From contig NZ_VFOL01000001.1 of assembly GCF_006716065.1 (NCBI RefSeq), positions 1,550,001 through 1,614,000 on the forward strand: a DNA stretch of 64,000 nucleotides, in the 5' to 3' direction. The position numbers were made by a program, and so were the translations under genes. Every line of letters starts with the position of its first letter. Position 1 is the stretch's first letter. A model generated the notes under the pieces. The model had not been told where the DNA came from, made no database searches, and worked only from the letters and a program-made list of their open reading frames with translations. Positions 1 through 64,000 of this stretch are shown here, piece after piece. Origin of the DNA: Salinispora arenicola. GTDB lineage: Bacteria > Actinomycetota > Actinomycetes > Mycobacteriales > Micromonosporaceae.

Positions 1-1
1 C

Positions 2-448
2 TTGGTTGATCCGCTGGGCCGGTTGTTGTTGCAGCTCCGTGACGGCAACACCCAGGTGGACCCACACCGTTGGTGCCTGCCCGGTGGCCACGTTGATCCG
101 GGTGAGGATCCGCTGACGGCCGCCCACCGAGAGTTGTACGAGGAGACCGGCCTCAAGGTCGAGGAACTGCGCCTGTTCTGGCACGGCAAGGCCCCTTCGG
201 GGCAGTTCCCCGGCGCGATCGGCGAGTTTTCGACCTTCTACGCGCCCACCAGCGCCACAGCTGAGGATGTGGTGTGCGGGGAGGGGGCGGCAATGCGGTT
301 CGTTGACGCGGCTGACGTGCCATCCCTGGAATTTGGGCGGGCTAACGGGGAGATCGTTCCGCGCTTTCTGGCCTCGCCGCAATACCGGCAGTTGGTCGGG
401 TCCATTGATCCACATCTCGATCGGCGCACGGGAGTTCCAGTCCGGTAG
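2..448 (+). CDS. NUDIX hydrolase (5' partial)
   Basis: Hydrolase of nucleoside-diphosphate-linked substrates. The NUDIX box is clear near residues 29-51: GGHVDPGED, then REL, then EETGL, matching GX5EX7REUXEEXGU. The open frame runs to the left edge and the only visible start is a TTG at base 2, so the true start is probably outside the window. Substrate cannot be told from sequence. It stands apart from the pilus genes that follow. Confidence 0.85.
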
Positions 449-591
449 CCCCTGGCCGATCGCTAGGTGGTCCACATGCGAGCTGTTCGACCAGTTGGCG
501 GGGGTGGTCCGTCATGGGGGTCGGCGAGCTGTGTAGCCGGGGCATGCCTTCGGACCTGACGCCGGCCTGACGGAGGTCGGCCCGGGGCGGG

Positions 592-1341
592 TCACCCAGC
601 GAGTAGAAGCGCGGTCGGGGTGGCGAGGAGGAGGAACGGGCCGAAGGGCAGGTGGCTGGACCAGCGGACCCGACGGGTGGCGAGCAGCGCCAGGGCGGTT
701 ACGGCAGCGAGCGTGAACGCGAACAGCAGCCCGAGCACCAGGAACGCCAGGCCGTGCCAGCCGAGTAGCAGGCCCACACCGACCGCGAGTTTCGCGTCGC
801 CCAGACCGAATCCGCGTCGGCCGAGCAGGATGGTGCTGGCGGCGAAGAGCAGGCCCAGGCCGAGCCCGGCGGCGGTGGCGCGCAGCCAGGGGGTGTACCC
901 GGCGTCGAGGGCGGCGGCCAGCCCGAGCAGCAGCCAGGTGCCGAGCGCGGCGGGGATGGTGAGCCGGTCCGGCAGGCGGTGCACGGAGGCGTCGATGAAC
1001 GCGAGGGGTACCGCCCAGCCGAGCCACCAGGCCGCCGCGGCCAGTTCGACCGCTGGCGGGCCGGCCAGCAGCAGTGTCAGGCCGGCGGCGAGTGCGGCGA
1101 CCTCCACCGAGCCGGGTGGCGGGCCGACTCGTGTGCCGCATGCCCCGCACCGAGCGCGCGGGCCGATCGCCGGCCACGGTCGGGCCAGGCTGACCGGGGT
1201 GCCGCAGGCGTCGCAGCCGAGTCGGGCCGTCGACCCCGCGGGTACGGCGTGCCGTACGGCAGCGAGCCGGAGCACCGGGGTGACCGCGAGCACGGCCAGC
1301 AGTGAGCGGCTCGTGGTGCGGTTGGAGATGGTCACCAGCAT
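592..1341 (-). CDS. Prepilin peptidase (A24 family, TadV/CpaA-like)
   Basis: Membrane aspartyl protease expected to cleave the leader of Flp-type pilins and pseudopilins. Two CxxC pairs (CDACG and CGACG) form the cytoplasmic zinc-binding region seen in long prepilin peptidases. The catalytic aspartates lie in FIDASVHRLPD and in the GxGD motif FGLGDAKL. Several hydrophobic helices follow. I prefer the ATG at 1341, preceded by GGAG, over the upstream TTG at 1368. It is transcribed away from the adjacent + strand Tad operon and very likely processes its pilin-like products. No methyltransferase role is implied. Confidence 0.85.
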   Translation of the reverse strand: MLVTISNRTTSRSLLAVLAVTPVLRLAAVRHAVPAGSTARLGCDACGTPVSLARPWPAIGPRARCGACGTRVGPPPGSVEVAALAAGLTLLLAGPPAVELAAAAWWLGWAVPLAFIDASVHRLPDRLTIPAALGTWLLLGLAAALDAGYTPWLRATAAGLGLGLLFAASTILLGRRGFGLGDAKLAVGVGLLLGWHGLAFLVLGLLFAFTLAAVTALALLATRRVRWSSHLPFGPFLLLATPTALLLAG

Positions 1342-1933
1342 GTCGATCTCCATCGGCTGAGTACGCAAAGTAACCAGTGGTTGGTTTTGGTAGCGGCGGC
1401 CCTGGCGTGGTGGCTACCGATCGACCGGGCGGTCGGGCGGGCGTTGGCTGGCCACGACCGGTGTGCCACTCGGCGTCGGACGTTGCCGGTGTGCCGACTC
1501 GGCGTGGGGGCAAACCAGACAGTATGCGCTGATCGCCCGCGCTTCGGCCGGTCGTGTGTCCCGGGTGTTCGTGGAATCGGGCATGCACGCCCCGCCTCGG
1601 GGGGAGGACCCGGGGCGTCCACCAGTGATCGGCCGGCAGCCTGGACGTCAGCACCGACGATCACCACCCCTTGTCACTGAGCGTGTTCACCTGAATTGCC
1701 CCTGTTGCATCGGCTGGCGTCAGCCTATGCTCGCCCATTGAGTGCAATGCAACCCTGCAACCCTTCGACCAAGGAACTGCGGGCGGGGTGGGGAGTCACC
1801 TTTCCAAAGGTCATTAACGGTAAATACAGATGCGTTCTGTGCGGGTCCCGATGGTGGCATCGGGCCGTGCTTTCGCGTGTCCGGATCGCCGGGGAGCGAC
1901 CGCCCGGGGGAGGTCAACGAGGAGGTCGAGTCA
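1342..1933. other. Intergenic region upstream of the Tad operon
   Basis: About 590 bases between divergent prepilin peptidase and the Tad operon. I see no convincing gene; open frames here lack ribosome sites and family features. The right part holds the promoter-like palindrome listed separately. Confidence 0.5.
1798..1826 (+). promoter_or_regulatory. Possible promoter/operator of the Tad operon
   Basis: A perfect palindrome ACCTTTCCAAAGGT (1798-1811) is followed by an A/T-rich TAAATA (1821-1826) that could be a -10 element, about 110 bases before the first Tad-operon start codon. This is inference from sequence only; no known regulator is assigned. Confidence 0.3.
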
Positions 1934-2500
1934 GTGCGAGGAATGCAGCTCAGAGGCGTGACGGCCTACCTGGTGGCGGGTGCGGTGCTCGGTGCCGGGG
2001 CTGGCTGCGGCACCGACCGCGAAGTGACCACCGAGGCAGGGGGTACGGCTGATCGACCTGCCCCGGCGCGACGGGACGTGGATGAACGCGACGCCCGGAA
2101 AGCCGCGCTCGCCGCCTATTCCGGATATCTCGCCGCGACCCGGGAGGCGAGTGGTGACAGCGACCCACACCATCCGGAACTCGCCACCTACCTGGCCGAC
2201 CCGTTGCTGACCCGGGTCCGTCTCACCCTGCGGACGGCCAGGGAACACGGCGCCGTACGCGTCGGCACGCTCCGCTCGGACCCCGCCGTGAGCGCCGTTG
2301 ACCTCGCCAATGTCCCGCCCATCGTCGAGATCCAGGACTGCCTCGACGCGACCGGCTGGCAGCTGGTGTACACGCGGGACAAGCGGGTCGTACCCGGCAG
2401 CCAGGGCACCCGGCACCTGGCTACGGCGACCGTGGCCCGATACCCGGACGGCCGCTGGCTGATCAATGCTGGCGCCTCCCATGAGGAGCAGCCATGCTGA
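1934..2500 (+). CDS. Putative lipoprotein at head of Tad operon
   Basis: Starts at GTG 1934 behind GAGGAGG; an upstream ATG at 1742 in the same frame has no such site. The N-terminus is a short basic region, a hydrophobic stretch (TAYLVAGAVLGAGAG) and Cys in AGCGT, a lipobox-like signal-peptidase II site. The mature part is small and acidic, with no recognised domain. The stop overlaps the next gene by 7 bases, so it is translationally linked to the Tad genes. A role as an envelope accessory of the pilus is inferred from context only. Confidence 0.7.
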   Translation: MRGMQLRGVTAYLVAGAVLGAGAGCGTDREVTTEAGGTADRPAPARRDVDERDARKAALAAYSGYLAATREASGDSDPHHPELATYLADPLLTRVRLTLRTAREHGAVRVGTLRSDPAVSAVDLANVPPIVEIQDCLDATGWQLVYTRDKRVVPGSQGTRHLATATVARYPDGRWLINAGASHEEQPC

Positions 2501-3423
2501 CGCGGACCGCACGATCGCGCCGTACCCTGCTGGCGGCACTTCTCGCCACCCTGTTGGCGACCGCTGCCCCGCCGGCCGTCGGCCAGGCCGACCCGCCGGA
2601 CGTGGACTGCCCACCGGGGCAGACCAACTGCGACGTCTGGGACGACGATCCTGGCACGCCCGGTGGCGGTGACCCGGGCGGTGGCGGCCCAGGCGGCGGG
2701 GGCGGCGACGGCGGGACATGCCAGTGGAACGGTCGGGTCATCCCCTGCTATGACGAGTTGCTCGGCTGGTTCCACAACGGCGACGGCTGCTACTACAAGC
2801 AGATCGAGCCCCGGCCCGAGGGCACCCCGGACGGCTTCGACTGGTATCTGCTGACCTGCAACGGCGGCGACCTCGGCTCGCAGCGGACGGAACTGCGCGA
2901 CGCGCCGCCGCCCAGCTACGGCGCCCCGCCCGACCCGGAGGAACTGGCCCGACGGGCACTCGCCTCGATCGACCTGCTCCCGCCGAGGGTCGCTGTCGCT
3001 CCCCGCCGGCGCCTCGGTCCCGGGCTGGTTGGCCTGCCGGTGTGGATGTGGGCCAGCCCGGACCGGCCCGGCCAACCACGTCACTACTTCGGCCCACAAC
3101 ATGCCTCCGACACCGACCGGGGCCTGACCGTCTCCATCGAGGCGAAGGTCGACCGGGTGATCTGGGACATGGGCAACGGCATCGAGCTGACCTGCGCGGA
3201 CGCCGGAACGGCGTACCACTCGGACAGCCCACTCGCTGGTAAACCCTCCCCGGACTGCGGCTACGACAGCGGCTACCCGAAGCCCGGCACCTACCAGATC
3301 CAGGCGACCACCCACTGGACGGTGAGCTGGAGCGGTGGTGGCCAGCGCGACAGCTTCGAGGTCACCCGGCCCAGCAACACCGTGACGATCCAGATCAACG
3401 AGCTTCAGGTGGTAACCCAGTGA
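2494..3423 (+). CDS. Secreted Gly-rich protein of Tad operon
   Basis: 309 residues with a clear Sec signal peptide (basic start, Leu/Ala-rich core, cleavage near VGQA). A Cys-containing segment and a glycine-rich linker (residues about 54-72) follow, then a globular part with several Cys (CQWNGRVIPC and DGCYYKQ). The C-terminal third has the look of an Ig-like wall. Overlaps the upstream and downstream genes by a few bases. I know the type as an uncharacterised secreted protein of actinobacterial Tad loci; function is unknown. Confidence 0.65.
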   Translation: MLTRTARSRRTLLAALLATLLATAAPPAVGQADPPDVDCPPGQTNCDVWDDDPGTPGGGDPGGGGPGGGGGDGGTCQWNGRVIPCYDELLGWFHNGDGCYYKQIEPRPEGTPDGFDWYLLTCNGGDLGSQRTELRDAPPPSYGAPPDPEELARRALASIDLLPPRVAVAPRRRLGPGLVGLPVWMWASPDRPGQPRHYFGPQHASDTDRGLTVSIEAKVDRVIWDMGNGIELTCADAGTAYHSDSPLAGKPSPDCGYDSGYPKPGTYQIQATTHWTVSWSGGGQRDSFEVTRPSNTVTIQINELQVVTQ

Positions 3424-4079
3424 GCCTCGCGACCAGCAACGCAACAGCGCCGGCGGACGGCCCGGTCACCCCGCCCAAGGTGGTCCGGCAGCGCCGGATG
3501 CGCCCCGGCCTGCTCGGCCTGGCCGTCCTGCTGATCGCCCTCGGTGGCCTCGGCTCGGCCTTCGCTGTCAACGCGGTCCGCGCCACCGGCACCTACCTGG
3601 CGGTGGCGCGGCCGGTCGAGGTGGGCCGGGTGGTCAACGCCGACGACCTGGTGACCGTGCAGGTCGCCGGCGGGGCGGGGCTGTCCCCGGTGCCGGCCGG
3701 GCAGCAGGGCGAGGTGGTCGGGAAGCGGGCGAGGGTGGCACTCGTCCCCGGAACGCTGCTCACCATGGACCAGCTCACCGACAAACCACTGCTCGCCTCC
3801 GGCCAGCAGCAGCTCTCGGTGGGCCTGGAATCGGCCCAGGTGCCGGCCCGCCGGCTGCATCCCGGTGACAAGGTGTCGCTGGTCAGCACCCCGGCCGGCA
3901 CCGACGACCGGGCCGCCGCCACGGCGACCCGCTTCGCGGCCACCGTCATCGACACCAGCGGCACCGGGAACGACGACGAACTGGTGGTCTACCTGGCGCT
4001 CGCCGTGCGGGACGTGCCGGCGGTGGCGGCACTGGTGGCCCAGGACCGGATCGCCATCGTGCTCACCGAGGCGGCCTGA
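3420..4079 (+). CDS. CpaB/RcpC-like SAF-domain protein
   Basis: GTG start overlaps the previous stop (GTGA). One N-terminal membrane helix (residues about 25-48, GLLGLAVLLIALGGLGSA) is followed by a SAF domain around residues 60-125 and a beta-rich remainder, the layout of Flp pilus assembly protein CpaB. In Gram-negative bacteria CpaB works at the secretin; here there is no outer membrane, so a wall or membrane scaffold role is inferred. It sits between the secreted protein and the TadZ-like ATPase. Confidence 0.75.
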   Translation: MSLATSNATAPADGPVTPPKVVRQRRMRPGLLGLAVLLIALGGLGSAFAVNAVRATGTYLAVARPVEVGRVVNADDLVTVQVAGGAGLSPVPAGQQGEVVGKRARVALVPGTLLTMDQLTDKPLLASGQQQLSVGLESAQVPARRLHPGDKVSLVSTPAGTDDRAAATATRFAATVIDTSGTGNDDELVVYLALAVRDVPAVAALVAQDRIAIVLTEAA

Positions 4080-4081
4080 GC

Positions 4082-4882
4082 ATGGCGATCATCGCGTTGG
4101 TCGCCGCGAAGGGCTCGCCGGGGGTCACCACCTCGGCGCTGGCCTGCGCCCTGACCTGGCACCGGCGGCTGGTGCTCGCCGAGTGCGACCCGGCGGGCGG
4201 ATCCCTGCTCGCCGGATTCCTCGGCGGCGCGCTCGACGGCCCCCGAGGCATCGGCGAGTTGGCCGTCGGGGAACTGCGCGACGGCAACCTGGAGGCGGCG
4301 TTCTGGTCGCAGCTGGTCGACCTGGACGCACCGAAACGGGAGCGGCTGCTGCTGCCCGGGGTCGTCGACCCTGTCCAGGCGGGCAGTGTCACCCCGCTGT
4401 GGCAGCGGTTCGCCGACTTCTTCACCGAACTCGACCACGGTGACCCCCCGTACGACGTGCTCGTCGACTGCGGCCGCCTGCACGTGCCCGGCCCGCCCTG
4501 GCCGATCCTGCGCGCCGCCTCGGTGGTGTTGGTGGTCACCGGCGCTCGACTGCCGGAGGTCTCCGCCACCCGCGCGTTGGTCCGGACCATGCAGCGAGAC
4601 TTCACCGAGCACCGGGTCGCACCGGGCACGATGCGGCTGCTGTTGGTCGGCGGCGGGCACGGGCGCGGCGAGATCAGCAAAGCGCTGCGGCTGCCGGTCA
4701 TCGCGCGGCTGCCACACGACCCGCGTACCGCCGAGGTGTTGACCCTCGGTGGCACCGTGCGGGTCGGTCGGCCGCTGATGCGCGCGGCCAGCGAGTTGGA
4801 GGTGCCGATCGGAGCGCTGCTGGACCGACGGCGGGCCCGCCTGGCCTGGCCGGTGACGCAGGGGGTGCCGAATGCGGTTTGA
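4082..4882 (+). CDS. TadZ/CpaE-like ParA-family ATPase
   Basis: Starts 2 bases after the CpaB-like stop. The N-terminus MAIIALVAAKGSPGVTTSA is a deviant Walker A of MinD/ParA proteins (conserved Lys before GSPGVTT). A later DVLVDCGRL fits the Walker B strand. No receiver domain is present. Expected to localise the Tad machine at the membrane or pole. It overlaps tadA by 11 bases, showing tight coupling. Confidence 0.78.
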   Translation: MAIIALVAAKGSPGVTTSALACALTWHRRLVLAECDPAGGSLLAGFLGGALDGPRGIGELAVGELRDGNLEAAFWSQLVDLDAPKRERLLLPGVVDPVQAGSVTPLWQRFADFFTELDHGDPPYDVLVDCGRLHVPGPPWPILRAASVVLVVTGARLPEVSATRALVRTMQRDFTEHRVAPGTMRLLLVGGGHGRGEISKALRLPVIARLPHDPRTAEVLTLGGTVRVGRPLMRAASELEVPIGALLDRRRARLAWPVTQGVPNAV

Positions 4883-6386
4883 ACCGGTCTCCGCCGACCC
4901 GCGGCGGCACGCCCCACCGGCCACCTCGATCGTGCCCCCGCCGACCCTGCCCAACGACCAGCACCACGCCCCGGCCGTTACCCGGCCGGAGCCGCCGCCC
5001 CGACCCCGGGTCGACTTCCAGGTCGTCCGTGAGCTGCGCCGGGAACTCAGCGAACGGCTCACCCAGTGGCAGCGCGGCCGGGAGTTCGACCCCGACGCCG
5101 AGGACACCGAGCGCGCCCGGCTGGCGGTCACCGTCGTCTCCGGGTACGCCGACGCGGTCCGCCGGGCCGGCACCCCGATCACCGCCGACGAGGAGCGGCT
5201 CCTGCTCGACCAGGTGACCGCCGAGCTGGCCGGGCTTGGCCGGCTCCAGACGCTGCTGGTGGACGAGACCATCGAAGAGGTGCACATCCTCGGCTGCGAC
5301 CAGGTGCGCATCACCCGACACGGCGGCGGGATCGACTGGGTCGAGCCGATCGCCGACAGCGACGACGAGTTGGTGGAGATCCTGCAGGCGGCGGCCCGGC
5401 GGGCGGGCGCCACCGAACGCTCACTGTCCACCTCGAAGCCCACACTCGACCTGCAACTGCCCGACGGCAGCCGGCTCGCCGCGGTGTTCCTGGTCAGCCA
5501 CCGCCCGTACGCAATGATCCGTAAGCACAACACGCTCGATGTGGGCCTGGACGACCTCGCCGGCGGCCGGGGCGACCTGGACGAGATGCTCGACCCGTTG
5601 CTGCGCGACTTCCTCCGCGCGGCCATGCGCGCCGGCCTGAACATCATGGTCGCCGGCCTGGCCGGGGCAGGCAAGACGACAGTCATTCGCGCCCTGATGA
5701 ACGAGATCCCGGCCGATGAGCCGTACGTGCTGCTCGAGGAGAGCCGGGAGTTGTTGCCGGCCCGCCGCGGCGACCAGCACCGGGCGGTGATGAGCTTCGA
5801 GGCCCGCGAGGGACACGGCGAACGCGGGCCGGACGGCCGCCCGGCCGGTGAGGTCAGCATCGCCGACCTCATCCCGGTGTCGCTGCGGATGGGCGTCCTG
5901 CGGATCATCGTCGGTGAGGTCCGCTCCCGGGAGATCGTGCCGATGCTCCAGGCGATGACCACCAGCCGCGGCTCGATGTGCACGATCCACGCCCGGACGC
6001 CGGCCGGTGTCGGCGATCGGATCATCGAGCTGGCCCTGGCACACGGCCGGGACATGACCGTTGACCAGGCCCGGCGGATGGCCGGCAACGCGCTCGACCT
6101 GATCGTTTACGTCACCATCGAGGACGAGACGGCGATCGGTGGTCGCAAACACCGGTTCGTCTCCCACGTCGAAGAGGTGATCGGCGTCGCCGACAGCGAA
6201 CGGATCACCACCACCACGGTCTTCGGGCCCGGGCCGGACGGGCGGGCGGTGCCCCGGCACCTACCGGAGCGAATCCGCGCCCAGCTCCTACGGGCCGGCT
6301 ACGATGCCCGACTGCTGAGCCGATGGATCGAGGCCGGCACCGGTGCGTGGCGGCGCCCCCGGCAGAACCGGCTGGTCCAACGGTGA
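4872..6386 (+). CDS. tadA: TadA/CpaF secretion ATPase
   Basis: 504 residues, normal for CpaF-type T2SS/T4P ATPases. Walker A is GLAGAGKTTVIR (about residues 263-274). The Asp-box/Walker B region follows as VLLEES and ADLIPVSLRMGVLRIIVGE, and the conserved His region is SMCTIHARTP. It powers pilus assembly with TadB and TadC, whose genes follow with 4-base overlaps. The proline-rich N-terminal 40 residues are probably disordered. Confidence 0.9.
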   Translation: MRFEPVSADPRRHAPPATSIVPPPTLPNDQHHAPAVTRPEPPPRPRVDFQVVRELRRELSERLTQWQRGREFDPDAEDTERARLAVTVVSGYADAVRRAGTPITADEERLLLDQVTAELAGLGRLQTLLVDETIEEVHILGCDQVRITRHGGGIDWVEPIADSDDELVEILQAAARRAGATERSLSTSKPTLDLQLPDGSRLAAVFLVSHRPYAMIRKHNTLDVGLDDLAGGRGDLDEMLDPLLRDFLRAAMRAGLNIMVAGLAGAGKTTVIRALMNEIPADEPYVLLEESRELLPARRGDQHRAVMSFEAREGHGERGPDGRPAGEVSIADLIPVSLRMGVLRIIVGEVRSREIVPMLQAMTTSRGSMCTIHARTPAGVGDRIIELALAHGRDMTVDQARRMAGNALDLIVYVTIEDETAIGGRKHRFVSHVEEVIGVADSERITTTTVFGPGPDGRAVPRHLPERIRAQLLRAGYDARLLSRWIEAGTGAWRRPRQNRLVQR

Positions 6387-7285
6387 ACACCGTCGTCGAC
6401 GTCGAACTCGTCGCGGTGCTCTCCGGAGCAGCCTGCGCGGCCGGGCTGCTGCTCGCCGTCGTCGCGATCGTCGGCACCCGCCGTCCGCCCGGGCGGCGCC
6501 CCGGCGCCGGGCGCGGGATCAGCCGGCTGGTTTTCGGCGCCACCCCCCAGGAGCGGCGAATCCACCAACTGCTGCTGGTCGGCGCGGTGTTCGCCGGCGC
6601 GCTGGGGTTTGTGCTGACCGGGCTTCCGGTGGTCGGTTTGCTGGTCGCTGTCGCGGTCCCCGGCGCGCCCTGGCTCTTCTCGGTCGGCCGGGCCGAGCAG
6701 CGGGCCATCGCCCGCGTCGAGGCGGTCGGTGAGTGGACCCGACGGCTCAAGGATGTCTCAGCCACCGGGCAGGGCCTCCAGGCCGCGATCACCGGCACCG
6801 TCGCCACCGCGCCCGAGGAGATCCAGGAGGAGGTGCGGCTGCTCGCCGCCCGCCTCCAGGCCGGCTGGCTGGCCCGTCCCGCCCTGCTGGCCTTCGCCGA
6901 CGAGATCGCCGATCCGGTCTGCGACCAGGTGGTGGCGGCGTTGATTCTGCACCTGACCGACCGGGGTGAGCGCCTCGGCGACGTGCTCGGGTCCATCGCG
7001 TCAGCCGCCAGCGCCGAGGTTGCCACCCGGCGGGAGATCGAAGCCAAACGTACCCAGCCCCGGTTCGCGGTCCGCTTCCTCACCGGAATGACCCTGGCGG
7101 TGCTCGCGTACGGGCTGCTCAACACCGACTACATCCGTCCGTACGGCACCCCGACCGGACAGCTCGTGATGGCGGTGCTCGGGGTGGCCTTCGTTGTGCT
7201 GCTGGCCTGGGTACGCGCGATGAGTCAGCCGCAACGGCCGGCCCGTTTCCTGCCGGCGCCCGACCCGCAGGAGGTGGTGACGTGA
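6383..7285 (+). CDS. tadB: TadB-like inner-membrane platform protein
   Basis: GTG at 6383 overlaps the tadA stop; an in-frame ATG at 6323 inside tadA is less likely. Hydrophobic helices lie near the N-terminus (VAVLSGAACAAGLLLAVVAI), at about 75-100 and at the C-terminus, flanking a cytoplasmic T2SSF-type helical domain (EWTRRLKDVSATGQGL to about 240). This is the standard TadB layout. It pairs with TadC as the membrane core of the machine. Confidence 0.82.
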   Translation: MNTVVDVELVAVLSGAACAAGLLLAVVAIVGTRRPPGRRPGAGRGISRLVFGATPQERRIHQLLLVGAVFAGALGFVLTGLPVVGLLVAVAVPGAPWLFSVGRAEQRAIARVEAVGEWTRRLKDVSATGQGLQAAITGTVATAPEEIQEEVRLLAARLQAGWLARPALLAFADEIADPVCDQVVAALILHLTDRGERLGDVLGSIASAASAEVATRREIEAKRTQPRFAVRFLTGMTLAVLAYGLLNTDYIRPYGTPTGQLVMAVLGVAFVVLLAWVRAMSQPQRPARFLPAPDPQEVVT

Positions 7286-8148
7286 CGAACTGGCCGTTGA
7301 CCATCGGGGTGACCGCGGGGGGAATGGTCGGGCTCGGGGTCTTCCTGGTGGTCCGGGAACTCCTGCCGGCGACTCCGGCGCTCGGTCCCGCGCTGCGGCG
7401 GCTGCACCAGCCGCCGGGCTCGCACCCGGCCGCGCCCGCCGGGCACCGGCTGGAATGGCTGACCGGGCTCGCCCGGTGGCTGCGTCCACCGCACCAGCAA
7501 CTCGCCCTGCTCGGCCGTACGCCCGAGCAGTACGCCCTGTCGCTGCTGCTCTCCGCGTTGATCGGGCTGGCCTCGCCGACCCTGCTCAGCATCACGTTCG
7601 CCGCCACGGGTGTCGGGATGCCGGTGGCCGTACCGGTGCTGGGCAGTCTCGGTCTGGCGCTGGTCTGCGCGTGGCTTGCGCACCGCGCGGTGCTGACCAA
7701 GGCGGAGGCGGCCCGGGCCGAGTTCCGGGCGGCCGTCTGCACCTACCTGGATCTGGTGGCGTTGCAGCTTTCCGCCGCGCACGGGCCGGTGCAGTCGCTG
7801 GAGCGGGCGGCGGAGGTCTGCGACGGCTGGGTCTTCGACCGGATTCGGGAGTCGCTGCGGCTCGCCCAGCTCCAGATGCACTCACCGTGGGACGAGTTGC
7901 GGGACCTCGCCGACCGGATCGGTATTCCCGAGCTCGGCGACGTGGGCGCGATCATGCGCTCCTCGGGCAGCGAGGGTGCGCAGGTGCATGAAACCCTGCG
8001 CAGCCGTGCCGACTCGCTGCGCGACCAGATCCGCACCGACAACCTGGCTCGGGCGGAGGGGGTGACCGGTCGGCTGGACATCCCCGGTGCCCTGCTCGTC
8101 TTCGTTCTGCTCGGCTTCGCGACCTACCCGTTCGTTGCCCGTCTCTGA
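7282..8148 (+). CDS. tadC: TadC-like inner-membrane platform protein
   Basis: GTG at 7282 overlaps the tadB stop by 4 bases. 288 residues with membrane helices at the N-terminus, at about 85-125 and at the C-terminus (PGALLVFVLLGFATYPFVARL), and a central T2SSF-like helical domain (YLDLVALQLSAAHGPVQSLERA). Works with TadB and the TadA ATPase. A 24-base gap with AGAAGGAG then leads to the pilin-like gene. Confidence 0.82.
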   Translation: MTNWPLTIGVTAGGMVGLGVFLVVRELLPATPALGPALRRLHQPPGSHPAAPAGHRLEWLTGLARWLRPPHQQLALLGRTPEQYALSLLLSALIGLASPTLLSITFAATGVGMPVAVPVLGSLGLALVCAWLAHRAVLTKAEAARAEFRAAVCTYLDLVALQLSAAHGPVQSLERAAEVCDGWVFDRIRESLRLAQLQMHSPWDELRDLADRIGIPELGDVGAIMRSSGSEGAQVHETLRSRADSLRDQIRTDNLARAEGVTGRLDIPGALLVFVLLGFATYPFVARL

Positions 8149-8172
8149 CCGCCATCCGAGAAGGAGCCCGCC

Positions 8173-8367
8173 ATGTCCGTGTTCACCTACCTGCAGGTCG
8201 CGCTGGCCGCGCGCCTGGCCGAGCTGCGTTCGGACGGCGAACGGGGCGACAGCCCCGTTCCCACCGCTGTGATCATCTTCGGTCTGGTGGCTGCCGCGAT
8301 CACCGTCACGGCGCTTGTGGCCACCAGGGCGGAGGGCTGGATGAACGCCATTCCGACCGCACCCTGA
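8173..8367 (+). CDS. Small pilin-like peptide (putative Flp-type pilin)
   Basis: 64 residues with a good ribosome site (GAGAAGGAG). A charged N-terminal half is followed by one hydrophobic helix (PTAVIIFGLVAAAITVTALV) and a short polar tail, and it lies exactly where the major Flp pilin gene belongs. It lacks the usual Gly-x-Thr-x-Val-Glu-Tyr processing motif; GDSPVPTA stands there instead, so cleavage by the peptidase at 592-1341 is uncertain. Best reading is a diverged Flp pilin; it could also be an accessory membrane peptide. Confidence 0.6.
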   Translation: MSVFTYLQVALAARLAELRSDGERGDSPVPTAVIIFGLVAAAITVTALVATRAEGWMNAIPTAP

Positions 8368-8371
8368 TCCG

Positions 8372-8911
8372 GTGCGGGCGATGATCGCCGGCCACCGGCC
8401 GGGGAGCCCCGCACGGCGATCCGCCCGACGGCGGCCCGACGTTGGCATGTGGCGCCGCGGCGTACGGCGGGACGGCTTCGCCGTGTGGCGCCCCAGCGTG
8501 CGGCAGGTCGGCTTCGCCGCACACCACCGGCTCGGTGGTACGGACCGGGGCGCCAACCCGGTGGAACTGGCGGTGGTGATGCCGGTGATCTTCCTGTTGC
8601 TCTTCGGGTCGATCCAGGTGGCCGCCGTGTTCATCGCCCGCTCCACGGCCCTGCACGCGGCGCAGAGCGGGGTCAACGCGCAGCGGGTGTTCAACGCCCC
8701 ACCGGACGCGGGCGCGGACCGGGCGCGACGCTTCCTCACCGTGGCCGGCGGCTGGCTGGTCGACTGGGACTCCCCCGGACCGAGTTGCCAGACCGACGCG
8801 ACCGAGGTGACCTGCACAGTCCGCGGCCGTTCGCTCTCCGTCGTGCCCGGCGTCGACTTCCCGGTGCACGAGAGCGCACACGGGACGGTGGAACGGTGGA
8901 CGGCGCCGTGA
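8372..8911 (+). CDS. TadE-like pseudopilin
   Basis: The core DRGANPVELAVVMPVIFLLL has the TadE signature: Arg-Gly, then Glu at position +5 of a hydrophobic helix (VELAVV). The C-terminal part is small and soluble with two Cys. The first 50 residues are Arg-rich and low in complexity, so the true start (GTG 8372, or an internal Met/Val) is uncertain. It overlaps the next pseudopilin gene. Confidence 0.75.
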   Translation: MRAMIAGHRPGSPARRSARRRPDVGMWRRGVRRDGFAVWRPSVRQVGFAAHHRLGGTDRGANPVELAVVMPVIFLLLFGSIQVAAVFIARSTALHAAQSGVNAQRVFNAPPDAGADRARRFLTVAGGWLVDWDSPGPSCQTDATEVTCTVRGRSLSVVPGVDFPVHESAHGTVERWTAP

Positions 8912-9369
8912 TCCGCGACCGGGGATCGGTCTCCGTCGAGGTGGCGATCCTCGCGCCGGCCTTCATCGCACTGCTGGTTCTCGCCGGCGTCGCCGGGCGT
9001 ACCGCGGTCGCGGCCGAGGCCGTCGAGGCGGCGGCTCACGACGCTGCCCGGGCCGCCTCCATCTCCCGCGACGCGGGCACCGCCGGGCAGCGGGCCCGGG
9101 ACGCCGCTGTCCGGCAACTCGACTGGCGCGGCCTGAGCTGCACAGACACGCCGACGGTTGACCTCAGCGGCGCCGTCAACGGCCAGGCGACCAGTTTCGC
9201 CGCCGCGTTCCGCAGCTCGGTCGGCCAGCAAGCGTCGGTGACTGTCCGCCTCACCTGCACTGTCGACCTGTCGGACCTGAGGCTGGACGCGCTACCGGGG
9301 ATGCCGAGCAGCCGTCGGGTGTCGGCGAGTTTCACCTCACCCCTGGACCGCTACCGGAGCCGGGGATGA
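8908..9369 (+). CDS. TadE/TadF-like pseudopilin
   Basis: I chose the GTG at 8908 because it overlaps the previous stop as GTGA, like other junctions here; GTG 8896 is an alternative. The start IRDRGSVSVEVAILAPAF is a TadE-type leader with Glu in a hydrophobic helix. The remainder has two Cys (LSCTDT and RLTCTV) and is probably extracellular. A minor pilin of the Tad machine. Confidence 0.75.
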   Translation: MIRDRGSVSVEVAILAPAFIALLVLAGVAGRTAVAAEAVEAAAHDAARAASISRDAGTAGQRARDAAVRQLDWRGLSCTDTPTVDLSGAVNGQATSFAAAFRSSVGQQASVTVRLTCTVDLSDLRLDALPGMPSSRRVSASFTSPLDRYRSRG

Positions 9370-9800
9370 CCGCCGTGTCCCTGGACCGGGGCGATTCGGG
9401 CCGGGTCAGCGTCTTCCTGGCCATCGCCGCCTTGGGCATTCTCACCGTTGTGGCGCTCGCCTTCGACGGGGCCGGGCAACTGCGCGCGCTGCAACGAGCC
9501 GACAACCTCGCCAGCGAGGCAGCCCGTGCCGGAGGGCAGTCGATCGACCTGGTCAGCGCGATCGAGGGAGGGCCGAAGCGGATCGACGAACCGCAGGCGC
9601 GGCGGGCGGTGGCCGGGTATCTCGCCGCCGCCGGTGCCAGCACGCACACGGTCAGCTTTCCGGTGGTCGACGGCGAGACCGTTGTTCGGGTCCGGGTCAC
9701 GGTCACGTACGAGAGGTCGCTGCTCGGCCTCGTCGGCTTCGACGACACCGTCAACGTCACCGGGGAGGCGACCGCTCGGGCGCTGACCGGCGGAGTGTAG
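9366..9800 (+). CDS. TadE/G-like minor pilin protein
   Basis: ATG overlaps the previous stop (ATGA). The N-terminus DRGDSGRVSVFLAIAALGIL matches the short actinobacterial TadE/G-like proteins found beside secretion helicase genes: Arg-Gly, then a long hydrophobic helix. The predicted soluble part (SFPVVDGETVVRVRVTVTY) is beta-rich. Likely a membrane-anchored minor pilin. Confidence 0.7.
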   Translation: MTAVSLDRGDSGRVSVFLAIAALGILTVVALAFDGAGQLRALQRADNLASEAARAGGQSIDLVSAIEGGPKRIDEPQARRAVAGYLAAAGASTHTVSFPVVDGETVVRVRVTVTYERSLLGLVGFDDTVNVTGEATARALTGGV

Positions 9801-9814
9801 GAAGGAAGGCAGCC

Positions 9815-10957
9815 ATGCTCACACCGGCTCGTGTCCTCGGACGGGTCCTCACCGGGTTCGGCGCGCTTGCCCTGCTCTGCGCGTTGCTGATCGGCGCCCC
9901 GATGGCGCTGCTCGCGTTCGCCGGTAACCCCCTGCCGGCGCAGGTGCCCACCCTCGACGAGGTCGGTGCCATGCTGACCACCCGAGACGACGGTCAGCTC
10001 TTCCTCCGAGCACTGGCCCTGGTCGGCTGGGCGGGCTGGGCCACGTTCGCCCTGTCGGTACTGGTCGAGCTGGGTGCTCTCGCCTGCCGGCGCCCCGCAC
10101 CCCGGTTGCCGGGGATGAACCGGCAGCAACGGGCCGCCGCCGCGTTGGTCGGCTCCGTCACGTTGATCTTGGCAGCCAGTCCCGTGGCGGCGAGCGCGGC
10201 GGCGGTGGCGGGGCCACCGGCACCCGCTGCCACCTCGGTCAGCGTGGCGCTACCACCGTCCCCGGTGGAACGCCCAGTGCTGGTCGCGCTGCCCGAGCCG
10301 GTGCGGCAGCAGGCGGTCAGCGCGGCGCCGAGCACCGCGCGGACCGCAGAACCGGAGCGGGAACCGGTCTACCGGGTGGCCCGGGGCGACCGCCTCGGAT
10401 CGATCGCCGCGCGGTACCTGGACGGTTTCGACGACTACCCGACCCTGGCCCGGCTGAACCGGTTGGCCGACCCGGACCGCATCCATCCAGGTCAGCTCCT
10501 GCGGCTACCCACCAGGGCCCAGGACCGTGGTGCCGGCCCCCACGCCACCGGGCGGCTGGTCGCGCGCCCGACCCCGCCCCGGCCGTCCGCACCGGCAGCG
10601 GCGCCGGCCGGGCCGTCGACGCGACCATCGGTTTCGGACACGGCGGTTTCGGACGCCTCAGTCTCGGATACATCGACGACGGGCGCGTCGGCGTCGAACC
10701 GGACAGGCCCGGACCCGGTGCAGGACGTGCCGATCGTGGCCGTGGGCGCGGCTGGGCCGGGCGACCCGAGCCGGGTGAATCGGCCGCTCGCGGTGTCGGC
10801 GGTCCTCGCCGCGTCGGGCATCGTCGGCGCGCAGATCGGTGCGGTGCTCGGCCTGCGGCGGCGTCCGGCGACCGCTCGTGCCGGAACCGACCGTAAGGCG
10901 GCGCCGACCGGCCGACGGCAGTGGGAACTGCCCGCTGGCCGGCACCGGCGGGAGTGA
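9815..10957 (+). CDS. Membrane LysM protein at end of Tad operon
   Basis: 380 residues. A first helix (residues 10-35), a second (about 65-90), then a third before a proline-rich stretch. A LysM motif follows at about 187-237: VYRVARGDRLGSIAARYL, then LARLNRLADPD and HPGQLLRLP. After a Pro/Ser/Thr-rich linker comes another hydrophobic segment (LAVSAVLAASGIVGAQIGAV). It should bind peptidoglycan and may anchor the pilus machine to the wall. In other actinomycetes a longer version carries a BTAD regulatory domain, absent here. RBS GGAAGG at 9801. Confidence 0.72.
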   Translation: MLTPARVLGRVLTGFGALALLCALLIGAPMALLAFAGNPLPAQVPTLDEVGAMLTTRDDGQLFLRALALVGWAGWATFALSVLVELGALACRRPAPRLPGMNRQQRAAAALVGSVTLILAASPVAASAAAVAGPPAPAATSVSVALPPSPVERPVLVALPEPVRQQAVSAAPSTARTAEPEREPVYRVARGDRLGSIAARYLDGFDDYPTLARLNRLADPDRIHPGQLLRLPTRAQDRGAGPHATGRLVARPTPPRPSAPAAAPAGPSTRPSVSDTAVSDASVSDTSTTGASASNRTGPDPVQDVPIVAVGAAGPGDPSRVNRPLAVSAVLAASGIVGAQIGAVLGLRRRPATARAGTDRKAAPTGRRQWELPAGRHRRE

Positions 10958-11068
10958 CGCGGGCCCCAGGATGTCCAGCCGGCGGGCATGCTGGCCGAGG
11001 TAGCGGTGACGGCGTGTTCGTGTATGAGGTGGGCCCGGAAGCCGAGGGGCCCGGCTGGGAACACCGGC

Positions 11069-11692
11069 CTAGGCAGCGCCCCAGCGGTCGGTGTGCACGG
11101 CATCGGTCAGTGGGCGCTTCTTTCGCCAGCCGTGTCGTGCCAGGTCGGGTACCTGCTCGAAGTGGGTGACCGGGCCGAGGCAGAGCCAGGCCACCGGACG
11201 GATTCCGGCCGGGATGTCGAGCAGGTTGGCGAGCCACTGCTCGCGGTAGAACGACACCCAGCCGACGCCGAGTCCCTCGGCGGTCGCGGCGAGCCAGAGG
11301 TTCTGGATGGCCAGGCAGGCTGAGTAGAGCCCGGTGTCGGCGATCGCGTGTCGGCCGAGGACCGCCGGACCGCCCCGGGCCGGGTCGTACGTGACGACGA
11401 CCGCCAGGCTGGATTCCAGCACGCCGTCGATCTTGATTCGGGCGAACCTTTCGGCGGCCTCCCCGTCCAGCGTCGTGGCGAACACCTCCCGCTCTGTGCT
11501 GACGTGCTCGTGGAAGCGACGGCGTAGTTCCGGATCCCGGACCAGGATGAAGTCCCACGGCTGCGAGTACCCGACGCTCGGTGCCGCGTGAGCGGCTGCG
11601 AGCACTCGGTCCAGTGCCTCCGGGGGCACCGGTGCTCCGGTGAACTGTGCCCGCACGTCCCGGCGGCGGTGGATGACGTCGTACAGGTCCAT
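11069..11692 (-). CDS. bluB: BluB, 5,6-dimethylbenzimidazole synthase
   Basis: Oxygen-dependent flavin destructase that converts FMNH2 to the lower ligand of cobalamin. The frame shows the BluB nitroreductase fold: start MDLYDVIHRRRDVRAQF, then AAPSVGYSQPWDFILV, GLYSACLAIQNLWLAATAEG and GVGWVSFY. I place the start at 11692, where homology begins; a 46-codon upstream extension looks spurious. No cobalamin riboswitch was recognised upstream. No other B12 genes are nearby. Confidence 0.85.
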   Translation of the reverse strand: MDLYDVIHRRRDVRAQFTGAPVPPEALDRVLAAAHAAPSVGYSQPWDFILVRDPELRRRFHEHVSTEREVFATTLDGEAAERFARIKIDGVLESSLAVVVTYDPARGGPAVLGRHAIADTGLYSACLAIQNLWLAATAEGLGVGWVSFYREQWLANLLDIPAGIRPVAWLCLGPVTHFEQVPDLARHGWRKKRPLTDAVHTDRWGAA

Positions 11693-11852
11693 CGGGCAGG
11701 CTCCCGCCGCGCTCGGCCCGCGCTCGGCGGGGCACATCGCATGATCATGCGCGGAGCACTCTAGTGCGATGTTCAGGGACGATGCCAGTGCGTGTCGGGC
11801 CATCCGGGCTCCGCCCCTGGCGTAGCACACGTCGTGGGGTCATGCTGTCTGG

Positions 11853-12614
11853 ATGGGTGTACGCGTCGAGCGGTCCGGAATGGTCACCACGGTGATCCTG
11901 GACCGGCCGGAGGCGCGTAACGCCGTGGACGGTCCGACCGCTCGGGCGCTGGCCGAGGCGATCCGCGCCTTCGAGGCCGATCCGGACGCGGCGGTGGCGG
12001 TGCTGTGGGGTGCTGGCGGTACGTTCTGCGCCGGGGCGGACCTGAAAGCGATCGGTACCCCCCGCGGGAATCGCGTCGCGCCCGACGGGGACGGACCGAT
12101 GGGCCCGACCCGGATGACGCCGTCCAAGCCGGTGATCGCGGCGATCTCCGGGTACGCGGTGGCGGGCGGGCTGGAGCTGGCGCTCTGGTGTGACCTGCGG
12201 GTCGCCGACGACGACGCGGTGCTTGGCGTCTTCTGCCGGCGCTGGGGGGTACCGCTGATCGACGGTGGAACGTTCCGCCTGCCCCGACTGATCGGCGAGA
12301 GCCGGGCGATGGACCTGATCCTCACCGGCCGGCCGGTGCCGGCTGCCGAGGCGTACGCGATGGGCCTGGTGAACCGGCTGGTCGCCCCTGGTACGGCCCG
12401 CACGGCCGCCGAGCAGCTGGCCACGGAGATCGCCGGGCACCCGCAGACCTGCCTGCGCAACGACCGGGCCGCGGTGCTGGCCACGGCGGCGCTGCCGGAG
12501 CCGGCGGCGCTGGTGACCGAGTTGGCGTACGGGACGGAGTCGTTGGCTACCGACGCGTTGGCCGGGGCTGCCCGGTTCACCGCGGGAGCCGGTCGGCACG
12601 GAGCCGGGGCCTGA
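11853..12614 (+). CDS. Enoyl-CoA hydratase/isomerase (crotonase family)
   Basis: 253 residues, usual crotonase length. The oxyanion-hole segments are GGTFCAGADLKAIG (about residues 54-67) and SGYAVAGGLELALWCDLRVA (about 99-118); the second catalytic region reads RWGVPLIDGGTFRLP. Where hydratases usually have a catalytic Glu the second region has Ile-Asp, so it may be an isomerase or another crotonase. Divergent from bluB. Confidence 0.8.
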   Translation: MGVRVERSGMVTTVILDRPEARNAVDGPTARALAEAIRAFEADPDAAVAVLWGAGGTFCAGADLKAIGTPRGNRVAPDGDGPMGPTRMTPSKPVIAAISGYAVAGGLELALWCDLRVADDDAVLGVFCRRWGVPLIDGGTFRLPRLIGESRAMDLILTGRPVPAAEAYAMGLVNRLVAPGTARTAAEQLATEIAGHPQTCLRNDRAAVLATAALPEPAALVTELAYGTESLATDALAGAARFTAGAGRHGAGA

Positions 12615-12637
12615 GCCGGGCCCGGGTCAGGCCCCGG
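12604..12637. terminator. Bidirectional terminator covering both stop codons
   Basis: Perfect 11-bp inverted repeat CCGGGGCCTGA / TCAGGCCCCGG with a 12-base loop between convergent genes. The left arm contains the TGA of the crotonase gene and the right arm the TGA of the TetR gene. No T-run, as usual in actinomycetes. Confidence 0.7.
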
Positions 12638-13319
12638 TGAGCATGACGGCCAGTCCGGCGATGGTGACGTCGTTGACGAAGCGGTAATAGGCCTCGCGTT
12701 GGCGTGCGGCGACGCTGTCGCCCTCGGTGAATGGGGTAATGAGCACCTCTGTCAGCACAGCGACGCCAGGGCTGTCGGCGGTGGCCAGGCGAAACTCTTC
12801 CATCAGGGCGGCATGGTCGCGGGGCCCGTCGTCCTCATGGACGAGGCGTTCGTCGCCGATCGAGACGCTGAGCATGGCGTTGTTGAGCAGTGCGGCGTAG
12901 GCCAAACCGGTGCGGTCGCCGAACCCGGCGTGTTGTAGGACGCTGATCCCGGTGTCGACGACGGGAATGACCGAGGGGATGGTCGGCGGCCCGTGCATGA
13001 GCAGCCACTTGGCGACTCCGGGATGCGCGGAGACGGCCGGGTAGATGGAGTTGAGTAACTCGCGGAACCATGTCTGCCAGTCAGGGCTGGCAGGCGGTGG
13101 TGCCAGTGTTTCGAGCACGCGCTCGACGACATGACGGGCTATGCGGTCCTTGCCACCGATGTGGTGGTAGACGACGGATGGCGCGACGTCGAGCCGTCCG
13201 GCGAGGTCTCGGATCGACCAGCCGAACAGGTGGGACTCGCGGGTGAGATCCACGGCGACGTCGGTGATCCGCGCAGGTGTGAGGCCCACGTGGAACGGGG
13301 GCGAGGAGGGCTTCGGCAC
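12627..13319 (-). CDS. TetR-family regulator
   Basis: 230 residues with an N-terminal TetR helix-turn-helix: FGWSIRDLAGRLDVAPSVVYHHIGGKDRI (given here by its ends; the HTH spans about residues 32-60). The C-terminal ligand domain is all-helical. It is divergent from an MFS gene, the common repressor/pump arrangement. A palindrome in the gap (13407-13417) is the likely operator for both promoters. Inducer unknown. Confidence 0.83.
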   Translation of the reverse strand: MPKPSSPPFHVGLTPARITDVAVDLTRESHLFGWSIRDLAGRLDVAPSVVYHHIGGKDRIARHVVERVLETLAPPPASPDWQTWFRELLNSIYPAVSAHPGVAKWLLMHGPPTIPSVIPVVDTGISVLQHAGFGDRTGLAYAALLNNAMLSVSIGDERLVHEDDGPRDHAALMEEFRLATADSPGVAVLTEVLITPFTEGDSVAARQREAYYRFVNDVTIAGLAVMLTGA

Positions 13320-13406
13320 GTCGGCATCCTCGCAGACGGCGGGCGGAATATCAGTCGGACGGTCGATGGGGCGGGGTTCCCACGACCATAGCCGGGCCTG
13401 GCATTA

Positions 13407-13417
13407 GAACAGTGTTC
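13407..13417. promoter_or_regulatory. Palindromic operator between tetR and MFS genes
   Basis: GAACAGTGTTC is a perfect palindrome with one central base, in an A/T-richer context (ATTAGAACAGTGTTCGGTG). It lies 88 bases from the TetR start and 116 from the MFS start. It fits the size of a TetR half-site pair. Function is inferred. Confidence 0.55.
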
Positions 13418-13532
13418 GGTGTAGCTTCTTGATGATCGTTGCCCTGAGCAGATCGTCGCCGGAGGTGCGCCCTCGTCGAGGACCGCCGGCTACCCCCGTT
13501 CCCGCATCCTGGAAGGCGGACCACAACCAGCG

Positions 13533-14801
13533 ATGAAGCCCGTGGAAGAGGCCCGCACGACCCTGCCGGCGCCGGAGGCGTCCGCCGCCCGCCCTGAGAT
13601 CGCGCTGCTGCTGAGCGTCGTGTTTCTTGCGTATCTGGCACAGATGACCCTCAACCCGATCATCGCCCCACTCTCACGTGAGGTCGGCCTGGCCGAATGG
13701 CAGATCGGGGCGACGATCAGCATCGCCGCGGTCATGCTCGTGCTCACCAGTCAGTTCTGGGGGCAGCGCTCGCAGTCCTGGGGGCGCAAACCCGTCCTGG
13801 TCGCCGCGTTCACGCTCGCGATGGTGACGATGTCCCTGTTCGCCCTGCTTGCCTGGCTCGGCATGATCGGCACGATCGCCGGCATCGAACTGTTCGTACT
13901 GTTCGTCCTGCTGCGTGGCGTCGGCTTCGGCACCGCCATCTCCGCGGTCCTGCCGACGGCGCAGGCATACATCGCCGACGTCACCAGTGACGAGACCGCG
14001 CGCGTCAAAGGCATGGCCGGCATCGGCGCCGTTCAGGGCATTTCCATGATCGCCGGATCGGTCGTCGGTGGCGTCCTATCCGTGCTCGGCGTCCTCGCGC
14101 CCCTCATCGCTGTGCCCGTGCTCCTGGCAGGCGGACTCATCCTTGTCGCGGTCCGCCTCCGCCGTGAACCGCGTCACCGACTGGTTGATAAGCCGGCCCG
14201 GGTCAGTCCACTCGATGCTCGCGTCTGGCCATTCCTACTCGCCGGGTTCGGCATGTACATGGCACTGGGCTTTATCCAGATCCTCCTTGGCTTCATCGTG
14301 CAGGACCGGCTCGGACTCGACACCGAGAGCACCGGGCTGGTCACCGGCGGCGCGCTGCTGCTGGCGGGGCTGGGCCTCATCGTGGCGCAAGCGGTGGTCG
14401 TGCCCCGCAGCCGATGGAGTCCCGCGACCCTGCTCCGCGTCGGCGGCGCCATCGCCTTCGTGGGCTTCGCTCTCCTCATCCCCGACGCCGGGGCGGCACC
14501 TTTGTTTGCCTCCATCCTGTTGATCGGACTCGGTCTCGGCATCGCGACGCCCGGCTTCACCGCCGGCCCGACACTCATGGTCGATCGCGACGAACAGGGC
14601 GGCCTCGCTGGACTCACCACGGCAACCGTCGGCCTGACTTTCGTGATCGCGCCCACCGCCAGTACCGCTCTCTACGGACTCGGGGCCGCGATACCGATCG
14701 TCGTCGGGACGGCAGTCATGGCCGTCGTCACCACCTTCGTCCTCGTTCACCCGCGCTTCCGGCGTCTCCCCGTACCAGCGCCAGGACCGCCCCCAGCGTG
14801 A
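13533..14801 (+). CDS. MFS transporter
   Basis: 422 residues with about 12 hydrophobic helices in two halves of six, joined by a charged loop (RLRREPRHRLVDKPARVSP). Motif A-like GQRSQSWGRKPVLV lies between helices 2 and 3. Proton-driven efflux of a small molecule is likely, controlled by the divergent TetR gene. Substrate unknown. Confidence 0.82.
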   Translation: MKPVEEARTTLPAPEASAARPEIALLLSVVFLAYLAQMTLNPIIAPLSREVGLAEWQIGATISIAAVMLVLTSQFWGQRSQSWGRKPVLVAAFTLAMVTMSLFALLAWLGMIGTIAGIELFVLFVLLRGVGFGTAISAVLPTAQAYIADVTSDETARVKGMAGIGAVQGISMIAGSVVGGVLSVLGVLAPLIAVPVLLAGGLILVAVRLRREPRHRLVDKPARVSPLDARVWPFLLAGFGMYMALGFIQILLGFIVQDRLGLDTESTGLVTGGALLLAGLGLIVAQAVVVPRSRWSPATLLRVGGAIAFVGFALLIPDAGAAPLFASILLIGLGLGIATPGFTAGPTLMVDRDEQGGLAGLTTATVGLTFVIAPTASTALYGLGAAIPIVVGTAVMAVVTTFVLVHPRFRRLPVPAPGPPPA

Positions 14802-15073
14802 ACCGCCTCGCATTGATGTCTCGATCCGGATGCGTCGACAGTGTGATTGGCCGCGCGGCCGACCTTGCTTCTCGAGGCTCGGATCGGCCCATGCATCCGG
14901 CTCAGGCAACCCCTGTAGCTCGCTGTCGTGCAGGTCAGCTGATCGGCTGTTCGACGGGCACCTGCGCGCACCCGGGCTGGTTGGTACACGCCGCCTCGCT
15001 CCGGCAAGGTGACGTCGCGGTGGCCCGCGGCGGCCCCTGGACACGGGTCGGAAGGGCCTGGTCTGTGCTGGGC
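14802..15073. other. Intergenic, no feature recognised
   Basis: 272 bases between the MFS stop and the convergent MmgE/PrpD stop. I see no gene or clear hairpin with a T-run. Confidence 0.4.
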
Positions 15074-16468
15074 TCAGTCCAGCGCGTCGCCGACCGCCGG
15101 GGCGAGTAGCGTGAGCAACGCTGCCGGGCCGTCCCGATGCTCGTCCAGGTGCAGCACCAGATCCTCGATCGCCCGCTGCCGGTGCCGGTCCACGATTCGG
15201 CCGGTCAGATCCCGATACTTGTCCACGATGGCGGCGTCGTTGAGCGGACGCTCGACCGAGCCGAGCGGCGCGTCGGTGTGGTGTTCGTGGGTCCGACCGT
15301 CGACATCGGTCAGGCGTACCCGCCCCTGGGACGCCGATCCAGACCCGCGGGTCACGGTCGTCCGGTCAACCAGCCGCCACACGTCGTCCCGGTCCAGCCG
15401 GTCCGGTCGGAGCTGTTCCAGCGACACCGTACCGTCGAGCAGGGCCGTCGCCGTCACATAGCGAACGGACATCTGCGCGGCGACGCTCTCGATCGGTCGA
15501 TGGATCGGGAACGCCGTGTGGTCGAAGACGCTGTCCGCCACCTCGATCTCGATCCGGGCGGTGGCGGCGGGGTCGACCCGGTCCGCCGCCCGCAGCGCCA
15601 GCGCGGCGTCGATCGCCGGATGGGTGTATCCCATCGCCGCGTACGGCTTGATCGTCTGCTCCCGCAGATACCAGTGCTCGCCCAGCGCGTCGTCGATGTG
15701 GGACGGGTCGGGGTCGTGCCCGGCTCCGTAGACCGTGAGGTATCCGCCGTAGCCGCGTTCGAAGATCCGCTTGGTTCCGCCGTAGCCACCGGCCGCCAGC
15801 ATTGCCGCGACCAGACCGTTGCGTGCGGCGAAGCCGTGCTGCATGCGTTTGACCATCGCCTCGTTGGCCATCAACCCACACGACTGCGTTGCGGCGATGC
15901 CCAACGCGTCCTCGAACCGGGCGGGGGTGAGGCCGTACAGCACCCCGCCGGCGGCTGCCGCCCCCGGGCCGCCGAAGACCGCGCCGGAGTGCCAGCCGTG
16001 CGTCACCAACCGCGGTCCGTGCAGCGCGAGTCCCACCCGGGCGCCGGTCTCGAAGCCCAACACCTCGGCCCGGAGGAACTCGGCCCCGGTGACCTTTCCG
16101 CGTAGGCCGGCCACGGCCAGCAGTACCGGCAGCACCACCGCGTTGGCGTGCCAGGGAATGTGGTACGACACGTCGTCGAGCTCGAAGCCCTGGATGAAAC
16201 TGCTGTTCAGCGTCACCGCCGTCGGTGCGCTGGCGGTGCGGTCCCAGCCGGCGACCACGCTCGCGCCGGGTTCGACGGTCAGGCTCTGCACAGCGATCCG
16301 GGACCAGGGCAGCCGGGCACCGACCAGAAGGCACCCGATGCCGTCCAGGATCAGGTGCCGGGCGCGGGTGGTGACCTCGGTGGGGATGGCGTCCACGGAG
16401 GTTTCCGCCAGCCAGGTGGCGAGCCGGCCGGTCGGCCCGTCCGGATCGGTCGGCGTCGTACCAGCCAT
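15074..16468 (-). CDS. MmgE/PrpD family protein
   Basis: 464 residues, normal for MmgE/PrpD (2-methylcitrate dehydratase type) proteins. Family features include LILDGIGCLLVGARLPW, the active-site-like FELDDVSYHIPWHANAVVLP, and HGWHSGAVFGGPGAAAAGG. It follows the flavoprotein gene by 34 bases on the same strand, so they are probably one operon. No prpC or prpB is nearby, so methylcitrate metabolism is not supported by context; another hydroxy-acid dehydratase or epimerase is possible. Confidence 0.8.
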   Translation of the reverse strand: MAGTTPTDPDGPTGRLATWLAETSVDAIPTEVTTRARHLILDGIGCLLVGARLPWSRIAVQSLTVEPGASVVAGWDRTASAPTAVTLNSSFIQGFELDDVSYHIPWHANAVVLPVLLAVAGLRGKVTGAEFLRAEVLGFETGARVGLALHGPRLVTHGWHSGAVFGGPGAAAAGGVLYGLTPARFEDALGIAATQSCGLMANEAMVKRMQHGFAARNGLVAAMLAAGGYGGTKRIFERGYGGYLTVYGAGHDPDPSHIDDALGEHWYLREQTIKPYAAMGYTHPAIDAALALRAADRVDPAATARIEIEVADSVFDHTAFPIHRPIESVAAQMSVRYVTATALLDGTVSLEQLRPDRLDRDDVWRLVDRTTVTRGSGSASQGRVRLTDVDGRTHEHHTDAPLGSVERPLNDAAIVDKYRDLTGRIVDRHRQRAIEDLVLHLDEHRDGPAALLTLLAPAVGDALD

Positions 16469-16502
16469 GTCCGCCCCTTTCGCCGCCTCGACGCGCGCCC
16501 GG

Positions 16503-17891
16503 TCAGCCCATGTCCCGCAGGGCGTCGGAGATGGCCCGGTAGAAGGTCGGGTACGCGTAGATCATGTCTCGAAGCTGGGTCAGTGGCACCGCCGCGTGTA
16601 CGGCGACCGCCAGCCCGGACAGTACCTCGCCGCCCGCCGGCCCGACGGACGTTCCGCCGACCAGCACCCCCCGGTCGGTGTCAGCGACGAGTTTGATCAA
16701 ACCATCGGCGCGGTGGATCCAACCGCGTGCCGAGGAGCCCAGCGGTACGTGGCCGACCTGGACGTTGATCCCCCGCTGGCGGGCCTGCGACTCGGTGAGC
16801 CCGACCGCCCCGACCTCGGGGTCGGTGAAGGTGACCCGGGGCAGCGCTTGGTAGTCGGCCCGGGGGACCGTACCGTCCGGGTCCGCCGCCGCGCCGGATC
16901 GCCGGACGCGGTCGAGCATGTCGGCGACGACGATGCCGGCCTGGTACGTCGCAACGTGGGTGAAGGCACCCTCACCGGTCACGTCACCGACCGCCCAGAT
17001 TCCCTCGGCGACGCGCAGCCGGTCGTCGGCCGGCAGGAAGCGCTGTTCGGCGCGGATGCCAACGGTCTCCAGGCCCAACTCGTCGAGGTACGCCCGGCGG
17101 CCGGTCACCACCAGCAGTCGCTCGGCGGTGTATCGAACGTCGTTCGCGTGCAGGGTGAACTCCCGCCCGTCGTGGTCGACCCGGTCCGCCATTACCCCGG
17201 TGTGAATGTCGACACCGTCGGCGCGTAGCGCGGAGGCGACCACCTCGGACGCCTCCGGTTCCTCCATCGCCAGCACCCGGTCCAGCGCCTCGACCACGGT
17301 GACCCGGACGCCGAATCGCGCGAAGACCTGCGTCAGCTCCAGCCCGATCGCCCCGCCGCCGAGCACCAGCAGCGATCCGGGCAGCTTATCCACCTCGATC
17401 GCCTGGTGGTTCGTCCAGTACGGAGTGTCGGCGAGCCCGTCGATCGGCGGCGCCGAGGGGCGGGTGCCGGTGCTCAGCACGATCCCGTGCCGGGCCTGGA
17501 AGACCTGGTCGCCGACTCGGACCCGACCCGGACCGTCGAGCCGTCCGCTACCTCGGATGAAACGTCCGCCCTGGTTGACGAACCGTTCCACCGCCACTCG
17601 GTCGTCCCAGGTGTCGGTGGCCTCCGCGCGGATCCGTGCCGCCACGGGCGCCCAGTCGGGTTGCACCCGCGCCGACCCGGCGAACTCGTCGACCCGGCGT
17701 GCCTCGGCGAGTGTGTTGGCCGCCCGGATCATCATTTTGCTGGGTACGCATCCCCAGTACGGACATTCGCCACCGACCAGGTCCCGCTCGATGCCGACCA
17801 CACTGAGCCCGGCCCCGGCGAGCCGACCGGCCACTTCCTCACCGCCGACTCCGAGTCCGACGACGACCACGTCCACGTTCTCCGGTTCCAT
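16503..17891 (-). CDS. FAD/NAD(P) disulfide oxidoreductase (class I)
   Basis: 462 residues. FAD-binding VVVGLGVGGEEVAGRLAG at the N-terminus, redox-active disulfide GGECPYWGCVPSK (about residues 41-53), NAD-binding LLVLGGGAIGLELTQVFARF (about 173-192), second FAD motif GIWAVGDVTGEGAFTH, and a C-terminal dimer domain with HAAVPLTQLRDMIYAYPTF. The C-terminal His-x4-Glu of dihydrolipoamide dehydrogenase and glutathione reductase is absent (Tyr-Pro-Thr-Phe instead), which points to the mercuric-reductase-like or unknown-substrate branch. No N-terminal metal domain. Confidence 0.82.
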   Translation of the reverse strand: MEPENVDVVVVGLGVGGEEVAGRLAGAGLSVVGIERDLVGGECPYWGCVPSKMMIRAANTLAEARRVDEFAGSARVQPDWAPVAARIRAEATDTWDDRVAVERFVNQGGRFIRGSGRLDGPGRVRVGDQVFQARHGIVLSTGTRPSAPPIDGLADTPYWTNHQAIEVDKLPGSLLVLGGGAIGLELTQVFARFGVRVTVVEALDRVLAMEEPEASEVVASALRADGVDIHTGVMADRVDHDGREFTLHANDVRYTAERLLVVTGRRAYLDELGLETVGIRAEQRFLPADDRLRVAEGIWAVGDVTGEGAFTHVATYQAGIVVADMLDRVRRSGAAADPDGTVPRADYQALPRVTFTDPEVGAVGLTESQARQRGINVQVGHVPLGSSARGWIHRADGLIKLVADTDRGVLVGGTSVGPAGGEVLSGLAVAVHAAVPLTQLRDMIYAYPTFYRAISDALRDMG

Positions 17892-18067
17892 CCCTCCAGC
17901 CTAGGGAAGGACCCCAGCAGACGCATGCGTTCGTGGAGGGCTCGGGACTATCGGCCGGCCGTTGGTTCGGTCGAGCAGCGCCCGGCCGCCGTGGTCCAGC
18001 TGAGGCACCGGTATCCCGCACCCGACGGGAGCGGGATGCCGGTGGGATACCGGCGAATGAGGGGACG

Positions 18068-18515
18068 TCATTGGCGACCCGCGCGTAGCACGCGGGAGGC
18101 GACCGACGGCCGCATCAACGCCTGTGGCGGGTCGACCAGCCCAGCCGCCCGCGGGAAGGAAACGGTGAGCTGGCCGTCGTGCGCCGCTGCCGCCTGTAGG
18201 CGTGGCATGTAGGCGTTGCCCATCCAGGCCGTACGCCGGGTTGGAAGTGCAGGCGGCGTCGCCGACCACCAGCAGCCCTTCCGGGTGCCGGCCCGGGCCC
18301 TACGCGAGCCTCGCCCGGTCGTGTCTACGACCAGATCGCCGGTGACTGTCCGGTAGGGACCGTTGTGGCGATTCCCAGGTGCAGGTGATCTCAGTGCCCC
18401 GTCCAGAGTGGCCTTTCGTTCACCGGGCTTCGCCCGCTCAGTGCCGCCGATGAACTCCCCGAACCACGTGCCCGCCGACAGCAGCCTGACCGCCCCGGCC
18501 AGTGGTTGCCCGATG
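18068..18515 (-). pseudogene. Decayed FAD-dependent oxidoreductase gene
   Basis: Fragments of one flavoprotein (actinobacterial FAD-dependent monooxygenase/geranylgeranyl-reductase-like) lie in different frames. DLVVDTTGRGSRRA and, further on, LQAAAAHDGQLTVSFPRAAG plus LVDPPQALMRPSVASRVLR are in one minus frame; VGDAACTSNPAYGLDGQ is in another. The spacing is far too short for an intact protein, so internal deletions and frameshifts have occurred. It lies at the end of the phytoene synthase gene. The N-terminal FAD motif is not found. Confidence 0.6.
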
Positions 18516-18518
18516 GCG

Positions 18519-19430
18519 CTACCGCAGTGCCGGGCCGGGCACCCGGACGGGGGTGCCGGGCCGGGCGAGCAGGGCACGGGCGGCCTCCGCCAGCCGCTGC
18601 CGCGGCGGTACCCGGGCCCGTCGGGCGAAGACGTCGAAGTCCTGTGCGGCGACCTCGTCGAGGATGTCCCCGTAGAGCGTGTACGCGGTACGGATGCAGG
18701 TCTGGGAGGCAGGGTCGAGCAGGGTGACCCCGGGCGCGGCGGCGGCGTAGTGTGCCTGGGCGCGCGTCACCTCGTAGCGGATCAGTTCCCGGACCGGCTC
18801 GCTGGTCCGGCCGGCGGCGCGGGCGGCCAGCAGGTCGTCGCGGGTGACGCCGAAGCGGGTCAGGTCCTCGTCGGGCAGGTACGTCCGACCGCGGTCGAGG
18901 TCCTCGGCGACGTCCCGGATGAAGTTCGTCAGCTGGAAGGCGAAGCCGAGCTGGCGGGCGGGCTCGCGCGCCGCGGCCGGGTCGGGGCTGCCGAGGATCG
19001 GCAGCATCATCGTGCCGATGACCGCGGCGGAGCCCTCCATGTAGTCGAGCAGGTCGCCGTAGGTGCGGTAGGAGCTGACGGTCAGATCCATCGCCATGCT
19101 GCCGAGAAACGACGCGAAGTCGTCTCGGTTCAGGTCGAAGACGGCGATGGTGTGCAGCACGGCGGGTAGCAGTGGGTCGTCGACCGGCTCGCCGTGCAGG
19201 CCGGCGACGAATCGCCCGGCCCAGTCGTCCAGCCGGGCGGCCCGGCGCGGCGGTGGCAGGTCCTCGGTGCGGTCGACGATCTCGTCCGCGTACCGGGTGA
19301 AACCGTACAACGCATGCACATGTCGCCGTTTCCAGGCGGGAAGCAGACGAGTGGCGAGATAGTAGGTGTGGCCGTGCTGTCGGTGCAGCTCACGGCATCG
19401 GTTGTAGGCGGCGGTGAGATCGGTGTCCAC
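18519..19430 (-). CDS. crtB: Phytoene synthase (squalene/phytoene synthase family)
   Basis: 303 residues. Condenses two GGPP to phytoene. Asp-rich motifs are visible: YADEIVDRTED (first, about residues 46-56) and QLTNFIRDVAEDLDRGRTYLP (second, about 165-185). HTYYLATRLLP at the N-terminus is typical. Divergent from the polyprenyl synthase gene across a 63-base gap, so both share a control region. Function as CrtB is supported by the adjoining crtE/crtI-type genes. Confidence 0.9.
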   Translation of the reverse strand: MDTDLTAAYNRCRELHRQHGHTYYLATRLLPAWKRRHVHALYGFTRYADEIVDRTEDLPPPRRAARLDDWAGRFVAGLHGEPVDDPLLPAVLHTIAVFDLNRDDFASFLGSMAMDLTVSSYRTYGDLLDYMEGSAAVIGTMMLPILGSPDPAAAREPARQLGFAFQLTNFIRDVAEDLDRGRTYLPDEDLTRFGVTRDDLLAARAAGRTSEPVRELIRYEVTRAQAHYAAAAPGVTLLDPASQTCIRTAYTLYGDILDEVAAQDFDVFARRARVPPRQRLAEAARALLARPGTPVRVPGPALR

Positions 19431-19440
19431 CGACCCTCCT

Positions 19441-19493
19441 CAATTCGACGCATGAATCGACGCAACTCGTAACCCTAAGGTACGCTCTGCCGC
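19441..19493. promoter_or_regulatory. Divergent crt promoter region with tandem repeat
   Basis: Between crtB and the polyprenyl synthase gene, ATTCGACGCATG and AATCGACGCAAC form a near-direct repeat (period 12), a candidate binding site for the MerR/CarH-like regulator at 22742. TAAGGT (19476-19481) could be a -10 box, which would make the + strand transcript almost leaderless. Inferred. Confidence 0.35.
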
Positions 19494-20648
19494 ATGGCCA
19501 ACGACGCAGTTGTGGGTAATACCCCCCGGGTCGTCCCGGCCCGGCGCGGCGGTCAGAACGACCCGGTCCGTGCAAGCCTGGCCGCGTACGCCACGGAGAT
19601 CGTCACCGCGGTGGACGACACGCTCGCCGACTTCCTGTCCGCGGAGATCGACACAATGACCGCGATCGACCCAGCGGTCGGCGGGTTCGCTGTCACCGCC
19701 CGCGACAGCGTGTTGGCCGGCGGGAAGCGGGTCCGCCCGACTTTCGCCTACTGGGGGTGGCGGGGCGTGGCCGGTGGCGGTGAGCCCCTGCCGCCCGTGT
19801 TGCCGGCGCTCGCCGCACTGGAACTGCTGCACGCCTTCGCGCTCATCCACGACGACGTGATGGACTCGTCCGCCACCCGGCGGGGCCGACCCACCGCGCA
19901 CGTCGCCGTGGCCGCCCAGCACGCCGCCGCCGGGCGCCGCGGCGACCCCGGCAAGTTCGGCGAGACCGTCGCCATCCTGGTCGGCGACCTCTGCCTGGTC
20001 TGGGCCGACCGGCTCCTCGCGCGCGCCGCCCTGCCGCCGGCCCGGCTACTCGAGGTCCGGCGCTGCTACGACCAGATGCGGGTGGAGACCATCGCTGGGC
20101 AGTACCTCGACGTCCTCGGCGAGAGCGATCCGACGAACTGGTCGGTCGACCGCGCCCTGCAGGTCGCCCGCTACAAGACCGCCAGCTACACGGTGCAGTG
20201 GCCGCTGCTCTTTGGCGCACGTCTGGCCGGCGTCGTCGCCGAACCCCCGCTGATCGCCGCCTACACCCGCTACGGCCTGGCCGTCGGCGAGGCGTTCCAA
20301 CTCTGTGACGACCTGCTCGGCGTCTACGGCGACCCAGCCACCACCGGTAAACCGGCCGGTGACGACCTGCGCACCGGTAAGCCGACCGCACTGCTCATGC
20401 TGGCCCGAACCCTCGCTGACCCGGCGCAGCGCCGGGCCCTCGACCAGGTCGGCGTGGGCGCAAGCGACCGGGAGGTCACGCGACTGGCGGACGTGGTCGC
20501 GGACACCGGTGCGGTCGCCCAGGTCGAGCGGATGATCTCCGACCGGGTCGACGAGGCGCTTGCCGCGCTTGACGACCCGTCGATCGACGAGGCCGCGCGG
20601 ACCGCGCTCGCCGGTCTCGCCGCCGCCGCCACCAGGCGGCCAGCATGA
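19494..20648 (+). CDS. crtE: Polyprenyl (geranylgeranyl) diphosphate synthase
   Basis: 384 residues. Isoprenyl diphosphate synthase with first Asp-rich motif LIHDDVMDSSATRRGRP (about residues 118-134) and second motif LCDDLLGVYGDPATTGKPAG (about 269-288). The Lys before GKRVRP fits IPP binding. With DDVMD it is a type that makes GGPP or longer chains; feeding of crtB next door makes GGPP the likely product. Chain length cannot be proved from sequence. Confidence 0.85.
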   Translation: MANDAVVGNTPRVVPARRGGQNDPVRASLAAYATEIVTAVDDTLADFLSAEIDTMTAIDPAVGGFAVTARDSVLAGGKRVRPTFAYWGWRGVAGGGEPLPPVLPALAALELLHAFALIHDDVMDSSATRRGRPTAHVAVAAQHAAAGRRGDPGKFGETVAILVGDLCLVWADRLLARAALPPARLLEVRRCYDQMRVETIAGQYLDVLGESDPTNWSVDRALQVARYKTASYTVQWPLLFGARLAGVVAEPPLIAAYTRYGLAVGEAFQLCDDLLGVYGDPATTGKPAGDDLRTGKPTALLMLARTLADPAQRRALDQVGVGASDREVTRLADVVADTGAVAQVERMISDRVDEALAALDDPSIDEAARTALAGLAAAATRRPA

Positions 20649-20677
20649 TGGGTAACTTCCGGCGAGGGGGTGGTGAC

Positions 20678-22156
20678 GTGCGTACCGTGCCCGGGCGTAC
20701 GGACCGGGTCGTGGTCGTTGGTGCGGGGCTCGGCGGGCTGGCCTGCGCACTGCACCTGGCCGGCAGCGGTCGACAGGTGACGGTACTGGAACGGGAGCCG
20801 GTGCCGGGTGGCCGGGCCGGTCGGCTCAGCGTCGACGGGTACGAGTTCGACACCGGCCCCACGGTGCTGACCATGCCGGAGCTGATCGCCGAGGCGCTCC
20901 ACGCGGTCGGCGAGGAGCTGGACGACTGGCTCGAACTGTCTCCACTCGACCCCGCCTACCGGGCGTACTATCCGGACGGCTCCACGCTCGACGTCATCAC
21001 CGACACGGCTCGGATGGCCGCCGAGGTCGCGAAGGTCTGCGGCCCCCGCGAGGCCGACGGCTACCTGCGTTTCGTCGACTACGCCCGGAAGCTGTGGCAG
21101 CTGGAGCGGGCCGACTTCATCGAACGCAACCTGGACGCACCGGCTGACCTGCTCACCGGGAACCTGCTGAAGCTACTCGCCGGCGGTGCCTTCCGCCGAC
21201 TCCAAACGAAGATCAACCAGTTCTTCCGGGATCCGCGCACCCAGCGCGTCTTCTCCTTCCAGGCCATGTATGCCGGGCTCGCGCCGCACGACGCGCTCGC
21301 CATCTACGCGGTCATCGCCTACCTCGACTCGGTCGCCGGGGTGTACTTCCCGCGAGGCGGCATCCACGCTGTCTCGCGGGCCATGGCCGGCGCCGCCGAG
21401 AAGCACGGAGTGCAGCTGCGGTACGACACCACCGTGACCCGAGTCGAGACCGCAGACGGTCGGGCGACGGGTGTCCGGACCGCCAGCGGCGAGTTCGTTC
21501 CCGCCGACGTGGTGGTGCTCAACCCGGACCTGCCGGTGGCCCACCGTGACCTGCTCCGGACCCGGCACCGCCGGTTGACCTATTCGCCGTCCTGCGTGGT
21601 CCTGCATGTCGGGTCCACGCAGCGCTATGCGAAGATCGCTCACCACAACATCCACTTCGGGCGGGCATGGCGGGGTACCTTCGACGAGGTCATCCGCCGA
21701 GGTGAGCTGATGAGTGACCCGTCGCTGCTGGTCACCAACCCGAGTCGGACGGATCGATCAGTGGCTCCCGCCGGCCGGCACGCCTACTACGTGCTGGCAC
21801 CGGTACCCAACCTCGACCGGGGGCCGTTCGACTGGCAGGGCGGGCTGGCCGGCCGCTACGCCGACCAACTGGTGCAGACGCTGGAGGAGCGTGGCTACGT
21901 GGGCTTCGGAGACGGCATCGAGGTGCTGCGGACGGTTACTCCCGCCGAGTGGGCGGAGCAGGGCATGGCCGCCGGTACACCGTTCGCGTCCGCGCACAAC
22001 CTCTTGCAGACCGGCCCGTTCCGCCCGCCAACGCTGCACCGCGGATACCCGAACGTGATCTTCGTCGGCTCGGGTACCCAGCCCGGAGTCGGGGTGCCGA
22101 TGGTGCTGATCTCCGGCAAGATCGCTGCCGCGCGGGTGACGGGAGTCCGCTCGTGA
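20678..22156 (+). CDS. crtI: Phytoene desaturase (CrtI)
   Basis: Oxidoreductase that desaturates phytoene toward lycopene. N-terminal FAD motif VVVGAGLGGLACALHLAGSG and C-terminal CrtI signature GVPMVLISGKIAA, preceded by VGSGTQPGVG. I chose GTG 20678 because GAGGGGGTGG lies just upstream; ATG 20645 overlaps the previous stop but lacks a ribosome site. It overlaps idi by 4 bases. No cyclase gene is visible, so lycopene or a linear carotenoid is the expected product. Confidence 0.88.
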   Translation: MRTVPGRTDRVVVVGAGLGGLACALHLAGSGRQVTVLEREPVPGGRAGRLSVDGYEFDTGPTVLTMPELIAEALHAVGEELDDWLELSPLDPAYRAYYPDGSTLDVITDTARMAAEVAKVCGPREADGYLRFVDYARKLWQLERADFIERNLDAPADLLTGNLLKLLAGGAFRRLQTKINQFFRDPRTQRVFSFQAMYAGLAPHDALAIYAVIAYLDSVAGVYFPRGGIHAVSRAMAGAAEKHGVQLRYDTTVTRVETADGRATGVRTASGEFVPADVVVLNPDLPVAHRDLLRTRHRRLTYSPSCVVLHVGSTQRYAKIAHHNIHFGRAWRGTFDEVIRRGELMSDPSLLVTNPSRTDRSVAPAGRHAYYVLAPVPNLDRGPFDWQGGLAGRYADQLVQTLEERGYVGFGDGIEVLRTVTPAEWAEQGMAAGTPFASAHNLLQTGPFRPPTLHRGYPNVIFVGSGTQPGVGVPMVLISGKIAAARVTGVRS

Positions 22157-22752
22157 ACAGCCGCGAAGTCCACCTGGTCGAGTTGGTGGACGACAACGGT
22201 CAGGTGACCGGCCAGGCCACCGTGTCCGCCGCGCACCAGCTGCCGGGGCAGTTGCACCGCGCCTACTCGGTGCTGCTTGTCGACCCGGCCGGCCGGGTCC
22301 TGCTCCAGCGCCGGGCCGCGGCGAAGACCCGGTTCCCACTACGGTGGGCCAACTCCTGCTGCGGCCACCCACCGCCCGGCGAGCCGCTGGCCGCCGCCGC
22401 CAATCGCCGGCTCCGCGAGGAGTTGGGCGTCGGCCCGGTCGAGCTGACCGAGATCGGGGTGTACGTCTACCACGCCGAGGACCCGGCCACCGGCAAGGTC
22501 GAGTTCGAGTACGACCACGTCCTCCGCGGCAGCCTGCCGACGGACACGCCGCTGCACCCGGATCCGGACGAGGTAGCCGAGCTGCGCTGGGTGATCCCGT
22601 CCGAGCTGGCGGCGGACATCGACGCCAACCCGTCCGCGTACGCCCCCTGGCTGGGTGAGGTCCTCCACCGGCTGATCCAACTGGGAGAACCCACCGCCCT
22701 CCGGCCCGGGCGGGCGGGCGAGGACGTTCCGGAGCGGTCAGGTGGCGGATGA
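22153..22752 (+). CDS. idi: Isopentenyl-diphosphate delta-isomerase (type I)
   Basis: GTG 22153 overlaps the crtI stop (GTGA). NUDIX-fold isomerase with the active-site Cys motif RWANSCCGHPPPGE, RLREELG and the EFEYDHV Glu region. It balances IPP and DMAPP for the adjoining polyprenyl synthase. About 199 residues, normal size. Overlaps the regulator gene by 11 bases. Confidence 0.9.
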   Translation: MNSREVHLVELVDDNGQVTGQATVSAAHQLPGQLHRAYSVLLVDPAGRVLLQRRAAAKTRFPLRWANSCCGHPPPGEPLAAAANRRLREELGVGPVELTEIGVYVYHAEDPATGKVEFEYDHVLRGSLPTDTPLHPDPDEVAELRWVIPSELAADIDANPSAYAPWLGEVLHRLIQLGEPTALRPGRAGEDVPERSGGG

Positions 22753-23686
22753 GGCGCTGAGCGCAGGTGCCGTCGCCCGCCGTTTGGGCGTCGCGGTGAC
22801 GACCCTGCGCACCTGGCATCAGCGCTACGGGCTCGGGCCCAGTGCGCACGTCCCCGGGCGCCACCGCCGCTACACTCCGGCCGACCTCGTCCGCCTGGAG
22901 ACCATGCGACGGCTCACCGCCAACGGGGTCGCCCCGGCCGAGGCCGCCCGCTGGGCCTGCCAGGCTCCGGGCACCGGGCCGGCCGGGTCCGGTCCCCGGA
23001 TCCGCGGACCGGGTGTCCGCGACGGCGGCGGTGCGACCGTCCCGGTGGGTCGGGCTAGGCCGGCCGCTCGGGGCCTGGCCCGCGCCGCCATGCGCCTGGA
23101 CTCGATCGCGATCACCGAGGCGATCAGCCGCGCCATCCGCGCCGACGGCGTGGTCGTGACGTGGGACACGCTGCTCCGACCGGTACTCGTCGGGCTCGGT
23201 GAGCGGCACGCCGCCACGTCCTCGCTGATCGCAGTCGAGCACCTGGTGTCCCGATGTGTGTCGGAGGCGTTCGCCGCGGTGGCCCGTACCCACGCGGCCG
23301 TCGGGCCACCGCGCATCCTGCTGTCCTGCGCCGACGAGGAGCAGCACAGTCTGCCGCTGGAGGCACTCGGCGCGGCGCTGGCCGAGGCCGGGGTCGCCTA
23401 CCGGCTACTCGGTGCCCGGGTGCCGGTGCGTGCGTTGCTGGAGGCGGTCGCCCGCACCGGCCCAGCTGCGGTCGTGCTGTGGTCGCACACCCGGAGCACC
23501 GCCGATCCCATGCAGCTCACTGCCCTGCTCACAGGTCCACACCGGCCGCTGCTGGTGCTCGCGGCCGGGCCTGGCTGGCAGGCCGACAGTCTCCCGGCCG
23601 GGGTGCTGCGTCCCGTTGATCTTGCTGAGGCGCTCTCGCTCGCGGTGGCCGTACGCGAGTCGCAGGACCAGCCGGCCGCGGGGTAG
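22742..23686 (+). CDS. MerR regulator with CarH-like cobalamin-binding-type domain
   Basis: GTG start inside the idi end. The N-terminal MerR HTH reads SAGAVARRLGVAVTTLRTWH, then QRYGL and GRHRRYTPADL. A linker of about 30 residues leads to a helical bundle with IAVEHLVSR, like the CarH/LitR cobalamin-binding helix that has Glu-His. The following Rossmann-like part has DEEQHSLPLEALG where CarH has the His-x-x-Gly loop that ligates B12; His is kept, Asp and Gly are changed. Likely a light-sensing or B12-independent repressor of the crt genes. Confidence 0.75.
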   Translation: MADEALSAGAVARRLGVAVTTLRTWHQRYGLGPSAHVPGRHRRYTPADLVRLETMRRLTANGVAPAEAARWACQAPGTGPAGSGPRIRGPGVRDGGGATVPVGRARPAARGLARAAMRLDSIAITEAISRAIRADGVVVTWDTLLRPVLVGLGERHAATSSLIAVEHLVSRCVSEAFAAVARTHAAVGPPRILLSCADEEQHSLPLEALGAALAEAGVAYRLLGARVPVRALLEAVARTGPAAVVLWSHTRSTADPMQLTALLTGPHRPLLVLAAGPGWQADSLPAGVLRPVDLAEALSLAVAVRESQDQPAAG

Positions 23687-23851
23687 GGCCCTCCCGGGCC
23701 CAGAGGTTCACCTGCGGTTTTCCGCTCGTGCGTGGCTCACCCGTACCGGTTTGGCCGACCGGCGGGCCATCACGTATGCTTTCCAAGCCTCCGGCGGGGC
23801 CGGATGGGAGCAAGACCGCCAGAACTGTAAGTGTGCAATGATGGCGGGGCC

Positions 23852-23924
23852 GCCCTCATCGTCTAGCGGCCCAGGACGCCGCCCTTTCAAGGCGGTAGCA
23901 CGGGTTCGAATCCCGTTGGGGGCA
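23852..23924 (+). tRNA. tRNA-Glu(UUC)
   Basis: 73 bases. Anticodon arm CCGCC CTTTCAA GGCGG gives TTC. Acceptor arms GCCCTCA and TGGGGGC pair with one G-U. T-arm loop TTCGAAT is canonical. CCA is not encoded. Confidence 0.95.
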
Positions 23925-23950
23925 CGGTCCGACCTCGGTCGGATGAGCTA

Positions 23951-24024
23951 GGTCCTGTGGAGCAGTTGGAGTGCTCGCCGCCCTGTCAAGGCGGAGGTCG
24001 CGGGTTCAAGTCCCGTCAGGACCG
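23951..24024 (+). tRNA. tRNA-Asp(GUC)
   Basis: 74 bases. Anticodon loop CTGTCAA gives GTC. Acceptor GGTCCTG pairs with CAGGACC; discriminator G. Separated by 26 bases from tRNA-Glu, so probably a joint transcript. Confidence 0.95.
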
Positions 24025-24027
24025 CAG

Positions 24028-24065
24028 ATGGTTAAGGCCGCGCCACCAAGCGCGGCCTTAACCAT
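24028..24065 (+). terminator. Terminator of tRNA-Glu-Asp unit
   Basis: Perfect 16-bp stem: arm starts ATGGTTAAGGCC at 24028, and its complement ends CTTAACCAT at 24065, loop CACCAA. Confidence 0.8.
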
Positions 24066-24127
24066 ATCGGCGACATGTGACCCGGCTCGGCGGCGACCTC
24101 GGCGGGCGGGTACCATGAGCCGAGCAC

Positions 24128-24201
24128 GGCCAGGTAGCTCAGTTGGTACGAGCGTCCGACTGAAAATCGGAAGGTCGACGGTTCGACCCCGTCCCTGGCC
24201 A
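24128..24201 (+). tRNA. tRNA-Phe(GAA)
   Basis: 74 bases. Anticodon arm CCGAC TGAAAAT CGG region gives GAA. Acceptor GGCCAGG pairs with CCTGGCC. This gene is the integration site of the element that follows; its 3' half is repeated at 37260 and, diverged, at 45372. Confidence 0.95.
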
Positions 24202-24206
24202 CATAG
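24157..24206. repeat. attL, 50-bp direct repeat copy 1
   Basis: Block from the anticodon stem through the tRNA-Phe 3' end and 5 bases beyond. The same 50 bases recur at 37260-37309 with no mismatch; a further 17 bases match with two changes. Confidence 0.85.
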
Positions 24207-24225
24207 CCTTTCGCCGGGCTATTCA

Positions 24226-24263
24226 GATCCCCACCAGCGGAAACGTCGGTGGGGATCTTTTGT
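24226..24263 (+). terminator. tRNA-Phe downstream terminator (element side)
   Basis: GATCCCCACC and GGTGGGGATC form a perfect 10-bp stem followed by TTTTG. A near-identical hairpin follows att copy 3 at 45372, but not copy 2. Confidence 0.8.
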
Positions 24264-24384
24264 TTCCGGCGTTGCCTGGTAGCCCTGAGGATGACCGTGG
24301 TTGACCCCATGGGGCCACGGGTGGCCGTCCCTTATCGCATGTAGATCGCACGCTCAGTGCGTCTCCCCGTCGCGCGTGAGCATG

Positions 24385-24804
24385 TCATGTCTGTCGATCT
24401 ATTGTGCCGATGATCCGAACGTCGTTGGCGTCGTAGGTCTCCACGCCGCCGTTCGCTCTGGTGATCACCACAGTGCCGACCCCGTTGTACGCCACGGAGT
24501 CGTTTGGTCTGAGGGGCACATCCTCGACCTGACCGCGAGTGCGTATGTAGGTGGATCGTGGGTGGCCCGGTCGCTGCTCGACTACGACCAGGCCGTCACT
24601 TTTCAGGGAGGCGATGACTGCCCGGATGGTGGTTCGACTGACGCCGTAGCCCTGCGCGAGGTCCGTCTCGCTGGGCAGTCTCGACCCTGCGGCGTACTCG
24701 CCTGAGGTCACTTTCTGGCGGATGTCATCGGCCACCTGTCGCCAGATTGCCCGCTCCGGGTCGAAGTCGATCACAAATCTGACGGTAGGTGAGTCCGTAG
24801 GCAC
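24385..24804 (-). CDS. GntR-family regulator of the AICE (KorSA-like)
   Basis: 139 residues: only a winged helix plus a short tail, no large ligand domain. The HTH reads SRLPSETDLAQGYGVSRTTI with flanking WRQVADDIRQKVTSGEY. In pSAM2-type elements a GntR repressor (KorSA) silences replication and transfer genes; this is the likely counterpart. It is divergent from the 24896 gene, with paired palindromes directly upstream that are probably its own operator. Confidence 0.8.
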   Translation of the reverse strand: MPTDSPTVRFVIDFDPERAIWRQVADDIRQKVTSGEYAAGSRLPSETDLAQGYGVSRTTIRAVIASLKSDGLVVVEQRPGHPRSTYIRTRGQVEDVPLRPNDSVAYNGVGTVVITRANGGVETYDANDVRIIGTIDRQT

Positions 24805-24812
24805 CTAGGTTT

Positions 24813-24832
24813 GTACGTACTAATCTACGTAG
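24813..24832. promoter_or_regulatory. Paired palindromes, likely GntR operator
   Basis: GTACGTAC (24813-24820) and CTACGTAG (24825-24832), centres 12 bases apart, just upstream of the GntR start. TGTACGTACT resembles the GntR-family consensus. Inferred autoregulation. Confidence 0.5.
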
Positions 24833-24895
24833 GTCGTGTGTATCCAGCTTGGCTTCTTCGGCCCAGCCGGGCAGGCCAGAAAGGATAGGCGTGCG

Positions 24896-25150
24896 ATGAC
24901 TCAACGACAGCACCCGGCCGCTGGTGAGGAACTGGTGATCGGTCCCGCCGCCTCTGTGCAGTTCGCGAAGCAGTCGAGCTTCGTGTTTCGGGTGATCTCG
25001 GTGTGTCCGCAGCCCACCTATCCGGGCTGGGTGTGGCTGATCGGCTACCAGCTCGATGGCCAGGGCCGCGCTGTCGTCCGGCGGGAGATCTACGTCCGGC
25101 TCGCCGGCCTGCGCCGTGCTTCTCGCTCTGACGCGCGGCTGAGGTCGTAG
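24896..25150 (+). CDS. Small AICE protein, unknown function
   Basis: 84 residues from ATG 24896. Predicted beta-rich: FVFRVISVCPQPTYPGWVWL and GRAVVRREIYVRLAGL. Similar small proteins occur beside the GntR regulator in actinomycete elements, but I cannot give a function. Confidence 0.6.
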   Translation: MTQRQHPAAGEELVIGPAASVQFAKQSSFVFRVISVCPQPTYPGWVWLIGYQLDGQGRAVVRREIYVRLAGLRRASRSDARLRS

Positions 25151-25203
25151 TCGGCCGCGTGTCACGAGCCGGGCACCCGACGGCCGCCGCCACAGTGGCG
25201 CAG

Positions 25204-25383
25204 TTGACCTCAACCGCACCCAACGGCGGGCTCGGCCCCTGGAGGGTTTACCCGGTTCACGACGGCCACCTCCTCCCTTCCAGGTGCCATGTTTTGACCT
25301 CAACCGCGACTAGCGGCGGGCTCGGCTCCTGGAGGGTTTACCCGGTCCATGACGGACGCCGCCCCCTTGCCAGGTTTCTTGCG
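25204..25383. repeat. Two tandem 90-bp imperfect direct repeats
   Basis: Copies at 25204-25293 and 25294-25383 share TTGACCTCAACCGC, CGGCGGGCTCGG and CTGGAGGGTTTACCCGGT with a few changes. Non-coding. They could be a transfer (clt-like) or replication site of the element; this is inference. Confidence 0.65.
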
Positions 25384-25503
25384 AGTGCTCTCCGGTCACG
25401 TGATCATCAGAGCTGTACTGCGACGGTGGCTAGGCAGTAACTCCGTGGCCGGGTTGCTGATGGTGAGAGAGGAGGGGACGGGTTGCCCCGCCCCCCTGGT
25501 GGC

Positions 25504-25671
25504 CTATCGGGCGAGGCGGTCCAGCTCGGTGATGACCCGCTGGCCGGCCTGTTCTCCGCCGGCGAGCAGTAGCCGCAGCATCGGTGCGGTGATGTCCTGG
25601 TCGAGCCGGACGGCCCGGTAGATCTGGGCGCGGAGGGCGGCGAGGTCTTGTGCGGTAGCCGGAACGTTCAT
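25504..25671 (-). CDS. Small helical protein of the AICE
   Basis: 55 residues from ATG 25671. Fully helical in appearance (AQDLAALRAQIYRAVRLDQD and LLLAGGEQAGQRVITELDRL). No recognised domain. Probably an accessory of the element; could be a structural or regulatory peptide. Confidence 0.45.
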   Translation of the reverse strand: MNVPATAQDLAALRAQIYRAVRLDQDITAPMLRLLLAGGEQAGQRVITELDRLAR

Positions 25672-26090
25672 GGGGTCGGCAAGCCGTCTCGGGTAGGGCG
25701 GACGGCTGACCACAGGCGGTCACTTTCGCCACTGGTGCGCCGCGTGCGCCGGGACGTGACCGGCCTCCAGGCCGCACGCGCGGCCCGGCGCTGACGCGGC
25801 GGCGGGCCGAAGGCCCGCCCTTGACCAAGTAAAGAAACTCTGAACACACGCTCCAGTCATGCTGTGTCCGACTCCGGTTGATGCGTTACAACCACATGTC
25901 CCGGCTTCAGGACGTGATTGTCAAGATCGGTTAGGTAGTGGTCCTCGGACGGCAATCATGGCCGTCCGTTGAGGACGGCTGGCTATGCTGGACGTAGCCT
26001 TTGCGCCCTTGACAAGCCGCAAGACTGATCTTGGCGGTCGTAGTGAACGAAAACAGCATAGTTGATCTTTAGAGCCGCAGGTCAGGAAGC
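25672..26090 (+). promoter_or_regulatory. Non-coding stretch with probable CRISPR leader
   Basis: No gene is convincing. The right part (about 26000-26090) is distinctly A/T-richer than surroundings (for example AACAGCATAGTTGATCTTTA) and abuts the first CRISPR repeat, as expected of a leader. TTGACA at 26009 is a possible -35 box. The degenerate repeats are at the far end of the array, which agrees with the leader being here. Confidence 0.5.
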
Positions 26091-27397
26091 CTGTTCCCCG
26101 CATACGCAGGGGTGATCCGCTCGCCGCCCGGGTAGGCGATCCGGCGCTGGCCTGTTCCCCGCATACGCAGGGGTGATCCCTACTCATCGATCACGACAAT
26201 GCGCGGTCGGTGCTGTTCCCCGCATACGCGGGGGTGATCCCGCGACCAGGTCCCGGGTGTGCGCCTCGACCGGCTGTTCCCCGCATACGCGGGGGTGATC
26301 CTATCTCGAGGTAGTCGTCGACCGAGAGCCTGATCTGTTCCCCGCATACGCGGGGGTGATCCCGAGAGGAGTGCCCTGGTCATGGCAGCAAATCGCTGTT
26401 CCCCGCATACGCGGGGGTGATCCCTGTTCGCGGATTCGTTGCTGGATGGCCCGTATCTGTTCCCCGCATACGCGGGGGTGATCCCGGGCGGATCGGTGCG
26501 AGGGCGGCTCTGAGTCGCTGTTCCCCGCATACGCGGGGGTGATCCCTGTTCGCGGATTCGTTGCTGGATGGCCCGTATCTGTTCCCCGCATACGCGGGGG
26601 TGATCCCGGGCGGATCGGTGCGAGGGCGGCTCTGAGTCGCTGTTCCCCGCATACGCGGGGGTGATCCCGGTGGAGGACGCATTGTGCGCAGCAGAGAAAC
26701 CTGTTCCCCGCATACGCGGGGGTGATCCCGCTCGTGTCGCTAGGTCGGCGACCGCGCCGACCTGTTCCCCGCATACGCGGGGGTGATCCGCCCGGCGCGG
26801 GTCTGCCCGCCGGCGGCCTCGACTGTTCCCCGCATACGCGGGGGTGATCCTGGCGGGCCATTGAATGGCGGGTCATGAAGTGGCTGTTCCCCGCATACGC
26901 GGGGGTGATCCCCCGTAGGACGTGTTCACGAACGGCGTGCAGGCCTGTTCCCCGCATACGCGGGGGTGATCCCAGGCAGCTGCCAAGATGGTCGGGACTG
27001 GCCGCCCTGTTCCCCGCATACGCGGGGGTGATCCCGTGACACTGGCAAGGCTGCCCAACGCTCCGCCCTGTTCCCCGCATACGCGGGGGTGATCCGGTGG
27101 CTGCCCAACGCCCGCGGATTGCGGATGTCTGTTCCCCGCATACGCGGGGGTGATCCCGAGAGGGTGGCGTAGTCAGCGACGGGTTTGAACTGTTCCCCGC
27201 ATGCGCGGGGGTGATCCGCGGAGTTCGCCTGTGTTGGTTGACTAGTGATGCTGTTCCCCGCATGCGCGGGGGTGATCCCGACTAAGGCGGGTGCTCGCCG
27301 TCTATGACCCTGTTCCCCGCACAGGCGGGGTGATCCTGTCGTTGGCCCCGCTCGCCAGCAGGGTCTTGCCTGTTCCTCGCATACTCCGAAGCGAAGA
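26091..27397 (+). CRISPR. Type I-E-like CRISPR array, no cas genes nearby
   Basis: Repeats of 28 bases beginning CTGTTCCCCGCAT and ending GGGGGTGATCC, with the palindromic CCCCGC..GCGGGG core of type I-E. Starts: 26091, 26152, 26213, 26274, 26335, 26396, 26457, 26518, 26579, 26640, 26701, 26762, 26823, 26884, 26945, 27007, 27068, 27129, 27190, 27251, then a shortened one at 27310 and a decayed one at 27370. Spacers are 33 bases (34 before 27007, 31 before 27310). Repeats 1-2 carry ACGCAGGGG, the last intact ones ATGCGCG. Spacers 6-7 are repeated exactly as spacers 8-9. No cas gene is in the window. Confidence 0.97.
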
Positions 27398-27513
27398 TCG
27401 CCTAGCCGGATTTGTTGCGGATCGAATTGCAGTGATCCTTAACAAATCCGCCGTTGCGTCCGAGTCACTGCAATCCAGCCTAAGGAAAACTAGAGATCGT
27501 CCACCGGGACGTA

Positions 27514-28047
27514 TCACGCAAGTCGCGTGAAGCGTTCGTGGATCTGACGGGCGGCCTTGCCCGGACTGACGCTTCCGGTGTCGACCGCAAAATCCGCGTC
27601 CACCAGTGGAGGCGTTTCATCCCATGCGCGTAGCCGGGCTTCGGTGTCACCGGTTGATCGCGCGTCAATGCGCTCCCGAGCAACAGTACGGTTGCAGTGA
27701 AGGTAGACAGTGAGCCAGTGTGCTGCTGAAACGGACGACCTGACGGTCTGAACGGCTTCGATTTGGCCAAGATGAAGAACGGGTATATGCCCCTTGAGGT
27801 CTGCTTCGAGTTTGGCCCGATCGACAACATAAAGGGCTCCATACCGCCGGTTCTCCCACACGACATCACCTGAGCTCCGTATCTGCTCAAGATCTTCGAC
27901 GTTCGTCATCCGGTACCCCCTGGTTCTTCCTGGTCCCACCTTTAATCGAGGGAACAGCCGGTATGCCGGATCGATGTCATGCAGGGCGCGGGTTACCGTG
28001 TCTTTGCCCGCTGCGGGAGGTCCGTAAAGGATGACTCCACACATCAT
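27514..28047 (-). CDS. P-loop kinase (guanylate-kinase-like)
   Basis: About 178 residues from ATG 28047, which overlaps the stop of the upstream gene (ATGA). Walker A GPPAAGKDTVTRAL near the N-terminus; the segment VGPGRTRGYRM followed by GDVVWENRRYGALYVVDRA strongly recalls the guanylate kinase GMP-binding region. The C-terminal part is unlike housekeeping Gmk. Likely a nucleotide kinase with an element-specific role. Confidence 0.65.
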   Translation of the reverse strand: MMCGVILYGPPAAGKDTVTRALHDIDPAYRLFPRLKVGPGRTRGYRMTNVEDLEQIRSSGDVVWENRRYGALYVVDRAKLEADLKGHIPVLHLGQIEAVQTVRSSVSAAHWLTVYLHCNRTVARERIDARSTGDTEARLRAWDETPPLVDADFAVDTGSVSPGKAARQIHERFTRLA

Positions 28048-28895
28048 GATGTTCGCTCGAGTGTGGCTTCGAGTAGTTTCGCGGCCTGCTCCTGCAAGGG
28101 GGCACTCGATGCGCAATTCTCTACAACAAGATGAGAAACCGGTGGGCGAAAGTTAACGTCGATCGTGGAAAGATATGCGGGCCAGTTCGATAGCTTGAAA
28201 GCGTCGCGTGCGGCACCCCTCCGCCTAATGTAGGTGTGCATGGATTCCGGATCACAATATAGCCAAACAAAAGTCACGGCAGCGTCCAGGGTCGCAAAGG
28301 AGGCTACGGTTCGGTTAGTCCATGCCGAGTCGTTAAATTCGCGGAGGAACGGCGCAGTAACAATAACGCTGTTGCCGCACCCCACATTCTCCAACGCGGA
28401 GGCCCCCAGGGCCTCATACTCGCGTGGTCGGATCGCTCTCAGGTAGATTTCAGACTCCCGGTCGTGCGGTGACAAGCCGAGAACCTCAAGGGCGGCTTCG
28501 ACAACCGGACGAGTCGTCGTGTCCTTGTCGAGCATCGGCCAACCAGTCTGCCGCGCAAGGACCCGCCCGAGTTCGGTCTTTCCGCTGCCAGGAAAGCCGC
28601 CAATCAGCATGACATGCGGCTTCGGCAAGCGGATCAGACCACTTCGGGTTTGGCTCGGGTGACGCACCACCCGCTTGGAACGTGACTTACTTTCGATCAA
28701 ACCCTCGGCGCTGAGCAGCTTCATTGCCTCGCTGATGGTAAAGACGCTGGTGTTCCACTCTGCGGCCAGCTCCCGGGTCGACGGCAGCACCTGACCGTCG
28801 CGCAGCACGCCGGCCTCGATGTCGTTGCGGATGTGACGAGCCACCTGCTGGTGCTTGCTCTCTACTGGCGAGAGGTGCGGACGGGGGGATGGCAT
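28044..28895 (-). CDS. GntR HTH fused to P-loop kinase domain
   Basis: 283 residues. Residues about 12-80 form a GntR winged helix (LPSTRELAAEWNTSVFTIS). Residues about 93-280 form an AAA_33/zeta-toxin-like P-loop kinase with Walker A IGGFPGSGKTELG and a DKD segment (GWPMLDKDTTTRPVV). Coupled by ATGA to the next kinase. The fusion could make a regulator sensing or modifying a small molecule. It is divergent from the transfer operon, whose promoter region holds repeated CAGTTGGTAG boxes that may be its targets. Confidence 0.68.
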   Translation of the reverse strand: MPSPRPHLSPVESKHQQVARHIRNDIEAGVLRDGQVLPSTRELAAEWNTSVFTISEAMKLLSAEGLIESKSRSKRVVRHPSQTRSGLIRLPKPHVMLIGGFPGSGKTELGRVLARQTGWPMLDKDTTTRPVVEAALEVLGLSPHDRESEIYLRAIRPREYEALGASALENVGCGNSVIVTAPFLREFNDSAWTNRTVASFATLDAAVTFVWLYCDPESMHTYIRRRGAARDAFKLSNWPAYLSTIDVNFRPPVSHLVVENCASSAPLQEQAAKLLEATLERTS

Positions 28896-29007
28896 GGGTG
28901 TCCTCGCTTTGGATGCCGCTCGTAGTGGCTGAGCCTACCAGTCGCCTAACAGTTGTTCGAACGGTCGTGCCTGCTCAGGAGCCCTCCAAGAAAGATCTTG
29001 GACCAAA

Positions 29008-29040
29008 CAGTTGGTAGGTTGACCTATCAGTTGGTAGTGT
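29008..29040 (+). promoter_or_regulatory. Promoter with 20-bp-spaced direct repeats
   Basis: CAGTTGGTAG at 29008-29017 and at 29028-29037, exactly two helical turns apart; a related AACAGTTG lies at 28948. TTGGTA (29011) and TAGTGT (29035) could be -35 and -10 with an 18-base spacer. Repression by one of the two GntR proteins is inferred. Confidence 0.5.
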
Positions 29041-29116
29041 CGTGTCCATCGAAGCGCAGCCAACGGGCGTCAGCGTTGAGCGGACATGCGAGAACCAGCG
29101 ATGGAGGAGATCAGAG

Positions 29117-29443
29117 ATGCGGAACATTCCGGTGAATCTTGGTGGGTTCAAGTTGCGGGTGGTGGAGGAGCCGGCGTTGAAGGTGGATCAGGAGGGGAAG
29201 GTGAAGACCGCGTATGGGACGGATGACCCGCTGTATGTGGTGTCGGTGTTCGCGAAGCCGGTGGCGACGGAGAGTGGTTTCCGGGGGAAGGGGTCGGAGT
29301 TCAAGGTCACTCTGGCGATGAACCCGGGTGAGGTGGCCGAGGGTGACGTGGTGGAGCTGAACGGGCCGACCGTGTCCTATTGGGAGAATGAGGGCAAGTC
29401 GGGTCTGTCGTGGAAGGCGATGAGCCTGAAGCCGGTTGGCTAG
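29117..29443 (+). CDS. Conserved AICE protein, unknown function
   Basis: 108 residues from ATG 29117 with the ribosome site GGAGGAGA. A beta-rich fold is suggested by FKLRVVEEPALKVDQEGKVK and YVVSVFAKPVA. I recognise this as a widespread first gene of actinomycete element transfer operons. Single-stranded DNA binding or stability functions have been suggested for similar size proteins, but the sequence shows no proof. Confidence 0.65.
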   Translation: MRNIPVNLGGFKLRVVEEPALKVDQEGKVKTAYGTDDPLYVVSVFAKPVATESGFRGKGSEFKVTLAMNPGEVAEGDVVELNGPTVSYWENEGKSGLSWKAMSLKPVG

Positions 29444-29654
29444 GGCAGGATTTTTGGCCCTGCCCCTGTGTGGTGGGTGACCCGTTCGAGTCGGGTCAGG
29501 GCGCGTGTGGTCGAGGTCGTGTGACCCAGTGTTCTGGTCGCATTCTCGGTAGCTGGTTTTTTGATAATTCCACAGTGGATATCTCCTTGCCTAAAACAGC
29601 CCTGTATTAGTGATTTCAGACTCGTTGTTTTGCGATTTTGGAAGGGAGGTTGTG

Positions 29655-29780
29655 ATGTCGGATCTTGAGTTGATTCTGATTGGTTTGCTGGTCCTGTCGG
29701 TGTCGGTGAATGTTGGTTTGTTGCGTCGTGAGGGTCGGCGGTGGCGTCGTGTGTGGCGTTTGACCGGTCGGGATTGGTAG
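29655..29780 (+). CDS. Small single-pass membrane peptide
   Basis: 41 residues from ATG 29655, preceded by GGAAGGGAGG. LELILIGLLVLSVSVNVGLL is a membrane helix, followed by an Arg/Trp-rich tail (RREGRRWRRVWRL). A/T-rich DNA upstream probably holds a promoter. Likely part of the element's transfer gene set. Confidence 0.6.
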   Translation: MSDLELILIGLLVLSVSVNVGLLRREGRRWRRVWRLTGRDW

Positions 29781-29888
29781 CCCTGGCGCGGAAGGTTCTA
29801 TCCATCCCTCAAGCGGTGCGTGTTGTGGGGTGGGTGGTGCCCGCCGCCCTGGCTGGGTACGTGAATTGTCGTGGAGAGGGGAGTAGGT

Positions 29889-30164
29889 ATGGATGTGGTT
29901 CCGGAGGCGTGGAAGGAGTTGACGGGCCGGTCTCGGTATGAGGCTTTGGTGGGGAACGCGCAGGGTTTGGCGATGCTGCTGGATGGGGTGTCGAGCCTGA
30001 TCAAGGCGTGTGAACCGCCGTCCGGGAGTTTGTATCAGTTCGCGGCTCGGGTGGAGGACCTGGAGGAGGCGCATAAGCAGGCCGTGGAGACGTTGCGCAC
30101 GTTTGTGGTGCGGGTGAAGGCGTTTGAGGCTGATCTGGTGTCGAAGCCGTGGAAGGTGTCCTGA
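29889..30164 (+). CDS. Small helical AICE protein
   Basis: 91 residues from ATG 29889 behind GAGAGGGGAG. Mostly helical with a coiled-coil-like region (RVEDLEEAHKQAVETLRTF). Stop shares one base with the next start, so both are coupled. Function unknown. Confidence 0.6.
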   Translation: MDVVPEAWKELTGRSRYEALVGNAQGLAMLLDGVSSLIKACEPPSGSLYQFAARVEDLEEAHKQAVETLRTFVVRVKAFEADLVSKPWKVS

Positions 30165-30400
30165 TGTCGTATCGGGTGTCGGACACGTACGACGGTGTTG
30201 ATCAGGCCATGCGGTTGTTGCGTCGGTCGATGAAGGGCATGCCGCAGCGGTACCGGTACATGAAGCAGTACGACGATTTACGTCGGGCGGTCGCGGTGTT
30301 GGTGATCCTTTTGGAGGAGGCTACGCCGTGGTTGGAGGAAACCGATAAGGCAAAAACGGCGACGACGCGGGCGCGGAAGATGTTCGCCGCTGTCCGCTAG
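30164..30400 (+). CDS. Small helical AICE protein
   Basis: 78 residues from ATG 30164 (TGATG overlap). Basic N-terminus, helical core with LRRAVAVLVILLEEATPWL. Could work with the previous product. Function unknown. Confidence 0.6.
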   Translation: MSYRVSDTYDGVDQAMRLLRRSMKGMPQRYRYMKQYDDLRRAVAVLVILLEEATPWLEETDKAKTATTRARKMFAAVR

Positions 30401-30418
30401 TAGCAGCACTTTATTTGT

Positions 30419-30458
30419 GGGGTTCGGGTCGGTGGTGACTGATCCGGACCCCCTTTTC
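30419..30458 (+). terminator. Terminator before the tra gene
   Basis: GGGGTTCGG and CCGGACCCC form a 9-bp stem with one wobble pair, followed by CTTTTC. Confidence 0.6.
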
Positions 30459-30491
30459 AACTCCCAGAATCCGATTTGGATGGTGTGATAA

Positions 30492-31850
30492 ATGGGCACT
30501 ACGCAGCGTCGTCAGGGTTGGGAATGGCGTGTCGCGGGGTGGACGGTGCGGCACCCGGGTTTCGTGGCCATGCCGGCCGCCGCCGCCGCGAGTGTCGCCC
30601 AGTTCGGCCCGGCCACGGTCGGTGGTGCCGCTGCGGGTGCGCTGGCAGCAGGTGTCGGCTGGTACCGGGGACACCCCGAGTCGTGGGAGGCGGTGGTAGC
30701 TCCGAGGTTGCGGGCGGTCTGCCGTCGGTGGCTGTCCCGGGCGTATCTGGGTCCGGGGTGGAGCCGGGTCGTGGAAGCCTGTGGCCTGGTCACGGTTCAC
30801 CGGGTCACCGGGGTGATGTCGGTGCCGCGCATCATCCGGATCCGCTCGCATTCCCCGTCCACCGAAACCGTGTACGTGCGGCTGCTGTTCGGGCAGACCC
30901 CGAAACTGTGGGAAGAAGCGGCTGAGGCTTTGGCGGTGGCGCTGCGGGCGGAGCGGATCGGGGTGGAGCGGGTCGGCCCGCAGGTCATCGCCCTGATCGT
31001 GCAACGGTCGGAGCCGTTCGACCAGGTGATCGTGCCACCGGACCTCCCCGCCGACGCTGACGCCGCGTCGCTGGGGCGGGTGTATCTGGGGGAGACCGAG
31101 TACGGCAGCGACTGGCACGCGCCGTTGATCGGGCAGCACTGGCTCGTCTCCGGCGCCACCGGCTCCGGCAAAAACAGCGTGACGTGGATGGCGTTACGGG
31201 CGTGTGCTCCGTTGATCCGCGACGGCCTGGTCCGCCTCCACGTGATCAACCCCAAGGGCACCGAGCTCAACGCGCTCACACCGGTCGCGTACCGGTACGC
31301 CGAATCCGACGGCGACATCGTGGAGGTACTGTCCGGCTTCTGGGAGATCATGCAGGACCGCAAGAAGGTCCTGGCCGAGCAGGGACGACGCACCTTCGAC
31401 ATGTCCCACCACACACCCCTCGACCTTTTGCTCGTCGACGAGCTGGGGGCGGTCACCGGCTACGGAGACCGATCACTAACTCGGGGTGCTCAGGCGGTGC
31501 TGCCGCTGATCCTGTCCCAGGCCCGCGCCCTGGGCGGTACCGTGATCGGCGCGTTGCAGGAACCCACCAAGGACGTCATCCCGCAGCGGGACCTGTTCAG
31601 TCTGCGGGTGTGTCTGCGGTCCACCTCCGCCGGGCATCCCGACATGGTCCTCGGTGAGGACATGCGCCGCCGGGGCGCTCTGGCCGATGAGATCCCGAAC
31701 GAGCCGGGCTCGGCGGGTATCGGGTTCGTCGTCAAGCAGCGTTCCCGAACTCCGATGCGGGTGCGGGCGGCGTATTGCGATGACACCGATGTAGCCGACC
31801 TTGTCCGCGTCGCCGGGTGGCCGCACACCGAACTCGCGGCCACCGGGTGA
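30492..31850 (+). CDS. FtsK/SpoIIIE-type DNA translocase (Tra)
   Basis: 452 residues. Membrane-associated N-terminus (AAAAASVAQFGPATVGGAAA), then Walker A SGATGSGKNSVTWMAL (residues about 221-236) and Walker B LDLLLVDELGAVTG (about 311-324). The GK-Asn-Ser form of Walker A is usual among TraSA/TraB-like proteins. It should move double-stranded element DNA between mycelia, as in pSAM2. Its stop overlaps the next gene. Confidence 0.85.
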   Translation: MGTTQRRQGWEWRVAGWTVRHPGFVAMPAAAAASVAQFGPATVGGAAAGALAAGVGWYRGHPESWEAVVAPRLRAVCRRWLSRAYLGPGWSRVVEACGLVTVHRVTGVMSVPRIIRIRSHSPSTETVYVRLLFGQTPKLWEEAAEALAVALRAERIGVERVGPQVIALIVQRSEPFDQVIVPPDLPADADAASLGRVYLGETEYGSDWHAPLIGQHWLVSGATGSGKNSVTWMALRACAPLIRDGLVRLHVINPKGTELNALTPVAYRYAESDGDIVEVLSGFWEIMQDRKKVLAEQGRRTFDMSHHTPLDLLLVDELGAVTGYGDRSLTRGAQAVLPLILSQARALGGTVIGALQEPTKDVIPQRDLFSLRVCLRSTSAGHPDMVLGEDMRRRGALADEIPNEPGSAGIGFVVKQRSRTPMRVRAAYCDDTDVADLVRVAGWPHTELAATG

Positions 31851-32743
31851 CCGGCATGGACGACGACACCGCTGGGCGGTCGGTGAAGCAGCCCCGCCAG
31901 GTGCGCCGGCTCAGCAAACGCCTCGACGTGGCCCGGCAGCTACACGACCTGGAACAAGACTCCGCCCTGGACATCGTGGAGATCGATCGGCTGCGGGTGA
32001 GCGTGACCCGCCATCTGTGGATGTTCCTCGCGATCGGCTTGTTCTTCACCACCACGGGCGTACACGACTTCCTCGCCGGGGATCTCACGCCGGCCGACCC
32101 GGTGTGGTGGGGAAGCTGGGGCGTGGAGCCCTGCCTCGCCGGAATCCTGATCACCATCCTGCGGTGGGAAGCCGCGATGATCGCCCGCGACATCAAGATT
32201 GATTCCCGGGTGGTCGCCTGGCTGAAACGGTTCCTGCTCGGCTGCACCCTGATCATGAACGTGGTGCCAGTCCTGATGCCCCGCCACGGCGGAATCAGCC
32301 CCGGAATGCTCGCCGCGCACATCATGGTCCCGATCCTGGTCTTCCTCCTGGCCGAGGTCATGCCGATCGTCCAGGCCCGCTGCATGCAAGCCCGCCGCGC
32401 CATCACCCTGCCCACCCCGCAACATCCCGCACCCACCCCGGCACCCGCACCCCCTCCGGCTCCGGCTCCGGCTAGCGTGCCGGCACCCGTGATGCAACCC
32501 CCCGTTCCTCCAGCCCCAGCCCCAGCCCCGGTTCACCACCTCGCCGAGGTGAACGCGCCAGTGTCCCTGGACGGACTGGGCATCCCGACCGGGGTACAAA
32601 CCCAGATCCGCCGTCTCATCACCGACCTGGACCGACCGGCTACCGCCGCTGACATTCAGCAGGCCACCCGGCTACCGCTGCCTCTCGCCGCCCGGGTCGC
32701 TGACCGGCTCACCCCCGCCAGCATGAACGGGCACGCGCACTAA
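31847..32743 (+). CDS. Membrane Spd-like protein with Pro/Ala-rich linker
   Basis: GTG 31847 overlaps the tra stop (ATG 31856 also possible). Four hydrophobic segments lie at about residues 55-75, 90-110, 135-150 and 165-185, as in DUF2637-like proteins of AICEs. A Pro/Ala repeat linker (about 195-240) and a C-terminal helical domain (QIRRLITDLDRPATAADIQQ) follow. Probably helps spread the element in mycelium. Confidence 0.65.
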   Translation: MTGMDDDTAGRSVKQPRQVRRLSKRLDVARQLHDLEQDSALDIVEIDRLRVSVTRHLWMFLAIGLFFTTTGVHDFLAGDLTPADPVWWGSWGVEPCLAGILITILRWEAAMIARDIKIDSRVVAWLKRFLLGCTLIMNVVPVLMPRHGGISPGMLAAHIMVPILVFLLAEVMPIVQARCMQARRAITLPTPQHPAPTPAPAPPPAPAPASVPAPVMQPPVPPAPAPAPVHHLAEVNAPVSLDGLGIPTGVQTQIRRLITDLDRPATAADIQQATRLPLPLAARVADRLTPASMNGHAH

Positions 32744-32784
32744 CCGCGTACCTCGCCCGTCCTGGCCTCGGTCGTTTTTCTGAT

Positions 32785-32820
32785 CTGCCGCGCCCCTACC
32801 AAATTCCTGGGGCGCGGCAG
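32785..32820 (+). terminator. Terminator after the spd-like gene
   Basis: Perfect 12-bp stem CTGCCGCGCCCC / GGGGCGCGGCAG, loop of 12. Confidence 0.75.
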
Positions 32821-32879
32821 ACCCCCGCGCAGCTTCCTTGATCCGTTGATCCAGCCTGCCCGGAAGTGGAGACACACCC

Positions 32880-33560
32880 ATGTTTCATCCACTGCTCGAC
32901 CTACCTGCCGCTCTCGCTGCCGGTCTGCTCCTGGCCGCCGCTGTCGCCCTGGCCTCCCGGCACCGGTTGCGGACCCTGCGCCACGAACTCGCCGCGCTGC
33001 GCCGCGCCGCCCTGCTCGATCCGCTGACCGGCCTCGCGAACCGGGCCGGACTCACCCAGGCATGGACACGCCTCGCCCCCACCAAGCCGCATGTGGCCGT
33101 GATCGACCTTGACGGCTTCAAACCCATCAACGACACCCACGGCCACGCTGCCGGCGACATCCTGCTCACCACCATCGCCCACCGCCTCCACACGATCAAC
33201 GGCGTAGCAGCCCGTCTCGGCGGAGACGAATTCGCCGCCCTCATCAGCCACCCCAACCCCACCACCGTCGCCACCCGCCTCGCCCGCACGATCGCTGCCC
33301 CTGTCCGACTGCCGAACGGGGCCACGGTCCGTGTCACCGCGAGCATCGGCCTCGCCCCCACCACTGCTGGTGACCTACCCGCCGCCCTCGCCGCCGCTGA
33401 CGCCGCCATGCTCCGCGCCAAAACCAGCAAAACCGGCCCCGCCCTCTACGACCCCGCCCGCGACGACCACACCACCGCCGATCTTCGGCCGGGCGTGCGG
33501 ACCCGAGACCTCCCCACCCCTAACCCCTGGGGCCTACCCGTACCGGAGGCCATCACATGA
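32880..33560 (+). CDS. GGDEF-domain protein (putative diguanylate cyclase)
   Basis: 226 residues. One N-terminal membrane helix (LLDLPAALAAGLLLAAAVAL), then a GGDEF domain with DPLTGLANR, VIDLDGFKPINDTHGHAAGD and catalytic RLGGDEFAAL (about residues 112-121). The Asp/Glu and substrate residues are kept, so it should make c-di-GMP. The RxxD inhibitory site before GGDEF is missing. In the element's replication operon, with 4-base overlaps onward. Confidence 0.82.
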   Translation: MFHPLLDLPAALAAGLLLAAAVALASRHRLRTLRHELAALRRAALLDPLTGLANRAGLTQAWTRLAPTKPHVAVIDLDGFKPINDTHGHAAGDILLTTIAHRLHTINGVAARLGGDEFAALISHPNPTTVATRLARTIAAPVRLPNGATVRVTASIGLAPTTAGDLPAALAAADAAMLRAKTSKTGPALYDPARDDHTTADLRPGVRTRDLPTPNPWGLPVPEAIT

Positions 33561-33865
33561 ACACCCGAACCACCCGCCGCACCACCGGTCACACCGACTG
33601 GTGCGGCCGTGACCACCGCTGCAACCTCGGCGAACACCGCTCCGACGACATCGTGGTGGACCTCCCCGCCCGTGCCCGCGCTGTCCTCGTCCGCGTCCGC
33701 ACCGCCACCGGCCGCGACCACGCCGACATCCGCGTCCGGGTCGCCCTCGCCCCCACCGAGCCTGCGGCTCGCCGTCAGCTTGCCGGACTGCTCGGCGACC
33801 TGAGGCACACCGTCACCCGCGCCGCCATCGCCACCCACCCCCACCCACGAAGCAACCTGCGATGA
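33557..33865 (+). CDS. Small AICE protein with Cys/His N-terminus
   Basis: 102 residues, ATGA overlap with the GGDEF gene. HTDWCGRDHRC could bind metal; the rest is Arg-rich. Overlaps the next gene by 4 bases. Function unknown. Confidence 0.6.
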   Translation: MNTRTTRRTTGHTDWCGRDHRCNLGEHRSDDIVVDLPARARAVLVRVRTATGRDHADIRVRVALAPTEPAARRQLAGLLGDLRHTVTRAAIATHPHPRSNLR

Positions 33866-34061
33866 AGCGCCCTACCCATCCCGCCGCCGCCGTTCGCGCC
33901 GCCCGCCCCGGGCATGTCAGGTGCGCGGCCGGCTGCGGCTGGCCCCTCGACCCCGCCGCCCGCACCGGATGCGACGGCAACCCGGCTGCTTTCGACCGCC
34001 ACCCCGGCTGCGAAGCCCCCACCACAACCACCAGGCGGTCCCGGCATCTTCGGAGCGTCCC

Positions 34062-34065
<4 letters not shown>
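33862..34065 (+). CDS. Small Cys-rich AICE protein
   Basis: 67 residues, ATGA overlaps at both ends. CAAGCGWPLDP and a further GCDGN and GCE suggest a zinc-binding knuckle. Next gene is the replication initiator. Function unknown. Confidence 0.6.
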
Positions 34066-35405
<1,340 letters not shown>

Positions 35406-35407
35406 TC

Positions 35408-35626
35408 ATGGAGGATAATGACGAACTGTTGACTGTCAAGGAAGCCGCCTCAATTTTGCGTACCAAAGAGCGCTTTCCCCGGCGGCTCATAGCTGAGCGG
35501 CGGATTAGATACATAAAGCTCGGTGGACATCACGTCCGTATTCCTCGTAGTGCCCTGGTTGCGTTCATTTCGGCTGGGACCGTTGAGCCTGTCACGGTTG
35601 CTTGGAATTCTGGTCAGGTGGCCTGA
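35408..35626 (+). CDS. xis: Excisionase (Xis), MerR-like HTH
   Basis: 72 residues from ATG 35408 behind GGAAAGGAATA. LLTVKEAASILRTKERFPRR is a DNA-binding winged helix of excisionase type, followed by KLGGHHVRIPRSAL. The stop overlaps the integrase start. It directs excision with Int. Confidence 0.85.
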   Translation: MEDNDELLTVKEAASILRTKERFPRRLIAERRIRYIKLGGHHVRIPRSALVAFISAGTVEPVTVAWNSGQVA

Positions 35627-36753
35627 TGGGTAAGCGTCGACAGTTCGGCTACGTTCGCAAACTGCCATCCGGCCGCTTCCATGCCTCGTTCGTGCCGCCT
35701 GGTGGTGGTGCTCGGCAGAACGCACCGCACACCTTCAAGACGAAGGCAGACGCCAATCGTTGGCTGACGCTGGTGGAGGCGGACATCTCGCGTGGCACCT
35801 GGATGGACGACCTGTCGGGGGCAGAAGCGTTCGGCAACTACGCACGCGCAATCCTGCGGGACAGTCCGAAGATCGGCATTCGGTGGCGGGAGACGTGCGA
35901 ACGGAACATGAGGCTACACCTAGTGCCCCTGGTCGACGTGCCGCTTCGCGAGCTGACGGCGAGCCGAGTCCGGGAGTGGCATGCTGCTGCCCTCCGGGGC
36001 AAGGGTGGACGTACCTCTATCTCTCAGTCGTACCGTTTTCTGCGCATGGTTATGAACACGGCCGTACGTGAGGGCATTGTCGCCCGGAATCCCTGCCAAG
36101 TCCCTGGGGCCGGGACGATCCGCGTCGCTGAGCGTCCCGTGGCTACGCCCGCTCAGGTCGTCGCCCTGGTCGATGCGATCAACCCGCGTTACCGCACGGC
36201 GGTACTCATCGCGGCCTGGTGCGGCTTACGACGCGGTGAGATTGCTGGCCTTCGAGTGTCGGACGTTGACCTGGCCGAGCGCACAATCACCGTTCGGAAG
36301 AACCGGATCGAGCTGCTACACGCGCCTTCCTCGGCACACGACGGCGACCCGAAGACGGAAGCGGGTAAGCGGACGGTCAGCATCCCACCGCATGTCATAC
36401 CGGTGATCAGGCTGCATCTCGACAAGTACGCCGGGCGGGAACGACTGTTTATCAGCCGGGACGGCTCGCCGCTGCGAGGTAACACCCTCTATCAGGCATT
36501 TGTGCGGGCTCGTAAAAAGGTCGGAATGGACAACTTGATGTTTCATGACCTCCGCCACACCGGGCAGACCCTGGCCGCACAGACCGGCGCCACGCTGGCG
36601 GACCTCATGAAACGTCTCGGGCACTCGTCCATGGCGGCGGCCCGCCGGTACCTTCACGCGGTCGACGGTCGCGACCAGGAGATCGCCAAGGCGCTGTCGG
36701 AGCTGGCGGCGCATGGAGACGTGGCACGTCTTCCCAAAACGATCACAATGTAA
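35626..36753 (+). CDS. int: Tyrosine integrase
   Basis: 375 residues from ATG 35626 (TGATG overlap with xis). An N-terminal Arm-type domain (FGYVRKLPSGRFHASF) is followed by a SAM-like core-binding domain. Catalytic residues: Arg in WCGLRRGEIAGL (about 200), HDLRHTGQT (about 306), and LGHSSMAAARRYLH with the nucleophile Tyr (about 343). It lies 507 bases from the right att. Should act on the tRNA-Phe site. Confidence 0.9.
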   Translation: MGKRRQFGYVRKLPSGRFHASFVPPGGGARQNAPHTFKTKADANRWLTLVEADISRGTWMDDLSGAEAFGNYARAILRDSPKIGIRWRETCERNMRLHLVPLVDVPLRELTASRVREWHAAALRGKGGRTSISQSYRFLRMVMNTAVREGIVARNPCQVPGAGTIRVAERPVATPAQVVALVDAINPRYRTAVLIAAWCGLRRGEIAGLRVSDVDLAERTITVRKNRIELLHAPSSAHDGDPKTEAGKRTVSIPPHVIPVIRLHLDKYAGRERLFISRDGSPLRGNTLYQAFVRARKKVGMDNLMFHDLRHTGQTLAAQTGATLADLMKRLGHSSMAAARRYLHAVDGRDQEIAKALSELAAHGDVARLPKTITM

Positions 36754-36766
36754 AGAAGGGTGTGGT

Positions 36767-36970
36767 ATGCCATTAAAAGTGCGGGACGTGATCAAGATGA
36801 TCGAGGCTGACGGGTGGACGCTGGTCGCCACTCGCGGCAGTCACCGTCAGTACAAGCACCACAGCAAGCCGGGCCGGGTAACGATTCCCGGGAAGCCGAG
36901 CCGCGACTTGCCGCCCGGGTTGGAGTCCAGCATCCTGAAGCAAGCGGGCTTGATGGGAGGCAACAAGTGA
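36767..36970 (+). CDS. hicA: HicA toxin (mRNA interferase)
   Basis: 67 residues from ATG 36767 behind AAGAAGGG. The double-stranded-RNA-binding fold with catalytic His reads RGSHRQYKH, then VTIPGKPSRDLPPG. Overlaps the HicB start by 4 bases (GTGA). Confidence 0.83.
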   Translation: MPLKVRDVIKMIEADGWTLVATRGSHRQYKHHSKPGRVTIPGKPSRDLPPGLESSILKQAGLMGGNK

Positions 36971-37182
36971 ACGCATACGTCGTGATCATCGAGCGCGCCG
37001 AGGATGGTGGCTATGGTGCTTGGTCACCCGACCTTCCTGGCTGTGTAGCGCTCGGGGAGACCCGTAGGGAGGCTCTGGCCGAGATGCGTGAGGCCATCGC
37101 ATTTCATCTAGAGGGCCTGCGCGAGGCGGGCGAGCCGGTTCCGGCACCGAAAGCGGTCGGCGTTGACCTGATCGCCGCGTGA
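36967..37182 (+). CDS. hicB: HicB antitoxin
   Basis: 71 residues from GTG 36967. HicB partial-RNase-H-like fold: YVVIIERAEDGGYGAWSPDL, LPGCVALGETRREALAEMRE and AIAFHLEGL. It lacks a C-terminal HTH, so its DNA-binding autoregulation may be weak. Neutralises HicA; the pair should favour keeping the element. Confidence 0.83.
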   Translation: MNAYVVIIERAEDGGYGAWSPDLPGCVALGETRREALAEMREAIAFHLEGLREAGEPVPAPKAVGVDLIAA

Positions 37183-37259
37183 TGCACGCCGAGCGGCTGT
37201 AGTCGCACGTTGATCGTACGCGGCTTGCGCTCAAGCCCACTGAGCTGGGCGTTTGTCTA

Positions 37260-37309
37260 CGACTGAAAATCGGAAGGTCGACGGTTCGACCCCGTCCCTG
37301 GCCACATAG
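37260..37309. repeat. attR, 50-bp direct repeat copy 2
   Basis: Exact copy of 24157-24206 (the tRNA-Phe 3' half). Flanked on its right by a different terminator, which is probably the native tRNA-Phe terminator. Confidence 0.85.
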
Positions 37310-37332
37310 TCTTTCGCCGGGCTATGCAGGGA

Positions 37333-37368
37333 AAGCGCCCCGCTGGAGGACCATCCGACGGGGCGCTT
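37333..37368 (+). terminator. Terminator right of attR
   Basis: AAGCGCCCCG and CGGGGCGCTT, 10-bp stem, then CCTTCTG. Confidence 0.75.
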
Positions 37369-37398
37369 CCTTCTGTATGGGGACACCCTGGGGACAGT

Positions 37399-37752
37399 TC
37401 ACCCCTTCCCGGCCCCACGGGCATCCTGTAGTGCTGCGGCAAGTCGATCAACAGTCTCTCGGGTGCCCTCGACATGTGCACTCGCTCGCTGTTCGTAGTG
37501 CTCATCGATGCGCGCGTCGTCGATCAGTCTCGAACTCGTCATTCCGAGCAGGACGACGACAGCCAGGAGGATGCCGACCCTGACGGTTAGTGGCCGATCA
37601 GCGCTCCAGGCATACACCGCCACGCCGAGCAGCAAACCGCCTGCCGCAAATCCAGCAGCACTACTCCAGACGACTCGCTTGGACAGCGCCGCGAACCCCC
37701 GGGTTCGCGCAACAGTCTCCCTACTGTGAGTGATATGCTCATGGTCCTTCAT
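37399..37752 (-). CDS. Small two-helix membrane protein
   Basis: 117 residues from ATG 37752. Two hydrophobic stretches (WSSAAGFAAGGLLLGVAVY and VGILLAVVVLLGM) and a charged C-terminal coil (ASAHVEGTRETVDRLAAAL). No domain known to me. Outside the AICE, in the accretion zone. Confidence 0.55.
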   Translation of the reverse strand: MKDHEHITHSRETVARTRGFAALSKRVVWSSAAGFAAGGLLLGVAVYAWSADRPLTVRVGILLAVVVLLGMTSSRLIDDARIDEHYEQRASAHVEGTRETVDRLAAALQDARGAGKG

Positions 37753-37990
37753 AGCGATTCCCTCCCCATTCGGTCCCCCCACCAGCCTCCGCTTTCGCGG
37801 TGGGGCTTTGATCAGACTCCGACTCATTGATCATTTCTAGTGACGGACCGTAAAACTGTCGGTTGGGTATTGCCGCGCATGGCCGAAAGGGCTACTAGAA
37901 CAACGGGCTCGCACGAGTCAACGGGTGTTTGCCCGATAAACCGCATCCCCCGACCGCCGCGCGTCCTGTCTGAACGGACGCGTGCCGCCA

Positions 37991-38578
37991 CTACAGGTCC
38001 TGGTACCAGCGGGCCGAACGGGGCTGTAGCAGCCCCGGCGGCGACGTGCCTGCCACCTCAATTCTTGGCAAGCGATGCGGGGGCAGATAGCCCCAGCTAC
38101 CCATCACCACGTAAGCGATGTCCTCGTCGGCCATCCTTCGGACCACGCCGGGCCACTCGTGCGCACCAGGTGTCTCGACCACGACATCGCGGACTGTCAG
38201 GCCGGCCCTCTCGCACCAGCGCACACCGCGGCTGCCCCACAGTTCTATGTCTCGGGGCGGGCCGTAAACCACAGCGCGGAGCCCTGGTCGCCGCGCTGGC
38301 CGACGGCGGCCCATGACTTCAACCCGGGCCGACCTTTCTGGCGGTAGGTCCGTCAGGGCGGCTACCACGACCACGTCGATGTCGCCGTCGGCCATCGCGT
38401 GCAGTAGGTCGCCCCAGCGGGCGGCGTCGGGGGTCTCGTCGACGACGGACACCAGTTCGTAGCCGCATTCCGTGGACCAGGCGGTGCAGGTGGGCTGCCA
38501 GCGTCCGATCTGGCGTGTGGGTCCGTAGATCGCGGCGCGTAGTACGGGTGGGGGTCGGTGGGGTGGCTGGCTGGGCAT
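37991..38578 (-). CDS. Tandem resolvase-fold-like protein without catalytic Ser
   Basis: About 195 residues from ATG 38578; a longer frame starts at 38698. Two similar halves: RAAIYGPTRQIGRW with VVVVAALTDLPP, and RAVVYGPPRDIELWG with YVVMGSWGYLPP. Both recall the N-terminal domain of serine recombinases (Tyr-x-Arg-x-Ser then a Val-rich strand and Asp-Leu) but Ser is replaced by Gly-Pro, and there is no DNA-binding tail. Probably a recombinase-derived sensor or scaffold; unsure. Confidence 0.5.
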   Translation of the reverse strand: MPSQPPHRPPPVLRAAIYGPTRQIGRWQPTCTAWSTECGYELVSVVDETPDAARWGDLLHAMADGDIDVVVVAALTDLPPERSARVEVMGRRRPARRPGLRAVVYGPPRDIELWGSRGVRWCERAGLTVRDVVVETPGAHEWPGVVRRMADEDIAYVVMGSWGYLPPHRLPRIEVAGTSPPGLLQPRSARWYQDL

Positions 38579-38948
38579 GGCGTAGTGGATGACCTCCTCG
38601 GATGCCTGGCGGGAACGCGCTAGTCGAACACATGTACGAATGAATGGGAAGAGTTCTCCCGGTGTGTCGTGGGCCGGGGGTGGGGTGGTGGTGCGCAACG
38701 GGTCATGCCTGGCCGTAACGACCCGTCACCATTTGATCACTTGGCCGGATCAAGTTTAGTACCAGATCGATAATCGACAAGCAATATCCACGAATAGGAT
38801 TCGCAGCTTCTGCGCCTTGTTAAATGTCCGACACGTATCTCCGGCCGACGGCGTGACCGGTTTGAAGGCTAGCCAGGATTGCATTCCCGTGTTATTGCGC
38901 GCGAGGTATCCACAATACAACACGGTCTGTTACTGACGGCGTGACGTG
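38579..38948. other. Non-coding stretch, A/T-rich
   Basis: Start region of the resolvase-like gene and about 250 bases of lower-GC DNA (for example CGATAATCGACAAGCAATAT). ACTTGGCCGGATCAAGT has 5-base inverted arms. No gene seen. Confidence 0.4.
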
Positions 38949-38987
38949 GTGGGCGGGGAGTACCGTCGACTGTGGCGGCCCGCCGGG
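38949..38987. repeat. Boundary motif copy 1 (left arm)
   Basis: About 39 bases, reading on the minus strand CCCCGGCGGGCCGCCACAGT then CGACGGTACTCC; the same motif, in opposite orientation, lies at 49670-49708. Both lie downstream of the XRE genes. Confidence 0.6.
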
Positions 38988-38991
38988 GTCA

Positions 38992-39207
38992 TCACGTGGC
39001 GGGCCGCAGTCCGGTCTGGCGAATGTGCTCGGCCTCCTCCGGTGAAGCCCAGTGGAGGCGACAGTTTTCGTCGTCACACGGGTTGCGGCTGGCCCGCCGT
39101 GGATCATCGCGAAACGACTCGACATGCTCCACCGACAGCCGGGCTCTGTTACGCACCCGGCGTGCCTGCTCGGCCTGCTCCGGCGTGTGCCGGCGGGGCT
39201 GTGTCAT
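38992..39207 (-). CDS. Small charged protein coupled to XRE gene
   Basis: 71 residues; ATG 39207 overlaps the XRE stop (ATGA). Rich in Arg and Glu (RRHTPEQAEQARRVRNRARL) with CDDENC. Not present in the mirror copy. Function unknown. Confidence 0.55.
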   Translation of the reverse strand: MTQPRRHTPEQAEQARRVRNRARLSVEHVESFRDDPRRASRNPCDDENCRLHWASPEEAEHIRQTGLRPAT

Positions 39208-40418
39208 ACCCGTGACGGTACCGTCCACGGTCCGCCGCCGACGGCGGCATATGTACGCAACTCGTCCAGGTCGTACGACCGATGTGCGGCTGGTACCACG
39301 CGCAGCAGGTCGGCCACGGCCACCCCGACCGTGTGCACCGGCGACGGCAGCGCCCGGACGGCTTGGAGTGCGTACGAGACGCCGTCGCTGACGTCCCCCC
39401 GGCGCACGAGAGACAACCCGTAGTACACCTGGGCTTCCCTCCACCACACCGGCAAAGGTTGCAGCACTGGCTCGGCCTCTTCCCAAACCCGGTCCGCGGA
39501 TGTCGACGTGCCCAGTCGGGACTCCAGGTAGTGAGCGAAGCTCAGGGAGCGGGCAGCCGGGCTGTCCGGGCCGGTATCGGGCAACCCTTCGGCCACCTCC
39601 AGCATCTTGGCGAGGGCACGTCGTCCCCCGGACAGATCCTCGGCGAGGGCCTGTACGTGCACCAGGGCGGAGTGCGCTTCGAGAGTGCCCAGCGATGGCC
39701 GGAGGCTAATGGCCAGAGCTTCCTTCGCTCGCGCGTCTACCTCGCGCAATGTGTAGCCCTCAAAGATCCCGCGGCTTGCCGTTCTGGCACGGACGAACAC
39801 TCGGGAGGCCGTGTCTCCGGACCGGTCGGCCAACATCGCCGCCGTCCGATACCAGCCATGCGCGGCCGGGATCTCGCGCTGGTTGCCCTGCCACAGCCCG
39901 TACAACTGGCCGAGCAGAGCAGCCCCGCGCAGCCGCTCCGGCGTCGCGCCGGCATCCACGATCTGCTGCTTGCACAGCATTATCTGACCGAGGAGGGCGG
40001 CACCGAACGCCGGCGACGGGTCCACGACCAGACGCCGCGACATGTCTACCACGACCTGCGGCCAGTCCTCCGGTTCACCGGCGGCGTCGAGCAGTCCGTG
40101 CCGGATCAGGTCGGCAACCGCAGTGGCGCCGGTGACCCCGGCAACTCCGGTCGCCGCGGTGAGGGTGTTGAGCAGCGCTCGACGTCGCATGGCGTGGTCC
40201 TCTCCTGACAGCTCCAACAGGGTGGTCAGCAGTGGCGCGGTACCCAACACCTGGTCACAGGCTGCGACAAGGCGGGGATGCGCGACACGGTCACCTCGCT
40301 CGACGTAGCTGATCTCTGATTTGGAGTAGTGGGTGCGTTCGGCGAGACCTCGGACGCTGATCCCCGCAGCCTCCCTAAGCGATTGCAGCACCTGCCCGAT
40401 CTCTTCGGCCATGATCAC
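39204..40418 (-). CDS. XRE-family regulator with TPR-like C-terminus
   Basis: About 404 residues (GTG 40418; ATG 40412 also possible). N-terminal XRE HTH: SVRGLAERTHYSKSEISYVE (about residues 22-41). The remaining 330 residues are all-helical with TPR-like spacing, as in peptide-sensing actinobacterial XRE proteins. It heads the left arm and is divergent from two small genes, exactly as its distant homologue at 48572 does. Confidence 0.75.
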   Translation of the reverse strand: MIMAEEIGQVLQSLREAAGISVRGLAERTHYSKSEISYVERGDRVAHPRLVAACDQVLGTAPLLTTLLELSGEDHAMRRRALLNTLTAATGVAGVTGATAVADLIRHGLLDAAGEPEDWPQVVVDMSRRLVVDPSPAFGAALLGQIMLCKQQIVDAGATPERLRGAALLGQLYGLWQGNQREIPAAHGWYRTAAMLADRSGDTASRVFVRARTASRGIFEGYTLREVDARAKEALAISLRPSLGTLEAHSALVHVQALAEDLSGGRRALAKMLEVAEGLPDTGPDSPAARSLSFAHYLESRLGTSTSADRVWEEAEPVLQPLPVWWREAQVYYGLSLVRRGDVSDGVSYALQAVRALPSPVHTVGVAVADLLRVVPAAHRSYDLDELRTYAAVGGGPWTVPSRV

Positions 40419-40523
40419 GGCCTATCTGTGGACGACTGTGGACACCAATGCACTCCCTACGGACGGTAAGCGCAGCGATGCTGAGGATCAAGGCCCGCCG
40501 CAATGAGGTGAGGGAGCACGCGC

Positions 40524-40703
40524 ATGTTCCGGCTGTTCCGCCAACGCCGACGCCGTTCCACGCGGCTGGACGCCACCGGCCCCGCCACCGTGTACACGGC
40601 GCGGGCCGGCGCCTACCGGCCGCTGCGTGACCAGCCGACGGTGATCCTGGATACGCGGCCGTTGATGACCCGGTTGGCCCGGCAGCGGGCCTGCCAGCGG
40701 TGA
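40524..40703 (+). CDS. Small basic protein paired with XRE (left copy)
   Basis: 59 residues from ATG 40524 with AGGGAG upstream. MFRLFRQRRRRS, then ARAGAYRPLRDQPTVILDTR. About 90% identical to the mirror copy at 48261-48443. The stop shares one base with the next start. Confidence 0.6.
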   Translation: MFRLFRQRRRRSTRLDATGPATVYTARAGAYRPLRDQPTVILDTRPLMTRLARQRACQR

Positions 40704-40933
40704 TGGCCGCCTACGCCCGGCCTGCCCCGATTGGCTTGTCGGCGGCGCAGCTGCGCAACCGGATGATCCGGTCGGCCCGCAGGATCATCGTCGAGCACTG
40801 GCCGCGGGTGGACCGCTGCCTGGTCTGCGGGTCCGGGTGGCCGTGCACGGCCACCGGCTACGCCTACGAGTTTCTCGGCTCGGTGGGGCAGGGCGATTGG
40901 GTGCCCCCGCAACCGGAGGGGAGTAGGCGATGA
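40703..40933 (+). CDS. Small Cys-containing protein paired with XRE (left copy)
   Basis: 76 residues from ATG 40703. IGLSAAQLRNRMIRSARRII, then VDRCLVCGSGWPCTATGYAY, a possible zinc knuckle. The mirror copy (48034-48261) keeps the Cys residues. Could be a DNA- or protein-binding partner of the XRE system. Function unknown. Confidence 0.6.
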   Translation: MAAYARPAPIGLSAAQLRNRMIRSARRIIVEHWPRVDRCLVCGSGWPCTATGYAYEFLGSVGQGDWVPPQPEGSRR

Positions 40934-40960
40934 GGTTGACCGCCGGCCGATGGAGATCGT

Positions 40961-41068
40961 GTGCCAGCACCTGAACTCCCCGACCCGCCGACCACCAAGC
41001 AGAAACTGATTACAGCGCTTGTGTTTGCGATCGTTTTTGCTGCGGTTGTGATCAGGCATCTGAGGTGA
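40961..41068 (+). CDS. Small membrane peptide
   Basis: 35 residues from GTG 40961 behind GGAGA. A polar start (PAPELPDPPTTKQK) is followed by one membrane helix (LITALVFAIVFAAVVI) and RHLR. Lies between the paired small genes and the methyltransferase gene, same strand. Function unknown. Confidence 0.45.
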   Translation: MPAPELPDPPTTKQKLITALVFAIVFAAVVIRHLR

Positions 41069-41134
41069 CGGCTCAGGCCGGAGCCACGAAAACAGCAACC
41101 GGCAACCCCACATTCCACGACCTAGGGGCAAGCG

Positions 41135-41947
41135 ATGGGCGATAAGCAAAACCTGCTCGATCACTACGTGCACAGCTATGACGAGGGAAGCCGTCTAGAG
41201 GCCACTATCCGAGGCCGGCTGGAGGCGGCCCGGTTGCGCGAGCTACTGCACCGCTACCTACCGTCGGCACCCTGTCGAATCGCCGACATCGGGGGCGGGA
41301 CGGGCGTGCACGCGCTATGGATGATGGGCCAGGGTCACGCGGTAGAGCTGATCGACCCAGTGGCCCATCACGTCGACCAGGCCCGTAGAGCAGGGGTGGC
41401 GGCGGTTGTTGGGGATGCCCGCAACCTGCCCTGGGACGCGCAAGAGTTCGATGTCGCCCTTCTGGCGGGGCCCTTGTACCACCTGACAGATTCGCGCGAG
41501 CGGCGAGTGGCGCTGGCCGAAGCGGTGCGGGTGACCCGCCCCGGCGGCCTGGTGGCGGTGGTGGCACTGGGCCGACACGCCAACTTGCTTGGTGCGGCCA
41601 TCGCCGGGCAACTCATCGAGCGTAAGCCTATCGTTGAGGACATCCAGCGAGAGGGATGGAGCCGCCGCAACGATCGATGGCCGGCAGCAACCTACTACCA
41701 CACCGTTGACGGGCTACGCGATGAGCTGACCGGGGCAGGGTTGCAGATGGTCAACGTGCACGGGGTCGGTGGGCCGGGTGGGTGGCTCGCGGTTGCAGTT
41801 GACCGGTACAAACTGGACGACGGAGACGGCATGTTTGACGCCGCGCTACTAGGTGCCCGGATTGGCGACGACCATTGCCCCGATTTGATCCACGCTAGCG
41901 CTAACCTGCTTGCGGTCGGGGTGGTGCCGGAAGCGAGTGCACTGTGA
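41135..41947 (+). CDS. SAM-dependent methyltransferase (class I)
   Basis: 270 residues from ATG 41135 behind AGGGG. Motif I reads IADIGGGTGVHALWM (about residues 49-63); motif II-like VVGDARNLPW and the acidic strand VALLAGPLYHL follow. The substrate residues are not recognisable. Followed by two genes with 4-base overlaps. This block is absent from the mirror arm. Confidence 0.75.
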   Translation: MGDKQNLLDHYVHSYDEGSRLEATIRGRLEAARLRELLHRYLPSAPCRIADIGGGTGVHALWMMGQGHAVELIDPVAHHVDQARRAGVAAVVGDARNLPWDAQEFDVALLAGPLYHLTDSRERRVALAEAVRVTRPGGLVAVVALGRHANLLGAAIAGQLIERKPIVEDIQREGWSRRNDRWPAATYYHTVDGLRDELTGAGLQMVNVHGVGGPGGWLAVAVDRYKLDDGDGMFDAALLGARIGDDHCPDLIHASANLLAVGVVPEASAL

Positions 41948-42432
41948 GTTCCCGGGTGGATCGTGCTTTGGCGGAGTACGCCGCCCACGGCTGGCCAGCA
42001 CGACCGGGCCCCGGTGGGGTCGCGTTGCAGGCTTCGCAGTTCGACCTGGTGGAGATTGACTCGCCAGTCGGGGCGATCATCCACCACCGGCTCCTTACGC
42101 GCGTGCCTACCGCCACCATCCGCCCGCCGTGGTGGTCGATGCTGCTGGGCCCGGCCAGCGTGGCGGATCGGATGCGTTGGGTGTTCGTGTTCGCCCCGGG
42201 CTTTTTGGATCCTGACCAGGTCGCCCGGGACGGTGGGCGGCTGCACCATGGGCCGGACGCCTGGGTGCCGGCGCCGCCGGGACGCACCCCTGATGGGCTG
42301 ACGGTCGGCTGGGTGGTGCCGCCTAGTCATGCACACTGGCATCCATACCGGCCAGACGGCGTTTTCGACAGTCTCGGCTGGCTGCGGGGCCACCTACCAC
42401 GGGTGACCCGTAACGTCAGAGCCACGCCATGA
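41944..42432 (+). CDS. Conserved hypothetical protein (primase-polymerase-like?)
   Basis: 162 residues, GTG 41944 overlaps the methyltransferase stop. LAEYAAHGWPARPGPGGVAL and VADRMRWVFVFAPGF resemble bifunctional primase/polymerase-type N-termini of mobile elements; VPPSHAHWHPY is also typical. I am not certain. Overlaps the next gene by 4 bases. Confidence 0.5.
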   Translation: MSSRVDRALAEYAAHGWPARPGPGGVALQASQFDLVEIDSPVGAIIHHRLLTRVPTATIRPPWWSMLLGPASVADRMRWVFVFAPGFLDPDQVARDGGRLHHGPDAWVPAPPGRTPDGLTVGWVVPPSHAHWHPYRPDGVFDSLGWLRGHLPRVTRNVRATP

Positions 42433-42797
42433 CACCCCACACCGACCCGAGGCCCGAGGCCCGAGTTGCCGCCGAATGGTGGGCCAACAAACTTGCCGGC
42501 ACAGGTCACCACCCATTGCTACAGAAACGCTTCACCCGAGAGCAGGCCGACCGGTTTGCGATTGCTCTGGCCATGCTGATCAATGACCGCCTCAGTGGGG
42601 AGATGTGGCCGGATCTCGCGTTGACGATCCAGGTCGACTACGGGTTGCACCCGGTGTTAGCCGATGCGGCGAGGCGGGCCGGGCTGTTGGTGGGCATGTA
42701 TGACCTGCCGATGCGGACAGCTATGCGGATCAATGCGGGTCGAGTGACAGTGTCCGAGGGATATAGGGCCCCCGAGGAGGTCGTCTGGACGGCGTGA
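42429..42797 (+). CDS. Conserved hypothetical protein of mobile elements
   Basis: 122 residues, ATGA overlap with the previous gene. Helical: WWANKLAGTGHHPLLQKRFT and LINDRLSGEMWPDLALTIQV. I have seen similar small proteins in actinomycete islands, without function. Confidence 0.55.
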   Translation: MTPHTDPRPEARVAAEWWANKLAGTGHHPLLQKRFTREQADRFAIALAMLINDRLSGEMWPDLALTIQVDYGLHPVLADAARRAGLLVGMYDLPMRTAMRINAGRVTVSEGYRAPEEVVWTA

Positions 42798-42880
42798 CTG
42801 GGCCCGCCCCTGTCGAGTTGTAGGCCGGGTCGGGGCGTGTCACGGCGGGGACGGCCGCCGCTGACCCCGCACACGCGACA

Positions 42881-42967
42881 GCGCCCCGCCCGGCCATGAG
42901 GCCAGGCGGGGCGCAGCGAGGGTGGCAGTGAGGCCCCGCAGAACGCCAGTAGCTGCGGGGCCTCGCT
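42881..42967 (+). terminator. Two tandem hairpins after the methyltransferase operon
   Basis: First: GCGCCCCGCC/GGCGGGGCGC (42881-42914). Second: AGTGAGGCCCCGCAG/CTGCGGGGCCTCGCT (42927-42967). No T-runs. Confidence 0.7.
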
Positions 42968-43058
42968 GTACCAGGTTACGCGTCGGACTGGTGTTTGCGT
43001 GGTCGTCCGGGGGCGCGGTGCCGGCCGGGACGTCACCGGCGGCACCGCATCGACGACC

Positions 43059-43313
43059 CTACCGCCCCGACACCTCGTACGTGGGTGCTGCCGGCGTACC
43101 CAGTAGGACACCCAGCCACGGCCACCGTGCCTCGGCCATCCGGACGAGGGCGTAGTAGCCGGCCATCGCCAACGCGACCACACCTGCGGTGAGGGCGGTG
43201 CCCGAGTCGGCGTCGAGCACGATTCCCGCCTGTGAGGCGAGCCAGGCGAGCAGGGCGCCGACGGCGGCGGGGACGGCGGTGCGAATGAGGGAGATCAGGT
43301 AGTCGTGCGTCAT
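43059..43313 (-). CDS. Holin-like small membrane protein (left copy)
   Basis: 84 residues from ATG 43313 with AGGAGG upstream. Two or three hydrophobic helices (RTAVPAAVGALLAWLASQAG and ALTAGVVALAMAGYYALV), then RWPWLGVLLGTP. Resembles small membrane proteins of actinophage-like islands. A 32-residue remnant of the same gene is at 47211. Could be a holin; unproved. Confidence 0.6.
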   Translation of the reverse strand: MTHDYLISLIRTAVPAAVGALLAWLASQAGIVLDADSGTALTAGVVALAMAGYYALVRMAEARWPWLGVLLGTPAAPTYEVSGR

Positions 43314-43516
43314 CGGGGTGCCTCCTTGGGTAGGGCTGTGCGTCTGCCAACTCTCGTTCGGGCATGTTTTTCGTGTTCATGTCTTGATGGGGTTGGTGTC
43401 GGTTTAGCTCGGGTTGGTTGCTATCGCCTGCCTGGTAGCCGAGGACCACCACCCCGGGGTCCTGCCCTCCGGGGTTGGTGGTTGTCGTCTGTGACGGGGA
43501 AGGACACCCAGACCGC

Positions 43517-44921
43517 ATGAACCATCAGCACCACGAACACGAACCAGATAGGTCCGGTGGACGCCGAGCGAGGTCACGATGGTGGGCCGCTGGGCTGGCC
43601 GGGATGACCGGCCTTGCTCTGACCGCCGCCGGCGTCACCGCCGGCCCGGCTGTTGACGCTGTCGCACACACCCTCACCAGCACCGGGTCCGAGAGGCCGA
43701 ACGGGTCCTCCGCCGAGGATGACCGCGGCAAACACGATGACGGCAAGCGCGACGACAAGGGCAAGGACGACAAGGGCAGGGGGAAGAAGGGGAAGAAACC
43801 GAAGGGCGTCCCCGTCCCGTGTAAGGCGGACGCCCTGATCGCCGCGATCACCCTCGCCAACGCCCGTGGCGGCGCGATCCTCGACCTCGCCCCCAAAGTG
43901 CACCTACCTACTTACCGCCGACATCGACGGCGCCGGCCTGCCCGCGATCACCACCCCGATCACCCTCAACGGCGGCAAACACACCACCATCAAACGCGCC
44001 GCCGGAGTCGATCCGTTCAGAATCCTCACCGTCAACGCCGGCGGCGACCTCACCCTCAACCACCTCACGATCACCGGCGGACACACCACCGGCGACGGCG
44101 GCGGAATCCTCGTCAATACCGGCGGAACGCTCGCCGTCCACCACAGCACCACGACCCTCAACATCGCCAGCGACGACGGCGGCGGCATTGCCAACAACGG
44201 CACCACCACAGTGACAAGATCCACAGTCAGTCACAACACCTGCGACAGCGACGGTTGCGGAATCTTCAATTCCAACGGCCTTCTCACTGTCAGTAAATCC
44301 CACGTCAACGCCAACACCGGCGATGGCATCGGCGCTGGCATCGGCAGCCTCGGCGGCACGGTTCAAATAACTAGGAGCACAGCCAAAAATAACCGGAACA
44401 ACGTCATCGGCGGGGGCGTGGGGCTATTCAACACGGTAGGCGTTATCACCGCCACCGACATCGTCGGCAACACCACCGGAATCCTCGGCGGTGGACTGTG
44501 GGCGTTAGGGGGCCAACTGTTCGTAAAGGACGTCACTGTAGCCAGGAACACTGCTGTCACCGGTAACGGCGGTGGACTACTCATCGACAAAGAAACCACC
44601 GCCCGAATTGAGGACAGCCTCGTCAAGGGCAACTTCGCGAATGTTCTTGGTGGTGGCCTCCTCAATGAGGGTAACACCCAGCTACTTCGGACGAAGATCG
44701 CAGGTAACCAGGCAGGCGGCCAAGGCGGCGGCATCTTCAACTCGGCCGCTGGCACAGTCCGTCTCTTCACCACGGAGGTCGTCAAGAATGTCGCTGTCAC
44801 TGACGGTGGGGGCATCTTCAACGACGGCGGCACGGTCGAGCTGAACACCGCCACCGGCACCATCGTGGTCAAGAACCGGCCGGACAACTGCGCCGGCGAC
44901 GTTCCTGGCTGCGTCGGATAG
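43517..44921 (+). pseudogene. Right-handed beta-helix protein, frameshifted (left copy)
   Basis: Signal-peptide-like start from ATG 43517, then KKGKKPKGVPVPCKADALIA. One extra base near 43891-43900 (CCCCCAAAGTGC, compared with CCACAAAGTGC in the mirror copy) shifts the frame; the rest continues in the other frame to 44921 as about 20-residue Gly/Asn repeats with TGNGGGLLI-type turns. The mirror gene (45665-47005) is intact. Expected exported surface or sugar-binding protein. It may be a sequencing or assembly error, or recoded. Confidence 0.75.
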
Positions 44922-44944
44922 CAGTCCGAGTACGCCGGATCCAC

Positions 44945-44989
44945 GAGGGGTTCCGTTCACGCCGCTTGACGGTGAGGGCGGGACCCCTC
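44945..44989. terminator. Hairpin after beta-helix gene (left copy)
   Basis: GAGGGGTTCCG and CGGGACCCCTC, 11-bp stem with one wobble pair. The mirror counterpart is at 45601-45642. Confidence 0.65.
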
Positions 44990-45005
44990 CGCCCTTCCCA
45001 CGTGG

Positions 45006-45311
45006 TCAGTGCTCGGGCTTGTCGGCGCCGGTGGCGTGGGCGATCCGGTCCACCTGGTCCTTGATCGAACTCCCGCCGTTGGGGCGTAGTTCCTCCAGGG
45101 CGTCAAGGCGCCGTTCGATGCGGCCCACGCGGGTCATGAGCCCGGGGCGCCCGTCGGGTAGACCGGGCCGGGGTGGTTCGCCGAGCATGTCGTCGACAAG
45201 CCGGGACACCTTGCGGCTGGTGGTCAGCGTGCCTCGGCCGGCGCGGCGGAGTACCTCGACGGCGGCGCCGACGGCGGCGATCACCGCCGAGATGTAGAGC
45301 AGTGTCTCCAC
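45006..45311 (-). CDS. Small TM plus coil protein, phage-like (left copy)
   Basis: 101 residues if GTG 45311 is the start. Hydrophobic start (LLYISAVIAAVGAAVEVL), then charged RLVDDMLGEPPRPG and coiled VGRIERRLDALEELRPNGG, ending IKDQVDRIAHATG. Resembles small proteins near holins in actinophages. Only the last 20 or so codons occur in the mirror arm at 45521-45584. Confidence 0.5.
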   Translation of the reverse strand: METLLYISAVIAAVGAAVEVLRRAGRGTLTTSRKVSRLVDDMLGEPPRPGLPDGRPGLMTRVGRIERRLDALEELRPNGGSSIKDQVDRIAHATGADKPEH

Positions 45312-45371
45312 CGCGGGGCGACAGCGCGCCTGAGCTGCGTATGGCACATGTCGGCGCCCCGTTTCGTGCAT

Positions 45372-45475
45372 CTGAAAATCGGAGGGTCGGCGGTTCGACC
45401 CCGCTCCTGGCCACATAGCCTTTCGCCGGGCTATTCAGATCCCTGCCAGCGGAAACGTCGGTGGGGATCTTGCTG
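45372..45475. repeat. att-like copy 3: diverged tRNA-Phe 3' end plus terminator
   Basis: About 100 bases matching 24162-24263, including the terminator GGTGGGGATCTT. The tRNA part has several substitutions, so it is older than the 50-bp pair. It stands between the two mirror cassettes. Confidence 0.75.
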
Positions 45476-45520
45476 TTGGCCCTCTCCTGCCCGGGTGGCC
45501 GTACCAGAGGGCCGCGGGAG

Positions 45521-45584
45521 TTTGATCAAGGACCAGGTGGACAGGATCGCCCACGCCACCGACGCCGACAAGCCCGAGCGCTGA
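45521..45584 (+). pseudogene. 3' remnant of TM/coil gene (right copy)
   Basis: Encodes IKDQVDRIAHATDADKPER then stop; more than 90% identical to the end of the gene at 45006. The 5' part is missing, replaced by the att-like segment. Confidence 0.65.
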
Positions 45585-45600
45585 CCGCGTAGATACGGCG

Positions 45601-45642
45601 GAGGGATCCCGCGCACCGCCAGGCGGCAGAACGGGATCCCTC
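45601..45642. terminator. Hairpin after beta-helix gene (right copy)
   Basis: GAGGGATCCCG and CGGGATCCCTC, perfect 11-bp stem. Confidence 0.7.
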
Positions 45643-45664
45643 GTGGATCTGACGTACTCGATTG

Positions 45665-47005
45665 CTATCCAGCGCAGCCGGGAACGTCGCCGGAGCAGTT
45701 GTCCGGCCGGTTCTTGACCACAACGGTGCCACTGGCGATGTTCAGCTCGACCGTGCCGCCGTCGTTGAAGATGCCACCACCATCAGTGACGGCAACATTC
45801 TTGACCACCTTTGTATCGAACAGGCGTACGGTGCCGCCGAGGGTGTTGTAGATGCCGCCGCCTTGGTCTCCTGCCTCGTTGCCGGCGACTGTGGCGCGCC
45901 GTAAGGTAGTGACCCCCTGATTGGAGATACCGCCGCCGTTGGAACCGGCATTGTTGTTCTTGATAAGGCTGTCCTCGATGACAGCAAAGGAAGTGCCGTT
46001 ACTGATGGGTCCGGAGACGAACAAGCCTCCGACGTTGCCGGCGGTGTTGTCGGTGAGGCCGACGCGCCGCAATGTCAGCTGTCCGCCGTCCGTGACCGCG
46101 ATGCCGCCAACGACGTCGCCGGCGGTGTTCCCGGTGACGTGGGTGCCAACCACTGTGCCGATGCCGCCATCGATAAGCATGCCACCGGCGCTGAGGGCTG
46201 CCTTGTTTCCGGTTATGCTTCCCTCCCTGACGGTAGCGCCGGCGGCAGCGACACCGCCGCCCACGTTTGCGGTGTTCCGATCTATATGGGACTTGACGAC
46301 TTTCAGTGGGCCGCTGCTGGAAATGCCGCCCCCTGTTTCACCAGCGATGTTCCGGTTGATGCTGGAGTCTGTGACGAAGGCGGTTCCCTGGTTGAAGATG
46401 CCGCCGCCGCCCTGGCTGGTGATGTTGTCCAGGATCTTGCTGTGGCTGATGGCGGCGGAGCCGCCGGCGGCGACGCTGACACCTCCGCCGTTTTCGGTGG
46501 TTTGTCCGCCGGTGATCTTCAGGTGATTGAGGGTGAGGTTGCCGCCGGCGTTGACGGTGAGGATTCTGAATTGGTCGGCGGCGGCGGCGCGGGTGATGGT
46601 GGTGTGTGTGCCGCCGTTGAGGGTGATGGGGGTGGCGATCGCGGGCAGGCCGGCGCCGTCGATGTTCGTGGTGAGGGTGTAGGTGCACTTTGTGGCGAGG
46701 TCGAGCACGGCTCCGCCGCGGGCGTTGGCCTGGGTGATCGCGGCGATCAGGGCGTCCGCCGTACACGGGACGGGGACGCCCTTTGGTTTCTTCTTCCCCT
46801 TGCCCTTGTCGCTTGGGTTGTCGTCGCGGTGGTCGCTAGTAGGGGGCCGGTCGTCGGTGGCGGCGCGCGCGACAGCGTCAGCGGCCGGGGCGACGGAGAC
46901 CCCCACGGTGGTGGCCAGAGCCAGGCCGGCCAGCCCGACAGTCCACCATCGGGATCTGGTGCGGCGTGCGCCGGGCCGCTCGAGTTCGTGGTGCGGACGG
47001 TTCAT
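45665..47005 (-). CDS. Right-handed beta-helix repeat protein, intact (right copy)
   Basis: 446 residues from ATG 47005. Exported: twin-Arg-like RRTRSRWW, then a hydrophobic core (TVGLAGLALATTVGVSVAP). A Lys/Gly linker leads to a long beta-helix with repeated N-x-G-G-G turns (ITGGQTTENGGGVSV, GNTAGDVVGGIAVTD and others) and a C-terminal DNCSGDVPGC that may disulfide-close the end. No catalytic motif is evident, so a structural or carbohydrate-binding surface role is likelier than a lyase. Confidence 0.75.
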   Translation of the reverse strand: MNRPHHELERPGARRTRSRWWTVGLAGLALATTVGVSVAPAADAVARAATDDRPPTSDHRDDNPSDKGKGKKKPKGVPVPCTADALIAAITQANARGGAVLDLATKCTYTLTTNIDGAGLPAIATPITLNGGTHTTITRAAAADQFRILTVNAGGNLTLNHLKITGGQTTENGGGVSVAAGGSAAISHSKILDNITSQGGGGIFNQGTAFVTDSSINRNIAGETGGGISSSGPLKVVKSHIDRNTANVGGGVAAAGATVREGSITGNKAALSAGGMLIDGGIGTVVGTHVTGNTAGDVVGGIAVTDGGQLTLRRVGLTDNTAGNVGGLFVSGPISNGTSFAVIEDSLIKNNNAGSNGGGISNQGVTTLRRATVAGNEAGDQGGGIYNTLGGTVRLFDTKVVKNVAVTDGGGIFNDGGTVELNIASGTVVVKNRPDNCSGDVPGCAG

Positions 47006-47210
47006 GCGGTCTCGGTGTCCTTCCCCATCAGCGGCGAGACCCACCCGGGCCAAGCCCGGAGTAGTGGCCCTCGGCTACCAGCCAGGCGGTAGCAACCAAC
47101 CCGAGCTAAACCGATACCAGCCCCACCAAGGCATGAACACGAACAAACCACTCAACCGGGACGCCGGAGCTACAACTGGAACGCCACCACGCCCCCGAAG
47201 GGAACCTCCG

Positions 47211-47309
47211 ATGACCCACGACTACCTTATTTCCCTCATCCGCACCGCCGTCCCCGCTGGGGCTGGTGCCGCCCTGGCGTGGACGGTCGCCGAGGCAGGG
47301 TCCAGCTAA
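47211..47309 (+). pseudogene. Truncated holin-like gene (right copy)
   Basis: Encodes MTHDYLISLIRTAVPAGAGA then a changed tail and stop after 32 residues; the first 16 are identical to the intact gene at 43059. The second and third helices are lost. Confidence 0.65.
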
Positions 47310-47785
47310 TTCAGGCCGAATGCTGCAGTAACCACGACGGCGACGGCGAGCCAGAGGACGAACGCGACGGCACTGACGCCAACCATGATCAGTGCCTTAA
47401 CGGCGGTGGGGGTCCGGATGCTGGTGACAGCACCTACGTTCACGACGAAGCCCAGCGCTCCGATCAGTCCGCCGAGGGCGCCACCGACAGCGACCATCAG
47501 AAGGATCGGCAGCAGGGTCAAGACTCGCAGGGCAGCCGGTACCGAGGGCCCGGTCCGATGCCGTACGCCGTTGACCTCCACAGTTGGGTAGGGGTCGGCG
47601 AACGCGCTTCGTACAGTGGCTTCAACCGCACCACCGCCCGCGGCCGGCAACGCGTACTGGTGCCCGCCGGTCCGGGGGGCTGGCACTCCACTAACGGTGA
47701 CGACGGGGCGGGCCCGGAAGGCGTTGGTTGTCACGACAATCGGGCCGGCTACGCCGTCGATGCTGATAGGTTCTGTGTTCACCAA
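47306..47785 (-). CDS. Membrane protein, unknown
   Basis: 159 residues. A beta-rich N-terminal domain (ISIDGVAGPIVVTTNAF) is followed by two or three helices (LRVLTLLPILLMVAVGGALG and VAFVLWLAVAVVVTAAF). No counterpart in the left arm. Function unknown. Confidence 0.55.
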   Translation of the reverse strand: MVNTEPISIDGVAGPIVVTTNAFRARPVVTVSGVPAPRTGGHQYALPAAGGGAVEATVRSAFADPYPTVEVNGVRHRTGPSVPAALRVLTLLPILLMVAVGGALGGLIGALGFVVNVGAVTSIRTPTAVKALIMVGVSAVAFVLWLAVAVVVTAAFGLN

Positions 47786-48033
47786 GATGATCTTAAGTTA
47801 TCTGCGTGCCCGCACCACACCTGCCCGTGACCAGGGAACCGACACCAGCCTTGCTCACCAGTGGCCCCTGTTCAGCCACCACGGCGGGCCCGGATCGGGG
47901 GGAGGGCTTGGTGGACTCTCTTTCCGGATCCGTCGGGGTAGCGGCGGTGGTGGCGGATTACAGCGCCAGGACCGGACACGCATGACAGGACATCCCCTTC
48001 CAGTCGACGAATGAGAGCGGGCGGCGGCTGGTT
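47786..48033. other. Intergenic, nothing recognised
   Basis: About 250 bases between convergent/tandem minus genes; no clear RNA or gene. Confidence 0.35.
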
Positions 48034-48261
48034 TCACCGCCGGCCCCGGTGTTCGGGTGGCGCCCAACCGCCCTGGCCAACCTTGGTGAGGTAGTCGTAG
48101 GCGTAGACGGTGGGCGTGCACGGCCATCCACACCCGCACATCGGGCATCGGTCGACGCGGGGCCAGTGTTCGGTGATGATCCTGCGGGCGGACACGATCA
48201 TCCGGTTGCGTAGCTGCGCCGGCGACAGGCCGATCGGGGTAGGCCGGGCGTGGGTGGCCAT
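48034..48261 (-). CDS. Small Cys-containing protein paired with XRE (right copy)
   Basis: 75 residues from ATG 48261. IGLSPAQLRNRMIVSARRII and DRCPMCGCGWPCTPTVYAY mirror the left copy at 40703. One base overlap with the previous stop, as in the left arm. Confidence 0.6.
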   Translation of the reverse strand: MATHARPTPIGLSPAQLRNRMIVSARRIITEHWPRVDRCPMCGCGWPCTPTVYAYDYLTKVGQGGWAPPEHRGRR

Positions 48262-48443
48262 CACCGGGTGCAGGCCCGCTGTCGGGCCAACCGGGTCATC
48301 AACGGCCGGGTATCGAGGATCACCGTCGGCTGGTCGTGCAGTGGCCGGTAGGCACCGGCCCGCGCCGCGTACACCGTGGCCGGGCCGGTGGCGTCCAACC
48401 GCGCGGATCGGCGGCGTCGGCGTTGGCGAAATAGCCGTAACAT
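48261..48443 (-). CDS. Small basic protein paired with XRE (right copy)
   Basis: 60 residues from ATG 48443. MLRLFRQRRRRRSARLDATG then YRPLHDQPTVILDTRP, near-identical to 40524-40703. Divergent from the XRE gene at 48572. Function unknown. Confidence 0.6.
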   Translation of the reverse strand: MLRLFRQRRRRRSARLDATGPATVYAARAGAYRPLHDQPTVILDTRPLMTRLARQRACTR

Positions 48444-48571
48444 GCGCGTACTCCCTCACCCTGGGCGCCTCGGGCATCTACCCGGCCCGCGCCGTGTGAC
48501 TTCAGGGTGCGACTACGGGACTACGCTCGGAAGGAGGTCGATATTTTCAGGGGTTTTCAACAGGGGGACGT

Positions 48572-49657
48572 GTGGATGATCTCGGTGCGCAACTCCGGCA
48601 GACTCGTACCGAGGCCGGCGTCACACTGGCCTCAATGGCCGCGCGTACGTCGTACTCGGTGTCACACCTGAGCAATGTTGAGGCGGGACGAAGAGCAGCG
48701 ACCCCCGACATTGTGCTCGCCTACGCGCGGCTACTCGGGGAGGGTGAGATGAGGCGTCGACAGATGTTCGGACTGGCGGCCGGCGTCGTCGCTCCGGTGG
48801 TGACCGGTGAGCTGATCCGGGCTGGCTTCAGTGCCGCGCTACGCGGCCGGACGGCCGAGGAGGACTGGCGGGAGCGGGTCGACCAGTACGGTCGGGACTA
48901 CATGGCCGTGGGTGCGGTTGCGCTTCAGTCTCGCTTGACAAATGATCTCGTGGTCCTGCAGCAGCATCTGGACACGCCGGTCATGTGGTCGCATGCCGCT
49001 CGGGCTTTGGTCACCTACGGCAAGACCACCCCGAATCCCGCTGAGGCCATCCGCTGGTACGACCTGGCCAGGGTGGCGGCCGACCGGTCTGACGATCTGG
49101 CCGTGCGGGTGTGGGTCCGGGGCCGAGCGGCAATCGCATTGGCCTACGAAGGGGCGGCGCTGACCACGGCACGGCGGTATGCCGAACAGGGTGTCGCGCT
49201 GTCGGACCGGCCCTCACTCGGCCGTGTCCAGGCCCTGATGGCGCAGGCGCACGTCGCGGCGGGACGTGGGGATCAGGCCAGTGCTGTCGCGCTCGACACC
49301 GACTCACGGCGAGTATTCGACCTCGTTGCCTCGCCCGATGGTGAGGTGTCCGATACCGCCGTTCCACCGTGGCGGATGGAGACCTTTCGCAGCATGTTGT
49401 ATGCGCGTCTCGGGATGCCCGGTCCGGGCACTGAAGCTCAGGAAGAGGCCGACCGCACGCGACCTGCGGATCTACCCCGTTTCGCAACCCATATCGAGCT
49501 GCATCGGGGACTCACGATGGTCAAATCCGGGGACAGGGCTGGCGGAGTCGCCTACGCCCAGCGGGCAATGGACGCCCTACCGGTCGAACGCCGATCGCAG
49601 AGCCTGACACTCATGCTGCGTGAAGTAGAGCAGGCCGCAGCGCGACAAAGGGCTTAA
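48572..49657 (+). CDS. XRE-family regulator with TPR-like C-terminus (right arm)
   Basis: 361 residues, GTG 48572. HTH: TLASMAARTSYSVSHLSNVE (about residues 19-38). The helical remainder shows segments (IRWYDLARVAADRSDDLAVR) like those of the left XRE but the two are only distantly similar overall. Same divergent arrangement with the small genes. Confidence 0.75.
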   Translation: MDDLGAQLRQTRTEAGVTLASMAARTSYSVSHLSNVEAGRRAATPDIVLAYARLLGEGEMRRRQMFGLAAGVVAPVVTGELIRAGFSAALRGRTAEEDWRERVDQYGRDYMAVGAVALQSRLTNDLVVLQQHLDTPVMWSHAARALVTYGKTTPNPAEAIRWYDLARVAADRSDDLAVRVWVRGRAAIALAYEGAALTTARRYAEQGVALSDRPSLGRVQALMAQAHVAAGRGDQASAVALDTDSRRVFDLVASPDGEVSDTAVPPWRMETFRSMLYARLGMPGPGTEAQEEADRTRPADLPRFATHIELHRGLTMVKSGDRAGGVAYAQRAMDALPVERRSQSLTLMLREVEQAAARQRA

Positions 49658-50056
49658 TGTCGCGATCCTCCCCGGCGGGCCGCCACAGTCGCCGGTACTT
49701 CCGCCCACAAATGGTCAATTCGGTAGTTTCGAGTGGCCTACCTTGTGTCCCCGTCGACTGATGCGCGGCGCTCGTCCGCCAACTGATCTGCGACACCTCC
49801 GCGCGCTGATCGCGGCCGTTCGACAGCCGCTCGTGCCACAACGCATCGAGGGTGGGTCGGGCAGTACGTCGAACCGTGCGGGTGGTTCGGCGTTGACACA
49901 GCGCGCCGTCTACGCGGAGCGAAGCATCAACGCCGATCACGGAGCGTCCTTGAGTAGAGGTCACGACGACCTAACAGAGCATCACTAGTGCCTGGGGCCG
50001 GCGTGGGCGGACTGCCGCGTAAGCGTCGGCGGTCTCGGCCTTGACGTCGCCAGCGG
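49658..50056. other. Intergenic with boundary motif copy 2
   Basis: Contains the boundary motif at 49670-49708 (mirror of 38949-38987). The remainder has no recognised gene. Confidence 0.5.
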
Positions 50057-50515
50057 TCAGCAGCAGCTCGCTTGGGCACTGCTGCCAGCAGTTGCCTTCT
50101 CCGCGGCCGGGGTGCAGCAGGCGCTCGCCGTGGCCTTCTGGAACTGGTCGGAGTCGGCCTTGACGGTGTAGACCTCCCACGGCTCGTTACCCGGGCCGTG
50201 TACCCAGACCTTGTCCTGGAGTGCGTAGCAGCACTCCGTGTCGGTCTCCTCCGAAGTGGTCAGTCCGGAGTCGGTGAGTCGCTTGGTCGCGGCGTTGACC
50301 TCGTCGGTGCTGGGCACCTCGACCCCCAGGTGGTCCATCACGGTGGGCTGGTCGGACTCGCCTTCCAGAAGGACGAGCTTCAGTGGCGGGTTCTGCACGG
50401 CGAAGTTGGCGTAGCCGGGGCGGCGCTTGGCCGGCTCGGTGTTGAACAGCTTCGAGTAGAAGGTGATGGAGCTTTCGAGGTCGGACACGCGTAGGGCGAG
50501 CTGGACGCGGGACAT
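50057..50515 (-). CDS. ArsI/CadI-like VOC-family protein
   Basis: 152 residues from ATG 50515 with AGGAGG upstream. Vicinal-oxygen-chelate fold: RVQLALRVSDLESSITFYSK start, DHLGVEVPSTDEV, and the vicinal Cys pair in TDTECCYALQDKVWV that marks ArsI (C-As lyase) and CadI proteins. Metal ligands His (DHLG) and Glu (PWEVYTV) fit. The C-terminus has further Cys pairs (ASACC and ASCC). Cleaves methylarsenite in known ArsI. No ArsR or efflux gene is adjacent. Confidence 0.8.
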   Translation of the reverse strand: MSRVQLALRVSDLESSITFYSKLFNTEPAKRRPGYANFAVQNPPLKLVLLEGESDQPTVMDHLGVEVPSTDEVNAATKRLTDSGLTTSEETDTECCYALQDKVWVHGPGNEPWEVYTVKADSDQFQKATASACCTPAAEKATAGSSAQASCC

Positions 50516-51034
50516 GGTTTCCTCCTGGCGGGCCCGGTGGCTGTGGTTGTTGGCGTGGGGCCCACGTCGTTGTCTAGATGTTTTTCGAAGCAGTACCCAG
50601 TGTGCACCTTGATTTGAACTCTGTCAACCTAGAGTTTCATCGAAACAGCCCCTGCGTCCTGCCGCCAACGCTCATCCTTCGGTGATCGTGCGATGACCCG
50701 GCTGCGGCAACTTTGGTCTCGGACTGCTGCCTCCCCTGCCGGGCCGAAGGACGTCGACCGTGAGCTCGGCGACCAGGCAGAGCGCCGCGGGAAGGACGAA
50801 CGTGTGGTTGAGCGGCATGAGGTGGGTGAGGGGCTGCGTGGCGTCGTGACCACGCACGAGGCCCCGACGAGGAGGCGGACACGCTGAGGGCCCTCGGTGT
50901 CGCCGTGCGGAAGGTGACAACACCCGTCCGTCCAGGAGCCGCCGACGGCGGGTAGGCCCGCCCCGCGTTCCGTCTGGTGATGGTCGCCGGACGAATGCGC
51001 GGCGGGTCGGCCTGTGATGGGCAAGGATGTGAGC
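50516..51034. other. Intergenic with divergent promoter
   Basis: About 520 bases. Holds the ArsI-gene promoter/operator. A short minus-strand frame (about 50672-50818) has coding-like GC but no ribosome site; I do not call it. Confidence 0.4.
50617..50636 (-). promoter_or_regulatory. Inverted repeat over a -35 box (arsI-like promoter)
   Basis: AACTCT-N8-AGAGTT with TTGACA of the minus strand inside the spacer. About 100-120 bases before the start at 50515. Typical of metal-sensing MerR/ArsR-type control. Confidence 0.55.
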
Positions 51035-51808
51035 ATGCTCCAGCCACCGCGAGCGCTCCTGGTGGACTTCGGCGGTGTCCTGGTGGGCGCTCCGCATCCG
51101 CTCCCGGTGGCTCCTGACCTGGTCGCCCGCCTGTCGGAACTGGTCAGTGACGTGGTGTCGGCCGAGCAGATCGCCGCCGACGTCAGTGCGGGCACCCAGG
51201 CGTTTGAGCGGTGGCGCGATGACGTCGAGCGCACCGGTGGGCCGGCCGAGTCGCCGGCCGCCCAGGGGTGGGCCGAGTTCATCGCGCGGACGTGGCCGCA
51301 AGCGGCCCGGGACGCCGTCAACCGCGAGGCGATCGCGCTGGCGTACGCCTGGACGTGCCGCGCCGAGTGGGAGGTCCGTGCAGGGGTTCCGGAGGCGTTG
51401 CGGTTCGCCGCCGAGGTGGGCCTGCCGATGGCGGTGGTGAGTAACACCCTGTGCGGTGCGGCGAATCGGGACTTCCTCGTCGCCGTCGGCCTGTCCGACC
51501 TGTTCGCCGCCGAGTTGTACAGCGACGAAGCCGGCTCCCGAAAGCCGGATCCGCGCCTCGCGCTCCTGGCCGCCGAATCCGTGGGAGTCCCGATCGGGGA
51601 CTGCTGGTTCGTCGGTGACAGCGTGCACCGCGACATCGGCTGCGCCCGCCGTGCTGGCGCCGGTGCCGCGATCCTCATGCGTTCACCCCGTACCGACCAG
51701 GAGCCCTCCGAGCCTGACCTGCGACCGGACGCCCGGATCGAGGACGGCTTCGGGCTGCTCGCCCTGCTGCGGCAGAGCACGGCATCACCAGCCGGAAATG
51801 ATCTCTAA
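51035..51808 (+). CDS. HAD-family hydrolase
   Basis: About 257 residues from ATG 51035 (GTG 51014 possible). Motif I LLVDFGGVLVG, motif II AVVSNT, motif III Lys in SRKPDPR, motif IV CWFVGDSVHRDIGCA. A phosphatase or related enzyme with a helical cap (residues 20-110). Substrate unknown. Confidence 0.8.
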   Translation: MLQPPRALLVDFGGVLVGAPHPLPVAPDLVARLSELVSDVVSAEQIAADVSAGTQAFERWRDDVERTGGPAESPAAQGWAEFIARTWPQAARDAVNREAIALAYAWTCRAEWEVRAGVPEALRFAAEVGLPMAVVSNTLCGAANRDFLVAVGLSDLFAAELYSDEAGSRKPDPRLALLAAESVGVPIGDCWFVGDSVHRDIGCARRAGAGAAILMRSPRTDQEPSEPDLRPDARIEDGFGLLALLRQSTASPAGNDL

Positions 51809-52140
51809 CGGTACGCCGACACGAGCCGTACGGTGGTTAATCCGATGACACTGTCGTGCGGGCTGGCTACCCTGGCGGAAGTTCCGTCGACCCTGCTCTG
51901 GGCTGTGCCCTAGAAAAGAGATTTTGTGTTCCGGCCCGCGCCGAGTGCGCCTTCCTGCACCGCATAGTCCTCCGGCTACCTGATGTCGCCCCACGCGGGC
52001 GGTGGCTGGATTCGATCTTCCGGTGCCTCACCCAGCCGCACCCCACCGGCAGGCGTGCCGCGACGTGGGGTGAATGCTGTCGAGGCTCGCTCGGCCTGCT
52101 CTTGCTGTCATCACTGACCTCTCAGCAAGGAGCACCCAGG
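51809..52140. other. Leader region of RNHCP gene
   Basis: About 330 bases with no gene I accept. It may hold a promoter (GAAAAGAGATTTTG, A/T-rich, near 51912). Confidence 0.35.
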
Positions 52141-52524
52141 GTGTCCAACACCAAGAAGACTCTCTCGAGCACACCGCACAACATCCTGAAGCTCGGCACG
52201 TTCAGCTGCGTACGGTGTGGCCTCACCGTGTCCGCCGCCGCCAGCGACGGCACTCGGCGGAACCACTGCCCGTCCTGTCTGCACTCCCAGCACGTTGTCG
52301 ACCATGTCGAGGGCGGCTCCAGTGACTGTCAGGGCCGCATGTCGCCGATCGCCATCGCCGTGCTGCGTACCGGCGACTGGATGGTCGTGCACCGGTGCGT
52401 GCGCTGCGACGAGCTGACCTCCAACCCCATCTGCGCCGACGACAACCAGCTCATCCTGATGCGCATGGCCGTGCGACCACTGGCGCAACCTCCGTTCCCG
52501 CTCGAAACCTTCGGCGACCTCTGA
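52141..52524 (+). CDS. RNHCP-motif protein 1
   Basis: 127 residues from GTG 52141 behind AAGGAG. FSCVRCGLTVS, then RRNHCPSCLHSQHV, then HRCVRCDELTSN: three Cys pairs likely forming zinc ribbons, with the conserved Arg-Asn-His-Cys-Pro motif of the RNHCP family (unknown function). The upstream start at 51856 is not favoured. Confidence 0.75.
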   Translation: MSNTKKTLSSTPHNILKLGTFSCVRCGLTVSAAASDGTRRNHCPSCLHSQHVVDHVEGGSSDCQGRMSPIAIAVLRTGDWMVVHRCVRCDELTSNPICADDNQLILMRMAVRPLAQPPFPLETFGDL

Positions 52525-52543
52525 ACGGAAGGAGAGGTCAACC

Positions 52544-52975
52544 ATGCCGAGACGAAGCGGGAATCCCGGCCGCCGGACGCACGGCGGCCGGCGGCCACAG
52601 CGGCACAAGGGCGCTCTGCACGGCCAGGGAGGGCACCGGGCGAACGACTTCCGGTGCGTGGGCTGCCGACTCGACGTGTCCCTGGACGCGCCGGGCACCA
52701 TGCACCGCAATCACTGCCCGAACTGTCTGGTCAGCGTGCACGTGGACCGACGGATCCCGGGCGACCGAGCCGCGGACTGCCACGGCCGGATGGAAGCACT
52801 GAGCATGTCGGTGCGGTCGGACGGGGAATGGATGATCATTCATCAGTGTCTGTCCTGTGGCGAGCTGAGTGCCAATCGAATTGCCGGCGACGACAACGCG
52901 CTGACGCTCGTCCGTCTGGCGGTCAAGCCGCTGCGGGACGCCGGTATCGCCCGGCGCCTGCTGTTCGTACCGTGA
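52544..52975 (+). CDS. RNHCP-motif protein 2
   Basis: 143 residues, 19 bases after the first, with AAGGAGAGG upstream. DFRCVGCRLDVSL, then MHRNHCPNCLVSVHVD and HQCLSCGELSANRIAGDDN. A paralogue of the preceding protein with a basic N-terminal tail (GNPGRRTHGGRRPQRHKG). The pair may act together. Confidence 0.75.
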   Translation: MPRRSGNPGRRTHGGRRPQRHKGALHGQGGHRANDFRCVGCRLDVSLDAPGTMHRNHCPNCLVSVHVDRRIPGDRAADCHGRMEALSMSVRSDGEWMIIHQCLSCGELSANRIAGDDNALTLVRLAVKPLRDAGIARRLLFVP

Positions 52976-53188
52976 TCGGCCGACCGTCACCTCACCCCTG
53001 AGATCGGTCGGCAGCGTGGGCTCGGCGAGTCGAACGTGGCCGTTCGGCTCGCCGAGTACCCACCGGCACCACGCTGGGCCAGGCCGGTGTCGCCGCTACC
53101 CTGGCGTGATGTTTCGGCGGTCCGGCCGTCCGTGGTTCGGGCGCACCAGTTCCGGCCGGCCGTCGCCACCATGACATGGGAGACTGTG

Positions 53189-54319
53189 ATGACAGCCGAG
53201 CTGACTCCGATTCCGCGCTCCAGCGCGCGACTCGGTCAGGAGTACGACCAGCTTCGCAAGACCGGTGACGTGCATCAGGTACTGCTTCCCGACGCCTCCC
53301 TGGCCTGGCTGGTCACCAATCCGGAGGTGGCGGCCCGGGCGCTGGCGGACCCCCGTTTGGCCCTGAACCGCAGGAACAGCCGGGGTGGTTGGTCCGGTTT
53401 CGCGCTCCCGCCGGCCCTCGACGCGAATCTGCTCAACCTGGACGCGCCCGATCACACCCGGCTGCGCCGTCTGGTCGGCCCGGCGTTCAGCCCGCAGCGG
53501 GTCGCCGCGCTGCGTCCGGGCATCCGTCGTGCCGCCGAGCACCTCCTGGACACGCTCGTCGCCACGAGCCGGCCCACCGATCTGGTCACCGGCTACTGCA
53601 ACCCGCTGTCGGTCCAGGTCATCGCCGATCTGATGGGCGTACCGGAGGCGGGTCGGACGAACCTGCGGGCCTGGACCGACACGATGCTCACCAGCTATCC
53701 ACCGGACCGAGACGCGATCCGGCAGGCGGTCACCGAACTGCACGGGTACGTCGTCGACCTCATCGACCTCAAGCAGCAGCAACCCGGCGAGGACCTGCTG
53801 AGTGTGCTCGTCACCATCGAGCAGGACGGCGACCGGCTCACCCGGGACGAACTGACCTCACTGGCCTTCCTGATCCTGTTCGCCGGGTATGAGAACACCG
53901 CCAACCTGATCGCCTCGGCCGTGCTGTGGCTGCTCGACCACGGTGGGCTCAACGTGGTACCCATCTCCGAGGCGATCGAGGCAACGCTGCGCCACGAGCC
54001 GCCCGCACCCGTCGCCATCCGTCGCTTTCCTACTGAGGACATCATCATCGGGGGCGTCACGATTCCGGCCGGTGACACCGTCCTGCTCAGTATCGCCGCC
54101 GCCACCAGGGGCGCGGACGGCAACGCCGCGAGGCTGGCCTTCGGCAACGGCCCCCACTACTGCCTCGGTGCGGCCCTGGCCCGGATCGAGGCCGAGGAGG
54201 CACTCACCGTGCTGGCCCGTCGGCTACCCGGTCTGACGCTCGCCGTGCCCCCGGCCCAGGTCCGGTGGCGTCCGACGTTTCGCACCCACGGCCCCGCCGA
54301 ACTCCTGGTCGGCTGGTAG
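53189..54319 (+). CDS. Cytochrome P450-like protein, degenerate
   Basis: 376 residues from ATG 53189 behind GGGAGA. I-helix FAGYENTAN (about residues 233-241) and heme loop FGNGPHYCLGAALARIEA (about 321-338) are intact, so heme binding is expected. The K-helix reads EATLRHEPP: the Glu of the ExxR motif is Ala. The meander before the heme loop is shorter than usual (about 15 residues missing) and so is the I-to-K stretch. May be non-catalytic, or an unusual P450 like the few known ExxR-lacking ones. Confidence 0.72.
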   Translation: MTAELTPIPRSSARLGQEYDQLRKTGDVHQVLLPDASLAWLVTNPEVAARALADPRLALNRRNSRGGWSGFALPPALDANLLNLDAPDHTRLRRLVGPAFSPQRVAALRPGIRRAAEHLLDTLVATSRPTDLVTGYCNPLSVQVIADLMGVPEAGRTNLRAWTDTMLTSYPPDRDAIRQAVTELHGYVVDLIDLKQQQPGEDLLSVLVTIEQDGDRLTRDELTSLAFLILFAGYENTANLIASAVLWLLDHGGLNVVPISEAIEATLRHEPPAPVAIRRFPTEDIIIGGVTIPAGDTVLLSIAAATRGADGNAARLAFGNGPHYCLGAALARIEAEEALTVLARRLPGLTLAVPPAQVRWRPTFRTHGPAELLVGW

Positions 54320-54348
54320 CCGTGCGCGACGACCGTATGGCAGGGCCC

Positions 54349-54361
54349 TACCTCTGAGGTA
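54349..54361. promoter_or_regulatory. Operator 1, upstream of XRE/MmyB gene
   Basis: TACCTCTGAGGTA, perfect 6-base arms with one central base, followed by ATGGACAG. Related to operator 2 at 55235. It abuts the ATG at 54362, so the functional start may be ATG 54398. Confidence 0.6.
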
Positions 54362-55201
54362 ATGGACAGCGAGAAGTCGCCGACGCACGATAGTTCGATG
54401 ACCGTAACGAGACCCGCCATCGGGGTGATGCTGCGGGACTGGCGTCGTCGGCGACGACTCAGCCAACTTGAGCTGTCCATCCAGGCGGACATCTCCACCC
54501 GGCACCTCAGCTTCCTCGAGACCGGCCGCTCGACGCCGAGCCGGGATATGGTGCTGCAGCTGGCCGACCGGCTGGACCTGGCGTTACGGGAACGGAACCG
54601 GCTGCTGTTGGCTGCCGGTTATGCGCCGGTCTATTCGGAGACACCGCTGGACGCTCCGCCCATGACCGCTGTTCGCTCCGCCATTCGTCAGGTGCTCGGC
54701 GGGCACGAACCGTATCCCGCCGTGGTTGTCGACCGTGCCTGGAATCTGGTCGACGCCAACGAGAGCCTGTCTGTGCTCACCGATCTGGTGGCACCCCGGC
54801 TGCTGGTACCGCCAGCGAACGCCCTCCGGGTGAGCCTGCATCCGGAAGGGCTGGCACCGCACATCGTGAACCTCGATGAGTGGCGGGGGCACCTGCTGCA
54901 TCGGCTCAGCCGGCAGGTGGAGTTCAGTGGTGACCCGGAACTGGCTGATCTCGAGGAGGAACTACGTGGCTATCCGGGTGGCGAGACCCATGGCACCGGC
55001 TCGGCCGTCGACGGCATCGTGGTACCGGTGCGGGTACGACGGGACTGCCGCGTGCTCAACCTGTTCACCACCGTGGCGACCTTCGGTACGCCGTTGGATA
55101 TCACCCTCTCCGAGCTGTCGATCGAGTCGTTCTACCCAGCTGATGAGGTAACCGCGCGAGAGCTGCGGAATCGGCGAACGCCCTCCGCCCGAACTGCGTG
55201 A
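54362..55201 (+). CDS. XRE regulator with MmyB-like ligand domain
   Basis: 279 residues (ATG 54362; ATG 54398 is likelier if operator 1 is real). HTH: LSQLELSIQADISTRHLSFL. The rest matches the MmyB-type PAS-like ligand-binding domain (AVVVDRAWNLVDANESLSVL and RVLNLFTTVATFGTPLD). It probably controls the alpha/beta hydrolase gene that follows and itself. Confidence 0.82.
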   Translation: MDSEKSPTHDSSMTVTRPAIGVMLRDWRRRRRLSQLELSIQADISTRHLSFLETGRSTPSRDMVLQLADRLDLALRERNRLLLAAGYAPVYSETPLDAPPMTAVRSAIRQVLGGHEPYPAVVVDRAWNLVDANESLSVLTDLVAPRLLVPPANALRVSLHPEGLAPHIVNLDEWRGHLLHRLSRQVEFSGDPELADLEEELRGYPGGETHGTGSAVDGIVVPVRVRRDCRVLNLFTTVATFGTPLDITLSELSIESFYPADEVTARELRNRRTPSARTA

Positions 55202-55234
55202 CCGCCGGCGGCGGATCGTCCCGGAGGTGTTCTC

Positions 55235-55251
55235 ATTACCTGTCAGGTAAT
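55235..55251. promoter_or_regulatory. Operator 2, upstream of alpha/beta hydrolase gene
   Basis: ATTACCTGTCAGGTAAT, perfect palindrome with 8-base arms, followed by CGACAGG. Same family as operator 1 (ACCTnTnAGGTAAT then GACAG). Confidence 0.65.
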
Positions 55252-55285
55252 CGACAGGGCGTAATGCGGCTGTCACTGTCGAGCT

Positions 55286-56266
55286 ATGACCGAGCGCACT
55301 GCCGCCAGGGACCGTGACAGGCCCTGCGAAAGGTTCGCTACGTCACCTGATGTTGATTGGAGTGATTCGGTGTCTGGATTCACCGCCACGCAGGCAGCCG
55401 ACCTCTTCCGTGCCCGGCCAGATCGCTTCGTCGACGTGGGACATGGACAGGTCGCGGTTCGCAGTGTCGGGGAGGGGCCAGACGTGCTCCTCGTGCACGG
55501 ATGGCCAGTCAGTGGTGCCACGTTCCGCACCCTCCTTCCCTATCTTGTCCCACACTTTCGATGCCACGTCCTCGACCTCGTGGGTGCCGGTGACAGTCGC
55601 TTCGACCGGACCGCCCGCGTCGACATCACCGCCCACGCGGAAGCGGTACGACGGGTCGTGGACGCTCTCGCCCTGGACGACGTCGCGGTCGTCGGTCATG
55701 ACAGTGGCGGGCTCATCGCACGATTCGCTCTGGCCGGGAACCCTGGCGTCCGTTCCTGGGGGCTGATCGACACCGAGCAGTCTCAGGGCCCCCACTGGCG
55801 CCTGTCGTTGTTGCTTGCCACCCGTCACATACCAAAATTCGAGCGGCTGCTCACGACGGCGCTGAACAGTACGCTACTGCGCCGGAACCGGTTCGTCCTC
55901 GGCGACGCCTTCCGCGACCGTTCCCTGCTTGGTGGAGAGTTCGAAGAGTTCTTCCTCAGACCACTCAGGGACAGTGCCGACCGGCGCTGGGCCTTCGGGC
56001 AAGTGGCCCGGAGGTTTGACTTCGCTGCTTTTGATGCGCTTGCCGGTCTTCATGCCCGTATCACGGTGCCCGTTCAACTGATCTGGGGTGCCGACGACCC
56101 CTACTTCCCGGTGTCCTGGACGCGCGAGATGATGTCCGGCTTCGGAGGCACCGTTCGACTTCACGAAGTCGGTGGTGGCAAACTCTTCGTCCACGAGGAG
56201 TTCGCGGAGGAGGTTGCCAACGCGCTCATTCCTACGCTGGCCGTGCCCCGCGGAGCTCGGAAGTGA
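55286..56266 (+). CDS. Alpha/beta hydrolase, epoxide hydrolase/dehalogenase type
   Basis: About 326 residues; GTG 55369 is an alternative start with GGAG upstream. Oxyanion HGWP and nucleophile elbow VVGHDSGGLIARF carry Asp as nucleophile, as in epoxide hydrolases and haloalkane dehalogenases. The acid/His end reads LFVHEEFAEEV. Under control of the adjacent XRE regulator by the shared operator. Confidence 0.78.
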   Translation: MTERTAARDRDRPCERFATSPDVDWSDSVSGFTATQAADLFRARPDRFVDVGHGQVAVRSVGEGPDVLLVHGWPVSGATFRTLLPYLVPHFRCHVLDLVGAGDSRFDRTARVDITAHAEAVRRVVDALALDDVAVVGHDSGGLIARFALAGNPGVRSWGLIDTEQSQGPHWRLSLLLATRHIPKFERLLTTALNSTLLRRNRFVLGDAFRDRSLLGGEFEEFFLRPLRDSADRRWAFGQVARRFDFAAFDALAGLHARITVPVQLIWGADDPYFPVSWTREMMSGFGGTVRLHEVGGGKLFVHEEFAEEVANALIPTLAVPRGARK

Positions 56267-56308
56267 TCCCTGGTCGTGCCGTTGATCGCCAGCGTGGTCT
56301 GGTCACCG

Positions 56309-57484
56309 TCAACGGGTGCGGCCGTTGACCGTCCAGACCTGGTTGGCCTGGGTGCCGCCGCCGTAGCAGTCCCAGATCTGGATCCGGGTGCCGTTGGCGG
56401 TTCCCCTCTCCACCGCGTCAAGGCACTTGCCCGACTGCGGGTTGGTGATGGTGCCATCGCCGTTGACCTGCCAGTTCTGGGCCCCGGTGCCGTTGCAGGT
56501 ATACAGCTGCACCCGGGCACCGTTGGCGGTGGAACCGCCGGCGACATCGAGGCACTTGCTGGTCTGTGGGTTGACGAAGGTGTTGCCGGTGCGGGTCCAG
56601 AGCTGGTTCCAGTTGGCGGTGCAGTCCCACAGCTGGATCGGGGTACCGTCGGCGGTACCGAGGTCCACAAGGTCCAGACAGCGGCCGCTGCCCTGACCGA
56701 CGATCGTGCCGCTGGTGCCCGGTGGGGGCGGTGGGTTCGTCCCGACGGTCACCGTGGCGGAGAAACTGTCGACGCTCAGCCCGACACCGCCGCTCCACGG
56801 TTCGAAACCGGCCTGGAGGCTGGTCAGGTACCAGTCGTTGGTGACCTGGGTGCGCGCTACGACATCGTTGATGAAGTCCTTGACGTCGAACGACCAGCTT
56901 CCGATGGCCCCGGGTGCCAGGTAGGAGACCACGTCGTTGCCACCGTTGTTGCCCTGCCAGACCTGCCAGCTACGGCCGCCCACCGAGGTGTTGCCGACCG
57001 GACTGCCGATCGGCTGGATCGGCCCCTGCCGGTGGAACCAGATCATGATCTCCATCTGGTTCACTCCGTCGGTCTTCGGAGCAGGGTCCAGCCAGATGTC
57101 GTACGCGGCGTTGTAGGTTCCGCCGGCGTACGAATAGCTGATCGAGGATGGGACGCTGCTGATCTGGCCGACTTTCTCCGGCAGGTTGGTCCCGGGTGAG
57201 CAGTTCAGGTAGTGACATCCGAGCACCATCGACGGGTAGGACAGCGGCGGCCCGGAGGGCGAGGTGGATCCCTGCTGCGAGGTGATCCGGAAGCCGCTGT
57301 TGGTCGTGTCGATGCACTGCTGGGCGGCGCTGCCCCAGCGGTTGTTCTGGACGATGTACGTGTTCTGGACGGTGGTGGAGCCGTACTGCTCGCAGATCGT
57401 CACGGCCTGTGCCGGTGCTGCGGCGACCAGGGTGGCGGTGGCGAGGACCGCGAGTACGGTCAGCGCTTGGGCCAGGCGTCTCAT
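56309..57484 (-). CDS. Secreted GH12 endoglucanase with CBM13
   Basis: 391 residues. Signal peptide (LTVLAVLATATLVAAAPAQA), then GH12 domain to about 225: catalytic Glu residues in NQMEIMIWFH and in GFEPWSGG. A Pro-rich linker (TNPPPPPGTSG) is followed by a ricin-type trefoil with repeats (GRCLDLVDLGTADGTPIQLW, KCLDVAGGSTANG and KCLDAVERGTANGT). It should hydrolyse beta-1,4-glucan. CebR-type control is suggested by the box at 57565. Confidence 0.88.
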   Translation of the reverse strand: MRRLAQALTVLAVLATATLVAAAPAQAVTICEQYGSTTVQNTYIVQNNRWGSAAQQCIDTTNSGFRITSQQGSTSPSGPPLSYPSMVLGCHYLNCSPGTNLPEKVGQISSVPSSISYSYAGGTYNAAYDIWLDPAPKTDGVNQMEIMIWFHRQGPIQPIGSPVGNTSVGGRSWQVWQGNNGGNDVVSYLAPGAIGSWSFDVKDFINDVVARTQVTNDWYLTSLQAGFEPWSGGVGLSVDSFSATVTVGTNPPPPPGTSGTIVGQGSGRCLDLVDLGTADGTPIQLWDCTANWNQLWTRTGNTFVNPQTSKCLDVAGGSTANGARVQLYTCNGTGAQNWQVNGDGTITNPQSGKCLDAVERGTANGTRIQIWDCYGGGTQANQVWTVNGRTR

Positions 57485-57564
57485 CCCTTACCTCCTTGTC
57501 GGTGCCCGTGGTAGGGGTGGTCCCTGGGCTCCCGTAGCGGGCCGACTGCGGGAAGCCACTCGCG

Positions 57565-57576
57565 TGGGAGCGCTCC
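57565..57576. promoter_or_regulatory. CebR-like box upstream of the GH12 gene
   Basis: TGGGAGCGCTCC, with GGAGCGCTCC perfectly palindromic; it matches 12 of 14 bases of the CebR operator consensus TGGGAGCGCTCCCA. About 80 bases upstream of the cellulase start. Confidence 0.6.
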
Positions 57577-57778
57577 ATCCAACGAGCTGTACCGATATAA
57601 CCACGTCGCTGCGGTGTCGAGAAGAGCCGGCGAACTTTGTCCCTGGCGCACGAGGTGTACGGTTTGCCCGTGGTAGACGACCATCTGCTTTCATCACTGG
57701 GCTTCTGCCATGATGGTCGTGCAAAACGCACGAGTGCGTCCGCAGCGCAGGACAGGGCACGGCCTTGAGGTTGTGGCG

Positions 57779-58411
57779 GTGAGCGTGGCGGTCGACGTTC
57801 GGCAGGTAACGGTCAGGTACGGTTCGACGCTGGTCCTGGACGGCATCGACCTCCGGATTCCCGAGGGCGCCGCCGTCGCGCTCGTCGGTGAGAACGGCTC
57901 CGGGAAGTCCACTCTGCTGCGCTGCGTCACCGGCCTGCAGGAGCCCTCCGCCGGCGACATCTCCGTCTTCGGGACCGCGCCCGGGTGCGGTGCGACCTTC
58001 TGGCGGCACGTCGCCACCACAGTGGAGTCGCCGAGTTGGTATCAGGGCTTGACCGTACGCGAGCATCTCGACCTGGTCCGGGTGGTCAACGGCGGCGACC
58101 CCGGCGACGGACACATCGACGAACTCTGCGTCACCCTTGGCCTGATCGGGCTCTGCGACAGCCTGCCCAGCACATTGTCCTCCGGACAGCGTCAGCGCTT
58201 CCTGCTCGCCGCGACCCTCGTGCGGCCCAGCCGACTACTCGTCCTCGACGAACCTGAGCAGCGCCTCGACACCCGGATCAAGGGTGCGATCGCGGCGCAC
58301 CTGCGTATGTATGTGCAGGCCGGCGGCACGCTGGTGATGGCCAGCCACGACGACGGGTTCCGGGCCGGCGTCGGCGCGGGCGAGGTCGTGCTCACCCGCC
58401 CGGAGGTCTGA
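57779..58411 (+). CDS. ABC transporter ATP-binding protein
   Basis: About 210 residues if GTG 57779 is the start (ATG 57710 also open). Walker A GENGSGKSTLLR, signature LSSGQRQRF, Walker B LLVLDEPEQRLD, and switch His in ASHDDG. Lacks a D-loop Ala-Leu typical of many; otherwise complete. Followed by its permease one base after the stop. Confidence 0.8.
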   Translation: MSVAVDVRQVTVRYGSTLVLDGIDLRIPEGAAVALVGENGSGKSTLLRCVTGLQEPSAGDISVFGTAPGCGATFWRHVATTVESPSWYQGLTVREHLDLVRVVNGGDPGDGHIDELCVTLGLIGLCDSLPSTLSSGQRQRFLLAATLVRPSRLLVLDEPEQRLDTRIKGAIAAHLRMYVQAGGTLVMASHDDGFRAGVGAGEVVLTRPEV

Positions 58412-58412
58412 G

Positions 58413-59948
58413 GTGACTCCGATCGCGGCCCCGGCCCGGCCGGCGTCCCTGGATCCCGCGCACGCCCGCCGCTGGATCCGCCGCCGCCGGATCGCCGCCG
58501 AGGGCCGCGCCGACGTCGGCACCGTCTACGCGGCGACCCTGGCGCTGCTGATGGCGGCCGCGCTCGTCGGGCCGCCGGTGGCAGGCGTGATCTGGCCGCC
58601 GGACATGCCCGGCGGCGGTCCGACGGTGACCCCGTTCGTCGGTGCGGTGGCCGCCCTCGCCGCCTTCTTCGTCGTGCTGCGACAGCTCGGCCCGCTGTCG
58701 GTCAGCCGCAGCGATGCCACCTGGCTGCTGCCCGCCGCACTGCCGCGGCGCACCCTGCTCACGCCGGCGCTCGTCCTCACCACCGTCGTCGCGCTGGTCG
58801 TCGGCGCGGTCATCGGTGTCGCCGTGACCGGACACATCGCCGCCCGTCCAACCGGGCTTCTGGTGCTGGGCGCCGGCGGCACCACCGGTGCGGCTGCGGC
58901 GGTCGGCGTAGCGTTGCTCGCCTTCACCTGCCAGCGTCGGCCCTCCACCGCCCGGTTCGCTGACGGCATCGGTATCGCAGTCGGCGTGGGCGGCCTCGTC
59001 CTGGCCGCCGCGTTGCGGGCAACCGGCGAGCCTGGTCTGCCCGCCGTGCCGCTGCCGCCGGAGGCGGTACTCGCCGTCGGCGCCGCCGCGCTGGCTGCGG
59101 GACTGATCGCGGTCGGGTCGACCTGGCGGGCGTTGGAGAGCTGGCCGGCCGCGCCGATCGCCGGCGCGTCGATCACCATGGGCGCGTACGCCGACGTCGT
59201 GTACGCGGTCGAACCCTCCTATCTGACCGAGATGAGTGCTCGCCGCTTCTGGCGCAGTCGTACCCGGGTCCGGACGACGCGGCTGCTGCCCGCCCGCCGA
59301 CTCCCACCGCTCGTCGCCCAGGATCTGATCATCCTGCGCCGTAAGGCCGCGCGGCTCTGGTGGCCGGTCGGTGCGGCTGCCGTCCCGGTCTACCTCGCCG
59401 ACGGCCCCGCCTGGCTCCTGATCGGCGTGGTCGTGATCGGTGCGCTGGCCGCCGCCAGCCTCACCGCCGAGTCCACACACGACGACGCCGCGAACCCGGC
59501 GATGCTGCGGCTGCTCGGGGTCACGGGCCGTCAGGTGACCGCCGCGCGGCTCGTGGTCCCCGCCGTCGCCGCCGGCGGCTGGCTCGCGGTGACTCTGGCC
59601 GTGTTGCAGGCGCTTGGAGCGCTCACCGGGCCATGGTGGGTGCTCGGGCTGCTGGCTGGTCCGGCCGTCGCGGCCGGCGCCTTCCAGCGGGCGAGGGCGA
59701 GTGCCGCCTCGATCGGCACCGTTCTGATCGACACACCGCTCGGGGCGTTTCCGGCCGGCATGCTGCTGTGGCTACTCAACGGCATCGACGTTATTGCCGT
59801 TCTGACCCTGCCGATCTCGGTCGGCCTGGTGCTGCTGCCGGCGCCGGAGGTGCTCGGCTGGCACTGGCTGCTCGCGCAGGCGGTCAGCTCGGCGCTGGGA
59901 TATGCCCTGCTGGTACGCAGGTCCGGCACCACCGCCGGCTCGTTCTGA
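58413..59948 (+). CDS. ABC transporter permease (DUF6297-type)
   Basis: 511 residues, GTG 58413. About 11-12 hydrophobic helices; the loop DLIILRRKAARLWWP is typical of this actinobacterial permease family. With the ATPase it makes a transporter of unknown cargo, perhaps the peptide product of the following NRPS genes. Confidence 0.72.
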   Translation: MTPIAAPARPASLDPAHARRWIRRRRIAAEGRADVGTVYAATLALLMAAALVGPPVAGVIWPPDMPGGGPTVTPFVGAVAALAAFFVVLRQLGPLSVSRSDATWLLPAALPRRTLLTPALVLTTVVALVVGAVIGVAVTGHIAARPTGLLVLGAGGTTGAAAAVGVALLAFTCQRRPSTARFADGIGIAVGVGGLVLAAALRATGEPGLPAVPLPPEAVLAVGAAALAAGLIAVGSTWRALESWPAAPIAGASITMGAYADVVYAVEPSYLTEMSARRFWRSRTRVRTTRLLPARRLPPLVAQDLIILRRKAARLWWPVGAAAVPVYLADGPAWLLIGVVVIGALAAASLTAESTHDDAANPAMLRLLGVTGRQVTAARLVVPAVAAGGWLAVTLAVLQALGALTGPWWVLGLLAGPAVAAGAFQRARASAASIGTVLIDTPLGAFPAGMLLWLLNGIDVIAVLTLPISVGLVLLPAPEVLGWHWLLAQAVSSALGYALLVRRSGTTAGSF

Positions 59949-60168
59949 TAAATCACTACCGACTACTACAATGGCGCTGAATTGCTTGAAACGGGCGTAT
60001 AGTTACGTTCCCGAGTCTTGCCGCGTACCCCGATGGCGTTCGCATTCCTGGTCTGATTTCCGTGGGCGATCGGACGACCTAATGGCGACGATCGGTCAAC
60101 CCGGACCAACCGAATCGGGCGGTATAGTTTCCGGCTAACTTGTGGCTGTACTCCCGTGGAGAGTGTCG
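59949..60168. other. Promoter region of the mbtH-like gene
   Basis: 220 bases; TATAGT occurs twice (near 60009 and 60123), possible -10 boxes. No gene. Confidence 0.35.
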
Positions 60169-60378
60169 ATGGAAGAATCCGAGGATCCGCGCCCCTACCA
60201 CGTCGTGGTGAACGACGAGGAGCAGTATTCGATCTGGCCGGACGGGTCGGAGGTTCCGGCCGGATGGCGCATGGTGGGCTTCAGCGGCGATCGGGCCAGC
60301 TGCCTCGCGCACATCGACGAGGTCTGGACCGACCTGCGCCCGCGAGGGCTGCGGGAGTGGCTGGCCGCCCAGGGCTGA
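60169..60378 (+). CDS. MbtH-like protein
   Basis: 69 residues from ATG 60169 behind GTGGAGAG. The family signature [19 protein letters not shown] is complete, including the Trp residues that contact the adenylation domain. MbtH-like proteins activate and stabilise A domains; the NRPS at 60758 is the obvious partner. Two strong hairpins separate them, so the NRPS has its own promoter. Confidence 0.93.
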
Positions 60379-60402
60379 CCCACACCGCAACCCTGCTACC
60401 TC

Positions 60403-60440
60403 CCGCGGGCGCACCAGGCAGGCAACCTGGGCGCCCGCGG
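60403..60440 (+). terminator. Terminator 1 after mbtH-like gene
   Basis: CCGCGGGCGC, A, CCAGG pair with CCTGG, GCGCCCGCGG; loop CAGGCAA. Very strong stem. Confidence 0.75.
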
Positions 60441-60450
60441 CTACTTCTTC

Positions 60451-60487
60451 GCCCGCGGCCACTTCCTTCGGCCGCGGGCACTTTTTT
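60451..60487 (+). terminator. Terminator 2 after mbtH-like gene
   Basis: GCCCGCGGCC / GGCCGCGGGC, 10-bp stem, followed by ACTTTTTT. A textbook intrinsic terminator, rare in this genome's other terminators. Confidence 0.88.
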
Positions 60488-60608
60488 CGGCCAGGGTATT
60501 CCCGCGCGGTCCGGAGTCGGGAAATGGTTCCCCTTGTCCGGAAAATATCCGGATCGCCCGCCGGTAATCGGCTGACCGTTGAGCGGTTGGGTCAGGCTTG
60601 TTGGTTGG

Positions 60609-60638
60609 TTGACAGGTCGCGAATATTTCTCGTAGTTT
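60609..60638 (+). promoter_or_regulatory. NRPS promoter
   Basis: TTGACA (60609-60614), 18-base spacer, TAGTTT (60633-60638). Leader of about 110 bases to GTG 60758, which has AAGGAG in front. Confidence 0.55.
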
Positions 60639-60757
60639 CTTTTCATCCCTGGCCGATGAGTTCCGCTCAACGCGGCGGTGTGTCCGGCGGAATTGTCATC
60701 CTCCGTTCCACTGTTCTGTAGCTGTCTTCCGGTGTTGCGGACGCGAAGGAGTGCACA

Positions 60758-63700
60758 GTGCGGGCGACGCCCCTCGACACCGCTATCGACCCGGACCCGA
60801 CGCCCACCACGGCGGTCGGCGCCACCGTGCCGGACCTCGTCGCCGCCGCGGCGCGACGGCAGCCGGACGCGGTCGCGGTTGCCGGCAGTGACGGGGCCGC
60901 GCTCACCTACCGGGAGCTGACCGAGCAGGCCGAGGCCCTGGCCCACCGGCTCGTCACCTGGGGCGTCCACCCGGACGAGCCGGTGGCGGTGGCGCTGCCC
61001 CGCTCGGTGGAGCTGGTCGTCACCCTTCTCGCCGTACTCAAGGCCGGCGGTGGGTATCTGCCTCTCGACCCGGCTGATCCGCCAGCGCGGACGCGGCAGC
61101 TGCTCGCCGTGGCCGGGGATCCGCCGGTGCTGTCCACAGGCGAGGTGCCTGGTGCCACGCGGCTGTTCCGTCTGGACCAGCCCGGCCCCACCGCGCCCAC
61201 CGGTGCCGTGCCGCGGCGACTCCACCCCGCTGGTCTCGCATACGTCAACTTCACCTCCGGCTCCACCGGTACGCCGAAGGGGGTTGCCGTTGCCCACTCT
61301 GCCGTGGTCCGCCTGATTCACCAGCCTGGCTACCTGCGACTGGGGCCGACCGAGACGGTTCTCCAACTCGCTCCGGCCGCCTTCGACGCGGCGACCCTGG
61401 AGATCTGGGGTGCCCTGGCCACCGGGGCCCGGCTCGTGCTGGCCCCACCCGGCGCGCTGGACCTCGCCGACCTGGCCCGGCTGCTCCGCCGGGAACGGAT
61501 CACAGTCCTCTGGCTGACCGCCGGGCTCTTTCACCAGCTGGTGGAGTTCGACCCGGACTGCCTCGCCGGGGTCGGGCAACTCCTGGCCGGCGGGGACGTG
61601 CTCGGCCCGGACGCGGTCCGCCGGGCACTGCAAGCGCGTGACGGAGCGGTTCTGATCAACGGGTACGGCCCGACCGAGAACACCACCTTCACCTGCGTGC
61701 ACCCGATGACCGACCCGGCGGCCGTACCGGACCCGGTGCCGATCGGTCGGCCGGTGCCAGGGAGTACCGTGTACGTCCTTGACCCGGCGGGACGACACGT
61801 GCCCGTCGGGGTTCCCGGAGAGCTGTACACCGGCGGTGCCGGGGTCGCCCGGGGATACCTCGGGCGTCCGGGGGCCACGGCGGCGGTATTCCTCCCCGAC
61901 CCGTTCGACCCCCGCCCGGGATCCCGGATGTACCGCACCGGGGACCGAGTCCGCTGGCGGCCGGACGGCACCCTCGACTTCCTCGGCCGGATCGACGAAC
62001 AGGTGAAGATCCGCGGGTTCCGGGTCGAGCCGGGCGAGGTCGCGGCGGTGCTGCGGGCCCACCCCGCCGTCGGGGACGCTGCCGTCCTGGTCGACGGGGA
62101 GGGAGAACGGCGTCGGCTGCTGGCATACCTGACGCCCCGGCCGGGCGCGTCGGCACCGACCCCGCAGGAACTGGCCGGCTACGCAGCCGATCGGCTCCCG
62201 GCCCACCTCCGACCGGCGGCCTTCCTGATCCTGTCCACTCTGCCCCTGACCCGTAGCGGCAAGATCGACCGGCGGGCACTGCCCCGACCGGAACCGCCCG
62301 CAGCTCGGCCCGTTACCGCCGTGACCGATCCGGTCCAGGTGCGACTGGCGGCCCTCTGGGCCGAGCTGCTCGGTAGCGCACCTTCCACCCCGGACGACGA
62401 CTTCTTCGCGCTGGGCGGGAACTCGCTGCTCGCCACCCGGCTGACCTTCGTCGTCGCCGACCGGTTCGGGGTCGACCTGCCGGTACGTGTCGTCTACGAG
62501 CACCCAACGCTCGCCCGGCTCGCCGGCGTCCTCGGTGAGCACCCCGAAGCGCGGCCGGTGAGCACCGGGGTGACCCGTCGAGACCGGGCTGGCTACCGGT
62601 CGCCTGCGACCACGGACGCCATGGCCCGCCAACCGGCCCGTTCGGGCGACGAACCCGGCTCACGGTGGCACTGGGCCCCCACCCGGGCCCCGGCCGCAGA
62701 CCCGGGTCGTTCCGAACCCGACGGCACTCTCTCCGCGGACCTCGCCGAGAGCCTCCGGCCGGCGCTCAGCCTGCTGTTGGACAGCGTCAGCTGGTTCACC
62801 TCCGCCGCGTTGGCGCTGGTTCGACGGACCGCCGTGGAGCGCTACCGCGACCTGGCGGCCCGCACCGGATCGCCGACGGTCGCCTTCGTCGACTTCTGGC
62901 ACGGGAACAGCGACCTGTTCGTGGATCCGCCGGTGAAGCTGCTCACCCCACTCGTGCGGGGGTTGCAGGACCGCTGGGCGCGGATCCTGCCCGACGCGGT
63001 CGGCCACCGGGTCACCGCCACCTCGGCCGAGCTGGGGGACCGGGTGGCCGAGGCGTTTGCCGCACCCCGACCCGGCTGGATCGGCGCCCACCAGCACAGC
63101 CTGGACGTATTTCTGGCCGCCGACGGGCTGGACGTACTTCTGGCCGCCGACGGGCCGGAGGCGGTCGCCCGGGGAGACGTCCAGGGGGTGATCGGCGGGG
63201 TGCACCCGGGGTTGACCACCCTGCGCTCGGCGCTCCTCGTCACCGGTCGGGACGCCCGGCTGGTCTTTGGTCGCGACAACTGTGGCCCCGAGCCGGCCAC
63301 GACGCTGCCGGTCGGCGACTGTGTTCTCGGCCCGGTCGACGGCGTGTTGACCGTCAGCAGCCGGGGCGGACGCGACCGGCTACCGCTGACCGAGGTCCTC
63401 AAAGAGCCACTGCTGCGGCATCTGGCGCGGCGTTTCGACATCCGCCGCCCAGCCGAGCATCAGCCTCGGATCACCATCGACCGAGTGGTGCTGGCCCGCG
63501 AGAGCTGGCGTTTCACCGCCACCGGGCTGGGCTTCGCCACGCTGACCGGCCAGGGCGACCGGTTCCGTCGCGTCCAGCGGTGGCAGCACGAACACGGGCT
63601 GCCCCGGCATCTGTTCGGGTGGACCCCGATGGAGGAGAGGCCGTTCTCCCTCGACCTCACCAGCCCCGCCTCGGTTGACGTCCTGGCCGGTGCCCTGCGG

Positions 63701-63892
63701 CGCGCCGCCGACCACGACCCGGCCGCCACGCTGCGTTTCAGTGAGCCTCTGCCAGGACCGGAGCACGCCTGGCTCACCGATGGGCAGGGCCGGCAGCGCA
63801 CGGTGCCGCTGCGCCTCGTCGCCGTCGACACTCGCACCCCGGACGCCGACCGGCGGACGGACCGACGACACCGCAGTCAGGCGGAGGTATGA
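60758..63892 (+). CDS. NRPS A-PCP protein fused to LanB-like domain
   Basis: 1044 residues, GTG 60758. A domain: NFTSGSTGTPKG (about residue 164), NGYGPTEN (about 300), YRTGDRVRW, GRIDEQVKIRGFRVEPGE (about 410), SGKIDRRAL (about 500). PCP: DDFFALGGNSLLATRL (Ser about 556). Residues about 630-1044 contain PRITIDRVVLARESW (about 903), HGLPRHLFGW (about 946), and ERPFSLDLTSPASV, which resemble the lanthipeptide-dehydratase glutamylation domain. No condensation domain precedes, so this is a loading/initiation unit. The pocket code reads about DALWLGGTFK, near valine codes (inferred). The following gene overlaps by ATGA. Confidence 0.85.
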   Translation: MRATPLDTAIDPDPTPTTAVGATVPDLVAAAARRQPDAVAVAGSDGAALTYRELTEQAEALAHRLVTWGVHPDEPVAVALPRSVELVVTLLAVLKAGGGYLPLDPADPPARTRQLLAVAGDPPVLSTGEVPGATRLFRLDQPGPTAPTGAVPRRLHPAGLAYVNFTSGSTGTPKGVAVAHSAVVRLIHQPGYLRLGPTETVLQLAPAAFDAATLEIWGALATGARLVLAPPGALDLADLARLLRRERITVLWLTAGLFHQLVEFDPDCLAGVGQLLAGGDVLGPDAVRRALQARDGAVLINGYGPTENTTFTCVHPMTDPAAVPDPVPIGRPVPGSTVYVLDPAGRHVPVGVPGELYTGGAGVARGYLGRPGATAAVFLPDPFDPRPGSRMYRTGDRVRWRPDGTLDFLGRIDEQVKIRGFRVEPGEVAAVLRAHPAVGDAAVLVDGEGERRRLLAYLTPRPGASAPTPQELAGYAADRLPAHLRPAAFLILSTLPLTRSGKIDRRALPRPEPPAARPVTAVTDPVQVRLAALWAELLGSAPSTPDDDFFALGGNSLLATRLTFVVADRFGVDLPVRVVYEHPTLARLAGVLGEHPEARPVSTGVTRRDRAGYRSPATTDAMARQPARSGDEPGSRWHWAPTRAPAADPGRSEPDGTLSADLAESLRPALSLLLDSVSWFTSAALALVRRTAVERYRDLAARTGSPTVAFVDFWHGNSDLFVDPPVKLLTPLVRGLQDRWARILPDAVGHRVTATSAELGDRVAEAFAAPRPGWIGAHQHSLDVFLAADGLDVLLAADGPEAVARGDVQGVIGGVHPGLTTLRSALLVTGRDARLVFGRDNCGPEPATTLPVGDCVLGPVDGVLTVSSRGGRDRLPLTEVLKEPLLRHLARRFDIRRPAEHQPRITIDRVVLARESWRFTATGLGFATLTGQGDRFRRVQRWQHEHGLPRHLFGWTPMEERPFSLDLTSPASVDVLAGALRRAADHDPAATLRFSEPLPGPEHAWLTDGQGRQRTVPLRLVAVDTRTPDADRRTDRRHRSQAEV

Positions 63893-64000
63893 CCACCGAG
63901 ACCTACATCCTGCCGTCGTCGTCCTCCCAGCGGCGACTGTGGATGATCGATCAACTGGCGCCGGGGGCGGTGACCTACCACATCGCCTGGGCGGTCGAGC
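63889..64000 (+). CDS. NRPS, condensation domain start (3' partial)
   Basis: ATG 63889 overlaps the upstream stop (ATGA). Only 37 residues are in the window: LPSSSSQRRLWMIDQLAPGA matches the first condensation-domain motif (SxAQxRLW). The gene continues beyond the window, so the assembly line has at least one elongation module. Confidence 0.85.
   Translation, partial: MTTETYILPSSSSQRRLWMIDQLAPGAVTYHIAWAVE

Follow-up and report, generated by a model that had tools for sequence, protein, structure and literature searches.

What is the function of an NRPS protein in which an adenylation (A) and a carrier (PCP) domain are followed not by another standard NRPS domain but by a region that resembles lanthipeptide dehydratases of the LanB type? 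Such a protein is encoded near the end of the window analysed here, a 64,000-nucleotide stretch of the genome of the marine bacterium Salinispora arenicola. An earlier note on this DNA read it as a possible new way to modify an NRPS starter; the comparison with its relatives points to a protein that has lost parts of a larger PEARL-containing enzyme. The relevant features, all on the + strand, are as follows.

60142..60378, +, MbtH-like protein, true start probably the ATG at 60170 (Pfam MbtH, E 6.7e-22)
60758..63892, +, NRPS protein A-PCP-(LanB/PEARL remnant), 1044 aa, GTG start, TGA stop
60845..62263, +, adenylation domain, residues 30-502 (Pfam AMP-binding and AMP-binding_C)
62342..62530, +, carrier (PCP) domain, residues 529-591 (Pfam PP-binding, 7.2e-17)
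62720..63835, +, LanB/PEARL-like C-terminal half, a remnant, residues 655-1026 (orthologue identity, AF2 model, Foldseek)
63431..63685, +, stretch matched by PF04738, residues 892-976, containing PRITIDRVVLARESW and HGLPRHLFGW (Pfam)
63889..64000, +, start of the next NRPS gene (C-A-PCP, 1083 aa), which extends past the window (63889-67140 in window numbering)

Domain content and fold of the protein

The translation of the GTG-start 1044-aa ORF contains all three motifs quoted in the earlier note, and the ordinary A and carrier domains described there are recovered by Pfam (AMP-binding at residues 30-368, E 1e-74; AMP-binding_C at 427-502; PP-binding), which, also in agreement with that description, reports no Condensation domain in the 1044-aa protein. 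With A and PCP present and the condensation (C) domain absent, the protein is an NRPS loading module. The A-domain code letters, read at motif positions that we assume to be the appropriate ones, are D-A-L-W-L-A-G-T-F, identical in S. arenicola and eight intact relatives, and we infer that the S. arenicola A-PCP would load the same residue as its relatives. The gene's TGA stop and the ATG of the following NRPS gene share 4 bases (ATGA), and three of the seven clade I relatives likewise have an MbtH ORF called ahead of their fused NRPS (ORFs were called by a codon-bias caller, and starts may be off).

The LanB-like character of the C-terminal region is confirmed by both of the approaches that the earlier note had called for, a profile search and a structure search. 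Lant_dehydr_N (PF04738) matches residues 892-976 with an E of 1.6e-9 and 36.9 bits (cut-off 28), spanning only profile positions 568-649 of 649. A Foldseek search with the model predicted for residues 617-1044 returned 11 PDB chains with E<=0.001, every one a LanB glutamylation protein (TbtB, the best match at 6.3e-12, MibB, NisB, GodF and MadB). A thioesterase, a reductase or another common NRPS terminal family is ruled out for this region by the same Pfam and Foldseek results. The AF2 model of the remnant (pLDDT 81.6, pTM 0.83) has a confident core, with many 10-residue blocks at pLDDT >90. A PDB sequence search using the remnant alone gave 0 matches, and an NCBIfam search with the C-terminal piece gave 0 families.

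Parts missing relative to the orthologues

In seven clusters, including those of Salinispora pacifica and Micromonospora nigra, the orthologous gene encodes C-A-PCP-LanB, and in all six clusters fetched full length a second, stand-alone LanB-like gene follows a methyltransferase gene. Over 363 shared codons, identity between the remnant and the seven orthologues ranges from 64 to 75%. Missing from the S. arenicola gene are the C domain, some 400 residues from the N-terminal half of LanB and a further 42 from within its C-terminal half, and the stand-alone LanB-like gene is absent from the S. arenicola cluster. The breaks are located at the following positions.

60794..60829, +, junction where relatives carry the condensation domain, about 450-465 extra residues (alignments; blastn gap against S. 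pacifica)
62603..62719, +, deletion scar between the PCP linker and the remnant, where the LanB N-terminal half has lost about 400 residues (alignment; blastn)
63101..63127, +, 27-bp (9-codon) insertion, a local duplication (FLAADGLDVLLAADG; alignments)
63233..63238, +, junction of an in-frame 42-codon deletion within the remnant that removed the invariant D620 (alignments; residue table)

The N termini read MRATPLDTAIDPD in S. arenicola and MPATPFDAAVDPD in S. pacifica. The DNA of the two species is collinear, with breaks at the losses, up to the point where the stand-alone LanB gene begins, and tblastn of the region found no other copy of that gene. Judged by the blastn alignment with S. pacifica, a net 1215 bp, or 405 codons, has gone at the deletion scar, the RYCxKNDTIGFFGP segment included. 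Every coding indel of the S. arenicola gene is frame-preserving, and the C-terminal tail of the protein still aligns as similar to those of the relatives. In the gene tree, S. pacifica groups with M. nigra (support 94) and not with S. arenicola, so that the losses are placed on the gene lineage and not at a species split.

On this comparative evidence, the missing parts appear to be deletions on the S. arenicola gene lineage. The absence of the C domain, which the earlier note had remarked on, sets the gene apart from the seven orthologous clusters and is most readily understood as a deletion, and hence not as a new starter design. An assembly artefact is unlikely: a 36-member cluster (a 90% cluster, with one representative seen) is headed by another S. 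arenicola record, equal in length and 98% identical across the region. The converse scenario would make the short form the original state, or a minimal domain put together independently, and have the long form gain its N-terminal half. Nothing speaks for it beyond the existence of the short form as an ORF. All 55 tabulated intact homologues, whether fused or stand-alone, possess the N-terminal half, the model of an intact homologue follows solved LanB proteins along its length, and the short form is seen in S. arenicola only, among 29 proteins and 160 genomes; we consider this scenario highly improbable.

Putative catalytic residues and evolutionary rate of the remnant

All 55 intact homologues share eight residues, R204, K208, E590, D620, R732, F771, E842 and R844 in P0008 numbering; only R732, F771 and R844 survive in the remnant. 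R429 also aligned to an arginine of the remnant, a pairing that is probably an artefact of the alignment program and is left out of the tally. Two invariant acids are replaced.

63197..63199, +, codon 814, G instead of the invariant E of GExH (P0008 E590), E in 55/55 intact homologues
63806..63808, +, codon 1017, P where the C-terminal E-x-R pair has its invariant E (P0008 E842-x-R844), E in 55/55 intact homologues

The roles of such residues in PEARLs are taken from PMC11962472, and the tRNA- and ATP-site roles were mapped to BhaBC by spacing. Each of the three hallmarks of a PEARL is incomplete or absent in S. arenicola: the PF04738-type domain is short of full length by about 400 residues, the segment homologous to the tRNA-CCA-binding helix (Y-x-x-R and the following segment) is deleted, and the ATP-grasp-like site with its metal acids and E-x-R has undergone E590->G and E842->P. 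As judged from these changes, the remnant would have neither ATP- nor aminoacyl-tRNA-dependent activity. PF14028, the elimination domain by which class I lantibiotic dehydratases are recognized, is not reported by Pfam in the S. arenicola protein (P0001) at E up to 1.

An active domain that glutamylates, aminoacylates or dehydrates a carrier-bound residue, as the earlier note envisaged, would be in keeping with the PF04738 match, the LanB fold and the retained equivalents of R732, F771 and R844. Against these stand the loss of the putative tRNA-binding half, the replacement of two putative ATP/Mg acids by G and P, the deletion of D620, the absence of a reported PF14028 match in this protein and of a separate N-terminal half in the genome, and we consider such activity hardly credible; the family assignment of the LanB-like domain on A-PCP holds, whereas its reading as a working domain and a new starter design is not supported.

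The search for a separate half covered the genome: the LanB N-terminal half has 5 matches, all within open frames of 742-798 aa that match the C-terminal half too, and no free-standing N-terminal half was found. A split enzyme with its N-terminal half encoded elsewhere was rejected on these grounds. Other LanB-like genes of this genome include two PEARLs in its other NRPS cluster. A separate genome_contigs scan brought 13 loci, only one of them a close relative.

On the S. arenicola branch, the amino-acid length is 0.332 for the remnant, about three times that of A-PCP (0.107), and 0.117 for the next gene. The omega of the remnant branch is 0.203 vs 0.080 (LRT p 3.2e-5; two controls show no rise), and that of A-PCP on the S. 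arenicola branch is 0.072. The remnant value is nonetheless well below 1 (p 1.2e-11), and some constraint therefore acts or acted, but the branch includes time before the deletions and such a value does not settle present constraint. Within the species, differences number 7 of 434 in the linker and remnant vs 4 of 609 in A-PCP, which is not significant (Fisher p 0.22).

Several of these observations sit uneasily with a vestige, namely omega below 1, frame-preserving indels, the confident model core and the 36-member cluster. The remnant might instead have been kept as a pseudoenzyme, with no catalysis of its own but a structural or docking role, either placing the PCP for the C domain that follows or bringing in a PEARL that acts in trans. 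In favour of this could be cited the exclusively in-frame indels, the omega of 0.20, the pLDDT over 90 in many core blocks, the still similar tail and the other LanB-like genes of the genome, with the PEARLs of the other NRPS cluster as possible partners. The three-fold longer branch, the ATGA overlap that can account for the kept frame and the absence of the stand-alone partner gene from the same cluster speak against this, and we regard a pseudoenzyme as unlikely. The S. arenicola protein is probably a working A-PCP loading module that carries a vestigial PEARL domain. Deletions on the gene lineage would have removed the C domain and the LanB parts; what chiefly holds the remnant in frame would be the need for the gene to finish at the ATGA overlap and to retain its C-terminal tail; and A-PCP would now be a plain loading module feeding C-A-PCP, C-A-PCP and C-A-PCP-R. 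The protein is probably a natural deletion form of a starter-modifying enzyme and not itself a new one, which corrects a tempting reading.

Intact relatives and known PEARL systems

The more novel part of these findings concerns the relatives, NRPS modules with a PEARL fused in cis, one type of which lies behind a C domain with the ureido signature. PF04738 without PF14028 was found in the fused and stand-alone proteins of both G032 and S. pacifica, and in P0003, L091 and P0036. The whole clade III proteins L092 and L093 give no PF04738 match at E 0.01; scanned by itself, the LanB piece of L093 does match (9.3e-23). The intact relatives also carry R204, E590, R732, F771, E842 and R844, residues of the tRNA and ATP sites as mapped by spacing (55/55). 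The intact domains look more like published PEARLs, ligases that depend on aminoacyl-tRNA and ATP, than like dehydratases, and aminoacyl transfer of the PEARL type is their likely activity, in the intact relatives only. NisB, MibB, TbtB and GodF have the same fold and are the best Foldseek and profile matches; the system described here differs from these proteins in that PF14028 is not reported in the S. arenicola protein or the scanned intact relatives, and the latter have putative ATP-site residues. Residue spacings in the intact relatives match the tRNA site (Y-x-x-R) and the ATP site (acid, R, F, E-x-R) of BhaBC-Trp, TglB and AmmB, PEARLs of RiPP-type pathways which, in contrast to the NRPS-linked relatives, act on a ribosomally made peptide (PMC11962472, PMC12945691).

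The ureido signature EHHxxHDG is present in the C domain of both clade III relatives L092 and L093, and the clade III relatives G056 and G140 have A-PCP-C-A-PCP with EHHxxHDG followed by the PEARL-like domain. The signature is absent from all three C domains of the S. arenicola cluster, and a ureido pathway in that cluster was rejected for this reason. The closest described system is SnaE, an NRPS-associated PEARL of threopeptin biosynthesis (Yu and van der Donk, 2024, PMC11212132), where fusions of PEARL-type enzymes to thiolation domains are already mentioned. SnaE is, like the system here, a PF04738-type protein encoded with NRPS and MbtH genes, and SnaA plus SnaE show the same order of parts as G056 and G140. 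SnaE is stand-alone and intact, whereas the domain examined here is fused in cis and, in S. arenicola, truncated; the C domains of the S. arenicola cluster further differ from the SnaE system in lacking the ureido signature.

That the C domain, the fused PEARL and the stand-alone PEARL have all been lost together suggests a single sub-pathway at the chain start in which all three take part; P0003, which as recorded has a full LanB domain and no Condensation domain, counts against this argument. In the intact relatives, the C-terminal PEARL would use ATP to phosphorylate a free carboxylate on the NRPS intermediate and then link that carboxylate to the amino group of an aminoacyl-tRNA. We tentatively propose, at somewhat short of even chances, that a cis PEARL in an NRPS module extends a free carboxylate exposed at the chain start by the linked C domain, using ATP and aminoacyl-tRNA and running opposite to the assembly-line direction, that this carboxylate belongs to a urea in clade III or another carboxylate-bearing cap in clades I and II, and that the S. 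arenicola co-loss reveals the C domain, fused PEARL and stand-alone PEARL as one removable unit. A whole PEARL-type domain would represent a little-studied route for joining amino acids. The intact C-A-PCP-PEARL, A-PCP-Curea-A-PCP-PEARL and C-PEARL proteins form a testable set for the use of charged tRNA and NRPS in one polypeptide, and S. arenicola vs S. pacifica is a ready-made natural comparison of the contribution of the PEARL unit to the product.

A literature search found nothing pairing S. arenicola with a lantibiotic dehydratase and an NRPS, and the word 'lantibiotic' was not found in the main text of PMC3360062. Sare0718 of that paper is a different gene. Table 1 there lists the SA nrps4 cluster of S. 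arenicola CNS-205 as 'tetrapeptide', and its four A-domain loci, Sare4890, 4891, 4894 and 4895, fit the pattern seen here, with two genes between the second and third NRPS; from gene order only, we infer that SA nrps4 is the cluster described here.

Domain content and fold of the protein

The gene under study is the following:

60758-63892, forward strand: A-PCP protein with a C-terminal LanB-like remnant

Its translation agrees with the description in the earlier note, and the top protein match is a 36-member S. arenicola cluster (1044 aa, 98% identity across residues 610-1044); the window lies at G000:C1:1550001-1614000, and the genome itself is a single contig of 5.63 Mb. Pfam places an A domain at residues 30-502, a PCP at 529-591 and a Lant_dehydr_N domain (PF04738) at 892-976 (E 1.6e-9, exceeding the curated cut-off); a Condensation domain is not among its matches. 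Residues 617-1044 were modelled with AlphaFold2 from 28 sequences (pLDDT 81.6, pTM 0.83), and the model matched 11 PDB chains at E<=0.001, every one from the LanB family. Given the PF04738 match and these 11 chains, the LanB likeness is real rather than due to chance, and the earlier assignment of the C-terminal region to this family, as well as the absence of a condensation domain, is borne out.

Orthologous clusters and the losses in S. arenicola

The closest longer homologue, P0003 from Micromonospora sp. NPDC050187 (1548 aa), contains A, PCP and PF04738 (E 7.9e-36) domains and, as recorded, no Condensation domain. A query derived from the LanB portion of P0003 was searched against 160 genomes of the genus and gave matches at E<=1e-60 in 89, among which 7 are close orthologues (76-92% identity to the query). 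All 7 orthologous clusters share the gene order of S. arenicola, namely first NRPS, C-A-PCP, FAD monooxygenase, DUF6875 protein, C-A-PCP, C-A-PCP-reductase, MFS transporter and O-methyltransferase, with an MbtH gene called upstream of the first NRPS in 3 of them. The whole cluster was fetched for 6 of the 7; the piece from the seventh genome, G031, begins within the C domain and stops within the monooxygenase.

Unlike the S. arenicola protein, the first NRPS of the relatives is C-A-PCP-LanB. In genome G032, Pfam identifies Condensation (16-455), AMP-binding (480-838), PP-binding (999-1062) and Lant_dehydr_N from 1310 (E 5.7e-36), and the S. pacifica protein has the same architecture (LanB E 6.8e-29); the LanB elimination domain, PF14028, was found by Pfam in neither. 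In addition, a stand-alone LanB-like gene lies directly behind the methyltransferase gene in 6/6 fully fetched clusters. S. arenicola lacks this gene, and tblastn of its region with three stand-alone LanB-like proteins detected no significant copy besides the fused remnant. DNA similarity to S. pacifica ends with the methyltransferase gene, where the S. pacifica stand-alone LanB begins. In S. arenicola, this position holds a different gene:

79601-81277, window numbering (L009:16101-17777): F5/8-type and beta-1,3-glucanase-like gene

The losses were mapped by protein alignment with M. nigra and by blastn against S. pacifica; apart from breaks at these sites, the DNA is collinear. The missing C domain amounts to 452-463 residues (versus three relatives), the LanB N-terminal half shows a net loss of 405 codons, the remnant has 9 codons inserted at one site and 42 lost at another, and the tail near residue 1029 is 11-21 residues shorter than in the relatives. 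Every coding indel is in-frame. The gene's stop codon and the start codon of its downstream neighbour share an ATGA overlap, which alone would favour keeping the frame because a frameshift would probably uncouple the next NRPS gene.

Probable decay of the LanB-like domain

Across 26 intact homologues, 34 columns show no variation. We tabulated 18 positions (numbered as in the homologue P0008) across 55 intact domains: 8 fused of clade I (the clade of the orthologous clusters), 6 other fused, 6 stand-alone, 2 from the S. arenicola genome, 7 metagenome fusions and 26 others. All 55 keep R204, K208, R429, D568, E590, D620, R732, F771, E842 and R844; K779 and E247 are each conserved in 53 domains, Y201 in 54. 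In the S. arenicola remnant, positions 201-247 fall in gaps and the changes E590->G, D620->gap, K779->R and E842->P are seen; D568, H592, R732, F771, P780, E821 and R844 are retained. In BhaBC-Trp, a PEARL (aminoacyl-tRNA- and ATP-dependent peptide ligase), E813, R815 and D558 are assigned to ATP/Mg, R715 and F755 to adenine, and R208, Y205, Q201 and R197 to the tRNA CCA end (PMC11962472). Mapped by spacing, these sites correspond to E842, R844, E590, R732, F771, R204 and Y201 of P0008, and on that mapping the remnant appears to lack the tRNA site and two ATP-site acids. The LanB-like activity proposed earlier (glutamylation, dehydration or aminoacyl transfer) is thus unlikely in this protein.

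Evolutionary rates were compared for 8 sequences on one tree, with omega estimated under a home-made GY94-type codon model.

Rates on the S. arenicola branch and elsewhere
Region	Codons	Amino-acid branch, S. arenicola	Omega, S. arenicola	Omega, other branches	p
Remnant	363	0.332	0.203	0.080	3.2e-5 (LRT)
A-PCP	572	0.107	0.072	0.097	0.17
Next gene	1058	0.117	0.077	0.105	0.047

For the remnant branch, an omega of 1 is rejected (p 1.2e-11). Because this branch also spans the time before the losses, the remnant value is compatible either with decay that is recent or with a residual weak role. Within the species, the protein and another S. arenicola protein, P0002, differ at 7/434 residues in the linker and remnant versus 4/609 in A-PCP (Fisher p 0.22). 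A vestigial PEARL domain is the probable reading; a non-catalytic domain that has been retained is unlikely.

In S. arenicola, the A domain would load its own residue onto the PCP, from which the next C-A-PCP would take it up; the A-domain code letters are the same in S. arenicola and 8 relatives. Three elongation modules would come next, the last with a reductase, and the expected product is therefore a tetrapeptide released as the aldehyde or alcohol, its N-terminus uncapped. By gene pattern, the cluster matches SA nrps4 of strain CNS-205, which is listed in a table as a tetrapeptide producer (PMC3360062). For the intact relatives, the best-supported idea is that PEARL chemistry might act on a carboxylate that is accessible near the start of the chain. 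The analogy is with SnaE, a stand-alone PEARL shown to be required for Thr addition; its acceptor is a ureido carboxylate that SnaA, an A-T-C-A-T protein, produces (Yu and van der Donk, 2024; PMC11212132).

Intact fused enzymes in the wider family

The chief value of the finding is that it directs attention to intact fused enzymes. The NRPS-LanB fusion is not unique to the S. arenicola-type cluster, and such fusions are already in print (PMC11212132); a C-A-PCP-PEARL protein or its decayed form was not seen described in the portions of the open-access PMC literature covered. The same 160-genome search revealed another 11 places, 46-53% identical and with open frames spanning 1092-2472 aa, and A-PCP precedes the LanB domain in all 10 examined (8/8 by tblastn, plus L095 and L096). 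Six places fetched with their surroundings each form a single ORF: by BLAST, L091 and L094-L096 are C-A-PCP-LanB (L091 confirmed by Pfam), and the clade III loci L092 and L093 encode A-PCP-C-A-PCP-LanB proteins of 2456 aa each:

L092:4296-11666 (orientation as fetched): clade III fusion
L093:3801-11171 (orientation as fetched): clade III fusion

Pfam did not report PF04738 at E 0.01 in either whole protein; the L093 LanB piece scanned alone matched it at 9.3e-23. The C domain motif EHHFIHDG, present in 2/2, corresponds to the ureido signature EHHxxHDG (PMC11212132), and the order of parts is identical to that of SnaA plus SnaE, but in one chain. Directly upstream in L093, a LysW-like amino-group carrier protein is encoded along with a semialdehyde dehydrogenase and an amino acid kinase, suggesting a dedicated supply of a non-protein amino acid.

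The L093 domain matched 1082 proteins; of the best 120, 16 have carrier and LanB Pfam domains and 14 have Condensation and LanB without a carrier. C-LanB didomain proteins lacking A and PCP include P0036 (by Pfam), P0037, P0044, P0047 and others among the matches listed, several from JGI metagenome sources; their C motif is HHALLDGRS. The C motif in 15 proteins of the C-LanB type is HHALLDG[R/H]S in 13 and HHAVADGRS in one, with none in the last, and the first C domain has HHA[I/L]LDGR in 6/7 clade I proteins (the seventh is cut) and 4/4 of clade II. This type of C domain and the PEARL domain therefore tend to co-occur; S. arenicola has neither, and P0003 as recorded (LanB without C) is an exception.

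Another NRPS cluster of the S. arenicola genome, G000:C1:963553-990331 (L011, L012), which agrees in gene spacing with SA nrps1 of CNS-205 (PMC3360062), contains two LanB-like genes:

G000:C1:977670-979793: LanB-like gene
G000:C1:982547-984883: LanB-like gene

Their products keep the tabulated key residues save E247->S and K779->R. The cluster also encodes an A domain and a PCP that each stand alone, as well as a PLP enzyme, an OTCase-like carbamoyltransferase and a class III aminotransferase. Adjacent pairs of LanB-like matches recur across many genomes of the genus (e.g., G044:C2:134191-138674), and more LanB-like genes are present in S. arenicola at G000:C1:3404501-3418800 and 4851839-4854052, with AMP-binding genes in the same regions.
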